IMG/VR virus record: IMGVR_UViG_3300031565_000012
Span: 1-64,000 of that record
Reading direction: 5' to 3' (one strand)
Origin: a virus
Length of the DNA: 64,000 bases
Of the stretch, positions 1 to 64,000 are shown piece by piece. The first letter of the stretch is position 1. Each line of letters opens with the position of its first letter. The notes beneath the pieces are model-generated. The model saw only the letters and a list, made by a program, of their open reading frames with translations. It was not told where the DNA came from and searched no databases. A program made the position numbers and the translations under genes.

Positions 1-2
1 GA

Positions 3-770
3 CAATCCATACCAGCGTTCTATTTCAAAGGACAAATTGACATTGACTACCGCATGGCACTTCGTATTGATGGTGCGCTCATGTGGGGTAAGCAGACCAC
101 TAACATAACAGGAGTTATTGATGACGATAATGAGAACAGGGTCATCAAGACAACTGAAGGTCTCATACCTTACACAAGGAGAGTAGGAAATGAGCAGTCA
201 TACGCTGCAGGTGCCTTCGATGTAGATGAGTTTAATGAGATGGACAACACCCTTGACAGAGAGTACGCAGGCAACTACATACTCGGGCTGTTAGGGATAT
301 CGCTTCATCAGAATATTGAGGACTCATTGAAAACCTATTTTGCAAATACGAACATCAGCTTTGCAAAACAAGCCACTAACAGCGTTTTGTTCAACAGCAA
401 TGAAGCGTTGAGTGCATCAGTGAACTTCACTTATCTTACCAAGTCTGAAAGGACATTCCTTATGAAAAGGTTGGGATCATTCAATAACAAGAAACTCGCA
501 GGAGCAGACGGTTATGATGCACCCACACTTGGAGTATGGATGCCAATCAACAGAAAGAAAGATCCTAAATCCGGTAATATGGTTGATTCCATAGGAACAA
601 GGTATCGTGCTCTTGGGAAATATTCCAGGAGAATGGAAGTTTGGCAGGTAGGTGGTGCCGGCGAAGGCTTAAAAGTCACTGAGTTTGATAAGAGAAACAC
701 GTATCAGAGATGCCACGTAGGGGCTCATTTCCGTGGAGGTAATCAGTTTATCCTCATGGAGACAAACTAA
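3..770 (+). CDS. Probable major capsid protein, C-terminal part (cut by window start)
   Basis: The frame is open from base 3 with no start codon before it; the first ATG at 54 lies inside a continuing sequence (AFYFKGQIDIDYR precedes it), so this is a 5'-truncated gene. The visible 256 residues include FDVDEFNEMDNTLDREYAGN near the middle and KKDPKSGNMVDSIGTRY and HVGAHFRG near the end. I recognise these as resembling the C-terminal half of crAss-like major capsid proteins, and the position just upstream of head and tail genes agrees. A different abundant head protein is possible; a profile search would decide. Confidence 0.55.
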   Translation, partial: QSIPAFYFKGQIDIDYRMALRIDGALMWGKQTTNITGVIDDDNENRVIKTTEGLIPYTRRVGNEQSYAAGAFDVDEFNEMDNTLDREYAGNYILGLLGISLHQNIEDSLKTYFANTNISFAKQATNSVLFNSNEALSASVNFTYLTKSERTFLMKRLGSFNNKKLAGADGYDAPTLGVWMPINRKKDPKSGNMVDSIGTRYRALGKYSRRMEVWQVGGAGEGLKVTEFDKRNTYQRCHVGAHFRGGNQFILMETN

Positions 771-838
771 AAGAAGTAATCATAGGATAGGGAGGCTCCA
801 ATAGGGGGCTTCTCATTTCCTTTAAAACCAAATATGCT

Positions 839-1744
839 ATGTTATACAAGAATGATGACGGGCCTATCAGGCTAAGTAAAGCAGATGTAGCTTCAATTGA
901 GAAGCATTTTCACGGCAAATTCCCTGTTAAAGTTGTGTATCCCTCAGAACGTATTGTAAAAAGCCGACTGAAACACAACGTCCTCCCCGATAAACCTAAC
1001 TCTATCTCTTTTGATCTAAAGGGAACCGTTAAGACAAACGATGGTGTCGAGGTATGGAGATATGCAGAACAGGTAGTAGCGGATGACCTTGGAAGGAAAC
1101 AGTACCTTCCTAAAAAATTCAGGTATAATGGTGCTCGGTATCTGGAACGCACCGATATTGAACTGATATTTTTCCTTTTGAGAAAATCTTCTTTTTGTCA
1201 GGAGGGGGATAATGAGGGCAGGAGAGTTAAGTTTGTCTTCGAAGACCTTGTCTCTGAAGCTGAAAAGAAGGCTGAAAAGAGAGAAACTGATAATAAACTT
1301 GCTACACTCCTTTATAACAAAGAGACGGGCTTATCGGAAGAAAGACTCCGTCTGGTAGCAAAAGCCTATTTTGTGAGGGGTGTTGATGATCTAACGATTT
1401 CCCAGGTGAGGATTATCCTTGATGGCAAAGTACACAAGTCAAAGGATGGACCTGAGAAGTTCTTTGATATGGTCAATGCCGATGAGGAGTTGAAAGCCAG
1501 AGAGTCTATACAAAAGGCTGTTGACATGGGGCTTATTGTCTCGGGACCGAAGGAGTGGGCATGGAAGACACCCGAAGGAAAGACTGAACATATATGCAAT
1601 ATCCCTCCTACCCGAAGTGCTCATGATGTTTTATATGACATCTACAAGGGTGATGAGGGGTTCAGAAAAGACCTTATGGCTGCCCTCCTTGCCAAGAACC
1701 CGAAAGCAGGCAAAGGTGGTCAAGACACCAATATTGACGAATAA
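839..1744 (+). CDS. Hypothetical head-module protein
   Basis: This 301-residue protein has no family I recognise. It is soluble in appearance, with a charged helical middle (EAEKKAEKRETDNK near residues 140-155) and a Lys/Gly/Asp-rich tail. It follows the capsid gene by 68 bases and is the last gene before a strong terminator, so it is probably expressed with the capsid gene and may act in head assembly or as a minor head protein. That role is inferred from position only. Confidence 0.7.
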   Translation: MLYKNDDGPIRLSKADVASIEKHFHGKFPVKVVYPSERIVKSRLKHNVLPDKPNSISFDLKGTVKTNDGVEVWRYAEQVVADDLGRKQYLPKKFRYNGARYLERTDIELIFFLLRKSSFCQEGDNEGRRVKFVFEDLVSEAEKKAEKRETDNKLATLLYNKETGLSEERLRLVAKAYFVRGVDDLTISQVRIILDGKVHKSKDGPEKFFDMVNADEELKARESIQKAVDMGLIVSGPKEWAWKTPEGKTEHICNIPPTRSAHDVLYDIYKGDEGFRKDLMAALLAKNPKAGKGGQDTNIDE

Positions 1745-1777
1745 CGATTCTTTTTTCATCCTGCCCATACTATGTCA

Positions 1778-1822
1778 ATAAGGGATTTTTTAATTAGAAT
1801 CCCTTATTTTTTGTTTTTATTG
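1778..1822 (+). terminator. Rho-independent terminator after the capsid operon
   Basis: A perfect 10-bp stem (ATAAGGGATT at 1778-1787 with AATCCCTTAT at 1798-1807) encloses a 10-base loop and is followed by a T-rich tract. It closes the capsid operon and insulates it from the fibre genes that start at 1883. A TAACTTTA box at about 1825-1832 just downstream could be a weak -7 element for those genes. Confidence 0.85.
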
Positions 1823-1882
1823 TCTAACTTTACTTCCAAATTATTGTAGTTCGTTTGTTGTTAACCAGTAAAACATATCGTT

Positions 1883-2419
1883 ATGATAACAATAGTAATT
1901 GCCGATGCGCACATCTTGATCAACGGGACAGACAGGTATAGTCTCGATTTTGAAGCCTATTGCAAAGGAGACACCATAGGCATCCGTCACATCAACCAGA
2001 AAGACCTCACTATCTGTCCTCCATTTAAGGTAGCCGGAGCAACCCTCAACGGGGTGACTTACACTACTGCCCTCGAATTTGTCTATGAGTTCAATTCCCA
2101 CACCGCGCCAGCATTATCGTATCTGATGTCAAGTCTAAAGGCGAACTCGGATTATCCTAATACTCCTTTTTCAGCAAGACTAACGCCTGACGTAGAAACT
2201 CATGTCGCCAATTATGTTTATCCCGGCTATGTTACAATAAAAGCACTTTCTACAAATGCGGGGAATGTTTATATTGGGCCAGTAGGGTTAGCCGCAGGGA
2301 GTGGTGAATTAGCACCGGGGGAATCCGTGGCTTATGAAGTTGATGATTTAAGTACTCTCTACGCACTTAATGTTGCCGCAGGATATGTGATTGATGTTTT
2401 TGGCGCATACAGACAATAA
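1883..2419 (+). CDS. Putative virion decoration or head-fibre protein
   Basis: This 178-residue protein looks all-beta. Its last 50 residues (VYIGPVGLAAGSGELAPGES onward) resemble the small beta-sandwich modules at the ends of phage fibre and decoration proteins. It is followed after 9 bases by another fibre-like gene. The first half is not recognised. The role is inferred from composition and from its place between the capsid and connector genes. Confidence 0.6.
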   Translation: MITIVIADAHILINGTDRYSLDFEAYCKGDTIGIRHINQKDLTICPPFKVAGATLNGVTYTTALEFVYEFNSHTAPALSYLMSSLKANSDYPNTPFSARLTPDVETHVANYVYPGYVTIKALSTNAGNVYIGPVGLAAGSGELAPGESVAYEVDDLSTLYALNVAAGYVIDVFGAYRQ

Positions 2420-2428
2420 CCCCTTGCT

Positions 2429-3778
2429 ATGAGATCACAGATGAGACATAGCATCCCACTAAGAGAGCCATTCAGGACAGCTTTGAGGTCAGGCTTTTCG
2501 TGGAGTAGTTTCTGGGCGGCACGATTTGACTTCTTTTATATTGGAGGATTAAGTGGTGATAACCTTGAAGATATTACATCTAATGGTTATGATATTGCTA
2601 TTACTGGTAAAGACTTTTCAGGCGATTATATTCCATATACTTCAGAGGCTACCTTTCAGATACCCGATAATGAAACACTAAAGGCTGATGATACTGATTA
2701 TTTGTGGTTTAACAGAAATGGGATAGTAAGAGATGTAGAGGTGAGTGAACTTGTAGGATATGACTTTTCAAGGACAATAGTTAAGTATGATAATTCCACA
2801 CCATATCATATTCGGTTTATAGGGATTCTTAAAAGCGGGGTTACTTTGTCAGAGGCAGAATTAACTAATTTATACTCTTATTTTGAGCTTTCACAGTTCT
2901 GGTCAGGGTTGCTTGATGAGAGAGGCGTTATTAAAGGCAATCGTGCAGGGGCGCAGTCAGAATGGCCAGAAATAAGTACAGCAGCATTAGATTATGCTGA
3001 TACCTACCAGACTGCTGTACTTGCTGATGGTGGAGTAATAGTAAAAAGATTATCGCTTGAAATTGAATACCAGAGATTAATTGATACAGGAAATATTGCA
3101 TCACTATGGGATGCGTATCATTGGAAATGTGGTATTAAGATAAATGTTGTTGATTACGGTTTGGGTGATAAGAATGTGGTTGCTAAGTGGTATAACTTAG
3201 CCCCCGGAAGGATTGCTAATTCTGTTAATGCTTACATAACAGGAGTTGATTCCAGACCTGAATATACGGTTAATGGAATACGTTGGAGAACTGTTAATTT
3301 AGATGGGGGTGATTATTGTGGTTTGATAAGTGATAATTCTTCTTTACCGAATAATAATAATATTGTCAAAGTGGAATGTGTTGGTAGGATAGATTCACAA
3401 ATACCCTATACTAATTCATCATTGATAAAAAAGGGAACTCTTCAAGAAAATGGGTTTTTCCGAATAAGAGAAGGAGATGCTGGAAATCTAAAGCATTTAT
3501 ACTTTACGCATACTTTCGGGGTGAGTTCAATACAAAGTGCATTAAGTACTCCTGAATTTTATGTTTATGGAGAAGAATTTAATATGGAAGTTACTGCAAA
3601 TTACACTACAATAGTAATTACAGCGACAAAAGATGGAGTGGATATACCAATGATCTATTTTAATGCGGCAGCCACTTATCCCGATGACAATTATGCTTTA
3701 ATGTTAGGATGTTCGACAAATACAGGAAAATATCCGATGGATGGATATATTAAGAGAATTGCTTTATACGCTTTATAA
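2429..3778 (+). CDS. Putative fibre protein with concanavalin-like C-terminal domain
   Basis: A 449-residue protein with a basic N-terminus (HSIPLREPFRTALRSGFSW), a beta-rich middle, and a C-terminal half from about residue 250 (KWYNLAPGRIANSVN onward) that looks like a LamG/concanavalin-type jelly roll ending in IKRIALYAL. Such folds usually bind carbohydrate in phage fibres. Its stop codon shares one base with the next start (TAATG), so the two genes are probably translationally coupled. The domain call is by pattern only. Confidence 0.6.
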   Translation: MRSQMRHSIPLREPFRTALRSGFSWSSFWAARFDFFYIGGLSGDNLEDITSNGYDIAITGKDFSGDYIPYTSEATFQIPDNETLKADDTDYLWFNRNGIVRDVEVSELVGYDFSRTIVKYDNSTPYHIRFIGILKSGVTLSEAELTNLYSYFELSQFWSGLLDERGVIKGNRAGAQSEWPEISTAALDYADTYQTAVLADGGVIVKRLSLEIEYQRLIDTGNIASLWDAYHWKCGIKINVVDYGLGDKNVVAKWYNLAPGRIANSVNAYITGVDSRPEYTVNGIRWRTVNLDGGDYCGLISDNSSLPNNNNIVKVECVGRIDSQIPYTNSSLIKKGTLQENGFFRIREGDAGNLKHLYFTHTFGVSSIQSALSTPEFYVYGEEFNMEVTANYTTIVITATKDGVDIPMIYFNAAATYPDDNYALMLGCSTNTGKYPMDGYIKRIALYAL

Positions 3779-5292
3779 TGGCTGAGAAACACATACTTAC
3801 AAGAGCAGATGACGGACTTCATTGTTTAAGTCTTGAAACAGGTGCAGAGCTTTGGCATTTTGCGGAAACACATGGATGCACTCCTGCCGTTGATCAGGCG
3901 CAGGGATTTATTTATTATCAATCATATTTTAAACTTTATAAACTTAATGCTATAAATGGGGCTGTTTTGGATTTTGTTACTGTTACGGGAAGCAGATTCA
4001 GTGTATGGGGAAATACTATACTTGTAAATGATGGATATGGCTATTTTATTGTTTGCCATTATTGGGATAACATTGCTTATGGTGGAGCAATAAAAGTTTA
4101 TGATGCTGATCTTAATTTGGTATGGGAGGTAAATGGACTTAATACAGATCATAAAAACGTAATTGCTTATGCCGATGGCTTTGTTTATACAGGCACGGGG
4201 GATGCCTATGATTATCAGCAAAATTATGATTGGTACATAGGTCATGCGGAAGATTGTAGGGTGATAGCTTATGATGTGACAGATGGTTCAGTGGAATGGA
4301 CTTATGAAGTTGATGCAGAGGCTATGTATCAGGCAAACAGCAGGGCAATAACGCAAGTCGTTTATTGTAATGGTCATATAATTGCAGAAACAGATGGAGG
4401 CGGTGACGATCCTCTTCAGAATTATGAGATTTATATACTTGATGCAGCAACGGGAGCATTAGAAAAGAAGTATGATACTTTAGGCAAAAAAGTTGGTTCT
4501 TGTGGTCAACCTGCTCTAAGTTATGGAAGATGGATAACAGCAGCAGTTGTAGATATAACAACTGCTTTAGTAGTGCAACTTGGTACAGGGACGAAAACAG
4601 AATGGAGTCCATTTGGAACTACACAGTTAAATAATCAGCAAGCCCCTGATGCTGCTTTAAGTGCTTTAGACGAAACGATTACTCTTGTATCAGAACTTCC
4701 AGATACGGGAACGCAGGGAGTTGTTGTTCATGATGGGATAACTTATATAGTTCGTTCCGGTGCGAATGATGCAGTTGTGGCTTTCGATATTGAAACACTT
4801 GCTTTAGTAAGAACATATCTTACAAATGGAGCATGGGATTCAACTCCAATGGTCGTTTCAAATTTAGCAGAAGAAGATGTTTTGTTAGTACATGAAGCAG
4901 CTAATTCGAGTGTGGCTTGTTTTGATGTAGCAACAGGAGATTTACTTTGGAGAAGCACTGGTTTGGTTGGCACTGGGTTTTTTGGATTTGCTTATTATGA
5001 GAGTGAAATATTGAGTTTAACAAATGGGTTAAGCTCTGTGGGCTATTTAAAAGCATTGAATGATAATTTTGCTATTCTTAATGGCCTTGTTGCAGGTGCA
5101 GCTTCGATAACTATAATAACAGATGAATTGGTTGGTCAGGATTTACTTGATGCAATCAATACCAATATAGCTAATCTCAATGCAGAGATTGACCCTCCTA
5201 TAAGTTGGATAGATATAGTGATTGGAGAGACAGGATTAAGTGCAAACACAAAACTTAATGCTTTTAATATAGCTTTTAAATTAGCAGTATGA
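3778..5292 (+). CDS. PQQ-like beta-propeller virion protein
   Basis: 504 residues containing repeated blade motifs of the PQQ/quinoprotein type: LSLETGAELWHFAE near residue 17, VYDADLNLVWEV near 108, YDVTDGSVEWTYEV near 165, LDAATGALEKKYD near 220, FDIETLALVRTYLT near 340 and FDVATGDLLWRS near 380. The last 80 residues change character (INTNIANLNAEIDPPISW, NTKLNAFNIAFKL) and look like a short phage-specific end module. No signal peptide is present, so it is probably assembled into the particle rather than secreted. Nothing suggests it binds PQQ; the fold is more likely used for sugar or protein binding. Confidence 0.75.
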   Translation: MAEKHILTRADDGLHCLSLETGAELWHFAETHGCTPAVDQAQGFIYYQSYFKLYKLNAINGAVLDFVTVTGSRFSVWGNTILVNDGYGYFIVCHYWDNIAYGGAIKVYDADLNLVWEVNGLNTDHKNVIAYADGFVYTGTGDAYDYQQNYDWYIGHAEDCRVIAYDVTDGSVEWTYEVDAEAMYQANSRAITQVVYCNGHIIAETDGGGDDPLQNYEIYILDAATGALEKKYDTLGKKVGSCGQPALSYGRWITAAVVDITTALVVQLGTGTKTEWSPFGTTQLNNQQAPDAALSALDETITLVSELPDTGTQGVVVHDGITYIVRSGANDAVVAFDIETLALVRTYLTNGAWDSTPMVVSNLAEEDVLLVHEAANSSVACFDVATGDLLWRSTGLVGTGFFGFAYYESEILSLTNGLSSVGYLKALNDNFAILNGLVAGAASITIITDELVGQDLLDAINTNIANLNAEIDPPISWIDIVIGETGLSANTKLNAFNIAFKLAV

Positions 5293-5316
5293 AGATATGG
5301 CAACTAAAAAGAAAAA

Positions 5317-5397
5317 ATGAAAACCTTTGAATACAAAGCAGTCTTTATTTCTTCTATATGTATAATACTAATTTATTTGATAATTATTAATAACTGA
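5317..5397 (+). CDS. Very small single-span membrane peptide (possible)
   Basis: An ATG-started frame of 26 codons encodes a peptide with one strongly hydrophobic segment (FISSICIILIYLIIIN). It lies between the propeller gene and the connector gene at 5436. Small membrane peptides are common in phages but an ORF this short could be chance, since the DNA here is AT-rich. Before it, 5297-5320 holds only a seven-codon frame. Confidence 0.3.
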   Translation: MKTFEYKAVFISSICIILIYLIIINN

Positions 5398-5435
5398 TTA
5401 ACATAAAAAACAGACTGTAATAGGAGGAACGTAGA

Positions 5436-6134
5436 ATGAATTTGGGAGAGATATACACGCTTATTGAGTTCATAGTAAACAAAGACTATGATGGTAACAT
5501 CATTACTCCTGATCGGTTTAAGATGCTCATCAAAGTTGTGAACATTGACCTGTTCCGGCAAAAATATGGTATCCCCGAAGAATATCAACCAGGGAGACCG
5601 ATTCCCAATGAACGTGCAGACATCACACTAAAGAACACTGATGATATGAAAGCGTTTAAGGTGCGGTTGGCAAACAGGACAGTGACGGCAGGTGTCATGC
5701 TATATCCCGATAATTATGCTCACAGAGACACCCTTGCTTATAATTACTCAAAGACAATCAACGGTACTCCCACATCACTACCAAGGCCAGTAGAGATATT
5801 AAGGGAGCATGAGTTCGCATCGAGGGAAGGCAATTACACCAAGAGACCGACATTACAGAACCCTATTGGGGTGATGCGTGTCGATGGCATACATATCAGG
5901 CCAGTGACCATAACCGCATGTGACCTTAATTATTACAGGTTTCCCATTGATCCGGTATTTGCTTATACTGAATTTGATGGGGGGATTACTTATGACTCTG
6001 CTAATTCAACAGAACTAGAATATCCCGTTGATGAGCACTTTACCCTGACTAAGATGTGTATGGCTCTTATTGGGGTAAACCTCCGTATTGAAGAGATAGT
6101 TGCTTATAGTGAACAGAAACTTAAAACTGGATAG
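5436..6134 (+). CDS. Putative head-tail connector (ring or adaptor) protein
   Basis: A 232-residue protein preceded by an unusually good purine-rich site (AGGAGG at about 5422-5427). It begins with a helical segment (YTLIEFIVNKDYDGNIITPDRF) and ends in an amphipathic helix. Its position, followed by another helical connector-like gene and the large tail protein, matches the ring or adaptor proteins of crAss-like phages. I do not recognise a diagnostic motif, so the assignment rests on order and size. Confidence 0.5.
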   Translation: MNLGEIYTLIEFIVNKDYDGNIITPDRFKMLIKVVNIDLFRQKYGIPEEYQPGRPIPNERADITLKNTDDMKAFKVRLANRTVTAGVMLYPDNYAHRDTLAYNYSKTINGTPTSLPRPVEILREHEFASREGNYTKRPTLQNPIGVMRVDGIHIRPVTITACDLNYYRFPIDPVFAYTEFDGGITYDSANSTELEYPVDEHFTLTKMCMALIGVNLRIEEIVAYSEQKLKTG

Positions 6135-6136
6135 TC

Positions 6137-6280
6137 ATGCCGTACAAAAGTAAAGCACAGAGAGCATATTTTCACGCTCATGAGAAAGAGTTAAGAAGAC
6201 AGGGGGTTAATGTCAAGGAATGGGACAGCGCAAGTAAGGGTAAGAAATTACCCATCCACGTACCAAAAAAGAAGAAGTAA
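6137..6280 (+). CDS. Small basic phage protein of the KSKAQRA type
   Basis: A 47-residue Lys-rich protein starting PYKSKAQRAYFHAHEKEL and ending LPIHVPKKKKK-like (PKKKK). Short proteins beginning with a KSKAQ motif and ending in a basic tail are common in phage structural modules. The start lies 2 bases after the preceding stop and the stop is directly followed by the ATG of the next gene, so it sits firmly in the operon. Function is unknown; a nucleic-acid-binding or assembly role would suit the charge. Confidence 0.75.
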   Translation: MPYKSKAQRAYFHAHEKELRRQGVNVKEWDSASKGKKLPIHVPKKKK

Positions 6281-6940
6281 ATGAAAAAAATTCACTTAAT
6301 AGAGTCGATACAGAGCTTCCTTGCCTCGGATAACGCTGGTGACAGTAAGACGGTGTTCCATCCCGAGGAGATCGCAGTACACCTTAATAATGTATTCAAT
6401 CAGTCTGTTTACAACGCATGGCTGAATGGTAAGAAGTACAGTGAGTTTAGTCAACTAGACGCATGGAGCAAGGTCTATGCCGTTGACGTGGCAGATCAGG
6501 TAGGAGCAAAAGCCCATGCCTTGCTACCATTTTCCCCGGTACAATTACCTGACGGAATGGGGTTGCGGCAAGTATCAAACCATGCTGACCCAACAACGGT
6601 GCTTGTTCCAATAGAAGCAACTGCCAGTGTGGTGTTTGGAGCATTGGATGTCAGCACAATAGACTCAGTGCCTACTTACAGCCTTGAACAGAACAGTCAC
6701 AGCACGGGTGCAGGAGAGGCTAGCCACATGTTAAGATTGGAAAAGCTACCTACCGTTGTCACCATTGATAGCCTTGATGTGCTGATGATAGTGCCTCTTA
6801 ATCAACTTGATGATTACGATGATGTTGCCATGCCTAGCGGGATGGAAGAGAATATGATCTCTCAGGTGATTGAGATAATGAGCAAGAAGCCGATGCCGGA
6901 CACCACAAATGATGAAGTTATAAGACCTGAAAACCAATAA
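6281..6940 (+). CDS. Putative structural or connector-associated protein
   Basis: A 219-residue protein with a helical N-terminus (IHLIESIQSFLASDN) and acidic C-terminal third. It contains YNAWLNGKKYSEFSQLDAWS near residues 45-65. No family is recognised. It lies between two proteins with connector-like features and abuts the preceding gene with no spacer, so a head-tail joining or adaptor role is likely but inferred only from position. Confidence 0.6.
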   Translation: MKKIHLIESIQSFLASDNAGDSKTVFHPEEIAVHLNNVFNQSVYNAWLNGKKYSEFSQLDAWSKVYAVDVADQVGAKAHALLPFSPVQLPDGMGLRQVSNHADPTTVLVPIEATASVVFGALDVSTIDSVPTYSLEQNSHSTGAGEASHMLRLEKLPTVVTIDSLDVLMIVPLNQLDDYDDVAMPSGMEENMISQVIEIMSKKPMPDTTNDEVIRPENQ

Positions 6941-6943
6941 GCC

Positions 6944-8023
6944 ATGTCAATAGAATCACCAAAAATAAGCGGATTAGTGACAGTCAGATATGTAGTGATG
7001 TCTGTGCTTAACAGGTTGCAGGACTATTCCATGAAACAATATTTACGGCTCACACAGATAGCTGTGGAGGGCTTTTCGGAGGAGTTTGCGCTGTTTCACA
7101 CGGATATCGGAAAAGAAATTGTGTATTTACACATGTCGCTGGCTAAGACATGCGATTTGCCCGGGGATTTTGTTGATTGGTCAGTACTTGGTTATCCTGT
7201 TAATGGTAAACTAAGAGCTATCACCCCTCATGACAGAATCCTTTTGCCAAGGACTTATTACAATACCCTTATTCAGACAGCAGCACAATTTGTTACAGAT
7301 CATGCAGCAGCATACCTTGTAGGGGGTGTTGTCGTCACCTCCTCGGGTGCAGACATTATACTCACAGCATCGGTAGCAGGGGTTGATTTTACAGGACTTA
7401 CAACGATAACAAACACATCGGGTGATCTCACGGGTGCTGCCGTCACCACGACACCCAATGCTCCCGCAGTAAAGAGAGTTGATACAATAACACTATCCGG
7501 CACTTATGGCGCAGCAAACATACTATGTGATGCGGTGACAAGGGAAGCATCTTTCGACACCGGAGATGTTGTAGGAAATGCTGACTCAGATGAATCAGAG
7601 GGAGTATCAAATGCGATATTCTTCAGTGATCATTTTCGCAATGGTCAGTTTGTAGGAGGATTATATGGGCTACCGGGAGGGATAGATCGTGCTTACTTCC
7701 GTTTTGACTTGGAGAGTACCCCACGCAGGATAGTATTTTCCGGATCAACACCACGGTCAGAGATTGTCTTGGAATACATCTCATCAGGGATGAAGTTTGA
7801 CGGAACAACGGTCATCCCGCGCGAGATAGTTGCTCCACTTCGTAATTACATCTTGTGGCATAAAGATGAGAATAACCCTAGAGTTGCGTACAACGAGAAG
7901 GAACGCCTTAAAAGAGAATTTACTGAATCCATTGAAGCACTACGCTTCTTTGAAAATAGCTTCACAAAAGATGAGTACATGAGAATGTTATATAGCACAT
8001 ACCGCCAAAGCCCTAAACGCTAA
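6944..8023 (+). CDS. Putative head-tail connector protein with inserted beta domain
   Basis: 359 residues. The N-terminal 108 and C-terminal 150 residues form a helical protein (RLQDYSMKQYLRLTQ; LKREFTESIEALRFFENSF) of the kind seen in ring or tail-tubular proteins. Between them, roughly residues 109-205, sits a beta-rich insertion made of two halves: QTAAQFVTDHAAAYLVGG with TSSGADIILTASVAGVDFTG, then RVDTITLSGTYGAANILCDA. The same domain appears once, in the opposite order of halves, in the protein at 12695-15724. The stop overlaps the next start by one base. Confidence 0.55.
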   Translation: MSIESPKISGLVTVRYVVMSVLNRLQDYSMKQYLRLTQIAVEGFSEEFALFHTDIGKEIVYLHMSLAKTCDLPGDFVDWSVLGYPVNGKLRAITPHDRILLPRTYYNTLIQTAAQFVTDHAAAYLVGGVVVTSSGADIILTASVAGVDFTGLTTITNTSGDLTGAAVTTTPNAPAVKRVDTITLSGTYGAANILCDAVTREASFDTGDVVGNADSDESEGVSNAIFFSDHFRNGQFVGGLYGLPGGIDRAYFRFDLESTPRRIVFSGSTPRSEIVLEYISSGMKFDGTTVIPREIVAPLRNYILWHKDENNPRVAYNEKERLKREFTESIEALRFFENSFTKDEYMRMLYSTYRQSPKR

Positions 8024-9429
8024 TGAAGATTAATGATCCGCACGATTTTCGTGGGGGGCTTAATGCTGATGACTCCCCATCAAATCTTCCTCCTGGTGAT
8101 TATGCAGGATCTTTGAACGCAAGAACTTTGAGCAGTGACGAGCAGCACGGTGCCGGAATCTGGGAGACATTACAGGGCGAAATAGAAATCTTATTAGGAG
8201 TATCTGCCCCGGCAGCCTATTATGGTGGAGCAATAGGGGGCGAGTTTATCTATTATGGGTTTGATGAGTTTACCGTAGGCAATCAGACATGGATGAAGAA
8301 AAACTACGATGTAGATTATCCCGGCAGCAAGGTGTATAATGATAATGACGACAATATCTCTATCTACGGAAGATTATATACACATGGTCAGGCTATGTCA
8401 GCCGATTTCTGTCCTCCCGGATGGAAGATGCCTACGGAAGCAGATATGGATGAGCTATTGGAAGAACTAGGTGGAGAGATGCTTGCAGGAGGTAAAATGA
8501 AGGAGGTAGGTGACAGCCATTGGACTCCACCAAATACAGGAGCAGATGACAGTAGCGGTTTCCGTGCCGTGCCGGGGGGTAAGTTTGATTTGTTATTTGA
8601 ACTGCTTGGAGACAATTGCTTGTTATGGTTACAGGATGATGGTGTGCCTACCCCCCCGATAACTCTTGATGGAAGTGAAATAACTGCTATAACTTTTATG
8701 GCAAATTGGAGTGCTGTAGTAGGGGCAAGCGGTTATTATCTTGATGTGGCTACTGATGAGAATTTTACTGCTATGGTAGCAGGGTTTACTAATCTTGATG
8801 TAGGTAATGTATTACTTAAAGAAGTGACAGGACTTGTCGGAGAAACACAATATTTTTTCAGAATACGTGCGTATAATGAAGTTGGAGCAAGTGAAGATTC
8901 AAATATACAATCAATAACTACATTATGGAGAGCAGATGATTGGTTCTTGCCATCAAGAGATGGGATAAATGCGATGCGTACAGAACTTTTCTTAAATGGG
9001 ATAGGTGGTTTCTTTAGTGGAGTAAGTGATTCTTATTGGAGTTCGAGTGAAAGTATTGCGAGCCCAGCTTCGTATGCCTTCGCACTAAAATTTGGTTCGG
9101 GCAGTATGGATAATACAAGTAAGGTTAGTACACATCGTATTCGTGCTTGTCGTTCATTTATAGATATTGTTGGGGCTTATACTTTACGCGATGTGGGTCC
9201 CGCTGGTGGATTAATATTTTATATTGACGGTGCGGGTACGACTTATTATGAGGCAGCACCATCAGATCAAAGTACTGAGAAAACATGGAGCAATATAGTT
9301 GCAGTAGCAGTTACAGGTACGGGAACAGCAATAGGAACAGGAGAAAATAATACAGACCTTATAATTGCACAAGCAGGACATACAGATTCAGCAGCTAAAC
9401 TTTGTAAAGACTTAATTATAGACGCATAA
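8023..9429 (+). CDS. N-terminal piece of tail stabilization-type protein with FISUMP and Fn3 insertions
   Basis: 468 residues. Residues 1-60 (DFRGGLNADDSPSNLPPGDY; DEQHGAGIWETLQGEIEIL) match the start of the large stabilization or muzzle-type protein of crAss-like phages. Then come a FISUMP-type domain (about 76-200, VGNQTWMKKNYD, CPPGWKMPTEADM, AGGKMKEVGDSHW), one Fn3 domain (about 210-303), a DUF1566-like domain (about 308-385, DDWFLPSRDGINAM, SYWSSSES, RIRACRSF) and a terminal module with GPAGGLIFY. These insertions are probably exposed lectin-like modules. The gene ends where homologues I recall would continue, and the next gene starts in a TAATG overlap. Confidence 0.65.
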   Translation: MKINDPHDFRGGLNADDSPSNLPPGDYAGSLNARTLSSDEQHGAGIWETLQGEIEILLGVSAPAAYYGGAIGGEFIYYGFDEFTVGNQTWMKKNYDVDYPGSKVYNDNDDNISIYGRLYTHGQAMSADFCPPGWKMPTEADMDELLEELGGEMLAGGKMKEVGDSHWTPPNTGADDSSGFRAVPGGKFDLLFELLGDNCLLWLQDDGVPTPPITLDGSEITAITFMANWSAVVGASGYYLDVATDENFTAMVAGFTNLDVGNVLLKEVTGLVGETQYFFRIRAYNEVGASEDSNIQSITTLWRADDWFLPSRDGINAMRTELFLNGIGGFFSGVSDSYWSSSESIASPASYAFALKFGSGSMDNTSKVSTHRIRACRSFIDIVGAYTLRDVGPAGGLIFYIDGAGTTYYEAAPSDQSTEKTWSNIVAVAVTGTGTAIGTGENNTDLIIAQAGHTDSAAKLCKDLIIDA

Positions 9430-12260
9430 TGAGTTTATACGCAAAAATATTAACCCTTTCTTATGACAGTGCCGCAGCAATAAAAGGCACTGCACTGAAA
9501 TCATATTGGAGGTCTGTGAGGCTCATCAAAGAGGCAGGGACGGTTAACCCATTAGCAGATTCAGCTATCACAAACATCCTTCTAAATGGCAGATGCCTTG
9601 ATCCTGAGAACAGGAATCTCTATGTGTTCTATATTGATACATTTTTTGGTTCAGCATGGATAATTGAGATTAACATCGACACAAGGGTACAGACAGTTGT
9701 GTATTATGATCAGTATAATGCAATAGGGTTTAATCCTGACTATAAGATATATAATGCCAAGGTGGTGCATGGGAGGATTGTCTGGACGGACAATCTAAAC
9801 CCTATCTATCAGATGGATATTGAACGTGCAAAAAAATCATTCTATCACCAGATTGGCTATGGGCTATACCCTGACATCGAGGAATGGGATGCAACAGCAT
9901 CATATAGCACCGATCAAATTGTATCTGATGGCAATAAGTTCTATAAAAGCATCATAGACAGCAATACAGGCAATGAACCGAAGATAGATGACGGGACGCA
10001 CTGGACAGATTTAAACTGTCTTATTGAGGATGCATATTACTCCATGGATGTTAAGAACTTCTATTTGGAGGCGATGCCCCCCACTCATCCACCAGAGGTG
10101 ACATATAGATCGGATGATACTCGTAAGATAAACAACCTTCGACAGACATTATTTCAGTTTGCCTATCGCTATGTTTACATGGATTGGAGAAAGAGTACCT
10201 TCTCGCCTGCAAGCATTGTCCCTGTGCCCCAAGCGGAGGAAGAGACAGCCACAGGTCTTGCCAACGAGATGATATCGTTAAATAATAAGTTGCAGATTAT
10301 TGTCAATTCAGGAGGAGAGGAGGTCAGGGCTGTTGAGGTCATCGCTCGCAGTAGTGACGACAAATCAAAATGGTATCTTATTGAGACAATTAATAAGTTT
10401 GATACTCAGGAGCGAGGCATGGAGATTTCAAGGACATCAGAGCCCGGATACATCCAATTAGCGATAACGATACCTGCCCCAACAGTCACTAATGTTGAAC
10501 GTCCTGATGCTCCTGTGGCTGCTGCTGCTACTGCTATGAGTATTAATTCATTTACTGCCAATTGGGATGTTGTTACTACAGCAACAGGTTATTCTATTGA
10601 TGTGTCAACAAGTAACACTTTTGCTTCATTCTTGCCCGGGTATGAGAATTTAGATGTAGGGGATGTATTAACATTAAACATAACCGGACTAACAGAGGAA
10701 GATCAATATAACACCTATTATTATAGAGTGAGGGCATATAATGTAGGAGGTATCAGCGATAACTCAAATATGATCACTACCCATACGGTTGCAACAGCAC
10801 CATTGCCACCATTAAATATTGCTTCAATAAATATATTTGGGAATAGATTTACAGCTAACTGGAATGCTTCACCTTCATTAAATGCATTGCAGTATTACAT
10901 TGATGTATCTGTAGACCCTACTTTCGCTTCTTTTGTCTCTGGATATAATAACAAGAGTGTTGGGACGGATGTATTCATAACAATATCAGGGTTGACACAT
11001 GACACGACATATTATACAAGAGTAAGGACATGGGCTTCTGATGGACAGTTAAGCATAAATTCAAATGTAATCACAACGGTTACAACATCCGCTCTCGGAG
11101 CACCTGTAGCTGATGATGCGACAGATGTAGCGCAAACCGCTTTTCGGATGAATTGGGAGGCAGTAAGCGGGGCACAGGGATACAGGTATGATGTAGCAAC
11201 TGATATTCTCTTTACTGCACTGGTAAAAGACAATCAAATAACTCCGGATGGCGCAACAAGTATTCTTATAAACACCGAACTATCTGCAAACACTACCTAT
11301 TATTACAGGGTAAGGGCTTATTTAGGCGTTGAGATAAGTGCAAATTCAAATACTATCACGGTTGCAACATTGCCAAATGCTCCTGCTGCTCCCGTTCCTA
11401 CTGCTGGCACAAATATGGATCAGTCAAGTTTCTCTGCCAATTGGGGTGCTGCCGCAACAGCAACAGGATATAAAATTGATGTATCTACAAGCCCTAATTT
11501 TATTTCATTTGTCTCAGGTTATGAGAATTTGGATGTAGGTAATGTGTTGGGTCATGGCATCACAGGGCTACCCGAGCGAATAATATACACTTCTTATTAT
11601 TATCGCATAAGGGCATATAATACAGGGGGTACCAGTGCGAACTCTACAACAATAACCGTTGCTACATTACCGTTAGGACCATCGGCTCCTATTGCGCAGA
11701 CTGCTATAAATGTTTTTCAAACAAGATTTACTGCTAATTGGATTAATTCAGCATCACCGACAGCAATAGGAAACTATCTCGATGTAGCAACAGACAGTGC
11801 CTTTACTTCCTTTGTAGCCGGATATGAGAATAAGAATGTAGGGACAGTCTTAAACCATACGATTATTGGATTAACAGAAAATACAACGTATTATTATCGT
11901 ATGAGGGCTTATACTTCGACAGGAATGGTAAGCGTAAACTCTAATATCATTACTGTTGTGACAACATCTAGTCCCGACCCACCTGTGGCTATTGTGGCAA
12001 CAAATGTGTTACAGACAAGTTTTACTGCTAACTGGCAACCTTCCGTTGGGGCTACCAGCTATAAAATAGATGTTTCAACGGATCCTGTATTTGGATCGTT
12101 TATCTTTGGATTTGAAAATAAGTGGACACCAGATTATGCAGAGTCTATATCTGTTACATTATTAACTGCAGGGACTACCTATTATTATAGGGTACGAGCA
12201 TACGCAACAGGGGAGACAAGTATAAGTTCTAATGTGATTACAGTAATAACAGCAACTTAA
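9429..12260 (+). CDS. Middle piece of tail protein with carbohydrate-binding module and six Fn3 domains
   Basis: 943 residues. The first 350 are a beta-rich phage body (RCLDPENRNLYVFYID; TRKINNLRQTLFQFAYRYVY). Inserted at about 153-193 is a CBM5/12-like motif (WDATASYSTDQIVSDG, then NTGNEP and HW). From about 358 to the end there are six fibronectin type III domains, each with FxANW, DVxTD and TTYYYRVRAY signatures. The body stops just before the Fn3 array and appears to resume in the gene at 12695, suggesting that the array and the gene after it were inserted into an ancestral single tail protein. Confidence 0.75.
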   Translation: MSLYAKILTLSYDSAAAIKGTALKSYWRSVRLIKEAGTVNPLADSAITNILLNGRCLDPENRNLYVFYIDTFFGSAWIIEINIDTRVQTVVYYDQYNAIGFNPDYKIYNAKVVHGRIVWTDNLNPIYQMDIERAKKSFYHQIGYGLYPDIEEWDATASYSTDQIVSDGNKFYKSIIDSNTGNEPKIDDGTHWTDLNCLIEDAYYSMDVKNFYLEAMPPTHPPEVTYRSDDTRKINNLRQTLFQFAYRYVYMDWRKSTFSPASIVPVPQAEEETATGLANEMISLNNKLQIIVNSGGEEVRAVEVIARSSDDKSKWYLIETINKFDTQERGMEISRTSEPGYIQLAITIPAPTVTNVERPDAPVAAAATAMSINSFTANWDVVTTATGYSIDVSTSNTFASFLPGYENLDVGDVLTLNITGLTEEDQYNTYYYRVRAYNVGGISDNSNMITTHTVATAPLPPLNIASINIFGNRFTANWNASPSLNALQYYIDVSVDPTFASFVSGYNNKSVGTDVFITISGLTHDTTYYTRVRTWASDGQLSINSNVITTVTTSALGAPVADDATDVAQTAFRMNWEAVSGAQGYRYDVATDILFTALVKDNQITPDGATSILINTELSANTTYYYRVRAYLGVEISANSNTITVATLPNAPAAPVPTAGTNMDQSSFSANWGAAATATGYKIDVSTSPNFISFVSGYENLDVGNVLGHGITGLPERIIYTSYYYRIRAYNTGGTSANSTTITVATLPLGPSAPIAQTAINVFQTRFTANWINSASPTAIGNYLDVATDSAFTSFVAGYENKNVGTVLNHTIIGLTENTTYYYRMRAYTSTGMVSVNSNIITVVTTSSPDPPVAIVATNVLQTSFTANWQPSVGATSYKIDVSTDPVFGSFIFGFENKWTPDYAESISVTLLTAGTTYYYRVRAYATGETSISSNVITVITAT
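10500..12257 (+). repeat. Fn3 array: two copies of a three-domain unit
   Basis: The six Fn3 domains are arranged as (1-2-3)(4-5-6). Domains 1 and 4 share TATGY, YENLDVG and an extra loop before YYYR. Domains 2 and 5 share RFTANW, a longer first loop and an NKxVGT motif. Domains 3 and 6 share QTxF, a TPDxAxSI segment and no NKxVGT. The units span about 10500-11372 and 11373-12257. Confidence 0.7.
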
Positions 12261-12271
12261 ATAATAATAAA

Positions 12272-12688
12272 ATGCCAAGTTTAATACCAAAGTTTGTAAA
12301 AAAGGAAATTACTGATGTGTGGGTAGGGGAGACATGGAAACTTATGCTACTCAACAATAGTCATATTCCTAATGCCGGGACACAGCAGTTTGTTGATGAC
12401 GTATCTGCAAACGAGATAGCTGCAAGCGGCCCTTATACTGCAGGCGGTGTGGCAATAGAGGGCAAGGCATCTGTGGCAGATGGATATAATTATTATCTTG
12501 ATGCAACAGATAAGGTTATTGGCCCAAGGGCAACCCTTAATTATCGCTATGGCATCTTGTTTCAGGACACAGGAAACCCTGCAACATCAAAGATACGTGC
12601 TCAGATTGACTTCGTTGATGATCAGATAGTGGGCGATGGGACAAGCACAATAAAATGGAATACTCTTGGGACTATTTATTTAACATAA
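12272..12688 (+). CDS. Small beta-rich virion protein inserted in the tail gene cluster
   Basis: A 138-residue protein, KFVKKEITDVWVGETWKLML at the start and DGTSTIKWNTLGTIYL at the end. It resembles small phage structural proteins that form a compact beta module, but I cannot name the family. It lies between two genes that look like parts of one tail protein, with 11- and 6-base spacers, so it is probably a fibre-tip, decoration or attachment subunit expressed with them. Confidence 0.6.
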   Translation: MPSLIPKFVKKEITDVWVGETWKLMLLNNSHIPNAGTQQFVDDVSANEIAASGPYTAGGVAIEGKASVADGYNYYLDATDKVIGPRATLNYRYGILFQDTGNPATSKIRAQIDFVDDQIVGDGTSTIKWNTLGTIYLT

Positions 12689-12694
12689 AATGAA

Positions 12695-15600
12695 ATGTTA
12701 GCATCTCATAACTCGGATATTGGTGTCTCCTTCTATAATGACAGGGTGAAGGAGATTGTCGATGCAGGCATCGTTGCAGAACCGTTTACCTATGTGCCTA
12801 TCACAGCAGGCCACATGGAGTTAGTGGGAGGCAATGCGCTTGTGTTTGGCAAAATCAAAGAGGGTTATGATGTTATTGATATTGTAGTAGAGACTGAGAT
12901 TACCTATGAAGATGTATCGCTTGACGAGCCGCTAGTTACACTGCTTGTCAGTTATGATCTTGGATCAATAGAATGGGTTTATTATAATATGGGAGACGAT
13001 GGACTCCCTAGCCCTATCCCTGTAGATAAAAGTATATGGGATGGCACTCAGTCTTGGAGAACACTGTATGGGGTAGCGGTAGTCACATTGCCATTGACTA
13101 TCATAGAGGGAGCCATATATAGCATCTCTGTCTTGAATGTTGTGGAGGGCATTAATTATACTGTCTCTTATACTGCTCTGGCAGGAGACACCTATGTTGA
13201 TGTGAAAGCAGGGCTCATAGCCGCCTTGGTAGCTGCCGGAGTAGGTGCTGAAATTGTATATGGTATATGGAGTGCTAATAAGATTTTCTTTTATGCAAGG
13301 AATCAATCCTTTATGCAAGTGCCAGTATTCCAGGCAGGGGATGTTGACGACATATATGAAAATTTTGTTATCACTGCCTATATCTTGGCTCTTGGTCTGA
13401 CAATAAAATTTCCCCAACTAAAATGTGGTGCTGTTCATTCTTTCGGGATAGTCTATAAAGATAGATCAGGGCGGGTGTGTTCAGTAATCAAGTCAGATGA
13501 TTTTGATGTTTACATCCCATTTTATACCGAGGAAACAGAACTAGGAGACAATGTTCCCAGCTCTATCATTAATCTTGTCTTTAAAATATATCATGCTCCT
13601 CCGGTTGACAAGGATGGGGTGTGTTGGGCAGAGACTTACGAGATAGTGTATTATGGGAATATCTCAATGGATTATTTCTTACAGGTGAGGGCATTTAATA
13701 TTGTTACCCTCGATAATGATAGGTTTGCCATATCTATCAACGACACCATAACAAATATTCAGACAGCGAATAAGAGATGGAAGGTTCCTGATTACGATTG
13801 GGAAGATGGAGACAGGATAAGACTCATCGGGACTATCAATGCCACAACAGGGGTGCTGACACTATTCGATGAATTATATGATTACGAGATTGAGGAGATT
13901 GGATATACTGATCCGTTAGGCACATCTTATGCTGATTGGCTCTTATGTCAGGCAGTAGATTACCCTGCTATCTTTGGTAACGAGACGATAATCGAAAACC
14001 TGACAGGGACATTAGATGGAACGGTTGTATCAATTCCTTTGGTAGTAGCTCCTCCGGCAGCCAGATATGATACTATTACCCTTGCAGGAGCAGGGGGCAC
14101 GGCAACCATTATCTGTGCAGGGCTATCTTTTGTTGCGACATTCAACGGTACTCTCGCTCAAACAGCAATAGATTTCAAGAATGATAATGAGACAGCCTAT
14201 GCAAATATTGGCATTACATTAACAAATCTTGGCGATGACATAATATTCACGGCTACTGAAGAAGAAGTAGATTTTGTTGGCACAACAAATATCCTTACAG
14301 AGATATATCGACCAAGGAAAGGGATTGGACAAACATTAGCTTATGGCACAGGGATGGTATTTGAGATAGGCACGGATGCTGATGGGAATAAATATCACAA
14401 AGGTAATGTCGATCAGAGCATATCGTTAGACTCCCCTGCAGAGGTTGAGAACACCGCAAATGATTGCTGGAAATTTCTCCGACTGAATTATCAGCAGATA
14501 GGAGTTACACAGACAGGTGTCATACAGCCATTCTGGGCAGAGAGCATCTTCCCTAGCGATTGGTGGAGAGATCAGATTATCTCAAACAAATTGACATCCC
14601 AAGGCTTCCCGTTCCTTGACGATCTAAGCCAGAGGCAGACGGTACTTGATGAGAGAATAAGACATGGGGGTTTCCTCATAACCGGAACACGGACAAACAA
14701 CATAGCACATTTCACCTTTGATGATTTTATGGACCTCCCTAAAAAGAACGGAGACATCACAGGACTAAAGGAGGTAGGATTTACTCTAAAGGTAGTTCAG
14801 CTATATAAAGAGACATCTATTTATATCAATAGGATACAGACCTTCAATCCTGACGGCACAGAGCAGTTTACCCTTACAGACGACTTTCTTGCAGAGCAGA
14901 GACCGATGGAGACCGATTATGGCTGTCAGCACCCTAATAGCATTATGGTTAACGGACGAAACCTGTATTATTGGGATAACAGTCAGGCCGCCTTTATACG
15001 GTCTGCACCAAATGGACAGATTGCCTTATCCGGCCCTGAGTATAAAATGGTGCGATGGTTTAAAGACTTATCAAGATGGATACGCACATCAGGGGGAGGA
15101 CAGTTATTGGTTGTTAACATCGGGGCGAACAATGATTTTGATGAGATATGGATTACTTTCAGGATGGGTACTGTGGTGAAGGGTATTATTTTCAGTGAGA
15201 AAAGAGGTCGTTTCACTGCCGAGATAGATCAAATCACGGAAAGTTACGTCCATTTAGGGAATTTTTTCGCACATTTGTATCATCAAAGGCTTTGGATAAT
15301 GAATGTTAATGAAGGACAGGATTATTTATCATGGGTAGGAGAGCCTGTTTATGCTGAACTAGAAATTGTTTCTAACATGGAACCATCGAAAAATAAAGTA
15401 TTTCAAGCTATTGCGGCTGTAGCAGACCATCTATTACAGTCCCTTGCTCGCTTTGTGCATATTCCAGCAGAAGCATCAGCCGTAGGAGAATTGATGGAAA
15501 CAAACATCCCCGTGTTTAATCGCAGGGAAGGAGTCTATTATGGTAAGATCATGAAGGATGAAAATTCGAAGGGTGTCTTTGCCAGTTCTAATAACCGGAA

Positions 15601-15724
15601 ACTTAATGGAAGGGAGATGAGGGGTAGGTTCTGTTTTGTTAAACTAAGGACTACTGAACATGATGAAAAGGTAAGGGTTGATTCCATTGTAGTATTATCA
15701 ACACTATCAGAAAGAAATGTATAA
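12695..15724 (+). CDS. C-terminal piece of large tail stabilization or muzzle-type protein
   Basis: 1009 residues beginning without a fresh N-terminal module (LASHNSDIGVSFYNDRVKEI), as if continuing a longer protein. Two foreign-looking beta insertions occur, near residues 150-220 (YTVSYTALAGDTYVDVKAGL) and 457-533 (YDTITLAGAGGTATIICAG, DDIIFTATEEEVDFVGT). From about 590 to the end the sequence is the conserved phage body (ESIFPSDWWRDQI; SEKRGRFTAEIDQITESYVH). I assign it to the crAss-like stabilization or muzzle group with moderate confidence. The genes at 8023 and 9429 look like its missing front. Confidence 0.65.
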   Translation: MLASHNSDIGVSFYNDRVKEIVDAGIVAEPFTYVPITAGHMELVGGNALVFGKIKEGYDVIDIVVETEITYEDVSLDEPLVTLLVSYDLGSIEWVYYNMGDDGLPSPIPVDKSIWDGTQSWRTLYGVAVVTLPLTIIEGAIYSISVLNVVEGINYTVSYTALAGDTYVDVKAGLIAALVAAGVGAEIVYGIWSANKIFFYARNQSFMQVPVFQAGDVDDIYENFVITAYILALGLTIKFPQLKCGAVHSFGIVYKDRSGRVCSVIKSDDFDVYIPFYTEETELGDNVPSSIINLVFKIYHAPPVDKDGVCWAETYEIVYYGNISMDYFLQVRAFNIVTLDNDRFAISINDTITNIQTANKRWKVPDYDWEDGDRIRLIGTINATTGVLTLFDELYDYEIEEIGYTDPLGTSYADWLLCQAVDYPAIFGNETIIENLTGTLDGTVVSIPLVVAPPAARYDTITLAGAGGTATIICAGLSFVATFNGTLAQTAIDFKNDNETAYANIGITLTNLGDDIIFTATEEEVDFVGTTNILTEIYRPRKGIGQTLAYGTGMVFEIGTDADGNKYHKGNVDQSISLDSPAEVENTANDCWKFLRLNYQQIGVTQTGVIQPFWAESIFPSDWWRDQIISNKLTSQGFPFLDDLSQRQTVLDERIRHGGFLITGTRTNNIAHFTFDDFMDLPKKNGDITGLKEVGFTLKVVQLYKETSIYINRIQTFNPDGTEQFTLTDDFLAEQRPMETDYGCQHPNSIMVNGRNLYYWDNSQAAFIRSAPNGQIALSGPEYKMVRWFKDLSRWIRTSGGGQLLVVNIGANNDFDEIWITFRMGTVVKGIIFSEKRGRFTAEIDQITESYVHLGNFFAHLYHQRLWIMNVNEGQDYLSWVGEPVYAELEIVSNMEPSKNKVFQAIAAVADHLLQSLARFVHIPAEASAVGELMETNIPVFNRREGVYYGKIMKDENSKGVFASSNNRKLNGREMRGRFCFVKLRTTEHDEKVRVDSIVVLSTLSERNV

Positions 15725-15743
15725 AATTTTAAAATAAGAACTC

Positions 15744-16475
15744 ATGGGAGGATTTGTCGGAGGAGGAACCACATTAGGTGGCAATGTAGCAAGGATGGGA
15801 CTAGGAGTTGCCACAGGAGGCACCAGCGAGATCGTTTCTCAGGTGCTTAATCTTATTCCCTCAATCTTTCAGGGGATAACCGGAGCATCGCAACTGAGGA
15901 AAGCTAGTCGTATTGAGGCAGAACACCCTAGACCGGAAGCCACCATCAATCCAAGCATTGATAAAGCCGTTAGTTATGCTTATGGACAGACACTTGACCA
16001 GGACATCCCTGGGGGGGAGATGTATCGCAATGAGATTAAAGGTGCTACGGCAGCAGGTATAAGAGCAGCATCGGAACTCGGGTCAGGATCAGAGGCGTAT
16101 GGTATGATGGGAGAACTTGTGGGCAGGGAACAAAACCAGTTTGGTGAATTGGCTAAACTAACAGCAAGCAGGGTAGCAGGGAAAGAGGAAACCTATCTGG
16201 ACACCTTGCCTATGAAAGCACAGGAGGAACAGAGGGTTTGGGACTGGAACAAAGCACAACCATACTTACAGGCAGCACAGATAGCAGCACAGCTAAGAGA
16301 CTCAGGGACTAAGAATCTTTACGCAGGAGGGGCAAATGCTTTTGGTGCAGCAGCAGAATGGGCTAGTCCTGATTTCAATTCTTCGTTATTATATGGCAGT
16401 GGAGTGAATAAGAACACAGGTAATGGCATCTCCATGGAAGAACTTATAAGTGCTATAAAGTCGATAAAAGGTTAA
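15744..16475 (+). CDS. Putative internal virion or tail-associated protein
   Basis: 243 residues with a Gly-rich hydrophobic N-terminus (GGFVGGGTTLGGNVARMGLG) followed by Ala-rich helices. The N-terminal glycine/alanine pattern is common in small internal virion proteins that interact with membranes. The gene follows the tail protein by 19 bases and precedes the large putative ejection proteins. No catalytic motif is seen. Confidence 0.55.
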   Translation: MGGFVGGGTTLGGNVARMGLGVATGGTSEIVSQVLNLIPSIFQGITGASQLRKASRIEAEHPRPEATINPSIDKAVSYAYGQTLDQDIPGGEMYRNEIKGATAAGIRAASELGSGSEAYGMMGELVGREQNQFGELAKLTASRVAGKEETYLDTLPMKAQEEQRVWDWNKAQPYLQAAQIAAQLRDSGTKNLYAGGANAFGAAAEWASPDFNSSLLYGSGVNKNTGNGISMEELISAIKSIKG

Positions 16476-16479
16476 TATC

Positions 16480-16788
16480 ATGGAAAAATCGCGTATTCAA
16501 AATGTAGACTTAAAGAATTTAAAATCAATGCCGGATAGCGACAAAATAGATTTATTTAATTTCCTAACAAACTTCAAGGATGACGTTGCTTCGGGAAATG
16601 GTATTTTAATTCTTTCGCCATCAGGAAGAAGAATAAATATTAGCGCAATTAATTATTGCGAACATAGGACTCTTTTTGAAGAATTTAAAAATAGAAAAAA
16701 TCCACCTTACCGAAGAGAGTTACTTGAAGATGGAACTGAAGTATGTCACTCTTGTAAATTACCTTTTGATGATTTTAAAAAGAAATAA
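16480..16788 (+). CDS. Small protein with possible zinc-binding cysteines
   Basis: 102 residues; the C-terminal half contains CEHRTLFEEF and EVCHSCKLPFDDF, giving Cys/His pairs that could bind one zinc ion. The base composition is more AT-rich than its neighbours and the style differs from the flanking structural genes, so it may be a later insertion. It is separated from the gene at 16791 by two bases. Function unknown. Confidence 0.55.
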   Translation: MEKSRIQNVDLKNLKSMPDSDKIDLFNFLTNFKDDVASGNGILILSPSGRRINISAINYCEHRTLFEEFKNRKNPPYRRELLEDGTEVCHSCKLPFDDFKKK

Positions 16789-16790
16789 CC

Positions 16791-18173
16791 ATGGCTAAAG
16801 GCAATATAGACCCCGCATTTCAGGCAGCACCAAACTTAGGGGCTTCATCATATAATCCTATTGAGTTTGCTCGCAGGCAAAAACTTCAGAAGTTTCAGAT
16901 ACAGAGGAAACGAGATGAAGAGAAGGCAGCGAACATCGCAAAGGGGCTTGATGATCTTATGCTTGACTTAAAGGGATGGGAAGATCAAGATGGGTTTAAG
17001 GAGATAATGGCTGATCAGGATAGGGTGTTAAAAGGTTTTTTAGACATCAGTAAGAAAGGGTTGAACCTTGTCAGTCCACGGTCAACACAGGAGCTTATGG
17101 CATATAAGGCTATCAATGAGGAACACGCCAAGATTAAGCAGAAGGTGGATACGTGGCAGCAACAGAAATCAATATACGATCTCTACACAAAAGCTATTGA
17201 ACAGGACTCTCTATTGCCTTCCGACCAGCAGAAGATCAACAAAGAGGCTACCATGGCTAATATACAAAAGGTATTGAAGTCTAAGGGTATTATTGAGAGA
17301 GGCACGGGATTGCAGAATCTTATTGTCACCAACCCTGATAAGGTTGATCTTATTAAAGAGATAACATCCAAGAAAGGTTTTTACGAGCAGCCTACACAGA
17401 CACAGGTTATTGTACCCAATCCCGAGACAGGACAGAGCGAGATACAACTTGTAGAGCAACTAACCCCCGATCAGGAGAAAGAGAATGTCAGAAGGGCAGG
17501 GATACACTATGAAGAACTTGACCCCTCATATAAAGATGCTGTCACTAAACTAAGAGAGTCAGACCTCGATCCTCGTTTTAACGTCATGTCAAACAGAGAT
17601 TATTTTGCAACGATAGCAGTGCCTCAGTATAAGGAGAAGTTTCTTCAAAAGCCAACAGGGTCCGGCGGTGGTGGTATTAACTTTAATTTCCTCGGGGCAC
17701 AGGCTAAGATAACACCCGGAGAACACCAGACCAATGACCGTAAATATGCAGACAGAAATTATAATGATAGGTATGATATCACATCTACAAAGCCGTTTAC
17801 AGTGCCTATTAATGAAGCAGAATATTTTGGAGGAGAAAAAAGAATTTTAGAAGGTGGAAGGGAAACAGGTGGATGGAAACCAATAACAGAAGGAGGGGGA
17901 GACGTAGAGGCGGTTATGTTATTTTATGATCCGAATACTGATGTTATTATGTTTAGGCTTACACAGGATTCAAGATATCCATACCTGAAAAACAATACAA
18001 CAATATCCGTACCTCGTAAGAACCTTGCCAAAGCCGATGATCTGCCTATTAGACTGCCCAATGGGAAAGTAGGGACTCTTAAAGATATTGCTGGTACTAA
18101 GTCTTCGGCAGGATTAAGAATGATTGGAGGAGAAGATTTCAGCATCCCCTCTCTTATTAAAAAAAGGAAATAG
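16791..18173 (+). CDS. Putative ejected cargo or internal virion protein
   Basis: 460 residues, highly charged and mostly helical. The N-terminus (FQAAPNLGASSYNPIEFARR) and the segment KLQKFQIQRKRDEEKAANIA suggest a coiled-coil protein. A Gly-rich linker (TGSGGGGINFNF) sits near residue 290. It is directly upstream of the 2209-residue gene. In crAss-like and T7-like phages this position holds proteins packaged for injection, which is the basis of the call. Confidence 0.5.
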   Translation: MAKGNIDPAFQAAPNLGASSYNPIEFARRQKLQKFQIQRKRDEEKAANIAKGLDDLMLDLKGWEDQDGFKEIMADQDRVLKGFLDISKKGLNLVSPRSTQELMAYKAINEEHAKIKQKVDTWQQQKSIYDLYTKAIEQDSLLPSDQQKINKEATMANIQKVLKSKGIIERGTGLQNLIVTNPDKVDLIKEITSKKGFYEQPTQTQVIVPNPETGQSEIQLVEQLTPDQEKENVRRAGIHYEELDPSYKDAVTKLRESDLDPRFNVMSNRDYFATIAVPQYKEKFLQKPTGSGGGGINFNFLGAQAKITPGEHQTNDRKYADRNYNDRYDITSTKPFTVPINEAEYFGGEKRILEGGRETGGWKPITEGGGDVEAVMLFYDPNTDVIMFRLTQDSRYPYLKNNTTISVPRKNLAKADDLPIRLPNGKVGTLKDIAGTKSSAGLRMIGGEDFSIPSLIKKRK

Positions 18174-18176
18174 CAC

Positions 18177-21100
18177 ATGGATCCACAAGAAAATAATGAG
18201 ATAGGTCTTTTACACCAGCAGCTTGTAAAAGATAAATATGCTGTCCCCCCGGACTTAAAGGGCTTTGAGGAAACCTTCAAGAACCCGGAAAATTCCAAGA
18301 AGCTATTTGACCAGCTTACTCAGGATAAGTATGCCATCCCTTCCGATTATGATTCTTTTGTCAACGCTTTTGGATTAAAAAAAAAAGATTACGCTTCCGA
18401 CCTTTATTCCAGCATTTTCTCGAAAGTTGCAGGAGACATACCAAAGCTGGAAAAAGAGACACCTGAGAAAGAAGTAACCACCCCTTCCGATACACAAGTT
18501 AGTTACCCTCAATGGGCTGATGTGTCAAAAGCATTGGGGATTGATTTACCCAAAGACACTTCCGGCACTCCCGAAGTAGTAGGGGGAACCAAGACAGAAC
18601 CGAAGAAACCTCCATCACTAGAAGAGATTAAGACTGCTCCTCCAAAAGAGTCAACACAGCCAGCCGATAAGACTATTGCGAAAGTTGATACCCGAGAATC
18701 ATATATCTTCACCATAGGAGATTATCTGAAAAAAAGAGGTGTTGATCCAGAGTCAGTAGGATTAGACCCCGATGTAAATATTGACAGGCTTATTGATGTT
18801 GATGAAAGGAAGGGTTTTGATAAGAAGTTAGAGGCGAAAGGTCTTTATAGCCCATCACCTCAATATCGGGAGTCATACACAGGGGCTTTTATGAATGGAC
18901 TGTATAACGGCACTGCAAACATGATAAGGGATATTGGTTATGTCCTTAATGAATTACCAGGGGAAGGGCAGAAAGCCTTTGCTGAGACAGGGGTGAAGAT
19001 AGGAGCAAAGATAAAAGGTTATGACTCTGAGACTACCAAGAAATACATGGAGCAAGTAGCATCTATGATTGATAATGGTTTCTATGGGAATAACTCTGCC
19101 ATTATGAAGGAGGGTTATGAGGGTGCAGCAAAATGGTTGGAAGAAGCTGTCAAGACAAGGACACCGAACACTGAATGGGGCAGAGCATTGGAGAATGTAG
19201 GCGCATTTGTCCCTGATCTTATCTCAATAGGGTTGATGCCAGAAGCGAAAGCCCCACTGCTTGTTAAATGGGGATTACAGGGGATGTTGAAATTTCCTGC
19301 CTACTTAGGAGTAAAAACTTATGTTGAGGGTGCAAAAGGGGGTAAGAAATTAAAAGAGATAATCCCTACCAGCCTTGAAGCAGCAGGACAAGGAATGATA
19401 TTCAACGGGCTTGGGGTGTGGTCTCATGAGATTGGAGGGATAGCAAAGAGTGTTGGTGCAGGGTTATGGACATCGAAGGGTGCGGAGGTGCTTGCAAACT
19501 CAATAGGCTTTGGGGGGATAACCACAGCGCAGGGAGGTAGTGCGAAACAGGGATTACTGGAAGGGCTTGCATTCTCAGCACTTGGCACACCTGATGCTAT
19601 TAAACAGGGCATGCAAAAGAAAGCCATGCTCAACTGGATGACAACTACGGAGAATAATATTAAAATGGTTGCTGCACAAAAAATTGATGTATGGAAAGCG
19701 AGAAAAGAATCTGTTGATTTATGGGAGAAGGCCCAGGCATTACCGGAGGGAGAGCAGAGAGATCACCTGATATGGCAAAAGAACATAGTGGATAACACCA
19801 TTGATATTGCTTTCATGTCAAATCAAATACTCAAAAATCCAAATGAGTTCATTAAAAACATCAATGATAACCCGATGCTGTCTGCAAGGGAGAAAAAGGT
19901 ATGGGTGAATAAGACTAACAACACCGTTAATATGGTTGACCCACGCATACTTGAGTCACAGCCAATAACAGAAAATATCAAAAACCTTGAAAGCGAACTT
20001 GAATACTGGCAGGACAAAACAGATGCCGATGCCGGACTGAGGGAATCCAAAATAGAAGCTATCGCAAATCAGATCAAAGAGCAAAAAGAAGCCCGTATAG
20101 ATGTTTTTAGCAAGCCATTAGAGGATTATGCCGTCAAGCCGGAGAAGGTGTCTGAGGAAGCACCAAAAGAAGTAAAAGCCGAAGAAAAATTATCATTGGG
20201 TGACAAGACATTTACGGACAAGCCGGAATTATTTAAACACCTTGAAGAAGTTGCAGTAGATAAAGAAACAGGTCAGATGGACAAGACATGGTTTGACCGA
20301 GAACTGGAAGCATGGCCTTCAGCAGAAACAGTAAAAGCGATCAATGAGTGGACTGAGACAAAGAAAGCAGAGATAAAAGCCAAACAGGAAGCCGAGACCC
20401 CTATTGAAACGGGGATAACAAAAGTTCAGAAAGAGTTTGATAAAAATGGACTTATTGACGAAATACGTTCTTATAATGAGTTATCCGCATCACAGAAGAA
20501 GAAAAATGCTTCTCAGGCAAACAATATACGTGTCAATGCAAAGAGGCTTGGGTTTGATATTAAAGATGATGCTGACGGCATGAAACTAACTCAGGATGGG
20601 AAAATTATTAAGAAAACACCTGTAAAAGTTGATAAGGAAAAAATTGAGAAACAAAAGTTATTTACAGAGCATGAACCTGAGTTCCAAAAGTATGTCAATG
20701 ATGTCATGGACACCAACCCTGATCTGTATGGAGTGATGATTAGTGGATTGAGTAATGCACAGAGGGCACAGGCATATAAAGATATTAAGGCCGGAAAGAA
20801 AACCACAGCATCCGCAGTAGCATTAAGCGAAATGGAACGCATGTATAAAGAACATGGGGGCATTGATGTATGGAACGCAGAGGCACAGCAAAAAGTATCT
20901 TTTTCGAGGGAAGAGATTAATGCAGAAAAAGATGTTCTCAGAAAAAGAACAAAAGATCCGATAGAGGAATCTTATGATGAAAAACAAGCATTGGAAAATG
21001 GATTAATAACTAAAATTGAATATGATGAAATCACAGACTACAACAAAAGAGCAGACGAGCAAGCCCGAATTGCCGAAGAAGACTTCATGGCTGGAGAAAC

Positions 21101-24100
21101 TGGCGATCGTGAGATTGGCAAAGAGAAAAGTACTGAAGAAGTAAAACCAAAACCAGATGAAAAGAAAGAAGCAATCGAACAACCCGGTGTTACTATTGGC
21201 AAAGGAGAAGAAAATAAGTTACAAGGAAGCGCAGAGACAGGTATTAAACCAGTTAAGGCAGAAGGTAAGGAAAAACCTATTGCCCCAGAACCCGCAAAAG
21301 TAGAACCTATTCAGAAAGAGCCATGGCAAATGACTCCAAATGAATATGCTTTATCAAAAGGCAACGGAGTTGACGAAACAGCTATTGCGAAGGCAGCACA
21401 TCCACAACACGTCAAAGATGCTATTGCTGAAGGCAAGAAAGTTCCGATGGAAGTACTGGAAGCCTATAAGAACAATGAATGGGCTAAAAAAGAAATCGCA
21501 AAAGTAGAGATACCTGTAAAAGAAGCATCCAAATCAGAAATGTACCAGAAAGCAGATAAGTTAGTAGAGACGAGTACCACGGGAAGAAAATTGTCTGATA
21601 TGAGTGATCTTATAAGCAAAGCTATTGATGCTGATCAGTTAAAGACCTTATTAGATCATCCATACATAAAGAGATACAAGGAGTTAACTCAGCAGGTATA
21701 TAGTAAACTTCAGCACATGGAGAGGCATCCTGATTTATATGAAGAACAGAAAGCACCTGCAAAAACAGAAGGAATCAAATTCAAAGACAAAACCTACCAA
21801 TCAGTTGACGAAGTACTAGAAGCTATTGACAAGGGCGATATCACCTTTGATGAGTCCAAACAGTTACGTGAGGACGTAGGTAAGTTTGAAGAAGGGTTAA
21901 AGGATGAGGCAAAGAAAGCATCTGATGACATAGGCAATCGGTTGGACAAAGGGATTAACGACTCGGAGAAAAAGATACAGGATGACATCAATGATGAGAA
22001 CAGCAAGCTATCAATAAAGCTATTCCCTGATCTTATAAGTAAAGCGAACACTGTATTATATAAACAGTTAGTAAAGGTGCGTGACGGGCTTGCAAACACC
22101 ATTGCAGGACAACTAAAGAAAGGTGTCATAAGCCAGAATAATGCTATTCGATGGACGACAAAGACGCTCACCAATCTTTATGCTGGACTTATCAGGACAC
22201 AGGGAGATATGTTTGGCACAGGGAAAGAAAAAGAAATTGGGAAACTGGAGATGACAGGCACAGTAAGAGCCTTTGCACCGCATAAAGCACTCGATTTGCT
22301 TGGAGAGTGGAGAAAGGTAGTCAATGGTGATCCCGAATCCCTGACTCGTGTATGGTCGGTGCTTGATCCTGAGTTGGCAACGAAAGCAGGGGAAAGACCT
22401 TTAGTATATGGTGACTTGTCACAGGCTGAGAAGAATCTCTATTTTACGCTTAAAGAGTGGAACACATGGGTATGGTCAACGAACTATGCAAATGGTCTTA
22501 TACCTACTGAGTCACATCTTAAATTCAAAGGAGATTTCGATGCTACTGGATATTCGGATTATATCGCACGTATGTACGACACCCATGAAGTCGATCCAAT
22601 ATTATCACCTGAGATACAGGAGTTCATCAGCAGAGGTAATAGTGCGTACACCACAAGGATGATTACTGATTACATGAAGCAGAGGGAGGAGATAACCGAT
22701 TGGAATCAGGAACATGCAGTGAAAGACCCTGCTTACCTCACCGCAAAGCGTGTCATGCAGACTATTCAGAACGTGGCAGTAAAACAATATATGGATGCGG
22801 TCATTGCACAACACCCCGAATATGTAGTGAAGGTTAAGAAGGGAGAAGCTGTGCCAAAAGGGTTCACTAAACTTGGTTCATCATATAGTTGGGGCCCATT
22901 TCGAAACAGGGCAGTTGTTAATCATGTAGTAGAGGACTTCACCGGATTCTATTATCAAAATGCCATCACCAATAGTGCTTATGACTTCATAAAGATGTTT
23001 GACCGGAGCAAGGTTAACCAGTTCTATAAAAAATATCGTACTGTTTACAATCCTTTTGTGCAGACAGGTAACGTCACAGGTAACGTATTCTTCGCATCTA
23101 TCAACGGCATTAATCCTTTCGCTTTCACAAAAGCTATGGTTGAGAACCGCAACCTGCATAAGACTGACCCTGTCCTGTATGACAGATTATTAAAGTCAGG
23201 ACTGATAGGTGATGTGGCTATGACAGGAGAGATGAAGCCCCGGGACATCCTTAATCCAAAAACAGGAGTCCTTGGTAAAGCAGATGTGCTTGCCACAAAA
23301 GCCTATGTGGGGGCTGATAACCTCGCGAAAGTATCTGCATACCAGATATACCGGAGGCAGGGATTAACCCATGAGCAAGCAGTACGGAGGGCTTATGACT
23401 CATTCCAGAACTACGCCACGGTAGGAAAGACATGGGACTTCACATCCAAGATACCTTTGATCGGACCCACATTTGTTAAATTTCAGGCAGACTTGCAGAG
23501 GATACTTGTGAATAACATGTTGACAACACCCCTTACCACCATCGGTACCCTTATGGTTATCAAGATGCTTGGGAATCTATCAAGTGTTTTATCAGGGGAG
23601 ACAGAGGAGGAGCAGAAGATCAGGGAAGAGAGAAAAGGAGTTGCTAAGATACCATTTGCAAACATCCCATTGAGTTTCAAGATAGGTAAGTCAGAACTCA
23701 ATGTTGCTCGTTATCTCAGTCCGTTGTATATGTATAACAGGGGAGACAGTGAGATGGATTTGGGTGAACTAAGTAAGTTCATGCCATTGCAGTTACAGAA
23801 AAGAGAAGAAGGTAATATATTTCCTATCCCCGCTTTTGCTGACGCTGCATGGGGATGGGTAGGATCGGTGCTTGCTGACAGGGACTTTCGTAATATGTCT
23901 ATCCAAGACCCGCAATCGACACGGTACACCAATCCAAACATCACCACCGATGAGAGAATATTTAATGTTCTTAGCTACTCATTAAGAAGTCAGGTGCCCT
24001 TCTGGAAAGGTACGACAGATATAATAAAAGGTGCGACAGGACAACTGGATTATTATGGAAGAAAGCGTACATGGTTCCAGTCAATCATTAATAATGTTGT

Positions 24101-24806
24101 AAAGATTCAGCAATTTGATAAGCCTGAGTTAAAATCCTATGTAGAACGCAATCTCAGCTACCTTACAAGCAAGTACGCATCCTTGGCTGCACGTATGGGT
24201 GACGCACAGGGAAACTTCTTTAAAGCCATGAAATACGCAGAGGATAAGGGATTAGACAAAGAAGCCATGGAGACCCTTTATGAATCTGAGATTAAAAAGA
24301 GGGATAAAAGGTTACAGAAGTCCCTTGATGAGCAGATACCAGTTCTGGCAGAGATAGACAGGCTAACCACCGTGTATAAAAAATGGCATCCCGAAGATGA
24401 GTTTCTTGATGAAAATTTCCGAAACATACAGTCAGGGAAAAATCAGAGGTTTAATGTCCTCAATGATGTCGATCTGCAAAAGAAACACCCCGAAGAATAT
24501 GCATTGCTAAGAAATAATAATCTCTTAAAGAAGCCTGAGATACCTGCATATTGGCAAGGGACACCAGTAACAGAGGCAGAGAGAAAAAACTATGCTAACA
24601 TCTACTGGTCGGAATACATGCGTAACTTGGATTTGATGGGGTTGACTACTCAGGAGGAGATGGATGAGGCAAAGGAAATGATAACAAACATCACTGAATC
24701 TACTACACGTCCGAGTCCTGATGAGAGAACGAGTCTGCAGGAGATGGCTGCCGATGCCGCCTCCATAGCACGGGATATTGCAAATGAAGAATTTAGAAAT
24801 AAATAA
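18177..24806 (+). CDS. Giant multi-domain virion protein, probable DNA-ejection protein
   Basis: 2209 residues, the largest gene here. The first 65 residues hold two copies of a roughly 30-residue motif (LVKDKYAVPPDLKGFEETF; LTQDKYAIPSDYDSFVNAF). A long Lys/Glu-rich disordered middle (about 640-1100) contains many PKExxK-like segments. The C-terminal 900 residues are more ordered, with a hydrophobic stretch near 1780-1805 (TTIGTLMVIKMLGNLSSVLS). Size, position at the end of the virion module and alternating order/disorder fit large polyvalent proteins injected with phage DNA. No RNA-polymerase catalytic motif was found. Confidence 0.6.
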   Translation: MDPQENNEIGLLHQQLVKDKYAVPPDLKGFEETFKNPENSKKLFDQLTQDKYAIPSDYDSFVNAFGLKKKDYASDLYSSIFSKVAGDIPKLEKETPEKEVTTPSDTQVSYPQWADVSKALGIDLPKDTSGTPEVVGGTKTEPKKPPSLEEIKTAPPKESTQPADKTIAKVDTRESYIFTIGDYLKKRGVDPESVGLDPDVNIDRLIDVDERKGFDKKLEAKGLYSPSPQYRESYTGAFMNGLYNGTANMIRDIGYVLNELPGEGQKAFAETGVKIGAKIKGYDSETTKKYMEQVASMIDNGFYGNNSAIMKEGYEGAAKWLEEAVKTRTPNTEWGRALENVGAFVPDLISIGLMPEAKAPLLVKWGLQGMLKFPAYLGVKTYVEGAKGGKKLKEIIPTSLEAAGQGMIFNGLGVWSHEIGGIAKSVGAGLWTSKGAEVLANSIGFGGITTAQGGSAKQGLLEGLAFSALGTPDAIKQGMQKKAMLNWMTTTENNIKMVAAQKIDVWKARKESVDLWEKAQALPEGEQRDHLIWQKNIVDNTIDIAFMSNQILKNPNEFIKNINDNPMLSAREKKVWVNKTNNTVNMVDPRILESQPITENIKNLESELEYWQDKTDADAGLRESKIEAIANQIKEQKEARIDVFSKPLEDYAVKPEKVSEEAPKEVKAEEKLSLGDKTFTDKPELFKHLEEVAVDKETGQMDKTWFDRELEAWPSAETVKAINEWTETKKAEIKAKQEAETPIETGITKVQKEFDKNGLIDEIRSYNELSASQKKKNASQANNIRVNAKRLGFDIKDDADGMKLTQDGKIIKKTPVKVDKEKIEKQKLFTEHEPEFQKYVNDVMDTNPDLYGVMISGLSNAQRAQAYKDIKAGKKTTASAVALSEMERMYKEHGGIDVWNAEAQQKVSFSREEINAEKDVLRKRTKDPIEESYDEKQALENGLITKIEYDEITDYNKRADEQARIAEEDFMAGETGDREIGKEKSTEEVKPKPDEKKEAIEQPGVTIGKGEENKLQGSAETGIKPVKAEGKEKPIAPEPAKVEPIQKEPWQMTPNEYALSKGNGVDETAIAKAAHPQHVKDAIAEGKKVPMEVLEAYKNNEWAKKEIAKVEIPVKEASKSEMYQKADKLVETSTTGRKLSDMSDLISKAIDADQLKTLLDHPYIKRYKELTQQVYSKLQHMERHPDLYEEQKAPAKTEGIKFKDKTYQSVDEVLEAIDKGDITFDESKQLREDVGKFEEGLKDEAKKASDDIGNRLDKGINDSEKKIQDDINDENSKLSIKLFPDLISKANTVLYKQLVKVRDGLANTIAGQLKKGVISQNNAIRWTTKTLTNLYAGLIRTQGDMFGTGKEKEIGKLEMTGTVRAFAPHKALDLLGEWRKVVNGDPESLTRVWSVLDPELATKAGERPLVYGDLSQAEKNLYFTLKEWNTWVWSTNYANGLIPTESHLKFKGDFDATGYSDYIARMYDTHEVDPILSPEIQEFISRGNSAYTTRMITDYMKQREEITDWNQEHAVKDPAYLTAKRVMQTIQNVAVKQYMDAVIAQHPEYVVKVKKGEAVPKGFTKLGSSYSWGPFRNRAVVNHVVEDFTGFYYQNAITNSAYDFIKMFDRSKVNQFYKKYRTVYNPFVQTGNVTGNVFFASINGINPFAFTKAMVENRNLHKTDPVLYDRLLKSGLIGDVAMTGEMKPRDILNPKTGVLGKADVLATKAYVGADNLAKVSAYQIYRRQGLTHEQAVRRAYDSFQNYATVGKTWDFTSKIPLIGPTFVKFQADLQRILVNNMLTTPLTTIGTLMVIKMLGNLSSVLSGETEEEQKIREERKGVAKIPFANIPLSFKIGKSELNVARYLSPLYMYNRGDSEMDLGELSKFMPLQLQKREEGNIFPIPAFADAAWGWVGSVLADRDFRNMSIQDPQSTRYTNPNITTDERIFNVLSYSLRSQVPFWKGTTDIIKGATGQLDYYGRKRTWFQSIINNVVKIQQFDKPELKSYVERNLSYLTSKYASLAARMGDAQGNFFKAMKYAEDKGLDKEAMETLYESEIKKRDKRLQKSLDEQIPVLAEIDRLTTVYKKWHPEDEFLDENFRNIQSGKNQRFNVLNDVDLQKKHPEEYALLRNNNLLKKPEIPAYWQGTPVTEAERKNYANIYWSEYMRNLDLMGLTTQEEMDEAKEMITNITESTTRPSPDERTSLQEMAADAASIARDIANEEFRNK

Positions 24807-24811
24807 CTGCC

Positions 24812-25306
24812 ATGAAGGAGTTTAAACTATTAACAGAAAGAAATTCATATACTGCCAGAACATCAATCGGCAAGATGTCTTTCGCTTATATTAAAGATTA
24901 TGTCCAGCAGCCATTGAAGGAGGCAAAGGAGTTCTTTGGCCTCACTCTGGAAGATACTGTTCGTCCTCTTAATATAAAAGTAAGCAAGGAGACAGGGCTG
25001 CCAGGGGGGTTGAAATGCAAGGTTCGAATCTATGACAGTCCTAAACATGGCGAAACATTGCTTTTTTATACAGAAGATGATCTGGTTACTATTAAGTTTG
25101 GATTGCTTTCTTGGGAATATTGTGAGACGCACGGGGGGAACACACACCTTGACACCGATGGCTGTGTGCTTGTTGCAAAGAACTACATCAGCAAAGATAA
25201 GATTCAGGGATCAATGAACGCAGAACTCGTAAAGATAGTTAAGGAGAAGATTGCAGAGGGATATGAAATAACGGCAGAGTTTAAAAACTTACCACAATTA
25301 TCATAA
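24812..25306 (+). CDS. DUF5675-like protein, possible lysis or peptidoglycan enzyme
   Basis: 164 residues. The segment CETHGGNTHLDTDGCVLV, with HxGNTxxDTxGC, is the signature I associate with DUF5675, a family often found beside phage lysis genes and in contractile systems. The His, Asp and Cys of this motif are likely active-site residues, but the reaction is not established. It is the first gene after the ejection protein and precedes the secreted and holin-like genes, which supports a lysis-related role. Confidence 0.6.
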   Translation: MKEFKLLTERNSYTARTSIGKMSFAYIKDYVQQPLKEAKEFFGLTLEDTVRPLNIKVSKETGLPGGLKCKVRIYDSPKHGETLLFYTEDDLVTIKFGLLSWEYCETHGGNTHLDTDGCVLVAKNYISKDKIQGSMNAELVKIVKEKIAEGYEITAEFKNLPQLS

Positions 25307-25322
25307 GGTTTAAAAAAATGTG

Positions 25323-25330
25323 TAATTTTG
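25323..25330 (+). promoter_or_regulatory. Possible -7 element upstream of the secreted-protein genes
   Basis: TAATTTTG fits TAnnTTTG and is followed by ACAT, as at 59966. No TTTG lies 19-21 bases upstream, so it would be an extended -7-only promoter. It is placed 23 bases before the ATG at 25353. Confidence 0.3.
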
Positions 25331-25352
25331 ACATAATAAAAACATCAAGACT

Positions 25353-25994
25353 ATGAAAAGAATAATATTTTTGTTTTTAGGGTTAATGGCATCAGCGATA
25401 ATATTTGCTCAACAGCCACAGCAGATAAGCGATGACTTCCAGATAAAGAAAAGCAGCCCCCGCTATTATTTCAATAGTAACTGGCTTGGCACTACTGGCA
25501 ACACCGGATCTACTCTTCTGTGGAACGGTGTGGAAGTCGGGGAAGGAAACTTATCTACTTCTGACACAGCTACAATGCTAACTCCTTATATCACTACAAT
25601 AGAGACAAGGGACGAGATAGCGGATAGCCTTAATGCTTTGCGTGCTGCTGCCATTGTCGGCTCAACTCTTTATGTCAAACTATTACCTGATACAACAGCA
25701 AACGTGACTGATGCTTATACCCTTATCCTTACAGATGCCGGTAATACTATTCCATGTACTAAGGCAACGTCTGTATCGCTTACTGTACCTCCTAATAGTG
25801 ATGTTGCATTTCCTATCAGAACAACCATTAATTTCATTCAAGGAGGGGCAGGAGTAATAGTTTTTAAAGAAGGGGCAGGAGTACATATTGAAAGTCTTAA
25901 AGATTCAGTTGCTACGGATGGTATTAATGCTTGGGCAGCTCTGTATAAACGAGGTACTAATCATTGGCAACTTTACGGAAACTTACAGCAATGA
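25353..25994 (+). CDS. Exported protein with signal peptide, unknown function
   Basis: 213 residues with a typical signal peptide: KR, a hydrophobic core of about 15 residues, then a probable cleavage site at IIFAQQ. The mature part is beta-rich with Gly/Thr repeats and ends in WAALYKRGTNHWQLYGN, a pattern I associate with fibre or C-terminal trimer-like modules. It overlaps the next gene by ATGA. Secretion signals are unusual for a virion protein, so this may act in the envelope of the infected cell. Confidence 0.65.
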   Translation: MKRIIFLFLGLMASAIIFAQQPQQISDDFQIKKSSPRYYFNSNWLGTTGNTGSTLLWNGVEVGEGNLSTSDTATMLTPYITTIETRDEIADSLNALRAAAIVGSTLYVKLLPDTTANVTDAYTLILTDAGNTIPCTKATSVSLTVPPNSDVAFPIRTTINFIQGGAGVIVFKEGAGVHIESLKDSVATDGINAWAALYKRGTNHWQLYGNLQQ

Positions 25995-26491
25995 AACGAT
26001 TACTACTTTTAATATTTAGTTTAGTTTTTGCCTTTGCGCTTTGTCAGGGGCAATATCCGGGTATTATTGCAGGGAGTAATGCTGCGGCTTATGGCGCCGA
26101 GAAGATAACTGACGGTGATTTTCCCGATAATACTAATTGGACAGAGGGAACAAGTTGGTTGATTGGAGGCGAGGTTGCTACTTATGATGATTTAGCAAAC
26201 AGCACTATGTCTCAGCCCGACATCACTATGGTTTCTGTTATGGCTGTATATACAACCTATAAACTTGAGTTTGATATTGTTATTGGGGGTGGTGGAACGG
26301 CATCAATCAAGTTTCAAAATCAAGATGGGACAATCGTATATGTAGCACAGACATCATATTCCAATGGGCACGCTAATTTTGAATTTGAAACTGGTGCTGA
26401 TGTCAGTGATGGTGGTTTTGGTATTAGGGCATACACAGCATCAACCGCCACATTTACTATTGACAATGTATCATTAATGGAAAAACTATGA
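25991..26491 (+). CDS. Exported beta-sandwich-like protein
   Basis: 166 residues starting at the ATG that overlaps the previous stop. The first 20 residues form a signal peptide (MKRLLLLIFSLVF onward). The mature protein reads like a carbohydrate-binding jelly roll: GAEKITDGDFPDNTNWTEG at the start and TATFTIDNVSLME at the end, a common frame for CBM-type domains. The gene overlaps the beta-helix gene by ATGA, so the three exported proteins form one coupled unit. Confidence 0.65.
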   Translation: MKRLLLLIFSLVFAFALCQGQYPGIIAGSNAAAYGAEKITDGDFPDNTNWTEGTSWLIGGEVATYDDLANSTMSQPDITMVSVMAVYTTYKLEFDIVIGGGGTASIKFQNQDGTIVYVAQTSYSNGHANFEFETGADVSDGGFGIRAYTASTATFTIDNVSLMEKL

Positions 26492-28152
26492 AAAAACTAC
26501 TAATAATACCGTTATTGTTCTTATGCTTTAGCCTTTTTGGTCAAGATACCTATTATGTTTCTGCCATTACAGGTAATGATGGTGATTCGGGAGCAGATAC
26601 AGCTAATGCTTTTCTTACTATTCAGCATGGTATAGATCAATTAGATGAGGCGGGAGATTCATTGTTTTTATTAACAGGCACATGGTATCCTACGGCGTGG
26701 ATCGAAGTTGGTAATGTTGATGGCACTTATGGAAATGATATTTGTATTTTTGCTTATCCCGGCAACACACCTGTAATTGACGGGACTAATCTAATAAGAA
26801 CTGGTACAACCAATTATGGTATAAGATTTACTTTCTCTGACTATTGGCATATTAAAGGGATTACGGTTAGGAATGTATCTCAAGGTGTAACAGATGATAA
26901 CGTAAGAGGGATATATCAAAATAGCTGTAATAACATAACTCATACTCAGTGTGTGGTTCATAATGTTGAAGGGCATGGATTTCAATGTTATTTATCTGAT
27001 TCAATACGATATTATAATTGTGATTCATATAATAACGTAGATTCTCTAAATCACAGCCCCGGAGAGACATCAGATGGATTTAATTCATGGCCTCAGGCTG
27101 GAGTTACAGATGCTTATACATATTACTATGGTTGCAGAGCATGGAGCAATGGAGATGATGGTTGGGATTCTGATAATGAGGGATTGATTATTTATGACAG
27201 ATGTTGGGCATGGGATAATGGCAAGTTAGCAGGTGGAGACGGCAATGGATTCAAATATCTAACAGGTAATACAGTTGATATTAATTATGTTGAAAGGAGA
27301 TTAATAAATTGTGTATCTGCCTATAACAAGGCTACCGGCTTCCATGAAAATTCAGCGACTCTTAATCATAATTTTGAAACATATAATTGTATTGCTTATA
27401 AGAATGGATGGGCTGGATTTTACGTGCCTTCTAATGGTTCTGTTTATCCTGACCATGAAATGATATATAAGAATAACATTGCTTATGATAATGTAACTTA
27501 TCAGATGCGATCACTTTGGAATCAGGAGACTGCTTCATATAACTCATGGAACACACCTCCGGGGGTGACTCTTTCTGATGCTGATTTTATTTCAGTAGAT
27601 AGTGCTGGGCTTTCAGGGGCAAGGACAGCATGGGGGGGATTGCCTGTTTTAACTTTTTTGCATATAGATACCGGAAGTGATTTAATCGGTGCAGGCATTG
27701 GAGTAGGATTAACGTATGACGGTGACAGCCTTTATCATAATGATCCTCCAGATTTAGGTGCTTTTGCTTATGATGCAGCAGAACCATCACCCCCAGAGTT
27801 ACCACAGGTAACAACTGCCTTGACTTCTTACGCATCAGTGAGGGCAGTAGTAGCAGGTAATGTAACGGATGACGGAGGGGGGACGGTTAGTGCTCGTGGA
27901 ATATGTTTCGATACTTCTGTTAATCCTACTACCGGAGATAATATAGTTCCTTCAGCAAGTGGCACAGGTGCTTTCTCCTGCACTCTGATACTTGAAGCTA
28001 ATACTACATACTACGTAAGGGCTTATGCAACAGGGAGCGTTGCAGGCACAGGTTATGGTACAAATATACAGATAGACACTCATGCCACATCACCAATATC
28101 CTCAGGTGGATATATAATAACAAATGGATCAGGTAATATAATAATAGAATGA
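26488..28152 (+). CDS. Exported right-handed beta-helix protein with C-terminal Fn3-like domain
   Basis: 554 residues. A signal peptide ends near SLFGQ. YYVSAITGNDGDSGADTAN and FLTIQHGIDQL mark the start of a right-handed parallel beta-helix (pectate-lyase or polysaccharide-depolymerase type), running to about residue 425 with repeated N/D/Y turns (YNCIAYKNGWAGFYV). Residues about 435-530 form an Fn3-like domain (RGICFDTSVNPTTGDN; NTTYYVRAYATG). The last 15 residues are a Gly-Asn tail. The fold suggests surface glycan degradation or binding; no catalytic residues can be assigned. Confidence 0.75.
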   Translation: MKKLLIIPLLFLCFSLFGQDTYYVSAITGNDGDSGADTANAFLTIQHGIDQLDEAGDSLFLLTGTWYPTAWIEVGNVDGTYGNDICIFAYPGNTPVIDGTNLIRTGTTNYGIRFTFSDYWHIKGITVRNVSQGVTDDNVRGIYQNSCNNITHTQCVVHNVEGHGFQCYLSDSIRYYNCDSYNNVDSLNHSPGETSDGFNSWPQAGVTDAYTYYYGCRAWSNGDDGWDSDNEGLIIYDRCWAWDNGKLAGGDGNGFKYLTGNTVDINYVERRLINCVSAYNKATGFHENSATLNHNFETYNCIAYKNGWAGFYVPSNGSVYPDHEMIYKNNIAYDNVTYQMRSLWNQETASYNSWNTPPGVTLSDADFISVDSAGLSGARTAWGGLPVLTFLHIDTGSDLIGAGIGVGLTYDGDSLYHNDPPDLGAFAYDAAEPSPPELPQVTTALTSYASVRAVVAGNVTDDGGGTVSARGICFDTSVNPTTGDNIVPSASGTGAFSCTLILEANTTYYVRAYATGSVAGTGYGTNIQIDTHATSPISSGGYIITNGSGNIIIE

Positions 28153-28216
28153 GATTTGGAACAATATAAATGGTAGAAGATTTAAAAATAGTTAAAATTA
28201 AAAATAGGAGGTTATT

Positions 28217-28540
28217 ATGTTAGCATGGGTATTAGCCCTTTTGGGTATTACAGCAAGTTTCCTTGTCAAATTCATAAATAAGAAAGACAAAAAAACTGCA
28301 CCGTCCCTTTCTTTCTGGATTAAGGATAACATTGCGGAAGTTTTTGTATCCTTTATATTTATGTTTATCCTAATGGTGATAGCTTCAAAATCGGAGTTTG
28401 ATAATACCATAATCGAAAACATCCCATTAATTAAATCATTACCTATGGATTTAATAGCAGCAGCATTGATAGGGTACTTGAATAATGCAGCCTGGTATCA
28501 TCTTATCAAAAAAGGTAAAGAGAAGTTAGGAATGAAGTAA
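28217..28540 (+). CDS. Putative holin
   Basis: 107 residues with an N-terminal hydrophobic segment (LAWVLALLGITASFLVKF), a basic linker (NKKDKKTAP), a second strong membrane segment (VSFIFMFILMVIA) and a weaker third (DLIAAALIGYLNNAAWY), then a Lys-rich tail. The gene has a purine-rich site (TAGGAGG at about 28205). Size, topology and position before further membrane proteins fit a class I or II holin, but holins cannot be assigned by sequence alone. Confidence 0.6.
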   Translation: MLAWVLALLGITASFLVKFINKKDKKTAPSLSFWIKDNIAEVFVSFIFMFILMVIASKSEFDNTIIENIPLIKSLPMDLIAAALIGYLNNAAWYHLIKKGKEKLGMK

Positions 28541-28573
28541 GAGAAGTTGGATTCACTAATTAAACAAATAATT

Positions 28574-28999
28574 ATGAGCGAAGAACAAGAGAAGGACATT
28601 CGTGATATAATCATTCATGCACAGGGATTAATAAGAGATACTAACAAAGCAAGAAGTACTCTTAATTTCTGGGTTAAAATAATGATTGGGTCTGTCTTTG
28701 TGGCAATAAGTGTTGTTAGTGTATTAGTAGCAAATGTAAAACAGAATACTGTAAGGATTGAAAAAGTTGGTCGGGATTATGCTCCATTATGGGTATTTCA
28801 AGACCTGCAAAGGAATAATAACTATATGGTGCTTGAGATAGCCGCTACGTTCGGGGCGGGGAAAGAAGATGAGGCTAAATTAAAAGAACTTCAAAAAAAA
28901 TACGCTGATTTTCAGGCTAATGTGATTAATAAAATAGCTGAAATCAGAGGAGGCATGACAACAATAACAAGAAGCTTTGAACCGCCAAAAAATAATTAA
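28574..28999 (+). CDS. Single-span membrane protein of the lysis region
   Basis: 141 residues from ATG 28574. A helical N-terminus (EEQEKDIRDIIIHAQGLIR) is followed by one membrane helix (WVKIMIGSVFVAISVVSVLV) near residues 40-60 and a periplasm-sized helical domain with KEDEAKLKELQKKYADFQ. It lies between the putative holin and a spanin-like gene. It could be an antiholin or accessory spanin subunit; this is inference from topology and neighbours. Confidence 0.55.
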   Translation: MSEEQEKDIRDIIIHAQGLIRDTNKARSTLNFWVKIMIGSVFVAISVVSVLVANVKQNTVRIEKVGRDYAPLWVFQDLQRNNNYMVLEIAATFGAGKEDEAKLKELQKKYADFQANVINKIAEIRGGMTTITRSFEPPKNN

Positions 29000-29003
29000 G
29001 ATA

Positions 29004-29195
29004 ATGGCAATGTTCAGTGAGATATATAAGAAGTATGGCAAACGGAAAATAGACTTCCCTTTCCAGGATTGTTGGTTTTGCGAAAACATTGAAGATTGCC
29101 CTCATCCATCAGTTGATGGTTATGGTTCTCCTATCTGTCCTGAGGAATGTAAAAGAAGAGATGAAATTAATGAAAATAATGAAAAGAAACAATGA
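29004..29195 (+). CDS. Small cysteine-rich protein
   Basis: 63 residues from ATG 29004. Six cysteines are arranged CWFC, C, then CPEEC (DCWFCENIEDCPHP; GSPICPEECKRRDE), suggesting a zinc knuckle or, less likely, disulfides. It overlaps the start of the next gene by ATGA. No function is known. Confidence 0.6.
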   Translation: MAMFSEIYKKYGKRKIDFPFQDCWFCENIEDCPHPSVDGYGSPICPEECKRRDEINENNEKKQ

Positions 29196-29890
29196 AAGAC
29201 CAAGTGAAAAACATTTTAATTATTGCTCTGATTGTTCTTATAGGGCTATTTGGGTTCTTCGGAGGCAGAAAGGTGGCTAAGTATCAGGAAGAGATCGGAT
29301 TTCTTAAACTCTCTAAAAAGTCCTTAAAAGAGCAAATTACTAAAAGAGAGGGTGTGATTCAAAATCAACAGGACACCATAGATAAACAGGAGGCTAAGAT
29401 TAAATCATTGATGCTAATATTCCTGGCAAAGGATAAACAGATAGCTGAGTTGACTGTAGAGATAGATTCGGCATTGACATGGCTCGATTTCATAACGGCT
29501 GACAGTAGCTATATATTTCTTCAGGAAGTAGCATATAATTACCCGGGAGCATTGAAATACCTGTTTAATGAGCTCCAGATAAAATATATCCATGCAGACT
29601 ATCTAAAAGCACGAAGTTCGGAGAGAATAATGCCCGTGATGACATCACAGATAAACAACTGCAAAGATCAGTTTGTGGTAAGGGATAGCGTGGCAAATGT
29701 ATTGAAGAAAATAGTGGTGCAGCAGGAACAGAGCCTAGCAGACTGCAAGCAGATCAATGAGAACAACGATAAAATCATATTGGACACAGAGAAGCAGAGG
29801 GACAAGGAAAGACATCGGAAGAATTTTTGGCGGTTCACTACGGCAGTAACAACTACGACCACAATTATTCTTGCCCTAATCGGTCTGTAA
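29192..29890 (+). CDS. Coiled-coil protein with membrane helices at both ends, possible spanin
   Basis: 232 residues. An N-terminal membrane helix (ILIIALIVLIGLFGFFGG) is followed by a long coiled coil (REGVIQNQQDTIDKQEAKIK and onward), then a second helical region, and a C-terminal hydrophobic segment (TTAVTTTTTIILALIG). An envelope-spanning coiled coil anchored at both ends is what a unimolecular or inner-membrane spanin would look like, and the gene follows a holin-like gene. It is the last gene before the terminator at 29917. A tail-tape or chaperone role is not excluded. Confidence 0.5.
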   Translation: MKDQVKNILIIALIVLIGLFGFFGGRKVAKYQEEIGFLKLSKKSLKEQITKREGVIQNQQDTIDKQEAKIKSLMLIFLAKDKQIAELTVEIDSALTWLDFITADSSYIFLQEVAYNYPGALKYLFNELQIKYIHADYLKARSSERIMPVMTSQINNCKDQFVVRDSVANVLKKIVVQQEQSLADCKQINENNDKIILDTEKQRDKERHRKNFWRFTTAVTTTTTIILALIGL

Positions 29891-29916
29891 AAGTCATTCG
29901 TTTAAGCGTAGATAGG

Positions 29917-29946
29917 GAGCATCAGCAACGGTGCTCTTTTGTTTTG
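29917..29946 (+). terminator. Rho-independent terminator closing the late region
   Basis: GAGCATC (29917-29923) pairs with GGTGCTC (29930-29936), seven pairs with one U-G wobble, loop AGCAAC, then TTTTGTTTTG. It ends transcription of the lysis region before the replication promoter. Confidence 0.85.
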
Positions 29947-29988
29947 CTCTCATGTGAATAAAAAAAATAATAAAAAAATATAAATTAA

Positions 29989-30019
29989 TTTGTTTGTATT
30001 GATATTATCTTTATATTTG
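29989..30019 (+). promoter_or_regulatory. Host-type promoter of the replication operon
   Basis: TTTG at 29989-29992, a 19-base spacer, then TATATTTG at 30012-30019. This matches the Bacteroidota primary sigma consensus. Transcription should start near 30026, about 16 bases before the first ATG at 30042. The upstream region (29955-29990) is almost pure A/T, which may act as an UP-like element. Confidence 0.85.
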
Positions 30020-30041
30020 CAGAAACAATTAAATTACATCC

Positions 30042-30377
30042 ATGGAAGAGAAATATGGTTTAATAACAGGAGCCGAGTGTAAGTTTGTAAAGACTGACCC
30101 CGAACTCATAGACATCATCAACACCCGCACAGGGATTGACAAGATGCGCATAAGGAGAATGGTGCGGTACAATATCTTTACCGTTAACCAGTTCTCATCA
30201 TTAACCGGATTGGCGGTGTCTACCATCCGCAATCTCATCCGTCCGTGTGTCAATGACAAGGTGTCGGGTGGATGGGACACCAAGCTGGACTACTGTTGCC
30301 CCTTTCAGGACGAAGTAGAGCAGGGCCCATTGTTTATCCTTCGTAACGACAAAGCAGAGAAATATCTTAAAGCATGA
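30042..30377 (+). CDS. Helix-turn-helix DNA-binding protein
   Basis: 111 residues. The segment VNQFSSLTGLAVSTIRNLIR (about residues 47-66) is a clear helix-turn-helix with a basic recognition helix. The rest is small and contains two cysteines (DYCCPF). As the first gene of the replication operon, expressed directly from the promoter at 29989, it may regulate the operon or assist replication. It overlaps the primase-helicase start by ATGA. Confidence 0.7.
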   Translation: MEEKYGLITGAECKFVKTDPELIDIINTRTGIDKMRIRRMVRYNIFTVNQFSSLTGLAVSTIRNLIRPCVNDKVSGGWDTKLDYCCPFQDEVEQGPLFILRNDKAEKYLKA

Positions 30378-32344
30378 CATTTGAGGAACTCAATATTGAG
30401 GTGCGAGCCGATAAGGTGCGTTATACTACCATCTGCCCTAAGTGCAATGACACAAGGCAGAAGCATAAGAACGTGCATTGTCTTACGGTAAATAATGAGA
30501 CAGGCGAAAGATATTTTAAATGCCATCACTGTCATTGGAGTGGCAATTTAGACATTATGGATAAGTTCAAGCAAGTACAAGAAAAATCTAGGATGCCAAA
30601 GCAAGTCACTGAAACATATTCCAAAGAAGTGAGAGAATACATAGAAAAAAGGGGCTTGTCAATGAAAACCTTACAAAAGGAAAAGATATATGAATATTCT
30701 ATGGGCAGTAAGCCTATTATGGGATTCCCTGTATATGTTAATGAGACTCTTGTTAATGTAAAATACTTCAATGTGCGATGGAAGACAGGGGATGATGCCC
30801 CTAAATGGTTTCAGATGAAAAGAGACCTTGGCACTCGCTCTATTTTTATTGGGATGCAGAATTTATCTTTTGACGCAGAGGGAAAGAAGGAGGTTATCAT
30901 TACAGAAGGAGAATGGGATTGGCTGACATGGAAAGAGGCAGGATATAAAAATGTAATCACAGTACCGCAGGGTGCTCCAAATCCCGATGCCAAAGAGTTT
31001 GATAAAGAATTTGACTACGCCAATGATAAATATGTCCAGAGTTTTTTTGAAGATGTCGATCTAATCATCTTCAGTACCGATAATGACAGACCAGGACGTG
31101 TCCTGCGCAACCAGTTAGCCCTTATCTTTGGCAAGGAGAGGTGTAAGTACATACAATATCCAATAGGCTATAAAGACATCAATGATGTGTTTAAGGGCAA
31201 TACTAAGGCCGACCCTCATCTGCCTGCTCTTGGCAAGGCAGGTGTTGATGAGTGCTATAACAACCTGAGTTCATTCCCGATAAAAGGCATTATCCTTCCT
31301 AGTGATGTCAAGGAAGAATTAGAGATGATCGCTTCTGATGGGTTTACCCCGGGATTAGGGATAGGGATTCCTGCTATAGATAATCTATTCACGCTAAAGA
31401 ATAAGCAGTTTACTGTTATAACAGGAACACCCTCGGCAGGGAAGTCTGTTTTTGCAAGATGGTATTTGACGGAGTTTATCAGGCATAACGATAAAGAAAA
31501 TATCAAATGGGCTATGTTCACCCCTGAAAATCGTCCTGCATCAAGAGAACAGGCAAAGATAGCAGAGGTGATAACATCACAATTTTTCAGGAGAGGATTT
31601 AAGAACTCAATGTCCGAAGAGCTCAGATGGAAAACAATGAGGTATATTCAAAAACATTTTTTCTTCGTGTCTCCAAGTAAATTAAATTTTGAAACATGGA
31701 ATGGAAAGATCAATACAGACCGGGTAAATTCGATGGAGTCTTTATTGCAATATCTTATATACCTTAAAAAGACAGAGAACATTTTTGGGTTTGTTATTGA
31801 TGCGTGGAATAAGATAGAGCATGAGCAACCTAAAAATGAAACAGAGACTTTTTTTATAGGAAAACAACTTGATTATATAGTTAATTTTTGTGATGTATAT
31901 GACTTGCATTGCATCCTCATAGCACACCCTACGAAAATTGAGAAACAGGGGATTAACTATCGGATGCCGTGTTTATACGACATAAAAGGAAGTTCATGTT
32001 GGAAGGACAAACCGGATATTGGCATCATATTACATCGTTATATGTATAGAAAAAAGAAACCAGAGGATATTCCTGATGACCCAACGGAAGATGATAAGAT
32101 ATACATAGATGATACTGCACCTACAATCTTAAATGTCGAGAAGATTAGATTTGAGGAAATAGGGAAAGTAGGGAAAGTTCAAATGAGATTGGACTATTCC
32201 AAGGGAGGCAAATTTGTAATGATTGATGAGAAAAAACCGATATCTCATAATACCCCGAACAAGCTCAACCCCCCTAAGACAGAGGAAGAGGATGAGGTGT
32301 TTAGCGGGAACGGGAAGGATGAATTAGATTCGTTACCATTTTAA
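30374..32344 (+). CDS. Bifunctional DNA primase-helicase (T7 gp4-like)
   Basis: 656 residues in the T7 gp4/Twinkle order. A zinc ribbon uses C21, C24, C50 and C53 (CPKCNDTRQK; FKCHHCHWSG). A TOPRIM region at about 175-260 has ITEGEWDWLTW and IIFSTDNDRPG. The RecA-type helicase starts near 340 with Walker A GTPSAGKSVF (about 351), Walker B FGFVIDAWNKIE and the sensor motif LIAHPTKIEKQG. The tail is acidic and ends in DELDSLPF, like the C-terminal peptides that contact polymerase or SSB. It makes primers and unwinds the fork. No replicative DNA polymerase is in the window. Confidence 0.92.
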   Translation: MTFEELNIEVRADKVRYTTICPKCNDTRQKHKNVHCLTVNNETGERYFKCHHCHWSGNLDIMDKFKQVQEKSRMPKQVTETYSKEVREYIEKRGLSMKTLQKEKIYEYSMGSKPIMGFPVYVNETLVNVKYFNVRWKTGDDAPKWFQMKRDLGTRSIFIGMQNLSFDAEGKKEVIITEGEWDWLTWKEAGYKNVITVPQGAPNPDAKEFDKEFDYANDKYVQSFFEDVDLIIFSTDNDRPGRVLRNQLALIFGKERCKYIQYPIGYKDINDVFKGNTKADPHLPALGKAGVDECYNNLSSFPIKGIILPSDVKEELEMIASDGFTPGLGIGIPAIDNLFTLKNKQFTVITGTPSAGKSVFARWYLTEFIRHNDKENIKWAMFTPENRPASREQAKIAEVITSQFFRRGFKNSMSEELRWKTMRYIQKHFFFVSPSKLNFETWNGKINTDRVNSMESLLQYLIYLKKTENIFGFVIDAWNKIEHEQPKNETETFFIGKQLDYIVNFCDVYDLHCILIAHPTKIEKQGINYRMPCLYDIKGSSCWKDKPDIGIILHRYMYRKKKPEDIPDDPTEDDKIYIDDTAPTILNVEKIRFEEIGKVGKVQMRLDYSKGGKFVMIDEKKPISHNTPNKLNPPKTEEEDEVFSGNGKDELDSLPF

Positions 32345-32361
32345 TATAAATTTAAGATAGC

Positions 32362-32619
32362 ATGATAGTACAAGGTACAGCAGTATTGGTTAAGCCAGAC
32401 AAGGTTCCTGAGAGGACCCCAAGCGGAAATCTGTATATCCCAAAGAACACCAAAGAAATGTTACCAGAGACAGGGGAGGTGGTACAGGCAGGGGCAGCAT
32501 GTGTCCAGGTGAAGGCTGGGGACAGGATTAAGTTTCCCCGTAAGAGCGCATCGATCATTGTCATTGATGACGAAGATTTCTTTTTCACTAACGAATACAA
32601 AGTATTTTATCATGAGTAA
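32362..32619 (+). CDS. GroES-like co-chaperonin
   Basis: 85 residues matching the Cpn10 fold: VLVKPDKVPERTPSGNLYIP at the start (the mobile loop region lies between about 22 and 35), ETGEVVQAG, VKAGDRIKFPR and VIDDEDFFFTNEY. It is slightly shorter than bacterial GroES (about 95). Phage GroES proteins, such as T4 gp31, replace the host co-chaperonin to fold capsid protein with host GroEL. It sits between replication genes and its last eight bases overlap the start of the ASCH gene. Confidence 0.85.
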   Translation: MIVQGTAVLVKPDKVPERTPSGNLYIPKNTKEMLPETGEVVQAGAACVQVKAGDRIKFPRKSASIIVIDDEDFFFTNEYKVFYHE

Positions 32620-33217
32620 GGAAAGACCAATTTTATTTTCAACGCCAATGGTTCAGGCAATACTGGACGGGAGAAAAACGCAAACCAGAAGAACAAGGGG
32701 ACTTAATGTCATAAATCAAAACCCCAATGATTGGCAGTTTGAATGGATGGGCTATGCGTGTAAACTGCCTTGGCGATTTACCCAGAAATCATCTGTAAAT
32801 AAAAAGTCATTAAAGGACAGAACATTTAATCAGGAAGCTATTAAGTGTCCTTACGGTCAAGCCGAGGATATCCTTTGGGTAAGAGAAACATGGAATTATG
32901 ACCCTCATAAAAACGTAACGTATGTTTATAAGGAGCAAGGCGAAAATCAATCGGAAAAATGGAAGTCGCCAAGATTCATGCCTAAAGAAGCCTGCCGGAT
33001 TAAACTTGAAATAACAGGGATTAGGGTTGAAAGGTTGCACAATATTTCAGAAGAGGACGCATGTGAAGAGGGAACGCAAAATTATTATGGAGTAAATGCT
33101 CCTTATTCTACTTGTAAGGTAAGATTTTCTGATTTATGGGATTCTATAAACGAAAAAAGAGGCTATGGATGGGACATCAATCCGTGGGTATGGGTAATTG
33201 AATTTGAAAAACTATAA
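32612..33217 (+). CDS. ASCH-like domain protein
   Basis: 201 residues starting at ATG 32612, inside the end of the GroES-like gene. RPILFSTPMVQAILDGRKTQ, TRR and CPYGQAEDILWVRETW form the core that recurs in phage ASCH/PUA-type proteins, and the C-terminal WVWVIEFE closes the domain. ASCH domains bind RNA or modified nucleotides; the substrate here is unknown. A longer frame upstream exists but would start deep inside the preceding gene. Confidence 0.75.
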   Translation: MSKERPILFSTPMVQAILDGRKTQTRRTRGLNVINQNPNDWQFEWMGYACKLPWRFTQKSSVNKKSLKDRTFNQEAIKCPYGQAEDILWVRETWNYDPHKNVTYVYKEQGENQSEKWKSPRFMPKEACRIKLEITGIRVERLHNISEEDACEEGTQNYYGVNAPYSTCKVRFSDLWDSINEKRGYGWDINPWVWVIEFEKL

Positions 33218-33222
33218 TAACT

Positions 33223-33651
33223 ATGAGCAACGTAAATAATTACAAATTCGCCAACATGCTTGAGCTATTTAAGAAAAAAATGGTTGATGCGCAAGCAAAA
33301 AAGGTAGATGATGCGCAGAAGATCATGGACGATCCCATGCATGGATGGGCTAATGCCGGGTTAAAGGCAACAGCAGAAGCCACGTTAAAGAATTACAAGG
33401 ACTGGCTACAGTTCTATCAGGAGTTCTACAATCAGGGCGTAGAACTCACCAAACAGCATGAGGGGCTTGTCAATGATCTCAGTAAGTGGTATGACAGATG
33501 GTACAACGACATCAGCAATGAAGGGAAACAGGAGGTTGAGCTTATGTCCGTTCAAGCTGAAATGTTAAACAGTATCTTTTCCGAGATATTCAAGGAACTA
33601 AAGCCGTTAAATCTGGATGGCATGAAGCCTCCGCAAGCTATGAACTTATGA
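33223..33651 (+). CDS. Hypothetical helical protein
   Basis: 142 residues, predicted all-helical and charged (LELFKKKMVDAQAKKVDDAQ; SKWYDRWYNDISNEG), with a Pro/Met-rich tail. It overlaps the exonuclease gene by ATGA. No family recognised. It is expressed with the recombination genes and could be an accessory subunit. Confidence 0.6.
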   Translation: MSNVNNYKFANMLELFKKKMVDAQAKKVDDAQKIMDDPMHGWANAGLKATAEATLKNYKDWLQFYQEFYNQGVELTKQHEGLVNDLSKWYDRWYNDISNEGKQEVELMSVQAEMLNSIFSEIFKELKPLNLDGMKPPQAMNL

Positions 33652-34415
33652 AATATTTTATTGACACAGAATTTAAAGAATACTTTAAACAACATAAGTT
33701 GTTGGGTATTAAGGTAGGCTATCCTACACCAACTATTAATCTAATAAGTATAGGCATTGTCTGTGAAGACAGCAGGGAATATTATGCTCTTAACAAAGAA
33801 TGTGATCTTAATGAAATATGCAAAGACACATGGCTATGGGAACATGTAATAACCCCTATTTACATAGAACACGTACATGGGGATGCTCGAAATTATCTTG
33901 GATTAAATAATAATACCATCAAATCAATATTCAGGGATTCAGGGAAATCCCGGCAAGAAATTGCAAACGAAGTTTTTGCTTTTGTAAATCCTATATCAGA
34001 GGAAGGAAGTCTTAATGATAATCAATGGAATAAACATCTAAATAAGTATAGAGTTTTAGCCTCTGAGAATAGGTCTATTGATTTTTATGGTTATCATGCA
34101 GATTATGATTGGGTGGTGTTCTGTCAATTATTTGGCAAAATGATGGATCTTCCGAAAGGATTTCCCATGTATTGTAAGGATTTAAAACAGATGTTTGATG
34201 AAAAGGCAGATTCTATGTCTTCAGAGCAATTAAGCAAGATTGAATATCCTTCGGTAACACATAATGTTTTAGAATATCTTGATAAAACTGGAATGATAGA
34301 TAAAGCTAAGCATCTAAAAACACATCCTCTCTATCCAAAACAAGAAGACGAGCATAATGCTCTTGCTGACGCAAAATGGAATCAAAAACTTTATAATTTT
34401 ATACTTAATATATGA
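33648..34415 (+). CDS. DEDDh 3'-5' exonuclease, RNase AS-like
   Basis: 255 residues. Motif I is FIDTEF (D6, E8). NLISIGIV follows as the second strand. Motif II is YGYHADYDWVVFCQLFG near residue 150, and motif III is HNALADAKWN near residue 236, completing the D-E-D-D-h set. The layout resembles bacterial 3'-5' exoribonuclease AS. It would trim RNA or DNA ends during infection. ATGA overlaps couple it to both neighbours. Confidence 0.8.
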   Translation: MKYFIDTEFKEYFKQHKLLGIKVGYPTPTINLISIGIVCEDSREYYALNKECDLNEICKDTWLWEHVITPIYIEHVHGDARNYLGLNNNTIKSIFRDSGKSRQEIANEVFAFVNPISEEGSLNDNQWNKHLNKYRVLASENRSIDFYGYHADYDWVVFCQLFGKMMDLPKGFPMYCKDLKQMFDEKADSMSSEQLSKIEYPSVTHNVLEYLDKTGMIDKAKHLKTHPLYPKQEDEHNALADAKWNQKLYNFILNI

Positions 34416-35515
34416 GAAGTGATCTAATAATAACAAGGATACCACAGCACACCCCTGAATGGTTTAAATTCCGGTTAAACGGCATCGGGGGATCAGAAAT
34501 TTCGACAGTGCTCGGACTTAACAAATACGATACGGTGACACGCACCTTCTATGAAAAAATAGGTCAATTGGAGCAACGTCAGATCGACAACTCAAAGATG
34601 TTTTTTGGTCGCTACATGGAGGACAAGATAGCAGAGTTATGGCAGTACTACGATGGCAGTGAGACAGGATGGATTGATAATTACAAGAACAATAAGATCA
34701 TTCGGCAATGCAGAAATGTAAATGGTTATGTTGTCAATCCCTCTTATCCGTGGCTGTTCGCATCCCTTGACCGTGTCATGAACATTAAGGGTGGTGTTAA
34801 TCTCATCACCTCTGAGGCATTAAAGACAGAGGCAGTACTCGAGATTAAGACTTTAAGCTATTGGAGTGCTCAGATGTGGACCGATGGGATTCCCATCAGT
34901 TATCTGATTCAAGTTCATGTCTATATGATTATCATGGAGACAGATTACGCGGAGATAGCCATTCTGAAAGATGGTAATGATTTCATGGTTGAGAAGGTGC
35001 AGCGTGATGACGACCTCTGTAAGCGCATCATTGACATCAGTAAGTCATTCTGGGATAACCGGATATTGCCAGCTAAAGCCGCATTTGCCAAGATGAAGGA
35101 GGCAGAGAAGCAGGGTAATATGGGGGAGATGGAAAAATGGGAGGCAGAGGTGATGCGTTACGAGCCTGAACCTGACACCACAGAAGCATATCGTGAATTT
35201 CAAAGTGAAAAATTTCTTAAAGAAAGAGAGAGTGTTGAAGGGACAATAAGCCTTTATGATCTTTGTAAACACGATAAGGTACTTAATGGCATATCAAGTC
35301 TCATTGATGAAGAAAGGAGTGGGCTTAAAAATATATTAATAAAAGAACTAACCCTTGCCGGAGCAGAGATGATTGATTTTGGGCGATTAGGAAGCGCAAC
35401 ATGGAGTGAGCGGAAAGGGTCAAAGAATCGCACCTTTAATAATCGAATACGAGAGAAGCCCCCAGAAGATCAACTTCTTGCTGAGTTTAAAAAAATAAAT
35501 TTGGATTGCTATTAG
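34412..35515 (+). CDS. YqaJ-type viral recombinase exonuclease
   Basis: 367 residues. RIPQHTPEWFKFRLNGIGGS is the typical start of YqaJ/lambda-exo-like nucleases (RxxxIGGSE with the catalytic Glu-His region). PWLFASLDRV carries the metal-binding Asp, and AVLEIKTLSYW gives the ExK motif near residue 145. The C-terminal third is helical. It would resect double-stranded ends to give single strands for the RecT-like protein at 40238. Confidence 0.85.
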   Translation: MRSDLIITRIPQHTPEWFKFRLNGIGGSEISTVLGLNKYDTVTRTFYEKIGQLEQRQIDNSKMFFGRYMEDKIAELWQYYDGSETGWIDNYKNNKIIRQCRNVNGYVVNPSYPWLFASLDRVMNIKGGVNLITSEALKTEAVLEIKTLSYWSAQMWTDGIPISYLIQVHVYMIIMETDYAEIAILKDGNDFMVEKVQRDDDLCKRIIDISKSFWDNRILPAKAAFAKMKEAEKQGNMGEMEKWEAEVMRYEPEPDTTEAYREFQSEKFLKERESVEGTISLYDLCKHDKVLNGISSLIDEERSGLKNILIKELTLAGAEMIDFGRLGSATWSERKGSKNRTFNNRIREKPPEDQLLAEFKKINLDCY

Positions 35516-35556
35516 CAATAGCATATCTTTACTACGCTTTAATCACGGTATCTATA

Positions 35557-36132
35557 ATGGAAAATATTAAAAATACTGCATCCCTGGTTTCATCTACTCT
35601 TGTCGTATCGACACAGATGCCGATGATTAAAGCAGCCGGGGGTGCTCCATTATCTATCACAATGAAAAAGAATAATAGAAGCCATTATGGTAAGAGCAAT
35701 CCTAATTATAAACATGGGATGAAACGGACCAAAATGTATGGACGTTGGTGTGGAATGATTTCAAGGACTACCAATCCAAATGTTTATGCATATAAAAATT
35801 ATGGGGAGAGAGGAATAAAGGTATGTTCTGAATGGAGGTATGATTTTTTAGCATTTTATAAATGGGCTATTACTCACGGTTATGAAGATGGATTAGAGAT
35901 TGATCGTAAAGATAATAACGGAGATTATACCCCAGAGAATTGTCATTTTACGACTCCTTATTTAAATTCGTTAAATAGAAGACGGGGCATAGATTATGCT
36001 ATTTATCCTAATTTTAATAGGTTTTATGTTCTATTTAGCCGAAAGGGGGAAAGAATTTACTTAGGATTTTTTAAAACAAAAGAAAAAGCAAGAATTGCAA
36101 GAGATGAATATCTGAGAAATGAAATTGTTTAA
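35557..36132 (+). CDS. HNH homing endonuclease
   Basis: 191 residues from ATG 35557. The core YGRWCGMISRTTNP, YGERGIKVCSEWRYDFLAF, LEIDRKDNNGDYTPENCHF and LNSLNRR is the HNH/AP2-type homing endonuclease family found free-standing in phages. A short AP2-like DNA-binding end follows (FYVLFSRKGERIYLGFFKT). The first 39 residues (NIKNTASLVSSTLVVSTQMP) do not belong to the family and may come from a disrupted gene. The gene interrupts an otherwise continuous recombination operon and is more AT-rich than its neighbours, as expected of a mobile insertion. Confidence 0.82.
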   Translation: MENIKNTASLVSSTLVVSTQMPMIKAAGGAPLSITMKKNNRSHYGKSNPNYKHGMKRTKMYGRWCGMISRTTNPNVYAYKNYGERGIKVCSEWRYDFLAFYKWAITHGYEDGLEIDRKDNNGDYTPENCHFTTPYLNSLNRRRGIDYAIYPNFNRFYVLFSRKGERIYLGFFKTKEKARIARDEYLRNEIV

Positions 36133-36135
36133 AAG

Positions 36136-36549
36136 ATGGATCAGGGACGAGTAGTAAATAAGGTCCTTCGTGACATGAAAGCATTTGAGATTATTCCCGA
36201 GGATAAGACAGGTGAGGCAAGGATATTTTTAAATCAGATTTGGGTAGCTGCATGGGAGCAGAGAACAAAGGAATTATCAGCACATCATAACAAAAAAGTT
36301 ATTCAATATGATAGGCAAGATCAGGAGATAGCAAGATTTGACACAATAGCAGAAGCGGCAAGGGCCAATAGGTGTAGCAGGGATGTTGTGGATGATTCGG
36401 TAACTGGCAGAGTAAAGATTTCAAGAAGAGGACATTACTTTAGATATGAAGAAGATGAAAAAGGAGATAATAGAGATACTGACACCGGAAGAGAAGACCA
36501 AGAACATCCAGTTCATTGCGGAGACGATAGAGAAAGCACGCCATCTTAA
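36136..36549 (+). CDS. Small protein with a NUMOD1-like C-terminal module
   Basis: 137 residues. The first 50 (VNKVLRDMKAFEIIPEDKTG; FLNQIWVAAWEQR) look like a phage core protein. Residues about 55-107 (KKVIQYDRQDQEIARFDTIA, EAARANRCS, GHYFRYEED) match the NUMOD1 DNA-binding module that normally sits beside homing endonuclease domains. It lies 3 bases after such an endonuclease. The last 104 bases overlap the next gene in another frame. The tail after residue 107 reads like noncoding-driven sequence, so the functional end may be near there. Confidence 0.6.
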   Translation: MDQGRVVNKVLRDMKAFEIIPEDKTGEARIFLNQIWVAAWEQRTKELSAHHNKKVIQYDRQDQEIARFDTIAEAARANRCSRDVVDDSVTGRVKISRRGHYFRYEEDEKGDNRDTDTGREDQEHPVHCGDDRESTPS

Positions 36550-36700
36550 TAAGATTGGTGCTAAGAATGTTTCTAGCCCTCTCCCTGGCTCTGAGATGCT
36601 TCATGGAGTGTTACAGGCCAAGTTGATTGACAGAAGGCTCTATTATGCCTTAAAACGTGTGGTGGAGGACTTAACGATTGAATATGAGATCAGGATATGA
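36446..36700 (+). CDS. Hypothetical helical protein overlapping the NUMOD1 gene
   Basis: 84 residues, beginning KKMKKEIIEILTPEEKTKNI and ending VVEDLTIEYEIRI. It looks like a genuine helical protein while the overlapping tail of the preceding frame does not, so the long overlap probably arose when the NUMOD1 module was added. Alternative ATG at 36455 would shorten it slightly. It overlaps the next gene by ATGA. Confidence 0.65.
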   Translation: MKKMKKEIIEILTPEEKTKNIQFIAETIEKARHLNKIGAKNVSSPLPGSEMLHGVLQAKLIDRRLYYALKRVVEDLTIEYEIRI

Positions 36701-36942
36701 GAGTACTTGTTACGGTGACACAGGAAAAGGATGAGTTAGGCGATGAAGGAGAAACGCTGTATGAGAAAGATGAATGGTGGTTGCTCCATTGGGGACTTGA
36801 TTACACCATCATTGAAATGAACGAGGATATGAGAATAGGAGTAAGCTACAGCGTGGCTATATGTGAGCACAGGACATCCGGTGCTATCCGATGCTTCAGA
36901 CCGGAGCAGTTACAGGTATTAGGAAGAGAAATTAAAACTTAA
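36697..36942 (+). CDS. Hypothetical protein
   Basis: 81 residues, acidic, with paired tryptophans (EWWLLHWGLDYTIIEMNED). It contains SVAICEHRTSGAIRCFRPEQL, hinting at a small beta-barrel. No family recognised. It is joined to its upstream neighbour by ATGA and belongs to the recombination operon. Confidence 0.6.
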   Translation: MRVLVTVTQEKDELGDEGETLYEKDEWWLLHWGLDYTIIEMNEDMRIGVSYSVAICEHRTSGAIRCFRPEQLQVLGREIKT

Positions 36943-36947
36943 ACGAC

Positions 36948-37175
36948 ATGGGATGGTTTAAAAAATTATTTGGAATACATGAATTTAAAGTTAGTTGTGA
37001 GATTTTAACCGATAAAGATGAGATGTTTGGGCTTACGTTACCTATATCGGTCCCTGAATCGTTAAATTCTATAGCAGATGAATCGGTCATAGCGTTTGCT
37101 GTTAAAAATATTCTATTTGTCAAAAAAGGAATTACAGTAAAAGATATAAGAATTACAGATTGTCACGAAATATAA
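36948..37175 (+). CDS. Hypothetical protein
   Basis: 75 residues, starting GWFKKLFGIHEF and followed by an alternating strand/helix pattern. Nothing recognised. The amphipathic first ten residues could attach it to a membrane, but this is speculative. Confidence 0.55.
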   Translation: MGWFKKLFGIHEFKVSCEILTDKDEMFGLTLPISVPESLNSIADESVIAFAVKNILFVKKGITVKDIRITDCHEI

Positions 37176-37180
37176 AAACT

Positions 37181-37396
37181 ATGGAAGACAAGGATTACAA
37201 ATGTAGAAACGGGGCATATCATGATACTATGTGTTGCCCTACATGCTGGAATGGGCATCCTGAAGCAGTTAAGGATGTAATGTTTATGGGTTCTGTAAGA
37301 TGGAAGGAACTTGTAGAAAAAAACTTTATTGACAGCGCAAGGGCAGTTGCATTTTCCTATGAACAAGCATGGTTTTTATATAAATATTGCAGATAA
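37181..37396 (+). CDS. Small cysteine-containing protein
   Basis: 71 residues from ATG 37181. CRNGAYHDTMCCPTCWNGHP supplies four cysteines and two histidines in a compact N-terminal region, fitting a zinc finger. The remainder is helical. It directly abuts the RusA gene (stop at 37394-37396, ATG at 37397). Confidence 0.6.
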   Translation: MEDKDYKCRNGAYHDTMCCPTCWNGHPEAVKDVMFMGSVRWKELVEKNFIDSARAVAFSYEQAWFLYKYCR

Positions 37397-37819
37397 ATGA
37401 CACAGATTAAACTTACAGTACTCGGTGATGCTAAGGCGCAGATGAGGCATAGGCATACAAGCGTTGGTAAGTTTGTGCGCACTTATGACCCTTCAGCAGA
37501 GAAGAAATTAACATTTGCAGGTATTCTCCAACAGAATGCTCCTGAAAAACCAATAGATGGTCCAATATTTTTAGAGTTAACTTTTTATATGCGACGACCT
37601 AAGTCACATTATGGCACGGGAAAGAATAGCGAGATACTAAAAGATTCCGCACCTGAATGGCATACATCAAAACCGGATGGTGATAATCTTGAAAAATTCG
37701 TAACAGACTCGATGAATAGAATTTATTACAGAGATGACTCACTGATATGCTTTGTTATCCGGAAGAAGGTTTATTCAGATCAACCACGCACAGAAATAGT
37801 ATTAACAACATTAAATTAA
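37397..37819 (+). CDS. rusA: RusA-family Holliday junction resolvase
   Basis: 140 residues, the usual RusA length. The C-terminal catalytic region HTSKPDGDNLEKFVTDSMN followed by YRDDSLI carries the conserved aspartates (PDxDN...D...DDS) that bind magnesium, and FYMRRPKSHYG is the expected central strand. It cuts four-way junctions made during recombination or replication, cleaning DNA before packaging. It works alongside the YqaJ, OB-fold and RecT-like proteins. Confidence 0.9.
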   Translation: MTQIKLTVLGDAKAQMRHRHTSVGKFVRTYDPSAEKKLTFAGILQQNAPEKPIDGPIFLELTFYMRRPKSHYGTGKNSEILKDSAPEWHTSKPDGDNLEKFVTDSMNRIYYRDDSLICFVIRKKVYSDQPRTEIVLTTLN

Positions 37820-37824
37820 AAATC

Positions 37825-38106
37825 ATGAAAGTAACTGAAATTAAAAATTTGCTGAATGAATTTTGGCAGCAGACATCAGATGCTTGTCCTCTTGAATGCG
37901 GAGAAGCTGAAGAACAGGAAAAAAAGTTTTCTGAATTTATAGAAAACAAGTTAAAGGCTATGACCTTTGAAGACGCATCATCTTATATGATGAAATATCT
38001 TTCAGAGAATCATCATCCGCACATGATGGCAGCAATTGATGGCAACTCTGCTATTTTATGGGAGGGACAAAAAACTCATCTTGATAATTCATTTATCGTT
38101 GATTAA
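37825..38106 (+). CDS. Hypothetical acidic protein
   Basis: 93 residues from ATG 37825, 5 bases after rusA. It is helical and acidic (DACPLECGEAEEQEKKFSEF) with a His cluster (SENHHPHMMAAI). A longer frame would start inside rusA and is not needed. No function recognised. Confidence 0.6.
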   Translation: MKVTEIKNLLNEFWQQTSDACPLECGEAEEQEKKFSEFIENKLKAMTFEDASSYMMKYLSENHHPHMMAAIDGNSAILWEGQKTHLDNSFIVD

Positions 38107-38121
38107 TTAAGGACATATATT

Positions 38122-39108
38122 ATGAAAGAGACAGCAGAGAACATCATTACAACAGAACTGGCAAAACAGAACGTAACGGAGGCTGTTATTGCAAAGCTGA
38201 AAACAGATTACCTACCTCTTAAAATCAACGGTATTGATGACACAGAGGGTTATAAGAAGGTACATGATGCGAGAATTGTGTGCAGGGATCATAGAACGCT
38301 TGCAGAGAGGATATGCAAAGCAGGTAGGGAAGATGCGGTAAAAGAGCAGAAAGCATGGATCGCCAAGGAGAAAGAAGTCGTGGCATTAATTTCCGAAGTA
38401 GAACAGCACCTTAAAAAACAGGAGGATGCTATTGATGACCAGAAAGAGGCTATCAAGATCAGGGCAGAGAGATTGCTGAAACTTCCGGGAAGGAAAGAGC
38501 AGTTAGTCGGATTGGATGAATACATCTCCAAGGTAGATGTCACCAAAACGATCTTTGCATTTAATGAAATTGGGAAGCCACTTACCGATGAAGCAATCAT
38601 GAGGTGTGATGATAACCAGTGGAATCAATTTATACTTGGTGCGAAAGAAAAGAAATTTGATGCACAGCAGAAGGTCATTGATGATGCAAAAGCGTTGGCA
38701 CATCAGAATACTATTGTCGAAAGAACTAATGCTCTTTATAAGATAGGGGTCATTATGGTACTTCAATATGGAGTAAAGAATTTTAAGAAAGGGAATATCT
38801 CTGCTACAGAAGATGAGATTGCTGAAATGGAAAATGAAGTATGGGAGCAGAAATATGCCGAATTTTATAATGTCAAAGGAGAAACTCCTGTTCCTGAAAT
38901 GAAAGATTCAGTTACAGCACAAATAGAACCACGCCCCGGCGATGGAGGTCATGCCTCAGATTTTCTTACGGATGAAGAAAAACTCTGGAACTATGCCACT
39001 GCCCTTGAAAAAGTGGAATGGCCGGGATTGAAAAGTGAGGAGGCTACAGAGACATTTGAGGAGTCTCAGAAAAAATTACAAGAAGTATTAACAATTCTAA
39101 GATCATAA
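38122..39108 (+). CDS. Coiled-coil protein of the recombination cluster
   Basis: 328 residues. The first half is a long charged coiled coil (ARIVCRDHRTLAERICKAGR; EVEQHLKKQEDAIDDQKEAI). The centre (KLPGRKEQLVGLDEY) and helical C-terminus follow. I recognise this arrangement as common beside RecT-like genes in Bacteroidota phages, though I cannot name a Pfam family with confidence. It may organise annealing or act as a nuclease regulator. The next gene starts after 3 bases. Confidence 0.6.
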   Translation: MKETAENIITTELAKQNVTEAVIAKLKTDYLPLKINGIDDTEGYKKVHDARIVCRDHRTLAERICKAGREDAVKEQKAWIAKEKEVVALISEVEQHLKKQEDAIDDQKEAIKIRAERLLKLPGRKEQLVGLDEYISKVDVTKTIFAFNEIGKPLTDEAIMRCDDNQWNQFILGAKEKKFDAQQKVIDDAKALAHQNTIVERTNALYKIGVIMVLQYGVKNFKKGNISATEDEIAEMENEVWEQKYAEFYNVKGETPVPEMKDSVTAQIEPRPGDGGHASDFLTDEEKLWNYATALEKVEWPGLKSEEATETFEESQKKLQEVLTILRS

Positions 39109-39111
39109 ATT

Positions 39112-39423
39112 ATGGCTCAGAACAAGTCAATCAACAATTTTGAATACTCAGGACGGGTAGTATGGGTAGGACCACCCAAATCATTCACGACAAAGGCAGG
39201 GCAGACGAAACAGTACAGGGAATTGGTTATGGAAGTTTTCATTGGCAACTATGCCAGGGAGGTGCTTTTTGAGTACAATGAGACGAACATGACTCAGCTC
39301 AATCAGATCACCGATGGGTGCTGGGCCACGATCACCTTTCTCCTTGATGGCAATAAGGTTATCAGGGATGGGCAGGGGAGATGGTATAACAAGCTCAGTG
39401 GACAAACTTGTATAAAAGGGTAG
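39112..39423 (+). CDS. OB-fold protein, probable single-strand DNA-binding protein
   Basis: 103 residues resembling DUF3127/SSB-like OB folds: FEYSGRVVWVGPPKSFTTKA as strands 1-2, QYRELVMEVF and REVLFEYNETN as strand 3 and after, then a barrel close with ITFLLDGNKV. A short DNA-binding OB protein beside RecT-like and RusA genes would protect single strands during recombination. It lacks the acidic tail of bacterial SSB. Confidence 0.65.
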   Translation: MAQNKSINNFEYSGRVVWVGPPKSFTTKAGQTKQYRELVMEVFIGNYAREVLFEYNETNMTQLNQITDGCWATITFLLDGNKVIRDGQGRWYNKLSGQTCIKG

Positions 39424-39425
39424 TT

Positions 39426-39593
39426 ATGGAAACTAAGTTAATTAATCAGGATGAGAAAAGAGATTATCCAGATTATCCTGGAAAACACACACGGATACTA
39501 AAGCAGAAAGATTGTGATTGTTGTAATATGCAACAAACATATTTCTGTAAAGAATTATGCATTAATGCATTAATCGAGAAACCAAAAGGATAG
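39426..39593 (+). CDS. Small cysteine-rich protein
   Basis: 55 residues from ATG 39426. KDCDCCNMQQTYFCKELCIN has five cysteines that could hold a zinc ion. It sits 2 bases after the OB-fold gene and 11 before the PolX-like gene. Function unknown. Confidence 0.55.
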   Translation: METKLINQDEKRDYPDYPGKHTRILKQKDCDCCNMQQTYFCKELCINALIEKPKG

Positions 39594-39604
39594 GAGGATA
39601 AACT

Positions 39605-40219
39605 ATGAATATACTTCAATATTTTCACGCAAAAATGAGCACAACCGAACATAAAATCCCGCTTGCAGTAGGCAAGAACGTGGCTGACAGGTTTATGAAG
39701 TACTTAACACCGTATATAATCAAAGGTTCTATCGCAGGATCGGTGCGTAGAGAGGTGGCGTACGTAGGTGATGTGGAGTGTGTCGTTGTGCCAAAGGATG
39801 AGTTCTCAATGGGGCAGGCGTTCCCGATGGGATTTAAGGGACTTACTATTAATGGCACACGGCTAAAGAAGTTCTTTTATCTCGAATCAGACTTGCATAT
39901 CGAGTTATACATCACTACGGAGAAAGATTATGGACGTATGCTTGCTATTCGGACGGGAAGTAGTTTTTTCTCACATACCGCATTGGCTATGCAATGGAAT
40001 CGTAGAGGGTGGTGCGGTACAGAAAATGGATTGAGGAAAAAGGACGAGTGCATCCGTAAAAGCACATGGAAGATAAAGCCGGAATATAAACTTGCTCCTA
40101 CATTGCCTCCGGTATTCGACACGGAAGAAAGATTCTTTGAATTTATTGGAGCAAAATGGATACCTCCACAGGAGAGGTCATGGGTTGACAAAAAAGGAGA
40201 GTACAACTATAAACTATAA
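39605..40219 (+). CDS. PolX-like nucleotidyltransferase (palm and thumb only)
   Basis: 204 residues. IAGSVRREVAYVGDVECVVV matches the DNA polymerase beta palm (GS-x-R-R at 45-49, metal ligands D56 and E58). The third ligand position is Glu100 in LHIELYI instead of the usual Asp. RTGSSFFSHTALAMQWNRRG and ENGL match the region after the palm, and ERFFEFIGAKWIPPQERSW matches the C-terminal PolX signature. The 8-kDa lyase and fingers domains are missing. It may fill gaps or add nucleotides during phage repair. Confidence 0.8.
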   Translation: MNILQYFHAKMSTTEHKIPLAVGKNVADRFMKYLTPYIIKGSIAGSVRREVAYVGDVECVVVPKDEFSMGQAFPMGFKGLTINGTRLKKFFYLESDLHIELYITTEKDYGRMLAIRTGSSFFSHTALAMQWNRRGWCGTENGLRKKDECIRKSTWKIKPEYKLAPTLPPVFDTEERFFEFIGAKWIPPQERSWVDKKGEYNYKL

Positions 40220-40237
40220 TTTAATAACAACAGACAA

Positions 40238-41959
40238 ATGGAAACAGAAAAAAGTATTGTAAAAGTATCGGATGTAAGGCTTCCTAAATTTGTAGAGGAT
40301 GCCTACGACACCATTGAAGGGATGAAGCAGTTTGCAGGGATGTTGCTTGACAGCAAGTTAGTGCCTGATCACTTCTACGAAAAAGGTGCGGATAATAAAC
40401 CGGATTACACAAAAGGGAAAGTCCCTGCCGTAGTTGTGGTATTATTGCAGGCACAACAGCTTGCCATACCTCCAATGACAGCGTTACAGCATGTCATCCC
40501 CGTAAGTGGATTGCTCTCAATAAAAGGAGATTTAGCGAAAACCATGATATTTGCCTCGGGAAAGTTAAAAAAAGACTCATGGAAAGAAACCGTAACAGGG
40601 AGTATTGAGGATGAAAACATGGTAGTATCTATTACTGCTACACGAGAAGATAATGGGACTACCTTAACCCGCACCTTTTCAGTTGACAAAGCAAAAAGAA
40701 TGGGGCTTTGGATAACATCTTCTCAGGTGAGCGGTCAGGATGGATGGAAATGGAAGAAATCAGCATGGTACAAAACACCTGACCGGATGTTGAACTACAG
40801 GGCGTTAGGGAATATCGCGCGTGACTTATTTTCTGACGTACTTCTTAATATGTACACCACAGAGGAGGCACAGGACATTGGGAAGGAAACTACCGAGATA
40901 ATTGAAACTGAATCTGGTGCAAAGATTACGATCCCCGATAAGGAACATGCAAAGACCAGATCGACAAAGATGACAGACAGAGTGGTTGACAAGATCCCTA
41001 ACAACAAATTTGGCAAGGTAGGGGATAAGAACATCCAAGAGGCAGAAGTCATTCCAGTAGATAAAAACGAAGAGCGTTATACAGAAAATGTAAGACTAGC
41101 AAGAGAATCCATGGACAAACAGATAGCAGAAAATAATTTATCTTTTAATCCAGAAGTAGAAGGTATGCAACATAAAGATGATAAGAGTCGCATTATGGAA
41201 AATTATTCTGTAACGCATCTTACAAAGCATGACGAATCACCTTTTAAAGCAGAGAAAGGTTCAGCCGAATCTATAAATGGCGTGCTTGTGATCAGGGATG
41301 AGGCAGGTAACATCACCAACCAGGAGGAGATTGATAATGATGGCAAAACACCAGCAGAAGAAATCATTGACGGGCAGTGGACATTGAAGCAGATGGAAGC
41401 CATGGACACACCCATATTGTTAAAGCTGGTTATGGAGGACATGGATATGATGGAGAGTTGTGAGATAATCGGTGGTAAGAACACTAACAAGAAACTCAGG
41501 GAGATCGTCTTTGCACACCAGAACGAAAATCTTGCAGAGTATGTTGCGCCCTATCTGAAAGCAAATGAGGAAAGGGAAAAGCAAGAGGCTGCATCAGCAG
41601 TAGGCAAGGAACCGGCTGTGAATACTCAGGCAGGAGAAATCCCGGTTAATAAAGACTTTGACAAAGGGAAGGAGGAGGCTAAGATTGATGCGTTCCTCAA
41701 CACCACAAAGAAGGCAGAGCCAGAGAAAATTGAGGCAGGGAACAAATACGATATAGAAATCCCTGCAGAGACACCGAGAGATTTCAGTCTGGTAAAAGGT
41801 CTGTTCAATAAACTTATGGGTGTGACACCGCAGATTACTACGCCAAGATTTATGGAACTACATGATAAATTAAAATTACCATCTTCTTATTGTGACAAAG
41901 AAACATTCCTGAAGATAGCGAGTGTCGATGAAATAAATTTGTTACTTAACGCAAATTAG
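40238..41959 (+). CDS. RecT-like single-strand annealing protein with long acidic tail
   Basis: 573 residues. The first 220 match the RecT/RecT-like family: FVEDAYDTIEGMKQFAGMLL, LLQAQQLAIPPMTALQHVI, PVSGLLSIKGDLAKTMIF and the end SAWYKTPDRMLNYRALGNIA. The usual family length is about 270-370, so roughly 300 residues are extra, rich in Glu/Lys and predicted mainly disordered, with a small helical domain at the very end (TTPRFMELHDKLKLPSSYCD). It would anneal the single strands produced by the YqaJ nuclease. A host-type promoter overlaps its last codons. Confidence 0.82.
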   Translation: METEKSIVKVSDVRLPKFVEDAYDTIEGMKQFAGMLLDSKLVPDHFYEKGADNKPDYTKGKVPAVVVVLLQAQQLAIPPMTALQHVIPVSGLLSIKGDLAKTMIFASGKLKKDSWKETVTGSIEDENMVVSITATREDNGTTLTRTFSVDKAKRMGLWITSSQVSGQDGWKWKKSAWYKTPDRMLNYRALGNIARDLFSDVLLNMYTTEEAQDIGKETTEIIETESGAKITIPDKEHAKTRSTKMTDRVVDKIPNNKFGKVGDKNIQEAEVIPVDKNEERYTENVRLARESMDKQIAENNLSFNPEVEGMQHKDDKSRIMENYSVTHLTKHDESPFKAEKGSAESINGVLVIRDEAGNITNQEEIDNDGKTPAEEIIDGQWTLKQMEAMDTPILLKLVMEDMDMMESCEIIGGKNTNKKLREIVFAHQNENLAEYVAPYLKANEEREKQEAASAVGKEPAVNTQAGEIPVNKDFDKGKEEAKIDAFLNTTKKAEPEKIEAGNKYDIEIPAETPRDFSLVKGLFNKLMGVTPQITTPRFMELHDKLKLPSSYCDKETFLKIASVDEINLLLNAN

Positions 41960-41970
41960 CTGTATATTTG
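41938..41970 (+). promoter_or_regulatory. Host-type promoter at the end of the RecT-like gene
   Basis: TTTG at 41938-41941, a 21-base spacer, then TATATTTG at 41963-41970. The -33 box lies in the last codons of the annealing-protein gene. Transcription would start near 41977 and meets a terminator only about 70 bases later, implying a short RNA. Confidence 0.75.
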
Positions 41971-41976
41971 TAGCTC

Positions 41977-42051
41977 ACACTCTTGTTGATTACTACAAAA
42001 GGGATAAGGAGGCTACGAAAGATCGAGATGATTATAATAGCCTCTTTTTTT
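41977..42051 (+). ncRNA. Candidate small RNA (about 75 nt)
   Basis: A good promoter (41938-41970) is followed at once by about 30 bases of unstructured sequence, an AAGGAGG run at 42006-42012, and a terminator hairpin at 42009-42044 with T-tract. No conserved ORF is visible between them. The unit has the size and layout of a trans-acting small RNA; alternatively it is an attenuated leader for the membrane-protein gene at 42074. Extents are predicted, not measured. Confidence 0.5.
42009..42051 (+). terminator. Rho-independent terminator of the small RNA
   Basis: GAGGCTA (42009-42015) pairs with TAGCCTC (42038-42044), loop of 22 bases, then seven T. It also would block read-through from the recombination operon into the accessory region. 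Confidence 0.75.
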
Positions 42052-42073
42052 ATTAAACTAATACTTAAAAACG

Positions 42074-42415
42074 ATGAAAGATATTATTTACATGACATTT
42101 TTGGGAATCATTGCCGGGATGGTAGCTATCCTGTGGACACGCATTATCAGGAAAAATATGCTCTTCCGTGAATTTGGTAAATGGATCGAGAAACAGAACA
42201 ATAGGCATGTAATGGAGCACAACTGCGATTCGATGATCATTAAGTTCGTGCGGTGCAGCTTTTGTTTATCGGTCTGGTTGGGACTCCTACTGAGTCTATT
42301 TTACATAATAATATTCTCGCCTTGGTGGCTATTTGCCATAGTAGGGATATTCAGTGCGTTGGGAGCAGGGAATTTCACCTGTGAAGTTATTAATGCGCTC
42401 AGAAATGAAGTATAA
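42074..42415 (+). CDS. Membrane protein, DUF1360-like
   Basis: 113 residues with an N-terminal membrane helix (YMTFLGIIAGMVAILW) and two further hydrophobic segments (SVWLGLLLSLFYIIIF; WWLFAIVGIFSALGAG). Between them KFVRCSFCLSVW carries a CxxC pair before a Trp, a feature I associate with DUF1360-type small membrane proteins of phages and spores. It starts 23 bases after the terminator and overlaps no other gene. Function unknown. Confidence 0.6.
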   Translation: MKDIIYMTFLGIIAGMVAILWTRIIRKNMLFREFGKWIEKQNNRHVMEHNCDSMIIKFVRCSFCLSVWLGLLLSLFYIIIFSPWWLFAIVGIFSALGAGNFTCEVINALRNEV

Positions 42416-42417
42416 TC

Positions 42418-42912
42418 ATGGCTAAAACATGCAAAGCAGAGAATTGTTATTATCCGGTATGGGGAGGTGGCTTTTGCCAACGACACCAGTGGAAACGTCA
42501 GGATAGGAAGCCTAAGAAACCTGCCTTCCGCACCAAGAGAGAGCGTATAAGGACATTTGATTGGGGCTTTGATAACCAGGTAGAGTTATTTGATTGCCTA
42601 TGGGATAACGCTCGCAATGAAGCCGGGAGGGTAATCTGTCCTTACACTGATGTTGACATCACAACTTTTAAAGGGGAAGGCATATATTACAGTTGTTTTG
42701 CCCATGTGCTTCCGAAAGGAAGATATCCCTGGTTTAAATTAAACCCAAGGAACGTGCGGGTGGTGTTACCAGTTTTCCACACCCTCGTTGATCAGGGCAC
42801 ATCAGAAGAAAGAGCGAAGTATCCTGAATGGAAGTTCTTCCAGTGGTACAACGATATAGAGGAGATGAAGATAGAATATGCTCAGTTCAAAAAAGATAAC
42901 TTACTACCATAA
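42418..42912 (+). CDS. NinG/HNH-like recombination protein
   Basis: 164 residues. An N-terminal zinc region (CKAENCYYPVWGGGFCQRHQ) is followed by a basic linker and a degenerate HNH-type core: SCFAHVLPKGRYPWFKLNPR, then VVLPVFHTLVDQGTSEE. The layout recalls lambda NinG/Rap-type proteins, which act in recombination. His residues in CFAH and VFH could be catalytic. A diverged paralogue lies at 44858-45337 and lacks both His. Confidence 0.65.
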   Translation: MAKTCKAENCYYPVWGGGFCQRHQWKRQDRKPKKPAFRTKRERIRTFDWGFDNQVELFDCLWDNARNEAGRVICPYTDVDITTFKGEGIYYSCFAHVLPKGRYPWFKLNPRNVRVVLPVFHTLVDQGTSEERAKYPEWKFFQWYNDIEEMKIEYAQFKKDNLLP

Positions 42913-42963
42913 GACAAGGTATCATGAAAACGAAAGAGGAGTTTAAACCAAAAAACAAGTGAG

Positions 42964-43134
42964 ATGGAAAAAATATTAAGATTGTTAGTTGGAATAGTTA
43001 TTCTTGTTGTGATAGCTATTAAAGATCCACCATTAACGACACAGATAGTAATTCTTATTGTACTGTCTGGCTGTTTGATAATTACAGCTTATATAAAAGA
43101 CGTAAGTGATGATGTTAAAACCAAAGTGAGATGA
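42964..43134 (+). CDS. Small two-span membrane protein
   Basis: 56 residues with two hydrophobic segments (ILRLLVGIVILVVIAI; IVILIVLSGCLIITAYI) split by KDPPLTTQ. It is preceded by CAAGTGAG directly before the ATG, a sequence that recurs before other genes in this cluster, and it overlaps the next gene by ATGA. A 12-codon frame at 42924-42962 upstream is too short to call. Topology would suit a holin or small stress-response protein. Confidence 0.6.
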   Translation: MEKILRLLVGIVILVVIAIKDPPLTTQIVILIVLSGCLIITAYIKDVSDDVKTKVR

Positions 43135-43499
43135 AAGAGTTATACGAAAAGATTTACATTAAGTCGGAGGCGGATTTGCCGAAAAATGGGACAATGTGTA
43201 TTGTGCATTGTAAATGGGGAATTATTGAGGATAAAGGACTACCTTATACTACATTAGAATTTCATTTACACCCTAAGGATATTGAGGTGTGGCTTACTTA
43301 CATTGATTGGTATCTTCAACCTATGGAGCAATACGCCAGCCAGAGGATGCCGAGCGAGGAAAAAATTAAGAAAGCAATGCTGAATACTATAAGATGTACT
43401 ATAACAGAAGATGCGGAAGATATAAATGAAAATTATTACTTTCAATGGGATGACGTTATTAAAATAGTAAAAAAGGTTTATAATGAAATGGATAGATAG
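43131..43499 (+). CDS. Hypothetical accessory protein, paralogue of 44210
   Basis: 122 residues. The segment EQYASQRMPSEEKIKKAM near residue 65 is shared with the protein at 44210-44740 (EEYASRRMPSEEEI), and the DNA over RMPSEE is nearly identical. The N-terminal part (IKSEADLPKNGTMCIVHCKW) is different, so the two are mosaics sharing a module. The last 17 bases overlap the next small gene. Confidence 0.6.
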   Translation: MKELYEKIYIKSEADLPKNGTMCIVHCKWGIIEDKGLPYTTLEFHLHPKDIEVWLTYIDWYLQPMEQYASQRMPSEEKIKKAMLNTIRCTITEDAEDINENYYFQWDDVIKIVKKVYNEMDR

Positions 43500-43608
43500 A
43501 TTTTGGAATTGGATTTATATAAGTGAAATAAGAACGGGAATATTTATTATTCTTATAATAATATCGGCAATGCTTTTAATACAATTATATGGGTTATTAA
43601 CTTCATAA
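43483..43608 (+). CDS. Small single-span membrane protein
   Basis: 41 residues with an aromatic N-terminus (WIDRFWNWIYISEIR) and one long membrane helix (IFIILIIISAMLLIQLYGLL). It begins within the last codons of the preceding gene. Its coding style matches that of the other tiny membrane genes here. Confidence 0.5.
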   Translation: MKWIDRFWNWIYISEIRTGIFIILIIISAMLLIQLYGLLTS

Positions 43609-43618
43609 ACAATAAGTA

Positions 43619-43705
43619 ATGAAAGTATTGATAGTATTTTTAATTGGTGCAGTTATAGGTTTTGTTCTATGTCTATGCTGGATAGTATCTAAAATAAATG
43701 ATTAA
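43619..43705 (+). CDS. Tiny membrane peptide
   Basis: 28 residues, almost entirely one membrane helix (VLIVFLIGAVIGFVLCLCWI). It is flanked on both sides by the recurring AACAATAAGTAATG start-site sequence (43608 and 43708), which argues for a real translated unit despite its length. Confidence 0.45.
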   Translation: MKVLIVFLIGAVIGFVLCLCWIVSKIND

Positions 43706-43718
43706 TAAACAATAAGTA

Positions 43719-43931
43719 ATGGAAAAAGAAATTGATATAGGAGTAAAAATCACCAAAGAAAATCTACAAGAGCTTTATGATAAATTATGTATAAAGCCCG
43801 ATACAACAGATTGGGATGATAAATGGTGTCAAGATTGTCCGCTTGGGAAAATCGAATATAATGCAGGGAATACAGCAATGAGACCATTGTGCTTTGCAAT
43901 TTGGCATGATGGAATATTAACTAAACAGTAA
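43719..43931 (+). CDS. Hypothetical protein with CxxC motif
   Basis: 70 residues. WDDKWCQDCPLGKIEYNAGN gives a CxxC pair and a further Cys follows in RPLCFAIW, suggesting a small metal site. The start carries the AACAATAAGTAATG sequence. The stop falls within the 31-bp direct repeat that begins at 43929. Confidence 0.55.
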   Translation: MEKEIDIGVKITKENLQELYDKLCIKPDTTDWDDKWCQDCPLGKIEYNAGNTAMRPLCFAIWHDGILTKQ

Positions 43932-43959
43932 GTGATATGGAAAATACAGAATACTGTGA
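43929..43959 (+). repeat. 31-bp direct repeat, copy 1
   Basis: Identical to 44734-44764. It covers the stop/start junction and encodes the first six residues (MENTEY) plus a Cys of the gene at 43937. The copies are 805 bases apart. Confidence 0.9.
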
Positions 43960-44197
43960 TATTAAAGATTGCATAAATCCTGCTAAGTATAAAGTAGGAT
44001 TAGAACTGAGAGCCCATGGCAATCATCCACCAGCAAAGACTACACCTATGGTAAATGTATGTGAAGTCCATAAAATTGTAAAATGGGATGAATTAGTCAA
44101 CGATGAAGGCTGGACTAAAATATGTAATAACTTTCTTGCAAGGGGACTTGCTGTTCCTTTAAAAAAATATAGCAATGTTTATATCGAATTAATCTAA
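43937..44197 (+). CDS. Hypothetical protein with MENTEYC start
   Basis: 86 residues. Residues 1-7 are identical to the protein at 44742, because both starts lie in the 31-bp repeat. CDIKDCINPAKYKVGLELRA and VNVCEVHKIVKW place two Cys pairs and His residues so that a zinc-binding fold is possible. Function unknown. Confidence 0.6.
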   Translation: MENTEYCDIKDCINPAKYKVGLELRAHGNHPPAKTTPMVNVCEVHKIVKWDELVNDEGWTKICNNFLARGLAVPLKKYSNVYIELI

Positions 44198-44209
44198 ACC
44201 ACAAGTGAG

Positions 44210-44740
44210 ATGAATGACAAGATTGAAAAACTGAAAGAGTTGATTGAGCATTATGAAGCAAAACCTGTAAGCACAAGTATGTCACCGACAAAGGCAGAGC
44301 TTAAATGGATGGATAAAAAGTATGATCTTATTGACGAGCTTGCCGCCCTTGAAGCAGGTGAAGAAAATAAAATGCGTGAAGAATGGGAAAATTCCAAACA
44401 GCCTGATTATGTTCCAAAAGGATGTCTGCTCTATAAATTCCATCCTGCAAACAATCAGCCCAAAGACGGTGCAAAGAGTGTGGAAGAGATACTTGAAGAT
44501 AATCTTAATGAATCTTTATGGACTTTTATAAGCACTTATCCAGTTGCCTATAAGTCTGAGTTGATGTTAAAGGATTGGATTATTGAAGCTATGGAAGAAT
44601 ACGCTTCCAGGAGGATGCCGAGCGAGGAAGAAATAAATACATGGGTTGACAATAGATTTGAATTTGGAAAAGAGGTTGCTAAAAAACTTGGAGCAAAAAT
44701 TGGAATTAAATGGGCTATTAACTTTATTAACAATAAGTGA
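44210..44740 (+). CDS. Hypothetical accessory protein with RMPSEE module
   Basis: 176 residues, mostly helical (KIEKLKELIEHYEAKPVSTS; KYDLIDELAALEAGEENKMR). Residues about 123-140 (EEYASRRMPSEEEI) form the module shared with the protein at 43131. The start carries the recurring ACAAGTGAGATG junction. It seems to be one of several mosaic small genes in the cluster. Confidence 0.6.
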   Translation: MNDKIEKLKELIEHYEAKPVSTSMSPTKAELKWMDKKYDLIDELAALEAGEENKMREEWENSKQPDYVPKGCLLYKFHPANNQPKDGAKSVEEILEDNLNESLWTFISTYPVAYKSELMLKDWIIEAMEEYASRRMPSEEEINTWVDNRFEFGKEVAKKLGAKIGIKWAINFINNK

Positions 44741-44764
44741 TATGGAAAATACAGAATACTGTGA
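44734..44764 (+). repeat. 31-bp direct repeat, copy 2
   Basis: Identical to 43929-43959; it again spans a stop/start junction and supplies the N-terminus of the downstream gene. Confidence 0.9.
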
Positions 44765-44903
44765 ATGTGACGAACCAATTATTGATGACGACGGGAATTG
44801 TACTATTGGTATTGATAATAACCTGGAAAAGAAGAGAAGAAAGATAAGTAATCAACAATGGCTTATTTACACGAGATACCATCCGCAAGGGTGTCTGACA
44901 TAG
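44742..44903 (+). CDS. Hypothetical acidic small protein
   Basis: 53 residues. After the shared MENTEYC start it continues ECDEPIIDDDGNCTIGIDN, an Asp-rich segment with Cys residues, then a basic stretch and GCLT. The last 46 bases overlap the following gene in a different frame. It may be a repeat-driven fusion of a start cassette to a new body. Confidence 0.45.
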   Translation: MENTEYCECDEPIIDDDGNCTIGIDNNLEKKRRKISNQQWLIYTRYHPQGCLT

Positions 44904-45337
44904 CTCAGACGATGATATTTAAGACTCTTTGGGACAAGCTGCCATCGAAGTCGTTTATATCGGGGCTTTGGCTCCGTGAGTATGCCCGGACACCATTATG
45001 GAAAAATTGTTTCCTGAACATCCTTCCGGTAAAAGAATATCCATATTTCAGATTCTACTTCGGCAATATAATTCTATGCACACCAGGCGAACGAGGACTA
45101 TTCATGGATGGCACGGAGGAAGAACGAATATCCTATGCTCTGGACCTTGAAGAGAAAACTAATAGCAGGGTTACAGCACGATGGGATGAAGTTAAGCAGC
45201 TTGAAGCAGAATTGCTCGTACAATATGCCAAGAGCTTCCCCACGACACGGGGGATGCTTATTGGATATCGATATAGCCTCGAGGAACAAAAATCCATTGT
45301 GGGTGCTTTAAACAAACAATTCTGGGATAGTTTTTAA
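44858..45337 (+). CDS. Diverged NinG/HNH-like paralogue lacking key histidines
   Basis: 159 residues. NCFLNILPVKEYPYFRFYFG and IILCTPGERGLFMDGTEEER align with SCFAHVLPKGRYPWFKLNPR and VVLPVFHTLVDQGTSEE of the protein at 42418. The His of AHVL is Asn here and the His of VFHTL is Arg or Gly. The N-terminal zinc region is absent; the front (VSDIAQTMIFKTLWDKL) is different. It is probably not a nuclease and may keep only the binding function. Confidence 0.6.
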   Translation: MAYLHEIPSARVSDIAQTMIFKTLWDKLPSKSFISGLWLREYARTPLWKNCFLNILPVKEYPYFRFYFGNIILCTPGERGLFMDGTEEERISYALDLEEKTNSRVTARWDEVKQLEAELLVQYAKSFPTTRGMLIGYRYSLEEQKSIVGALNKQFWDSF

Positions 45338-45345
45338 ATAATTCA

Positions 45346-45353
45346 TACCTTTG
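45346..45353 (+). promoter_or_regulatory. Probable -7 element before the tail-fibre-like gene
   Basis: TACCTTTG fits TAnnTTTG; a partial -33 box (TTCTGG) lies about 20 bases upstream. Transcription would start near 45360, so the ATG at 45375 is the likely start of the next gene rather than the TTG at 45351. Confidence 0.55.
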
Positions 45354-45374
45354 CATAGTAAATATTCCACCCCT

Positions 45375-45893
45375 ATGCAAATAAGACTGCAAAACAAAAC
45401 TGGACGTAGAGTAACAGACGGAGAGCTTGTCAGGCTCTTTCCGAGGACAACCACAGCTTTCATAGTAGCCAAACTTAATGAATTTGGCATCATAGGCACT
45501 GTTTCAGGCACTATTGAGACAGGGCAGGTAGGGAATATCAATCTTATCAATACCGTTGAATATTCTAAGCTAACAGGCATCCCTGCCTCATTCACTCCTA
45601 AATCACATAAACATGCTACTTCGGACATAACAGGATATACAGCATATTCTGAAGCATTTGAAACGGTGTCTAAGAATCTTAAAGGTTATCCTTATGTTAT
45701 TTCCTATGGCGGAGATGATATTGATTATATTACTTATGATATTGGTGGCGGGATGGAAATAGTAAAAACATTTAACTATACTTTAGGAGTTTTAACGAGC
45801 CTTGTCCTTTCTGGAGATACCCCATCAGGAATTGATTTAACAAAGACATTGCATTATACAGGAGATGATTTAACAAGTGTAACGTATTCTTAA
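45375..45893 (+). CDS. Tail-fibre-like protein
   Basis: 172 residues from ATG 45375, the first start downstream of the promoter. PASFTPKSHKHATSDITGY is a fibre-type motif (HKHxTSDITG) found at attachment points of tail fibres. The remainder is beta-rich with repeats of YTLGVLTSLVLSGD and LHYTGDDLTSVTYS. It is placed away from the virion module, with its own promoter, so it may be a variable fibre or a moron. Confidence 0.6.
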   Translation: MQIRLQNKTGRRVTDGELVRLFPRTTTAFIVAKLNEFGIIGTVSGTIETGQVGNINLINTVEYSKLTGIPASFTPKSHKHATSDITGYTAYSEAFETVSKNLKGYPYVISYGGDDIDYITYDIGGGMEIVKTFNYTLGVLTSLVLSGDTPSGIDLTKTLHYTGDDLTSVTYS

Positions 45894-45926
45894 AAAAGAT
45901 ATAACTTTGAGTGATAAAATAAAATA

Positions 45927-46532
45927 ATGGCAGTACCAGCATATACAAAAGATTTAATAACCATTGTTGATTTTGATGGAACCCCATCATCGCCTACAGT
46001 AGCCGAGGCTTCTACATGGGCTGCCGGGCGTTCTCCTGTTGTTGATACTGACTTTCCTATTCAAGGTACTAATCATGGGTCATTGACTATGAACACTAAT
46101 GGAAAGGCGGGAATGGTTTGTGATAATGCGAGTTCATTTACATGGACTTCTGGACACTATTTATTTGGATGGATTGTCTGGCTTGCTCCGGGTGCTATCG
46201 CTGAAATAGCGGCTGGTGGGTTAGTTATGATTTGCGGTTCGAGTGCAAGTGTTTATAAGGTATTTTATGTTGGAGGTAAAACTTATGGAGCGTATCCTTA
46301 TGGTGGTTGGCAAAACTTTGCAGTTGATCCTACAAAGACCGGAAGTGAAACATCTGGTTCACCATCGGCATATTATATAGTAGGTGGAGGAGCAAATGTT
46401 CTTACAGCAGTTTCAAAAGGCAACCCTCTTGGATTTGATGTATTCAGATATGGAAGGGGTATATTTTATATTGACGGCGGTCAATCAGAAAACTACTCTA
46501 ACTTTACTTCTTTCTTTTTTCGGGGTGTGTAA
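45927..46532 (+). CDS. Phage virion protein, probably C-terminally truncated
   Basis: 201 residues. AVPAYTKDLITIVDFDGTPS, FPIQGTNHGSLTMNTNGKAG and KGNPLGFDVFRYGRGIFYID are features of a family of phage virion proteins that, as I recall, are usually much longer. Here the frame stops soon after the YGRG segment, next to a T6 run (46515-46520) and immediately before a block of opposite-strand genes. A recombination junction or an indel is likely. Function of the family: external virion or fibre component. Confidence 0.6.
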   Translation: MAVPAYTKDLITIVDFDGTPSSPTVAEASTWAAGRSPVVDTDFPIQGTNHGSLTMNTNGKAGMVCDNASSFTWTSGHYLFGWIVWLAPGAIAEIAAGGLVMICGSSASVYKVFYVGGKTYGAYPYGGWQNFAVDPTKTGSETSGSPSAYYIVGGGANVLTAVSKGNPLGFDVFRYGRGIFYIDGGQSENYSNFTSFFFRGV

Positions 46533-46536
46533 TTTT

Positions 46537-46659
46537 TCATTTGAATAAAGATTTAATAAATGCAATAAATTTATTAGGCTTAACTTCTTTCCACATTGTT
46601 TGACCTCTTCCAATATCAACAAGTATATACTTTTTACCATCCTTTTTCATTGTTTTCAT
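46537..46659 (-). CDS. Small basic protein, last gene of the minus-strand lysis cassette
   Basis: 40 residues, Lys-rich (KTMKKDGKKYILVDIGRGQT; KEVKPNKFIAFIKSLFK). It overlaps the preceding gene by ATGA and ends 5 bases from the convergent virion gene. No family recognised. The coupling to three other genes supports that it is translated. Confidence 0.5.
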   Translation of the reverse strand: MKTMKKDGKKYILVDIGRGQTMWKEVKPNKFIAFIKSLFK

Positions 46660-46817
46660 AGCTTATCTATTTTGGAGTAAATAATATATCCCACGAACAC
46701 GCTAAGAACAGCGAGAAGGACAAAGACAAAGGAGCAGGCCACATTCTCTGCAAAAGAGGCAAAGAACAGAAACATAATGGCGATCAGGCACATCAGTATA
46801 ATCAGGGTTGCTCTCAT
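46656..46817 (-). CDS. Small two-span membrane protein, possible holin or antiholin
   Basis: 53 residues from ATG 46817, consisting almost wholly of two membrane helices (TLIILMCLIAIMFLFFASF; CSFVFVLLAVLSVFVGYIIY). The start overlaps the previous stop by ATGA; a longer frame extends upstream but lies in the preceding gene. Beside a transglycosylase gene, a holin or antiholin role is the natural guess. Confidence 0.6.
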   Translation of the reverse strand: MRATLIILMCLIAIMFLFFASFAENVACSFVFVLLAVLSVFVGYIIYSKIDKL

Positions 46818-46978
46818 GGTCTGAAGTATTCTACGATTTTGATAAGCGTAAGCAAGCCACCAGCAAGCAATAGCACCCCAATAAAGAGGCACCCGAGGGT
46901 AGAACGTCCGTCAAGCGGATCCCCTGCTTCATCTTCCCGGTCATGGGCTTTGTTTTCAATAAGCGTGTTTTTCTTCAT
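46814..46978 (-). CDS. Small single-span membrane protein, possible holin
   Basis: 54 residues: a charged N-terminus (NTLIENKAHDREDEAGDPLD), then one membrane helix (GCLFIGVLLLAGGLLTLI). It starts in an ATGA overlap with the transglycosylase stop and ends in an ATGA overlap with the next membrane protein. A type III holin-like topology (one helix, acidic N-terminus) is plausible. Confidence 0.6.
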   Translation of the reverse strand: MKKNTLIENKAHDREDEAGDPLDGRSTLGCLFIGVLLLAGGLLTLIKIVEYFRP

Positions 46979-47406
46979 AAGGCAGAATTGATTTTAAGAT
47001 AATATTTAATTGTTGATTTCTTTTGCATACCTCGAGGGCCCCCATTCCATAGACGGGCAATTCTCTCTATCTCCCAAGGATCGCATTGACAGGCATAGTA
47101 CATCCATACTTCTTTTGACTTCTCGACATCAAACATATCTTCCACATCATACCATATTCCTGTTTGAAGATAATAGTCAAGTAGTCGGGACCTTCTGATC
47201 TGAACAATGCCATAGGAATATTCTTTATACATCAAATCTCCAATGGCATCAGTATCAAAATTAGATTCAACGCTACAATGAGCGTTCCACACAGCCTCGT
47301 ATGGCCTTATCTCATCCGGTGCAATGATATTCATTGTCGGAGAGGGAGGTGCCGTTAGAGAGGCCGGAAGCAAGCAAATTATAAAAGCCAGGGTAATCAT
47401 CTTCAT
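46975..47406 (-). CDS. Lytic transglycosylase-like endolysin with signal peptide
   Basis: 143 residues. A signal peptide (about residues 1-18) is followed by a lysozyme-fold core: HCSVESNFDTDAIGD holds the catalytic Glu48 in the ESxxD/N motif, SYGIVQIRRSRLLDYY is the S-x-G-x-x-Q-I motif, and ARLWNGGPRGM matches the final AxxYNxG-like element. It should cleave peptidoglycan after export by the host Sec system. It heads an overlapping cassette with two small membrane proteins. A terminator-like hairpin lies just upstream. Confidence 0.8.
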   Translation of the reverse strand: MKMITLAFIICLLPASLTAPPSPTMNIIAPDEIRPYEAVWNAHCSVESNFDTDAIGDLMYKEYSYGIVQIRRSRLLDYYLQTGIWYDVEDMFDVEKSKEVWMYYACQCDPWEIERIARLWNGGPRGMQKKSTIKYYLKINSAL

Positions 47407-47444
47407 TTTAAGTTTATTCGTTTAACACTGGTGTTTATTTCTCA

Positions 47445-47486
47445 GAAAAAAGAAAGGGCAGAGGGAAACACAAGAAACCCCTGCCC
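47445..47486 (-). terminator. Terminator-like hairpin upstream of the lysis cassette (minus strand)
   Basis: Read on the minus strand, GGGCAG (47486-47481) pairs with CTGCCC (47461-47456), with GGG/CCC continuing inside, followed by a T-rich run (CTTTTTT). It would end most transcripts from the 49.9-47.5 kb operon, leaving the transglycosylase cassette to read-through or antitermination. No good promoter is seen between it and 47406. Confidence 0.65.
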
Positions 47487-47495
47487 AATCATATA

Positions 47496-47912
47496 CTACC
47501 CCATATCATTGAGGTGAGTATTATTATCTTCTTCATTACACCATGAGAAATATAGCTGCCGAGTGATGTCATCCAAGGCCCGGTAAATATCTCCATGATC
47601 TTCTGAAGTATGGTCTAACTGATTTTTGAAGTACTTAATAAGCCCACGCAGGGTGTTATCTGCATATAGTATCAGGTTATTACCATCATCATTAAAGCCA
47701 AACGGTGATTTATGCAGAATGAGCACAACCAAGCCATCCAGAGGGCAGTTGAGCAATAGCGTTCCCGATCTCCCCGCAAGCTCATCTACTAACTGCTGTA
47801 AGTTACGGATAGCGTTAGGGTCCTGCAGGTCAGCAAGGAAGTCCAGGACAGCCACATCACTGTTATATATGACTTTCATCTGCTTCATTTTATTGCGTGT
47901 CTGTGTCTCCAT
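47496..47912 (-). CDS. Hypothetical protein
   Basis: 138 residues, mixed alpha/beta (VIYNSDVAVLDFLADLQDPN; SGTLLLNCPLDGLVVLILHK). No family recognised. A TATCTTTG box at 47920-47927 (minus strand) lies 8 bases before the ATG, so either the start is later (ATG codons at residues 9 and 12) or transcription comes from further upstream. Confidence 0.6.
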   Translation of the reverse strand: METQTRNKMKQMKVIYNSDVAVLDFLADLQDPNAIRNLQQLVDELAGRSGTLLLNCPLDGLVVLILHKSPFGFNDDGNNLILYADNTLRGLIKYFKNQLDHTSEDHGDIYRALDDITRQLYFSWCNEEDNNTHLNDMG

Positions 47913-47919
47913 AATTATG

Positions 47920-47927
47920 CAAAGATA
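47920..47927 (-). promoter_or_regulatory. Possible internal -7 element (minus strand)
   Basis: TATCTTTG reads on the minus strand. Its -33 partner is poor (CTTG, 17-base spacer). If used, translation of the next gene would begin at an internal ATG such as that at 47888 or 47879. Confidence 0.35.
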
Positions 47928-47960
47928 GGTCTTTTTTAAAAATGCAAGTTTTAAGGCGTT

Positions 47961-48281
47961 TTAAGGCTTCTTGATCGCATCACGCGCTATGTAATGGAAT
48001 TTGTTTTTGGTGTGCGGAATCGCATCCTTATCGGTGCTGTATGCTACATAAAAGCGTATCACCCGGAGCAGTTGTTCGGCTGTAAGATTGAAAACCTCCT
48101 TTTCGTCAACAATCTCCATAAAACAGTCTTCCCGGGGCTCGGCAGAATAGCCACCACCCTTATAAGCATCAATAGTGATCTTTGTGTTATCGAAGGTAAG
48201 GGACACCCATCCTATTTGTTTGATAAGAGAGATATTTCCTCCTTCGGTGTTTTGTGTCTGTAAATGAATTACTTTTTTCAT
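47961..48281 (-). CDS. Hypothetical protein
   Basis: 106 residues, beta-rich N-terminal half (KVIHLQTQNTEGGNISLIKQ; GWVSLTFDNTKITIDAYKGG) and helical C-terminal half (LTAEQLLRVIRFYVAYSTDK). Nothing recognised. It is the fifth or sixth gene of the minus-strand early operon. Confidence 0.6.
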   Translation of the reverse strand: MKKVIHLQTQNTEGGNISLIKQIGWVSLTFDNTKITIDAYKGGGYSAEPREDCFMEIVDEKEVFNLTAEQLLRVIRFYVAYSTDKDAIPHTKNKFHYIARDAIKKP

Positions 48282-48283
48282 AA

Positions 48284-48349
48284 TTATTGAAATAGTTTTG
48301 AGATTTCTTTTACTTTATCTTTTTCTCCAAAGAGGGTGTACTGTGGCAT
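48284..48349 (-). CDS. Very short ORF in the minus-strand operon (possible)
   Basis: 21 codons (PQYTLFGEKDKVKEISKLF) that begin in a TAATG overlap with the upstream gene and end 2 bases before the next ATG. It fills the gap between genes exactly, which supports translation, but its length makes it uncertain. Confidence 0.35.
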   Translation of the reverse strand: MPQYTLFGEKDKVKEISKLFQ

Positions 48350-48681
48350 TACTCTGAGGCTTTTTTAACGGCGGCTTTTGCATTAATTATGTCTTCATCT
48401 TTATCAGGGTCTTTAGCCCATTCGCCCTCTATCATTGCAGCACACGCATTTATTAAGGGCTGAATAGCTTCAAGCAAGTCCGGTGCTGCTGCAATGAGTT
48501 TTGCATTGGCTCTTGCTTGTTCTAATCCAACTGCTGACTCAAGCGTAACGCAAATATGTCTGTGATCTCCCCCTTTTCCGCATTTATCGCAGGGAACTCC
48601 GTCTGTAAGCACATAAAATTTATTTTCGTACTTCTTTCCTTTCAATGGATTTACATACCAATTTCCTTTTGTGTGTTTCAT
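48349..48681 (-). CDS. Early phage protein with ANAKLIAAAPDLLEA motif
   Basis: 110 residues. HTKGNWYVNPL at the start and QARANAKLIAAAPDLLEAIQ in the middle mark a very widespread phage early-gene family of unknown function. Between them, CDKCGKGGDHRHIC adds a possible zinc site not usual for the family. The start overlaps the upstream stop by ATGA. Confidence 0.7.
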   Translation of the reverse strand: MKHTKGNWYVNPLKGKKYENKFYVLTDGVPCDKCGKGGDHRHICVTLESAVGLEQARANAKLIAAAPDLLEAIQPLINACAAMIEGEWAKDPDKDEDIINAKAAVKKASE

Positions 48682-48950
48682 AATTCTGCTTTATTTGGTT
48701 TGGTAACTTTATTTTCTTGTGACGACACCCGCTCAAAATACTCTGCTGCAGGTATAACATCATCCCATTTCGGGTCAAAATGCTTATCAAAACTTGCATG
48801 AGCTATTGACTTATATAGTACGGGCAAGCCTTTATGCGGTCCCGTGGCATGGCGAACACAGTCCAGGGCCGGACGTTTGCCGGATAGCAGGACGAAGCAC
48901 ACAATAAACTTGTCCTGCATCTCTTTGCTGGTGTATGGGATATTACTCAT
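48678..48950 (-). CDS. Hypothetical protein
   Basis: 90 residues from the ATG at 48950, which lies inside the last codons of the preceding gene. YTSKEMQDKFIVCFVLLSGK and DPKWDDVIPAAEYFERVSSQ are the clearest segments. The CVRHATGPHKG stretch has Cys and His residues that could bind metal. No family recognised. Confidence 0.55.
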   Translation of the reverse strand: MSNIPYTSKEMQDKFIVCFVLLSGKRPALDCVRHATGPHKGLPVLYKSIAHASFDKHFDPKWDDVIPAAEYFERVSSQENKVTKPNKAEL

Positions 48951-49143
48951 AGTCTGACCATTTTTTCCGTTCAATTATTTTTGCGCTGCTATATGCCATT
49001 GGTAAGGTTAACCATTCCTTGACTTGTCCCCATGCACGGGCAATTATTTGCTCTTGCTCATCATTTTCAGTGCAATAGACAATAACTTCAGCTTTATACG
49101 TGCCATATTGAAGTTTTACGGTTGCTCTTTCTTCTTGTGCCAT
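48943..49143 (-). CDS. Hypothetical small protein
   Basis: 66 residues with a beta-hairpin-like front (ATVKLQYGTYKAEVIVYCTE) and a helical tail with paired Trp. It overlaps the next gene by 8 bases. No function recognised. Confidence 0.55.
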   Translation of the reverse strand: MAQEERATVKLQYGTYKAEVIVYCTENDEQEQIIARAWGQVKEWLTLPMAYSSAKIIERKKWSDYE

Positions 49144-49207
49144 TTTGTGTGTTTTTGGTTAATATTATCAAATTAAATTATTACTGTTGTACCCAATGTA
49201 AATATTA

Positions 49208-49318
49208 TCACATAGCACCCAATAGCATCCCCAGGAGCCATAACAACACCCAATAGAGGGCAGAGGCAGGAATAAGGATGAAAGGGGCTAAATTGTGCTT
49301 TAGAATGCGTTTAATCAT
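49208..49318 (-). CDS. Small membrane peptide
   Basis: 36 residues: a basic start (IKRILKHN) then a hydrophobic helix rich in Trp and Leu (YWVLLWLLGMLLGAM). It lies between a GC-rich hairpin and the gene at 49143. The 65 bases between its stop and that gene hold no other ORF. Confidence 0.45.
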   Translation of the reverse strand: MIKRILKHNLAPFILIPASALYWVLLWLLGMLLGAM

Positions 49319-49347
49319 ATCTTTTAAATTTGTGGTTCTTTCCGGTA

Positions 49348-49385
49348 CCCCTGCACCCCCTGATAAGATAAGCGGGGCGCAGGGC
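49348..49385 (-). promoter_or_regulatory. GC-rich RNA hairpin, probably on the minus-strand transcript
   Basis: CCCTGC (minus strand, 49384-49379) pairs with GCAGGG (49354-49349), and CCCC with GGGG inside. The single non-Watson-Crick position is G-U in the minus RNA but A-C in the plus RNA, so the structure favours the minus transcript. No T-tract follows, so it is not a terminator. It stands out in an AT-rich region between two genes and may be a processing or translation-control element. Confidence 0.5.
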
Positions 49386-49409
49386 TAACCAGAAAACACC
49401 AATAAAAAA

Positions 49410-49634
49410 CTATTCGTTATCGAGTTTATTTGTTTCAGGATTGAAATATCTTTCAGTATGACCAACAATACGCCCGGTGTGGTCCTTCATTGGGGCAGTT
49501 ATAAAATATCTGCCGTCAGCTTGTTTCTTAACTTTAAAACTGGCCATTGTCTGATGGAAAAATTTCAGGGTGTCACGTGTGAAAAAATACGGGGCTGTGC
49601 CTTGTGTCCTTTCCTTTATTTCGTAAATCGTCAT
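49410..49634 (-). CDS. Small early protein (FF-R-TLKFF family)
   Basis: 74 residues. APYFFTRDTLKFFHQTMASF and VKKQADGRYFITAPMKDHTG form a short conserved unit I recall from phage early operons, ending TERYFNPETNKL. Function unknown. It lies 4 bases downstream of the first gene in the minus operon. Confidence 0.6.
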   Translation of the reverse strand: MTIYEIKERTQGTAPYFFTRDTLKFFHQTMASFKVKKQADGRYFITAPMKDHTGRIVGHTERYFNPETNKLDNE

Positions 49635-49638
49635 GATA

Positions 49639-49917
49639 CTACTTATTAAGATCAGTTAGTAAATATGTCCCGTTTTTGATTTTGGCTTCCGTCTCTTTTT
49701 TAGTCTCATTCAAAAACTGGTTCCGATATTTCCCGGGAGTCACGGAATAGTCCCATTTATAAACATCTAACTGAATTTTGCCAGTAATTGGTTTAAATGC
49801 GATAATAGAGCTGTAAGACTGAAAGAAACAGCCTTTATTAGTAAAAATACGGAATTGATTTTTAACCGATCCGTTGCGACCTTCAAACTGTTCTACTTTA
49901 CAATTAATTGATTTCAT
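49639..49917 (-). CDS. First gene of the minus-strand early operon
   Basis: 92 residues, beta-rich. FQSYSSIIAFKPITGKIQLD and WDYSVTPGKYRNQFLNETKK form a motif recurrent in Bacteroidota phage early genes. Function unknown. The ATG is 39 bases from a strong promoter (49957-49988), making this the first gene expressed leftward from the divergent region. Confidence 0.65.
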   Translation of the reverse strand: MKSINCKVEQFEGRNGSVKNQFRIFTNKGCFFQSYSSIIAFKPITGKIQLDVYKWDYSVTPGKYRNQFLNETKKETEAKIKNGTYLLTDLNK

Positions 49918-49956
49918 AACATTTGATTTATTAGTGAATAATTAAATAATACAGGA

Positions 49957-49988
49957 CAAAGATAAAACAAAGAAATGAATAAAACAAA
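49957..49988 (-). promoter_or_regulatory. Host-type promoter, leftward
   Basis: On the minus strand TTTG (49988-49985), a 20-base spacer and TATCTTTG (49964-49957) match the Bacteroidota consensus. It drives the 49.9-47.5 kb operon. Confidence 0.85.
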
Positions 49989-50018
49989 TAAAATAATAGA
50001 AAAATATAATAATAAATG

Positions 50019-50049
50019 TTTGTTTATATCAAAATAATGTTTATCTTTG
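50019..50049 (+). promoter_or_regulatory. Host-type promoter, rightward
   Basis: TTTG at 50019-50022, a 19-base spacer and TATCTTTG at 50042-50049. It faces away from the leftward promoter, with 30 bases of A/T-rich DNA between the two -33 boxes. Transcription should start near 50056, so genes called with starts before this are shortened (see 50094). Confidence 0.85.
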
Positions 50050-50093
50050 TTACTGATAATGAAACGAAAAACACAAACCAAAAACATAAAGCA

Positions 50094-50207
50094 ATGAGAA
50101 ACAACGATTTAACAACCAAAGAGGACAGGACAGAACGCGCCTTTTTTACGCTGTTTGCACTGGCCCTGATGCTGGCCCTGATGCTGATTAGTTCTATAAC
50201 CTTATAA
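50094..50207 (+). CDS. Small single-span membrane protein
   Basis: 37 residues from ATG 50094, the first start after the predicted transcription start. A charged N-terminus (RNNDLTTKEDRTERA) is followed by one helix with a repeated ALMLALML unit, encoded by a short direct repeat (CTGATGCTGGCC). First gene of the rightward early operon; function unknown. Confidence 0.55.
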   Translation: MRNNDLTTKEDRTERAFFTLFALALMLALMLISSITL

Positions 50208-50217
50208 TAATAGAGAT

Positions 50218-50382
50218 ATGAAGACACCAGAGAAAAAAATCTACAAGGTAAATGGTCGGACCTTTTACAATGGGGTTGCAGCAAAGGATTACATAGAAGA
50301 GAATAATTTTCTCGCTATTGATCGCGAAACTTTTGAATACAAAGGGGAAACAGTTATTTGCATTAATGTTGAAAGTAAATAG
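50218..50382 (+). CDS. Small early protein
   Basis: 54 residues, KIYKVNGRTFYNGVAAKDYI then FEYKGETVICINVE. It reads as a small beta-rich domain. It was found by reading between the neighbouring genes and has good spacing (10 bases before, 4 after). No family recognised. Confidence 0.55.
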   Translation: MKTPEKKIYKVNGRTFYNGVAAKDYIEENNFLAIDRETFEYKGETVICINVESK

Positions 50383-50386
50383 AACT

Positions 50387-50590
50387 ATGAGCCAGTTAAT
50401 GACAAGACACCAGCAAGCAATTTTATATAATTGCACACCTGAACAGATAAAAAAGCAATACAGAGCTAATTTAGAAGGGCTTCAGAGGATGCTAAAGAGA
50501 GCCGAGGACACCGGCAAGAGGGTAAACGGATACACCGAGGACGAGTTAAGCCGGTTGGTTGAGAAGTACACCAGATTAGTTAATAATTAA
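50387..50590 (+). CDS. Small helical early protein
   Basis: 67 residues from ATG 50387, 4 bases after the preceding stop. Charged helices (EQIKKQYRANLEGLQRMLKR; EDELSRLVEKYTRLV) suggest a coiled-coil or protein-binding peptide. An upstream in-frame start lies inside the preceding gene and is disfavoured. Confidence 0.55.
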   Translation: MSQLMTRHQQAILYNCTPEQIKKQYRANLEGLQRMLKRAEDTGKRVNGYTEDELSRLVEKYTRLVNN

Positions 50591-50601
50591 AACCTGAGAC
50601 A

Positions 50602-50817
50602 ATGAGCTACGAAACAGATCATATAAATTATCTAGTGAGACAGAAGACGCAAGAAATAAGGCGGCTCCATAATGTATGCAGTGTAAAAAATGACTTACTA
50701 AATAGGGCAGCTAATAACATCCGGCTATATCGCAATCTATTTGCCGGGAAGATGTCAGAAGAGCGAGAGAAGGAAACGGACCAGCTAATTGATGATATTA
50801 ACAAGTCAATAGACTGA
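50602..50817 (+). CDS. Small helical early protein
   Basis: 71 residues, helical and charged throughout (YLVRQKTQEIRRLHNVCSVK; EREKETDQLIDDINKSID). No family recognised. It lies in the rightward early operon 11 bases after the preceding gene. Confidence 0.55.
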   Translation: MSYETDHINYLVRQKTQEIRRLHNVCSVKNDLLNRAANNIRLYRNLFAGKMSEEREKETDQLIDDINKSID

Positions 50818-50857
50818 CACCAAGTAAAGAGTACTAACCAATAAAACATACAAGACA

Positions 50858-51058
50858 ATGAAAACAATAGAACAACAAACAGCAAACGAATGCCCCGCAT
50901 TGATGGGATCAATTATAAACATTCAGACAATGCAAGGAAAGGCAGAAATAGAGCAAACACCATTAAAGGACCTGATGAAAATGACAGGGAGCGAGCTTCA
51001 CACAATGCAAGATGAATTAATACCACTGTATAATAAAGCAGTAAAAGAGAAGAAATAA
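50858..51058 (+). CDS. Small early protein, last of the rightward operon
   Basis: 66 residues with an extended N-terminus and helical end (DLMKMTGSELHTMQDELIPL). It is followed by about 120 bases without a gene and then the terminator at 51183. No function recognised. Confidence 0.5.
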   Translation: MKTIEQQTANECPALMGSIINIQTMQGKAEIEQTPLKDLMKMTGSELHTMQDELIPLYNKAVKEKK

Positions 51059-51182
51059 ACACCAAATAAAGAGATTTAAGAGACTTTAAGAGCCTGATAA
51101 TATAAATAGCACCAAAAGAGAAAGTAAAGAATTATAAGGAAGGAGGGAAGAGACATGCCCCGATAGTTAAAAGCTATTATTG

Positions 51183-51222
51183 AGCTCTGATTGAAGGTGA
51201 AATATATATCAGGGCTTTTTAT
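51183..51222 (+). terminator. Rho-independent terminator of the rightward early operon
   Basis: AGCTCTGAT (51183-51191) pairs with ATCAGGGCT (51208-51216), nine pairs with one U-G, followed by TTTTTATTT. Its 3' arm overlaps the stop codon of the convergent winged-helix gene, so it separates the two transcripts. The minus strand has no T-run after the stem. Confidence 0.75.
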
Positions 51223-51754
51223 TTGCCCCTGTCAGATCATTAAGAGATGATTGCAGGAGCAAATTATATAACTCCTTCTCAAACTTCTCAATCAGTGACA
51301 CCCCAGAAGGTAAGAGAATAATAAAGGCATTACCCGGAGAGAAGCCAGAGACATAATGAAGCCGGGAAGGATCCCGCCGGGTCCTGTTAATATATCCATC
51401 ATGTTTAAGTTTAAATAACTCCCTGCGCTTAGTTGATTCAATAATATTAGGTAGAATCATGCCATTATAAATTGTATCAGTGTGAACGACTTTCTTTCCT
51501 GCATTGCTGACCTGGTATAAATAAGACAACAGGACCAGCCTGGTATCATTCAGGCCGTATTTATCGCGGATCTGATCAACAGCCCAGAACGAGTGCAATA
51601 TACCGCCATGCCTAACGAAACGGGACAGAGGGCACACCACACCCCAAAGATATTTAAACACCTTAACAAAGATTTGTTTATTAACATCACTTAAAGAATT
51701 ATACATCTTCAATAGATCAGGAGAGAGAGAAGGAGAGGAAGACAGATCATTCAT
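51209..51754 (-). CDS. Winged-helix (MarR-like) regulator
   Basis: 181 residues. Residues about 65-160 (LVLLSYLYQVSNAGKKV; PNIIESTKRRELFKLKHDGY; INRTRRDPSRLHYVSGFSPG) have the helix, recognition helix and wing order of MarR-type domains, with a final helix (LIEKFEKELYNLLL). It is alone on the minus strand between two plus-strand regions, flanked by a 500-base noncoding region, as expected of a phage control gene. Ligand and targets are unknown. Confidence 0.65.
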   Translation of the reverse strand: MNDLSSSPSLSPDLLKMYNSLSDVNKQIFVKVFKYLWGVVCPLSRFVRHGGILHSFWAVDQIRDKYGLNDTRLVLLSYLYQVSNAGKKVVHTDTIYNGMILPNIIESTKRRELFKLKHDGYINRTRRDPSRLHYVSGFSPGNAFIILLPSGVSLIEKFEKELYNLLLQSSLNDLTGANKKP

Positions 51755-51802
51755 AATGCCGATTATTAGTTATTATTGCCGTAACTTGTTTAATTATCAG
51801 TA

Positions 51803-51831
51803 CAAAGTTACAAAACTAATCGGTTTACAAT
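51803..51831 (-). promoter_or_regulatory. Probable promoter of the winged-helix gene
   Basis: On the minus strand TAACTTTG (51810-51803) matches the -7 box; the -33 box is a partial ATTG with a 17-base spacer. The sequence around it (TTAGTTTTGTAACTTTGTACTG reduced to its core GTTTTGTAACTTTG) holds a second TTTG close by. Position fits a start about 45 bases before the ATG. Confidence 0.45.
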
Positions 51832-52335
51832 ACATGTTATTAGTCATTTGCTACATTTAATTGGTGAGTTAATCCACTTCCAAAGATAACATTATGTCAA
51901 ATAGAAAAAAGCAGCAGTCCTCAACAGCCCATTGAATGAGGCAAGCAGCACAGCCCCTATTTTGCCTATAACTATTATTATGTCAAATAGAATATTTCCC
52001 CTTGGATGCAGAGCCCTAGCGATTTGCATTAGTCAGGGCCTCCCCTACCCCACTGATCAGATTTATAAATGCGCTTTCCTTCTTGTAACAGGCTTAAAAC
52101 GTGCTTTATTTGATCCCAAAAGATGTTGGAACCTTTGGATTGATGGGGGCGGGTTCGGGTTTTGCATTTCGGAAAACTTTTGGATCGCAAAAAACTATAT
52201 ATTGACTGCAAGCCCATACACACTTAGGAAAAATAAATTGTAAATTTTGTTGTTTATTAAAAAGTAATGTGTAATTTTACACCACATAGGAACTGTAAGG
52301 GTTCTATTCTCGGTGGTGAAAATAGCATAGTAGAT
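51832..52335. other. Intergenic control region of about 500 bases
   Basis: No convincing gene is seen. A 16-base direct repeat (ATTATGTCAAATAGAA) occurs at 51891-51906 and 51977-51992; each copy has an ATG followed by SNR codons, the first frame stopping after 13 codons. A 103-codon plus frame from 51932 has Trp/Cys-rich, protein-unlike content. The region probably carries operators for the adjacent regulators and the promoter at 52246. Confidence 0.5.
52246..52279 (+). promoter_or_regulatory. Probable promoter of the 52.3 kb operon
   Basis: TTTG at 52246-52249, a 22-base spacer and TAATTTTA at 52272-52279 (last base differs from the TAnnTTTG consensus). Transcription near 52286 favours ATG 52336 as the start of the next gene. 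Confidence 0.5.
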
Positions 52336-52659
52336 ATGGTAAAAAGGCGTAGGGACATAAGATTAAGCAGCAAAGAGCTGTTTATTTTCCATCATTATAA
52401 GCTAGGTAGTGAGAATGAGGGTGTGGTGGTAGGGGGTTGTACTAATAAGCGTATATTGAGTGAAAAGACGGGCATAGACTATAATACATTGATGTGGGTA
52501 TTTACGAGGAAGGGCAGGTGTTATTATGACAATGGTGAGACCGTAATATTGAAGTTATTCACTAATGATATAGAGAAGGGTCGTCAGAGTCTTGCGAGGA
52601 GAGGTAGGGGTGGTATGGACAGTTTTGTGCGTTATGTATCTGGTGGCAGTCGTTATTAA
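52336..52659 (+). CDS. Hypothetical basic protein, possible DNA-binding
   Basis: 107 residues from ATG 52336. The basic start (VKRRRDIRLSSKELFIFHHY) and the segment NKRILSEKTGIDYNTLMWVF, with a helix-turn-helix-like spacing, suggest DNA binding. Codon usage is less regular than that of later genes, with many GTG and AGG codons. Role inferred as a regulator at the head of the operon. Confidence 0.5.
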   Translation: MVKRRRDIRLSSKELFIFHHYKLGSENEGVVVGGCTNKRILSEKTGIDYNTLMWVFTRKGRCYYDNGETVILKLFTNDIEKGRQSLARRGRGGMDSFVRYVSGGSRY

Positions 52660-52679
52660 ACCTATAATAATTATTGGAT

Positions 52680-53117
52680 ATGAAAAAAGAAATTAAGATT
52701 ACGGTAATGGAACCTGATGTGGAGAATGTCTCCTCTGAGAACGTGTCACAGGGTGAAATTAAGCCCATATCCTCAGAACTAACGGAATCTGAGCAATCGG
52801 CAGTTGACGCGCGGGCTGATGCGCAATATAGATTTGAAAAACTCAGGAGTAGCCTGGGTATCCCTAAATCAATGTTGGGTAAAGAAGGATTGGAGTCAGA
52901 CATTAAATTTACTCCTGTGACGAAAGAATCATACGATGGTGGTAAGAAAAGTTTTCTGTACGATGACGAATTGGGGCAGATGCAAGCACCGGAAGTTACT
53001 AAAAAATGGGATGCGAATAAAAAATTTATTACCAACCACAATCCCGATGAGATTGAAGACGATGAGCGTGTTATTGAGCATTTTGGTGATTTTGACAACC
53101 GGGAGGACGGTAAATGA
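52680..53117 (+). CDS. Acidic hypothetical protein
   Basis: 145 residues from ATG 52680 (a TTG two codons earlier is less likely). Strongly acidic and mostly disordered (SSELTESEQSAVDARADAQY; HNPDEIEDDERVIEHFGDFD). It could be a virion-assembly scaffold, a DNA mimic or a partner of the HTH protein that follows; nothing decides between them. Confidence 0.55.
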   Translation: MKKEIKITVMEPDVENVSSENVSQGEIKPISSELTESEQSAVDARADAQYRFEKLRSSLGIPKSMLGKEGLESDIKFTPVTKESYDGGKKSFLYDDELGQMQAPEVTKKWDANKKFITNHNPDEIEDDERVIEHFGDFDNREDGK

Positions 53118-53147
53118 GTTATATATTAATTTAAAACAAGAAAAACT

Positions 53148-53570
53148 ATGAATGACATTGCAAAACAAGCTACGGCAGACAAGTTTCTTCTGGCATTAAA
53201 GAAAGAACACCTGTCAAAGAAAGAAGCAGGGAACTGTGTTGGTATTACTTCCGCACAGGTATCTTGTTTATTTAATAAGCACTATTGGGACAAAGTCGGT
53301 AACATGCCATGGGAGAAGGCATTGGCATGGGTCAATAGCGGTCAGGGCTTACAGGAGTACGGTGTGAAGCACGGAAAGGTGCTGCCTGAAAAGGAAGGAA
53401 TTTCTTATATGCCGGAAGTGACTGACCGCATAACACCCGTTCCTACTCAGAAAGAAGAATCCACACGCCTGAGTACAGGACAAATGGTTGACATGCTAAT
53501 TGAAGAGAGAAAATCCCTGCAAGAAAAGATTGAGGCTATAGAAACCCTGTTGAAACACTACATTTCTTAA
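53148..53570 (+). CDS. Helix-turn-helix protein with C-terminal coiled coil
   Basis: 140 residues. KKEAGNCVGITSAQVSCLFN (about 21-40) is a helix-turn-helix, and the end (LIEERKSLQEKIEAIETLLK) is a coiled coil for dimerisation. The middle is a proline-containing linker. It looks like a small transcription factor acting in the methyltransferase operon. Confidence 0.65.
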   Translation: MNDIAKQATADKFLLALKKEHLSKKEAGNCVGITSAQVSCLFNKHYWDKVGNMPWEKALAWVNSGQGLQEYGVKHGKVLPEKEGISYMPEVTDRITPVPTQKEESTRLSTGQMVDMLIEERKSLQEKIEAIETLLKHYIS

Positions 53571-53574
53571 TCCC

Positions 53575-54009
53575 ATGCATATTGAGAAGCTGAGTAAGAG
53601 CAAGTTTATATCGCCACGTAACACGCGGGGGGTGGCTACAATCAGTTTTTACCACAAGGGAGAGATCCATCTGAGTAGAAACACGGTACGGCAGCTAGGC
53701 CTCTATGACATCATAAATAACGAATTTTCCTCGGTGTCGGTGTTTGTCGATACGGATGAGCATACGGAATCGGACTTCTTCATCATGCGCGATGACACTG
53801 ACGGGTGGTGTCTCCGCAGGGCTTATGGTGGTGGTGCGGTGTTCAATAGCTGTGAACTAGCACGTCATGTTATACAAAAGACATGGGAGTGCAACCGTCA
53901 CCTGGCAAACGAAGATATGCCACGTAAGATGATCTTCCGCATAGCCTCCCTCCCCGTTGATGATGATAAAAATAAAGATGTGTACGCACTGTTAAGAAAA
54001 AAAGAATGA
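53575..54009 (+). CDS. Hypothetical protein upstream of the methyltransferase
   Basis: 144 residues, beta-rich (FISPRNTRGVATISFYHKGE; FIMRDDTDGWCLRRAYGGGA) with a helical end. ATISFYHKGEIHLSRNTVRQ recalls the strand-loop-strand of swapped-hairpin DNA-binding domains, but weakly. It overlaps the methyltransferase start by ATGA, so the two are translationally coupled. Confidence 0.55.
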   Translation: MHIEKLSKSKFISPRNTRGVATISFYHKGEIHLSRNTVRQLGLYDIINNEFSSVSVFVDTDEHTESDFFIMRDDTDGWCLRRAYGGGAVFNSCELARHVIQKTWECNRHLANEDMPRKMIFRIASLPVDDDKNKDVYALLRKKE

Positions 54010-54962
54010 ATTTTAAACATGCAAGTCTTTTCACCGGAATTGGTGGTTTTGATCTGGCTGCCGAATGGATTGGATGGGAGAATATATTCCAAGTCGAAAA
54101 TGATCCATTTTGTAATACTAAGTTAATAAAGAATTTCCCAAACATAAAAAGATATGGAGACATCAAAGAATTTGACGGAACAGAATATCGGGGAATCATT
54201 GACATTCTCACAGGCGGGTTTCCCTGCCAGGGGTTCAGTGTTGCCGGGAAGCAAAGAGGCAAAGATGATCCTCGCTGGCTCTGGCCGGAAATGTTACGAG
54301 TTATACGGGAAATACAGCCCCCTTGGGTTGTTGGTGAAAACGTTCCTGGAATCATCGAACTGGCACTCGAAGATATATGTGCTTCGCTGGAAAGTGAAGG
54401 CTATGAAGTCCAGCCGTTTATTATTCCATCTGCGAGCATCGGAGCATGGGACAAAAGGGATCGGGTCTGGATCATTGCTTACTCTGACAGCAACAGAAAG
54501 ATGGTGCAAGGACGAAACAGAAATAGTGATAACAAAAAACGGAACGGCAAGAAGAAAATACAAGAATGGGAAAACAAGCAGTTTGGGTGTGTCAAGCCAA
54601 ATTCAAAGATCCCTGCCGACATTAAGAAGTCAGGAATCAGGAAACTATCAATACAGCAACGGGGACAAGACGAGATCGAAAACATTAACCCTGACAGGGA
54701 AATTGAAATCAATAACGACATTATCAGCAAGGGATTACAAGGATACTCCCGGAATGGCTTATCAAGTAGGCAAAAGGAACAGGAGAGACAGACCGGGCAT
54801 GCAAATTGGTTACGAAACTGGATTGAAGTTGCATCCGAACTTTGCGGAAGTAATGCAAGGGTTCCCCATAGGATGGACAAAATAAAGGCATTAGGTAACT
54901 CAGTTAATCCTTATGTACCATACCAAATCTTTAAAGCAATAGAAGAATTTGTCTTTAATTAA
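54006..54962 (+). CDS. DNA (cytosine-5) methyltransferase
   Basis: 318 residues. Motif I is LFTGIGGFD (8-16). Motif IV, GGFPCQGFSVAG, holds the catalytic Cys74. Motif VI is GENVPG (110-115) and motif VIII RDRVW (151-155). Motifs IX-X are RVPHRMDKIKALGNSVNPYV near the end. Residues about 160-285, where the target-recognition domain should be, are Lys/Asn/Glu-rich and unlike a folded domain. That stretch is covered in the +1 frame by another long ORF (54154-54885). The enzyme would methylate phage DNA, probably against host restriction. Confidence 0.9.
   Translation: MNFKHASLFTGIGGFDLAAEWIGWENIFQVENDPFCNTKLIKNFPNIKRYGDIKEFDGTEYRGIIDILTGGFPCQGFSVAGKQRGKDDPRWLWPEMLRVIREIQPPWVVGENVPGIIELALEDICASLESEGYEVQPFIIPSASIGAWDKRDRVWIIAYSDSNRKMVQGRNRNSDNKKRNGKKKIQEWENKQFGCVKPNSKIPADIKKSGIRKLSIQQRGQDEIENINPDREIEINNDIISKGLQGYSRNGLSSRQKEQERQTGHANWLRNWIEVASELCGSNARVPHRMDKIKALGNSVNPYVPYQIFKAIEEFVFN
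54154..54885 (+). CDS. Overlapping +1-frame protein embedded in the methyltransferase gene
   Basis: 243 residues entirely inside the methyltransferase gene in the +1 frame. SQAGFPARGSVLPGS, GSGRKCYELYGKYSPLGLLV, SSNWHSK and RLLFHLRAS near the front, TGIGSGSLL-like (KGIGSGSLLTLTATE) in the middle, ARDYKDTPGMA and the end LHPNFAEVMQGFPIGWTK are features I recall from a widespread phage protein family found with cytosine methyltransferases. The absence of stops over 243 codons and these motifs argue for real coding. Translation could start at the internal ATG or by frameshifting. Function unknown; it may alter target recognition. Confidence 0.6.
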   Translation: METSKNLTEQNIGESLTFSQAGFPARGSVLPGSKEAKMILAGSGRKCYELYGKYSPLGLLVKTFLESSNWHSKIYVLRWKVKAMKSSRLLFHLRASEHGTKGIGSGSLLTLTATERWCKDETEIVITKNGTARRKYKNGKTSSLGVSSQIQRSLPTLRSQESGNYQYSNGDKTRSKTLTLTGKLKSITTLSARDYKDTPGMAYQVGKRNRRDRPGMQIGYETGLKLHPNFAEVMQGFPIGWTK

Positions 54963-54979
54963 AAAATAACATAACTTTG
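54948..54979 (+). promoter_or_regulatory. Host-type promoter after the methyltransferase
   Basis: TTTG at 54948-54951, a 20-base spacer and TAACTTTG at 54972-54979, followed by GCAT. The -33 box is in the last codons of the methyltransferase. It drives the genes from 55017. Confidence 0.8.
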
Positions 54980-55016
54980 GCATCGTATAATTGTCAAATT
55001 TAACCTTTAATAAACA

Positions 55017-55547
55017 ATGGCAACAGTAAAAGATGTTAATGTCAAAACACGGTTAAATGTCCTGAGTACTTTATTGAAAGACAAGGGAGATGCTGACCAG
55101 CGTCCCGGAAGAGAGGGGGCGCAAAGAAAGACCATCATAGACGTGCAGGAGGTGGAAATACCCACTGATGAGATGGAAACACGTATAGAACATGCTCTGC
55201 TCGTTCTGGAGCATGGGTACAGGGTGGATACAACAGTTATTCCCCCTACGGTAGTCACAGATGAGGCAACCGATATAACTGATACCATAGCAACCTTCCG
55301 TGCCCATGTCAATCCCCACGATGAATCTACGGTGGTGCGATTTGAATATAGCACCGTCAACCCTACTCTTGGAGCATGGGTGACATGTGATGAGACACCT
55401 GTTACGGGAACTACCAACCAGTCTATTCATAAAGACATGATAGGACTAACCCCCAACACCAAGTATTTTTACCGGGTGAGAGGTGTCAGCGCTGCAGGAA
55501 CCTATTATGGGATTATTAAATCCTTCTACACCGAACCTTCTATCTAA
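55017..55547 (+). CDS. Fn3-domain protein
   Basis: 176 residues. The first 70 are helical (TRLNVLSTLLKDKGDADQRP). Residues about 85-175 form a fibronectin type III-like domain (ITDTIATFRAHVNPHDESTV; LTPNTKYFYRVRGVSAAGTY). With its own promoter and small virion-like genes after it, it may be an outer virion protein or adhesin. Its Fn3 type differs from that of the 9429 array. Confidence 0.65.
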   Translation: MATVKDVNVKTRLNVLSTLLKDKGDADQRPGREGAQRKTIIDVQEVEIPTDEMETRIEHALLVLEHGYRVDTTVIPPTVVTDEATDITDTIATFRAHVNPHDESTVVRFEYSTVNPTLGAWVTCDETPVTGTTNQSIHKDMIGLTPNTKYFYRVRGVSAAGTYYGIIKSFYTEPSI

Positions 55548-55558
55548 ACTCTACTACC

Positions 55559-55741
55559 ATGGCAAATGTTATAGCAAACGTAAAAATAAAGTACCGTGTG
55601 ACTAAAAAAGACGGTAACAAAGAAGTGATGCAACACTTCGAGAACTTTGAACAGACCATCAACATAAGTGAAGAAAACTTTGCTTTACTACAACACGCCC
55701 TCTCGGGGATCGTTGATGCAGGCGATGGTGAGACTGAATAG
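55559..55741 (+). CDS. Small hypothetical protein
   Basis: 60 residues, a beta-strand start (VIANVKIKYRVTKKDGNKEV) and helical end (EENFALLQHALSGIVDAGDG). Small phage proteins of this shape often sit next to decoration proteins. It is followed by a GTGAGTGAGTAAG tandem stretch at 55741-55753. Confidence 0.55.
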   Translation: MANVIANVKIKYRVTKKDGNKEVMQHFENFEQTINISEENFALLQHALSGIVDAGDGETE

Positions 55742-55790
55742 TGAGTGAGTAAGTAATTAGTGAGTATAACCATTTCAAAAACAAAACATT

Positions 55791-56081
55791 ATGGCAAACG
55801 GATATGTTGATACATGTGTATCACTTCAGTGCAGGGTAAACGAGAAGCCGGACCCTGTTAACTACCCCAAGAAAGAGGGTAAGCAAAGACATGACCAGTG
55901 GGATTGTCGTACAGGCACTATATCGGAATGTGAATGGAACTGGCGGTTTGAGACAGCGAAGGAAGTCCTTTGCAGTGGAGAAACAGGCACCACAGGCACC
56001 TATTATGGTGATGTGATCGGAGGACTATGGGACTGCACCAACAAGGTAGCCGTCAACGAGGATATGTTCAACGAACGGTAA
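55791..56081 (+). CDS. Small cysteine-containing protein
   Basis: 96 residues. CVSLQCRVNEKPDPVNYPKK, WDCRTGTISECEWNWRFETA, VLCSG and LWDCTN distribute six cysteines evenly, a pattern fitting disulfide or metal binding in an exported or virion protein, though no signal peptide is present. Function unknown. Confidence 0.55.
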   Translation: MANGYVDTCVSLQCRVNEKPDPVNYPKKEGKQRHDQWDCRTGTISECEWNWRFETAKEVLCSGETGTTGTYYGDVIGGLWDCTNKVAVNEDMFNER

Positions 56082-56093
56082 CATCCTCTACTT

Positions 56094-56969
56094 ATGATAA
56101 GAAAAGCAGTGTTTTCATACTTTAACACAGATGAATCCTTCGGCAATAAATGTGGATTCACAAAATATAGCGACTTCCTTTTCACAACAGCCCTGGCAAC
56201 ATTCTGTGCCTCGAGAAATTTCCCCGAGGTGCAGATTGTTTCTACCTCATGGGGCGTGGATATATTTAAAAAACTAAAATTTCCCGTCACAAGTTATTCT
56301 ACCGCCCTCGATAAGATGAAGAAGGTGTCCCGTTTCTTTTGGGCTTACGGCAAACTGATAGCTTATAACGAACAAAAAGAGCCGTTTGTTCATGTCGATA
56401 ATGACGTTTTTATATGGAATCCCCTTCCAAAAAGAATCCTTAACGCACACCTATGCTTTCAATCACAAGAGCCGTTTAACCTGGATGGATATAAATATTA
56501 TAAACAGTTAAAACCATGCTTCAGGGCTGCCCCTGTTAAACCACAAGCCATTGTAGATAACCCTGTGTATGATTATGCTTATAACTGTGGTATATGTGGG
56601 GGAAATGACCTAAGTATCTTCCCCGAGTGGAAAGCATGTAGTGAGAAGTATATTTTTGCACCGGAGAACCAGATTCTCTTCTTTAAAAAGTTTCATGAGA
56701 TGCTCATACACCAAAATCTCTTCCATGAGCAATACTTCCTATCATCACTTATAAAAAAACACCACCTGAGAAGAAAAGTAGAGGTAATGGCTAAAGATGC
56801 CATGCAGATAAATAAAGGATTAGATCTGACAAAACCACGTTACATACATCTCTGGGGCACGGTAAAGAAGGATCAGGGCATGATGGCGAAGGTACGCCTC
56901 ACACTCTTCTATCAGGATAGAAATTTATTCACTAGGCTTGATAAGTTCTGCCGGGATAACAAGATTTAA
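56094..56969 (+). CDS. Glycosyltransferase-like protein (DUF6734 type)
   Basis: 291 residues. EPFVHVDNDVFIWNPLP contains a DND acidic motif like the DxD metal site of GT-A enzymes, and YDYAYNCGICGGNDLSIFPE matches the donor-binding loop I recall from DUF6734 proteins. FHEQYFLSSLIKKHH and RYIHLWGTVKKDQ complete the fold. It could glycosylate phage DNA, virion proteins or host surface glycan. The other sugar enzymes lie 6 kb downstream. Confidence 0.6.
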   Translation: MIRKAVFSYFNTDESFGNKCGFTKYSDFLFTTALATFCASRNFPEVQIVSTSWGVDIFKKLKFPVTSYSTALDKMKKVSRFFWAYGKLIAYNEQKEPFVHVDNDVFIWNPLPKRILNAHLCFQSQEPFNLDGYKYYKQLKPCFRAAPVKPQAIVDNPVYDYAYNCGICGGNDLSIFPEWKACSEKYIFAPENQILFFKKFHEMLIHQNLFHEQYFLSSLIKKHHLRRKVEVMAKDAMQINKGLDLTKPRYIHLWGTVKKDQGMMAKVRLTLFYQDRNLFTRLDKFCRDNKI

Positions 56970-56978
56970 AATAATGTG

Positions 56979-56986
56979 TATCTTTG
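56979..56986 (+). promoter_or_regulatory. Possible -7 element
   Basis: TATCTTTG, 27 bases before the ATG at 57013; no TTTG is found at the expected upstream spacing. Confidence 0.35.
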
Positions 56987-57012
56987 AATAATAATTTAAA
57001 ATACTATTTGTC

Positions 57013-57282
57013 ATGGAACTAAAAGAAATTAAGTTGAAATCTATGCAGGAAATCCAGAGTATAAATATTGAACCTGCTGACAATGGAGGATGTGTCTTGA
57101 GATATAGTATATACACCCCTTCAGCAAAAAACTCAGACTCCGTTTATGATTCAAAAACAGAACTCTTTGATGAAGACGAGATAGATGTAGCCCTTGATCG
57201 TGTGCGCAATTTATATAAGGCTAATATAAGTGCGAAGAAATCAAGCAGGGGCTCTACGGAGGATGTAAAGTCTATGGGATAA
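57013..57282 (+). CDS. Hypothetical protein
   Basis: 89 residues, beta-rich front (KLKSMQEIQSINIEPADNGG) and helical, basic end (VALDRVRNLYKANISAKKSS). No family recognised. It is followed by a long inverted repeat. Confidence 0.5.
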   Translation: MELKEIKLKSMQEIQSINIEPADNGGCVLRYSIYTPSAKNSDSVYDSKTELFDEDEIDVALDRVRNLYKANISAKKSSRGSTEDVKSMG

Positions 57283-57290
57283 AGACCTTT

Positions 57291-57386
57291 TGATCCCCGG
57301 TTCATTCTTTTCATTGATCAGGTTAATAGATTAGTTTTTTCATAATACACTTTAGGTTAGGTTTATTTTGCCGGGGATCATTTTTT
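57291..57386 (+). promoter_or_regulatory. Long inverted repeat with structured leader potential
   Basis: A perfect 10-bp stem (TGATCCCCGG at 57291-57300, CCGGGGATCA at 57371-57380) encloses 70 bases and is followed by TTTTTT. As a terminator the loop is unusually long; the enclosed sequence may be a structured RNA, an attenuator or a protein-binding site for the HTH gene at 57400. Confidence 0.55.
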
Positions 57387-57399
57387 AATTAAAAATTAC

Positions 57400-57561
57400 A
57401 TGATGGATGTAGTTACAATAAGCGGAGTACAGTATGTGTCAATCGAAAGGCTGATGGAGTTATTAAGCGTCACCAGCAAGAAAACAATCTATAACATGGT
57501 TAAGGATGGAAGGGTGGAACAGAAAAAGCTACTCAATAAATCATTTTTCAAAATAAAATAA
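57400..57561 (+). CDS. Small MerR/excisionase-like HTH protein
   Basis: 53 residues: YVSIERLMELLSVTSKKTIY then NMVKDGRVEQKKLLNKSFFK. This is the helix-turn-helix_17/excisionase pattern (helix, turn, recognition helix with KKTIYNMV, then a wing with a basic patch). Two in-frame ATG codons start it at 57400 and 57403. It follows the long inverted repeat, a likely autoregulation site. No integrase is in the window, so it may be a regulator rather than an excisionase. Confidence 0.75.
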   Translation: MMDVVTISGVQYVSIERLMELLSVTSKKTIYNMVKDGRVEQKKLLNKSFFKIK

Positions 57562-57594
57562 TTTTTTTGTCAAATTTTTACAAGTTGTTTGTAA

Positions 57595-58191
57595 ATGAGT
57601 ACACAGGTAAATCAATATAGAATTAATGGGTTTGAACAGATAAAAGCGTTCTATTCTTGGGTGTTTAATAGTGCCGATTTGAGAATAACCCCACAACATA
57701 TCAGCTTATACTTGTTTCTCGTTAATCAAAATAATAGATGTAATTGGGCAGAATGGTTTAAATGTCCTATGGATACAGCAATGACAGGCTCGTGCATAGG
57801 CAATAAAAAAACATATTATGCATGTGTTAACGATATGGTTACGTGGGAGTTGATTGAATACAAGAAGGGAGCAAATGAATGGAAGTCACCTCTGTTTAAA
57901 TTAGTGGTACTAAAAAGCACCTCAGGTGGTGACGCTACTGTACCTCAACCTACCCCTCAACCTACCCTCCAAGTGGTTACTCTACCTACCCCTCTACTGT
58001 ACCCAGTATATAAACAGTTAACAGATAACATAAAACTTATAACAGATAACTTAGAAGAAGTTTTAATTTTTTTAAAAAACAAAAATCCAGAAGGTGAAAA
58101 ACAAGAAAGTTATAATGACATAGATTTTGCAAATGTACCTAAGAACGAAGAAGATCATCCATATCTTGATAATATTGAATTACCTAAATAA
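57595..58191 (+). CDS. Replication-initiator-like winged-helix protein
   Basis: 198 residues. QYRINGFEQIKAFYSWVFNS, PQHISLYLFLVNQNNR, NWAEWFKCPMDTAMTGSCIG and ACVNDMVTWELIEYKKG form the winged-helix N-terminus of a family common in Bacteroidota prophages, where it often precedes a helicase loader. Residues about 118-145 are a Pro/Gln/Thr repeat (QPTPQPTLQVVTLPTPLL). The acidic C-terminus ends DIDFANVPKNEEDH onward. It could bind origin DNA; the tandem repeats inside the gene are a candidate site. Confidence 0.65.
   Translation: MSTQVNQYRINGFEQIKAFYSWVFNSADLRITPQHISLYLFLVNQNNRCNWAEWFKCPMDTAMTGSCIGNKKTYYACVNDMVTWELIEYKKGANEWKSPLFKLVVLKSTSGGDATVPQPTPQPTLQVVTLPTPLLYPVYKQLTDNIKLITDNLEEVLIFLKNKNPEGEKQESYNDIDFANVPKNEEDHPYLDNIELPK
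57943..57966 (+). repeat. Two perfect 12-bp tandem repeats inside the initiator-like gene
   Basis: CCTCAACCTACC occurs twice without a break and is followed by weaker copies (CTCC, CTACCTACC) to about 58000. The amino-acid product is PQPTPQPT. Such repeats in an initiator gene may be iterons, as in lambda O, or just a low-complexity linker. Confidence 0.55.
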
Positions 58192-58209
58192 TCACTTAAA
58201 ATTAAAATT

Positions 58210-58389
58210 ATGGACAACACACTAGGACGATTTGAATCTATCTCAACAGAAAAGTTCAACGAGCAAATGGGGAAAGAAAATTCCTTAGTTTTCAGAGTTG
58301 GGGAAATAGTTGAAGTCAGAGGAAGCAGACTTCGTGTAGAAAAAATCTATAAGAATAAAATAACCTTCAAATTATTACCTAAAAAATAA
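58210..58389 (+). CDS. Small hypothetical protein
   Basis: 59 residues with a helical front and a beta-barrel-like end (FRVGEIVEVRGSRLRVEKIY, KNKITFKLLP). The second half resembles a small KOW/SH3-type nucleic-acid-binding strand set, but this is weak. It lies 18 bases after the initiator-like gene and 3 before the next. Confidence 0.55.
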   Translation: MDNTLGRFESISTEKFNEQMGKENSLVFRVGEIVEVRGSRLRVEKIYKNKITFKLLPKK

Positions 58390-58392
58390 AAA

Positions 58393-58608
58393 ATGGCAGA
58401 AGTAAAAAATTTAATGGAAGGATTACTCGAAGAAATGAATCGAGCAAGGGAAATGATTACAGAATATCGTTCACTGCCCAAAAATGCGGGTATGTTCACA
58501 TCCGTAATGATACAAAGGGATATTACCCGTGCTGAAAAGGCAATAGCGAGTGGAGACACCATTCAAATGATCGCATCTTTAAAATTACTTAAAGAATATG
58601 AAGCATGA
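58393..58608 (+). CDS. Small helical protein
   Basis: 71 residues, helical throughout (EGLLEEMNRAREMITEYRSL; ITRAEKAIASGDTIQMIASL). It overlaps the radical SAM gene by ATGA, so the two are coupled. No family recognised. Confidence 0.55.
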   Translation: MAEVKNLMEGLLEEMNRAREMITEYRSLPKNAGMFTSVMIQRDITRAEKAIASGDTIQMIASLKLLKEYEA

Positions 58609-59453
58609 AAGTGTTAAGAATATTCCCAAGAAAGACAAAAGCAACACCAATTGATGAGAATGTAATTATTAATCGCATGCCTGATCTTTTTGATGTAGCG
58701 GATCAGATTCATATATCTGTGGCTTTTACATGGGATATTCCAATCGCAGAAAAATTATATCAGGGATGGAAGGGTGTTGCTCCTGTTAAGATTGGAGGAC
58801 CAGCATTTAATGAAGTTGGTGGAGAATTTGAACCGGGTATGTATATTAAAGAAGGATATACAATTACTTCAAGAGGATGCCCAAACAAATGTTGGTTTTG
58901 TTCAGTATGGAAAAGAGAATCTGAATTAAAAGAATTAAAAATAAAGTCCGGATGGAACGTAATTGATGATAATTTACTTGCTTGTTCTGATCAACACATA
59001 AAAGATGTTTTTGAAATGTTAAGAAACCAAAAACAACCTGCAATATTTAGCGGTGGTATTGAAGCAAAGATATTAAAACAATGGCATATTGATTTATTTA
59101 CATCCATTAGGCTTAAAGAACTGTTTTGTGCCTACGACACACTTGATGATTATGAACCACTGATTGAAGCTGGGAAAATGTTTAAAGAAGCAAATATCAC
59201 TTTGGAGAACAGGAAGGCTAGAGCTTATGTTTTGATTGGATATCCAAAAGATACTATTGAAAAAGCAGAAAAAAGAATTAATCAAACAATTAGGGCAGGA
59301 TTTTTCCCTTTTGCAATGCGTTATCAAGATAAAGATGGTGTTGTATTGAAAGAAAGAAAATGGAATTTATTTCAACGTGAATGGGCAAATCCAATTATTA
59401 TAGCAGCTAATTGTAAAAAAATTAACACGTATAAATTTAGTATTAACGAATAA
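58605..59453 (+). CDS. Radical SAM enzyme
   Basis: 282 residues. YTITSRGCPNKCWFCSVWKR holds the CxxxCxxC cluster (C92, C96, C99) that binds the 4Fe-4S cluster and S-adenosylmethionine. The first 80 residues (LRIFPRKTKATPIDENVIIN; GVAPVKIGGPAFNE) look like a cut-down B12-binding-type front. Downstream strands KQPAIFSGGIEAKI, LFCAYDTLDDYEPL and ARAYVLIGYPKDTIE fit the TIM barrel. Substrate unknown: possible roles are base or tRNA modification or metabolite chemistry. No partner gene is evident. Confidence 0.85.
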   Translation: MKVLRIFPRKTKATPIDENVIINRMPDLFDVADQIHISVAFTWDIPIAEKLYQGWKGVAPVKIGGPAFNEVGGEFEPGMYIKEGYTITSRGCPNKCWFCSVWKRESELKELKIKSGWNVIDDNLLACSDQHIKDVFEMLRNQKQPAIFSGGIEAKILKQWHIDLFTSIRLKELFCAYDTLDDYEPLIEAGKMFKEANITLENRKARAYVLIGYPKDTIEKAEKRINQTIRAGFFPFAMRYQDKDGVVLKERKWNLFQREWANPIIIAANCKKINTYKFSINE

Positions 59454-59457
59454 AAAA

Positions 59458-59589
59458 ATGAGAACAGGAAGCAAATATTGTCTATCTTTGTTGTTGGCTA
59501 ATGCCGATAGCCAAATGCTTTTCTTGTTTAATGTAGCGACCTCCCTACTGAGTTGGGGAGGTTTTGCATTTGTAGATTTAAAACTATAA
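59458..59589 (+). CDS. Small ORF with two RNA hairpins (uncertain)
   Basis: A 43-codon frame with a hydrophobic product (YCLSLLLANADSQMLFLFNV) lies between the radical SAM and peptidase-like genes. The DNA also forms hairpins GGCTA/TAGCC (59496-59512) and ACCTCCC/GGGAGGT (59539-59562), the latter followed by a short T-run, and holds a TATCTTTG box at 59483-59490. A short regulatory RNA or a terminator is as likely as a peptide. Confidence 0.35.
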   Translation: MRTGSKYCLSLLLANADSQMLFLFNVATSLLSWGGFAFVDLKL

Positions 59590-59592
59590 TAA

Positions 59593-59955
59593 ATGAAGAT
59601 TAAAAAATTCAAAGTAGATATTTATGAGTGGAAGGTAACTCTCATGGAAACGAACTCAGTTAAAGATTTTAAAAAAGTAAAAAAACAGCTATTATCAATT
59701 GGGGTGTCAAAAGATGATTTAGATTACGTCAAAACAAATTTATCCAGGGTGAATGGAGGAGATCATTTTTATCATTCCAACCGAAAGGAGAGTATTTTAA
59801 TTTTATACCGGATGACCTCAAAGAAACAGCGAATAAATATCCTCTGTCATGAAAAAAGACACTTAGAGGATCGAATAAAAGAGTTCTGCCATTTAGGGGG
59901 CACTATTGAACCACTTGGATATCTCGCAGGATATCTGGGGAAAATGCTTATTTAA
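59593..59955 (+). CDS. Putative zinc metallopeptidase-like protein
   Basis: 120 residues. INILCHEKRHLEDRIKEFCH contains an HExxH motif, and a Glu 17 residues after its second His (GGTIEPLGYLAGYLG) could be the third zinc ligand, giving a minimal zincin. The N-terminal half is beta/alpha and carries many lysines. Length is small for an active peptidase, so it may be regulatory or act on a specific target. It lies after the hairpin region and before a cluster of small genes. Confidence 0.6.
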   Translation: MKIKKFKVDIYEWKVTLMETNSVKDFKKVKKQLLSIGVSKDDLDYVKTNLSRVNGGDHFYHSNRKESILILYRMTSKKQRINILCHEKRHLEDRIKEFCHLGGTIEPLGYLAGYLGKMLI

Positions 59956-59965
59956 AAAATTTTCA

Positions 59966-59973
59966 TAATTTTG
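59966..59973 (+). promoter_or_regulatory. Possible -7 element with ACAT extension
   Basis: TAATTTTG followed by ACAT, identical over 12 bases to the box at 25323. The -33 region has no TTTG. It lies 28 bases before the ATG at 60001. Confidence 0.4.
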
Positions 59974-60000
59974 ACATCACCATAATTAAACTATCACATC

Positions 60001-60171
60001 ATGGCAAAAAGAGTTAGACAAGAGAAAATGGATCCGGTAACATCTGCACAGGCACAAGACATTGTGCTACGGATAAAAAGAGGATTGCAGAAAAAAGTAT
60101 CTGTTTCGAAACTATCCTCAGAACTGGCTACTCACCTTGCTTCCATAAAAGCAAAACCCCAGACGCAATGA
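60001..60171 (+). CDS. Small basic protein
   Basis: 56 residues (KRVRQEKMDPVTSAQAQDIV; LQKKVSVSKLSSELATHLAS), Lys-rich and helical. It overlaps the next gene by ATGA. Small proteins like this often bind DNA or assemble with their neighbours; nothing is established. Confidence 0.55.
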   Translation: MAKRVRQEKMDPVTSAQAQDIVLRIKRGLQKKVSVSKLSSELATHLASIKAKPQTQ

Positions 60172-60518
60172 AAGGTATTGCCTTCCTTCTAAAGAGATTT
60201 TGGCTGTGGCTCCGGTACTGGCTTTGGGAAAAACCCATATCGAAGCCTCCAAAAGAAAAACCCATAAGGGTGAAAGCTACCGAGGTTGCAAAGGAATATA
60301 CTGTCGTTACGTACCATGGACAGAGGATTTCTATGCATGTCAACGAGATTCCTCTCTGGCAGAGAAGCACCAGGGCAGATAAACGTGCTATGAAAGCCAG
60401 GTTTGAGAAGATGGAACGAGAAGGTCTTATCCGATGGGAAGAGATAGACGGCAAGACGATATGTATCTACGCCCGGGATTATGGCAAAAGAGCAGAAAAG
60501 GCAAAGGAGAAAAAGTGA
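60168..60518 (+). CDS. Hypothetical basic protein with amphipathic start
   Basis: 116 residues. The first 20 are hydrophobic/aromatic and basic (FLLKRFWLWLRYWLWEKP), suggesting membrane association. The rest is helical with ADKRAMKARFEKMEREGLIR and ends in a Lys-rich tail. No family recognised. It is between two small genes and overlaps the first by ATGA. Confidence 0.55.
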   Translation: MKGIAFLLKRFWLWLRYWLWEKPISKPPKEKPIRVKATEVAKEYTVVTYHGQRISMHVNEIPLWQRSTRADKRAMKARFEKMEREGLIRWEEIDGKTICIYARDYGKRAEKAKEKK

Positions 60519-60519
60519 T

Positions 60520-60735
60520 ATGAATAGACCGATGTGGTGTCCTCACAAGGACTGTAAATTCAAAATACACTCACAAGAGAAAATGTGTTTTGGTGAGCTA
60601 TCAAGAAAAGAGCCGCACGATAATGACTTTAATACTAATCGCCTATGTATTGACACAAGGGAAACAGGACATGGGATATTTGATTTACAGGTCAATAAAA
60701 CTGACTTATGGAATCTTAAGAGAATAATTAACTAA
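60520..60735 (+). CDS. Small cysteine/histidine protein
   Basis: 71 residues from ATG 60520. MWCPHKDCKFKIHSQEKMCF gives CPHxxC and further Cys/His, a probable zinc site; a fourth cysteine lies in RLCIDTRETG. Function unknown. Confidence 0.55.
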   Translation: MNRPMWCPHKDCKFKIHSQEKMCFGELSRKEPHDNDFNTNRLCIDTRETGHGIFDLQVNKTDLWNLKRIIN

Positions 60736-60743
60736 TAATTGAA

Positions 60744-61448
60744 GTGATGGACTATAAAAGATGCCTCAATAACTATGTGATGATAAAACTCGACCCCGAG
60801 AATGATTCGATAAAGTTGAAGAATGGAGTGGAGTTGTACGTTGATAACACCTATGAGCCAGAAAAAAATGCCACGGTAACGGGAGAGGTTTACGGTTTAC
60901 CATCACACCTGAGTTATTGTGGCGAGGGAAATAAGGGTATGCCATGGCTGACAACCATGGATCTAAAGTTTGGTGATCACGTCATCATATACTACATGTC
61001 GGTGATAAACGCACTAGCCAGAGAGAGCAAGCGATACATACTCGAGGGAAACGATAGGTATATTTTTACCGAATACCAGAACATTTTCGCTGTTTATGGT
61101 GATGGTTTTGTGAAGTCCCTTAATGGTTACTGTCTTATTGAGCCATGCGATGATCCGTTTGTCACAGCTAAGAAAAAGAGGTTGGAGGCACTTGGGATGG
61201 AACTGGTGACACTCAACAATAAATCCAATGTGAACGTGTCATTCGGTGTTGTGAGGTATCTCAGCGCACCCAACAGAGAATATGTCGATGAGTTTAATAC
61301 CGATGATGGTGTGGATGTTGAGGTAGGCGATACAGTCGTTTTACGACGGATAACAGACATCCCTCTCCAATACGAGCTCCATCAGAAGGTTAATAGCGGA
61401 AAAGGGCTTGTGAGGGTGCAGAGAAGATTTATACTGGCTAAAATTTAA
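60744..61448 (+). CDS. Tandem GroES-like protein
   Basis: 234 residues with two copies of a Cpn10-like beta barrel. Copy 1 (about 4-113) begins RCLNNYVMIKLDPENDSIKL and closes with FGDHVIIYY and EYQNIFAV. Copy 2 (about 118-234) begins KSLNGYCLIEPCDDPF and has EVGDTVVLRRITDIPL. GroES is normally a 95-residue single domain; a two-domain subunit recalls the double Cpn20 of chloroplasts. It could cap host GroEL for phage folding, or the fold may be reused structurally. It is separate from the single-domain GroES-like gene at 32362. Confidence 0.6.
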   Translation: MMDYKRCLNNYVMIKLDPENDSIKLKNGVELYVDNTYEPEKNATVTGEVYGLPSHLSYCGEGNKGMPWLTTMDLKFGDHVIIYYMSVINALARESKRYILEGNDRYIFTEYQNIFAVYGDGFVKSLNGYCLIEPCDDPFVTAKKKRLEALGMELVTLNNKSNVNVSFGVVRYLSAPNREYVDEFNTDDGVDVEVGDTVVLRRITDIPLQYELHQKVNSGKGLVRVQRRFILAKI

Positions 61449-61452
61449 AGTT

Positions 61453-62160
61453 ATGTGGAGCTATTACGGAGCAAAAACGAATATAGTTAAATTTTATCCT
61501 GCACCAAAGCACGATAAGATAATTGAGCCCTTTTGCGGTACCGCTCGTTATGCTTTGAGATATTTTGACCGAGATATTTTGATTGTTGATAAATACGATG
61601 TTATAATTAAAATTTGGCAATGGTTGCAAAAATGCTCCCCCCAAGATATATTATCTCTACCGAGATTTAAAGCCGGCGAAAATATTAATAATTATACTTA
61701 TGATTGTGAGGAACAGCGTTTATTGATAGGATTTACAATAGGATTTGGATTTTATGAACCCCGTCATTTAGCAACAATCAGATTAAGAGATAGGCCAAAT
61801 CATCAAAACTATGCGTTGAATAAAATAGCATCTCAATTATGGAAAATTAAACATTGGAATATACGATTAGGCTCATATGAAAGTATTGAAAATGAAAACG
61901 CTTCTTGGTTTATTGATCCTCCTTATAAAATAGGAGGGCATGTTTATAGGTGCAATAATAAGCAAATAGATTATTCCCATTTAGCAGAATGGTGTAAATC
62001 AAGAATTGGTCAAACAATTGTATGTGAACACATAGGGGCTGATTGGTTAAATTTTATTCCGTTTGTAGATCAAAATATTAGAACGGGACAATTTAAAGAA
62101 GGTATATGGTCCAATGAAAAAACGGAATATGATAATATCCAACAAAAACTTGATTTATGA
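61453..62160 (+). CDS. D12-class DNA adenine N6-methyltransferase
   Basis: 235 residues. SYYGAKTNIVKFYPAP (binding start), IIEPFCGTARYALRYF (motif I, SAM binding) and ASWFIDPPYKIGG (motif IV, DPPY at 155-158) are diagnostic for D12-class (Dam-type) enzymes. The C-terminal half holds WCKSRIGQTIVCEHIGADWL. It would modify adenines of phage DNA, complementing the cytosine enzyme at 54006. Its AT-rich codon use differs from both neighbours, as in an acquired gene. Confidence 0.9.
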   Translation: MWSYYGAKTNIVKFYPAPKHDKIIEPFCGTARYALRYFDRDILIVDKYDVIIKIWQWLQKCSPQDILSLPRFKAGENINNYTYDCEEQRLLIGFTIGFGFYEPRHLATIRLRDRPNHQNYALNKIASQLWKIKHWNIRLGSYESIENENASWFIDPPYKIGGHVYRCNNKQIDYSHLAEWCKSRIGQTIVCEHIGADWLNFIPFVDQNIRTGQFKEGIWSNEKTEYDNIQQKLDL

Positions 62161-62795
62161 GACTAGGGCAATTCCATAGCAAAGAGTACGTCAATATGAT
62201 GTTCAACCCCGAGAAGATACCGGAGGGAGTATCTGTGACACAATTCTACAAGGAACTTGGTAAGATAAAAGAGTTTAGAGCAAGTGCAGGAGAAGACATC
62301 GACAACAACAAGGTACACCTCTACATACTCCTGATGTACGATAAGCATAGTCCATACAGAAGAAAGTATTCCGATGTGCTTAAAAGAAAGATTGAGGTGG
62401 CCCATGACGTAGGGTTTGAAGTTGTTGAGGGAGGAGTATTTGAAAGCCCTATTGAGGATATCCTAAAGGGAAAGAATGGTATTGTCAACAAAAAGGTAGT
62501 GCAGTACGTCAGGATGCATCGTAATTACAAATACAGTTATCAGGTGAGCATTGAGGCTGCTTATAGCAATCTCATGTTGGAGATACAGTCAGGAGACTCC
62601 AAGAGCATCACAAAACTTGCAGAACTAAGGGATGAACTGGAAGACAATCTAATGGAGATATTGAATGAGGACAACAACCCCTATCTAAAAGATGAAATAC
62701 TCCGATACATGGAAAACGAGAGACTGGCACTCAGACCGGAGGACTTCGCAAAGAAAGTAAGGGATGAGGAGACACCCAAAAAAGAAACAACATGA
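62157..62795 (+). CDS. Hypothetical protein
   Basis: 212 residues: RLGQFHSKEYVNMMFNPEKI, KVHLYILLMYDKHSPYRRKY, KYSYQVSIEAAYSNLMLEIQ. Helical, charged, ending in a disordered tail. No family recognised. It overlaps both flanking genes by ATGA and could link the methylase to the sugar genes. Confidence 0.6.
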   Translation: MRLGQFHSKEYVNMMFNPEKIPEGVSVTQFYKELGKIKEFRASAGEDIDNNKVHLYILLMYDKHSPYRRKYSDVLKRKIEVAHDVGFEVVEGGVFESPIEDILKGKNGIVNKKVVQYVRMHRNYKYSYQVSIEAAYSNLMLEIQSGDSKSITKLAELRDELEDNLMEILNEDNNPYLKDEILRYMENERLALRPEDFAKKVRDEETPKKETT

Positions 62796-63427
62796 AAATT
62801 CTCGGCTATTGGCACATTTATATGGTAAATCATTACTATTCCGTAATTACAGATCAGATGCGAATTTTATTGACATCAGGGCTTTACGATGCCTGTGATG
62901 AGATAAGCATCGGGTGTATAGGGTCTCCCGCAGAAAAGGCATTACTTGAAAAGGTGGTAGTCAATCTTTATCCGAAACTAAAAATCAAATATTTCTCCGA
63001 GAACCCCATGGAGTATGAGTTCCCTACATTAAAACTGATTGAGGCAGACATCACACCACACGTAGGCTTCTATTTCCACACCAAGTCTATAACGAGACCG
63101 TTTGAGACGATAATAAATCATTGGAGGGCATGGATCAACGAAAGCGTAATTAATCGTTGGAGAGAGCATTATGACCGTGTATCGACAGGCTATGATGTGT
63201 CATCGGTAAATTTCTGTAAGTCACCAGACCATTTCTCAGGTAACTTCTGGTGGTTTAGGAGGGATTATATCTACCGATTACCAAAGATTGACACCCTAGA
63301 TAAAAATGATAGATTTGCAGCAGAGCAGTGGATATGTATGTGTAAGGACAGAAAAGCATATTCTAAGGAATTTGTAGAACCAGGACGCGATGTTTTTTTA
63401 ATTGAATATAAAAACCAACTAAAATGA
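62792..63427 (+). CDS. Glycosyltransferase-like protein
   Basis: 211 residues. KILGYWHIYMVNHYYSVITD, HVGFYFHTKSITRPFETIIN, and HFSGNFWWFRRDYIYRLPKI with AAEQWICMCKD are features I recall from a phage and LPS-cluster family of putative glycosyltransferases. The GNFWWFRRDYI segment likely lies near the acceptor site. It overlaps the SDR gene by ATGA, so they form a sugar-modification unit. Confidence 0.65.
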   Translation: MKILGYWHIYMVNHYYSVITDQMRILLTSGLYDACDEISIGCIGSPAEKALLEKVVVNLYPKLKIKYFSENPMEYEFPTLKLIEADITPHVGFYFHTKSITRPFETIINHWRAWINESVINRWREHYDRVSTGYDVSSVNFCKSPDHFSGNFWWFRRDYIYRLPKIDTLDKNDRFAAEQWICMCKDRKAYSKEFVEPGRDVFLIEYKNQLK

Positions 63428-64000
63428 AAGTACTTATAACAGGAGGAACAGGATTTATCGGCAGTAAGCTAGCCGAGAGAGTAGGTGAAAATGTAACCAT
63501 TTTTTCACGTAATGAAGCACAACAGGTAAGGATGAAAGCGAAACATCCGAAGTATAACTATGTGATTGGTGATATTTGTAATTATCCCGCTATTCTTAAT
63601 GCTTGTAAAGGCATGGATTATGTCTTTCATTTTGCGGCACTAAAGCATGTTAATATTTGCGAACAACAACCAATGGAGGCTGCCAGGGATAATGTAGTTG
63701 GCACAATGAATGTAGTATATGCCTGCTTACATCATAGTGTTAAACTGGTTAATATGAGTTCTGACAAAGCCATTAATCCCGACAATGTGTATGGCAAGAC
63801 AAAATCACTGGCTGAAGACATGGTAACGAAAGCTGGATTTTTAAGTATCCGATCAGGCAATGTCCTTTGGTCAACAGGCTCAGTTCTACCTATATGGAAA
63901 GAACAGATCAACAAGAGCAATTGCATTAACCTTACATCAGATAAGATGACTCGCTTTTTCATACATCCCCAAGAACTTATTAATTACATCTGGGAGAGCA
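63424..64000 (+). CDS. SDR-family nucleotide-sugar dehydratase/epimerase (cut by window end)
   Basis: The visible 192 residues start KVLITGGTGFIGSKLAERVG, the TGxxGxxG Rossmann motif of extended SDR enzymes, and carry VFHFAALKHVNICEQQP and MSSDKAINPDNVYGKTKSLA, with the Ser and Tyr-x-x-x-Lys catalytic pair. The SSDKAxxPxxxYGxTK form is that of the CapD/PseB group (UDP-GlcNAc 4,6-dehydratase-type), which make sugars for capsule and flagellar glycans. The frame runs past base 64000. The phage probably changes a host or virion glycan with it. Confidence 0.85.
   Translation, partial: MKVLITGGTGFIGSKLAERVGENVTIFSRNEAQQVRMKAKHPKYNYVIGDICNYPAILNACKGMDYVFHFAALKHVNICEQQPMEAARDNVVGTMNVVYACLHHSVKLVNMSSDKAINPDNVYGKTKSLAEDMVTKAGFLSIRSGNVLWSTGSVLPIWKEQINKSNCINLTSDKMTRFFIHPQELINYIWES

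Follow-up and report, generated by a model that had tools for sequence, protein, structure and literature searches.

A stretch of phage DNA annotated as a cytosine methyltransferase gene appeared to carry a second long open reading frame in the +1 frame, and the question raised by this locus was whether that frame is translated into a protein of its own and, if so, which part of the enzyme it supplies. The window analysed was 64,000 nt long (positions 1 to 64,000 of IMG/VR record IMGVR_UViG_3300031565_000012) and is part of a 77.6 kb virus record. C5-cytosine methyltransferases made of two polypeptides are already known, among them M.EaeI and M.EcoHK31I, whose small gene lies within the large one in a different reading frame. 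In M.EcoHK31I, motifs I-VIII and X are carried by the large polypeptide and motif IX by the small one, and a predicted recognition domain was reported in the large subunit (PMC3404938). M.AquI is split after motif VIII, and its small subunit contains the recognition sequence and motifs IX and X (PMC3404938).

Two reading frames at one locus

Both open reading frames named in an initial annotation of the window were found (54006-54962, and 54154-54885 with 243 codons; Table 1), and its paired readings of the shared DNA, GGFPCQGFS/AGFPARGSV and RVPHRMDK/GFPIGWTK, were correct on translation. The product of frame 0 (318 aa) is referred to as alpha and that of the +1 frame (243 aa) as beta. That one phage gene encodes two proteins in different frames was confirmed.

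Table 1. Features of the nested locus in window coordinates.
Feature	Position	Strand	Evidence
alpha CDS, frame 0; catalytic subunit with motifs I-VIII and X	54006..54962	+	PF00145 5.6e-46; phrog_363 4e-70; AlphaFold mean pLDDT 73
beta CDS, +1 frame, nested in alpha; presumed target-recognition region and motif IX	54154..54885	+	phrog_1008 4.3e-16; stop depletion; dN/dS; motif IX alignment; homology to fused actinophage enzymes
Overlap constrained in both frames; alpha motifs III-VIII over beta N-terminal extension	54154..54486	+	dN/dS alpha 0.33, beta 0.80 (0.72-0.87); beta stops 1 vs 336 expected, 91 genes
Motif IV with catalytic Cys; alpha GGFPCQGFS, beta AGFPARGSV	54213..54239	+	Translation; GxPCQ invariant in 13-sequence alignment A2
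Variable region; beta-coding (LPTP-like modules), out-of-frame linker in alpha, predicted disordered	54487..54825	+	dN/dS alpha 1.37, beta 0.32; alpha pLDDT low
Motif IX in beta, KLHPNFAEVMQGFPIGWTK; frame-0 reading ..CGSNARVPHRMDK	54826..54882	+	hhalign; dN/dS 0.52/0.51, constraint in both frames
Motif X in alpha, ALGNSVNPYVPYQIFKAI; C-terminal helix	54885..54956	+	GN invariant in alignments A2 and A6; pLDDT 92-93

Elsewhere in the window, a weak match to phrog_56 (DNA methyltransferase, 1.6e-7) at 61453-62160 possibly marks a second methyltransferase of the same phage, and a radical SAM domain protein was found at 58605-59453 (phrog_9298, 8.1e-21).

Both frames are kept open across homologues

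Viral homologues (80) were fetched by the methyltransferase frame alone, so that nothing was selected for the +1 frame. The +1 open stretch in the window was 245 codons long; synonymous shuffles of the alpha frame averaged 74 (p = 0 of 200). In nearly all viral homologues the length of the +1 ORF was ~2-4 times that in synonymous shuffles; the +2 frame was ordinary in length by the same test. Stops were counted over 91 genes, with expectations taken from the synonymous-shuffle null. In the +1 frame, 1 stop was seen over motifs IV-VIII (336 expected) and 0 over the variable region (229 expected); upstream of the beta start there was no depletion (301 seen, 209 expected), and depletion set in at the beta start codon. 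Comparable depletion was absent from the +2 frame in every region of the 91 genes. In the reverse test, in which beta codons were shuffled synonymously, frame-0 stops numbered 0 vs 345 expected in the first region and 0 vs 479 in the variable region. With no or almost no stops in either direction of shuffling, the overlap as a whole is held open in both frames. The initial annotation had named stops or a lack of conservation in the +1 frame of homologues as evidence that would count against it; almost no such stops were seen, and constraint on that frame was present.

An ATG for beta was located ~10-25 codons upstream of motif IV in most genes. No Shine-Dalgarno sequence was found upstream of the beta ATG of the window, nor of most others, and across the set one preceded beta in 10 of 87 genes (3.1 expected).

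Constraint passes from one frame to the other

Substitution rates and overlap-aware dN/dS were obtained from 27 independent homologue pairs. Substitutions at frame-0 codon positions 1/2/3 were 0.11/0.08/0.40 in the single-coding N-terminus, 0.19/0.11/0.35 in the catalytic overlap, 0.40/0.16/0.13 in the variable region, 0.23/0.11/0.20 at motif IX and 0.12/0.08/0.45 in the single-coding C-terminus. Over the same five regions, dN/dS was 0.19, 0.33, 1.37 (1.17-1.62), 0.52 and 0.17 for alpha and 1.31, 0.80 (0.72-0.87), 0.32 (0.27-0.39), 0.51 and 1.37 for the beta frame. By this relay, constraint on beta is weak in the catalytic part and strong in the variable region, and at motif IX it is shared with alpha. 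The per-frame comparison of synonymous and nonsynonymous rates suggested by the initial annotation thus favoured beta in the variable region, with the relation reversed at the single-coding ends. Since its variable region is unconstrained, alpha alone lacks a conserved recognition domain. Codon choice in alpha follows the needs of beta: an invariant alpha Leu was encoded by TTG or CTG in 87 of 91 genes, giving Trp in beta, a conserved Ala by GCT in 81 of 86 and a conserved Gly by GGG in 80 of 81.

These data bear on two alternatives. The first, that the +1 ORF merely reflects codon usage or conserved methyltransferase sequence, can be dismissed almost entirely. Strong frame-0 conservation over motifs IV-VIII does yield some apparent +1 similarity, but the synonymous-shuffle nulls contradict this explanation, the constraint tests refute it, with +1 constraint peaking where frame 0 is unconstrained, and nine typical (canonical) plasmid methyltransferases had no such beta ORF.

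The second holds that programmed ribosomal frameshifting yields a single enzyme, the ribosome slipping +1 past motif VIII and returning to frame 0 ahead of motif X. The regional switch of constraint seen over the variable region and motif X is what this fusion predicts, and single-frame fused relatives exist (below). It would, however, require two shifts and need the second frame only downstream of the first, whereas the +1 frame was stop-free and constrained over motifs IV-VIII, from its own conserved ATG, upstream of any shift. Frame 0 was also open through the variable region, and Shine-Dalgarno sequences ahead of beta exceeded expectation. Because both frames are open over the whole overlap and stop depletion starts at the internal start codon, a programmed-frameshift fusion is unsupported, and we regard it as very improbable. 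The initial annotation had left open a frameshifted fusion or a true second protein; the latter was upheld by the constraint, the separate ATG and the match to phrog_1008, and the former was not. In simple formal terms, the layout corresponds to a +1 frameshift following motif VIII, compensated by a return shift between motifs IX and X.

Division of the methyltransferase motifs between alpha and beta

In alpha, motifs I (LFTGIGGFD), IV (GGFPCQGFS, with PCQ), VI (GENVPG, with ENV) and VIII (RDRVWIIA, RxR) were found in order, followed by motif X (GN[SA]V) as ALGNSVNPY with an invariant GN. A crude motif IX pattern occurred in 0 of 92 alphas, so that motif IX is not on the same chain as the other C5 methyltransferase motifs. 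AlphaFold predicted a confident catalytic fold for alpha (residues 1-160, pLDDT mostly 80-98), a stretch at residues ~195-296 that is probably disordered (pLDDT mostly 29-55) and a confident final motif X helix. The mean VILMFYW content of the alpha frame across the family fell from 0.35 in the catalytic part to 0.18 at residues 160-285, the segment that had been described as low-complexity; the low pLDDT at 195-296 agrees with that description.

HMM searches of both frames, also proposed in the initial annotation, assigned alpha to PF00145 and phrog_363 and beta to the phage family phrog_1008 (beta residues 11-242 to profile positions 33-279 of 329). The +1 frame had been noted as conserved-looking, which its constraint, its freedom from stops after a conserved ATG and this family match bear out. 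The GFPIGWT-ending proteins had been described as common near phage methyltransferases; they do form a phage family, but in the window's group they are always nested rather than merely near. Beta had no match in Pfam or NCBIfam, and a PDB sequence search with the beta profile returned chance matches only. Modelled alone in AlphaFold, beta had a mean pLDDT of 57, and a Foldseek search of the model against the PDB gave nothing at E<=0.001.

The beta profile aligned with canonical methyltransferases at motif IX only (KLHPNFAEVMQGFPIGWTK vs LLTTNECKAIMGFPENFVI), over 18-19 columns, with an hhalign score of 29.7 vs a maximum of 18.3 in 100 column shuffles. Four outliers near 130 among 40 shuffles of an initial null were gone once the null was restricted to well-filled columns and were therefore put down to gappy columns. 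A slightly loosened motif IX pattern was found in 74 betas, and tblastn of beta returned 69 phage records.

Nested, side-by-side and fused relatives

Relatives of the nested arrangement were found in phages and prophages whose hosts span many bacterial phyla; most of them bear the annotation of a single ordinary enzyme. In Paenibacillus larvae phage Shelly both CDS of the nested pair are annotated (gp55/gp56), the second as 'g55 internal gene', and its beta matched phrog_1008 at 8.2e-74. Alpha was present in frame 0 at 18 of 18 beta-selected loci of bacterial genomes (mostly Bacteroidota, with a Burkholderiaceae bin and a Parcubacteria bin) and at 25 of 25 loci fetched by phrog_1008 (~20 distinct genes; ~500 genomes searched). 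A cyanobacterial plasmid enzyme (locus L100) also carried the alpha/beta pair. An E. coli counterpart sought by distant blastn with one stretch around a proteobacterial pair was not found.

In the actinophages Samy, Eesa, Abidatro, Taquarus and Mordred the two parts lie side by side, beta being a separate downstream +1-frame gene with motifs IX and X. In Samy and Eesa, alpha ends after motif VIII and is followed by a +1-frame phrog_1008 protein with LPTP modules, motif IX and motif X; on PF00145, Samy alpha covered positions 2-160 and Samy beta, weakly, 270-322 (E=0.2). In Ritam007 gp68, PFR1 Orf45 and Spartoi gp40, alpha, the beta part and motif X are fused in one frame, with beta-profile positions ~115-241 between motifs VIII and X; Ritam007 gave adjacent matches of the alpha profile (5.4e-54) and the beta profile (8.5e-13). 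From these fused and split actinophage forms it follows that beta, from about residue 114 on, shares ancestry with that part of a single-chain enzyme which holds the recognition region and motif IX. The initial annotation had hinted at a second recognition domain; in keeping with this, motif IX is in beta, and the homology places the region between motifs VIII and IX there as well. The N-terminal ~110 residues of beta, over the catalytic domain, had no counterpart in the fused enzymes and look like overprinting on the catalytic domain.

An unrelated origin of beta as a true overlapping protein, e.g. a de novo phage factor with no connection to the recognition part, was weighed against this homology. 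It would fit the lack of a Pfam family, the N-terminal extension that the fused enzymes lack and the weak fold prediction. It is nevertheless unlikely: motif IX is in beta and absent from alpha, the beta part occurs fused in the same frame between methyltransferase motifs VIII and X, alpha and Samy beta match phrog_116 and PF00145 co-linearly, beta without alpha was never found in the nested group, and the variable region of alpha is unconstrained.

In a tree with the nine canonical plasmid enzymes, those alphas whose genes contain a nested beta were placed on one side of a branch with support 99/99. When actinophage enzymes were added, support of the nested-gene branch was 50/66, and fused and split forms interleaved.

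Several variants were observed. At L122 (2441-3220), the beta of the Parcubacteria bin has an additional LPTP module 5' of motif IV, mirrored by an insertion in alpha, and LPTP modules may move as units. Arthrobacter phage Mordred gp81 (L160, 700-1977) has only a hypothetical-protein annotation; it is a beta of 425 residues, rich in LPTP modules, and adjoins its alpha (gp80). In deep-sea phage KM23-C739 (L015, 1737-2591) a stop interrupts the beta frame past motif IV and a new ATG follows; this beta lacks most of the N-terminal extension, and the annotation gives two methyltransferase pieces. At L008 (1349-2296) a ParB-like ORF is fused in frame to the alpha 3' end with the beta 3' end alongside, a recombination or deletion product in which the catalytic part was lost. 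Two canonical single-chain plasmid methyltransferases, from Carnobacterium (L104, 1495-2910) and Enterococcus (L106, 1468-2820), have +1 ORFs of 165 and 182 codons that cover the catalytic region only and lack the beta motifs; 0 of 200 synonymous shuffles were as long, and these ORFs are perhaps a relic or another overlapping gene.

Discussion

The locus very probably encodes a two-subunit C5 methyltransferase, a single enzyme whose two proteins are read from one DNA stretch in different frames. We infer that beta is translated from the same message as alpha, from the internal start at 54154. Alpha would fold the catalytic domain (motifs I-VIII), run through the variable region as an out-of-frame, disordered linker and end in the motif X helix. 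Beta would supply the small domain, comprising the presumed target-recognition region and motif IX, which single-chain enzymes have between motifs VIII and X. Together, alpha and beta would form an active, sequence-specific C5-cytosine methyltransferase, probably an orphan phage enzyme that shields phage DNA from restriction.

By published motif layout, the division of motifs between the chains is the same in M.EcoHK31I as in alpha and beta. The recognition domain predicted for M.EcoHK31I is, however, reported in its large chain, perhaps not a defining feature of this type of enzyme, whereas here the variable region is constrained in beta and predicted to be disordered in alpha. M.EcoHK31I is also part of a restriction-modification system, and no restriction gene was identified among the neighbours scanned in this analysis. 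M.AquI shares the split after motif VIII and a small chain with recognition region and motif IX, and the split actinophage relatives share its full layout; the window differs from the M.AquI type in that motif X is in alpha rather than in the small subunit and the genes are nested one inside the other. Shelly gp55/gp56 is the same nested pair as in the window but is annotated without function or mechanism, and no analysis of it was found in the literature searched. Ritam007 gp68, PFR1 Orf45 and Spartoi gp40 likewise join an alpha catalytic part to a beta recognition and motif IX part, but as one polypeptide in one frame and without the beta N-terminal extension. Beyond mentions of M.EcoHK31I, nothing was found in the literature searched on a methyltransferase with an overlapping gene. 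What is new here is the breadth of the arrangement, the constraint relay and the evidence for recognition in beta; the breadth, the relay and the existence of nested, side-by-side and fused architectures appear to be undescribed in the literature searched.

In prokaryotes it is rare for long genes to be nested on one strand with selection demonstrable in both frames, and at this locus the division of labour between the frames can be read region by region. On balance we favour the view that nesting of two genes is an ancient architecture common to the phage C5 methyltransferases of this group, with catalysis and motif X in one frame and recognition and motif IX in the other. Recognition would then evolve as the +1 frame acquires and loses LPTP modules, with no demand on frame 0 other than staying open, and many 'single-chain' enzymes would be half a heterodimer. 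Many phage 'DNA methyltransferase' annotations would accordingly cover the catalytic half alone, so that cloning alpha from a codon-optimised gene would destroy beta, and the resulting enzyme would be inactive or lack specificity. For naturally split C5 methyltransferases, structure and specificity become testable, and it would be easier to extend their application as split enzymes in targeted methylation.
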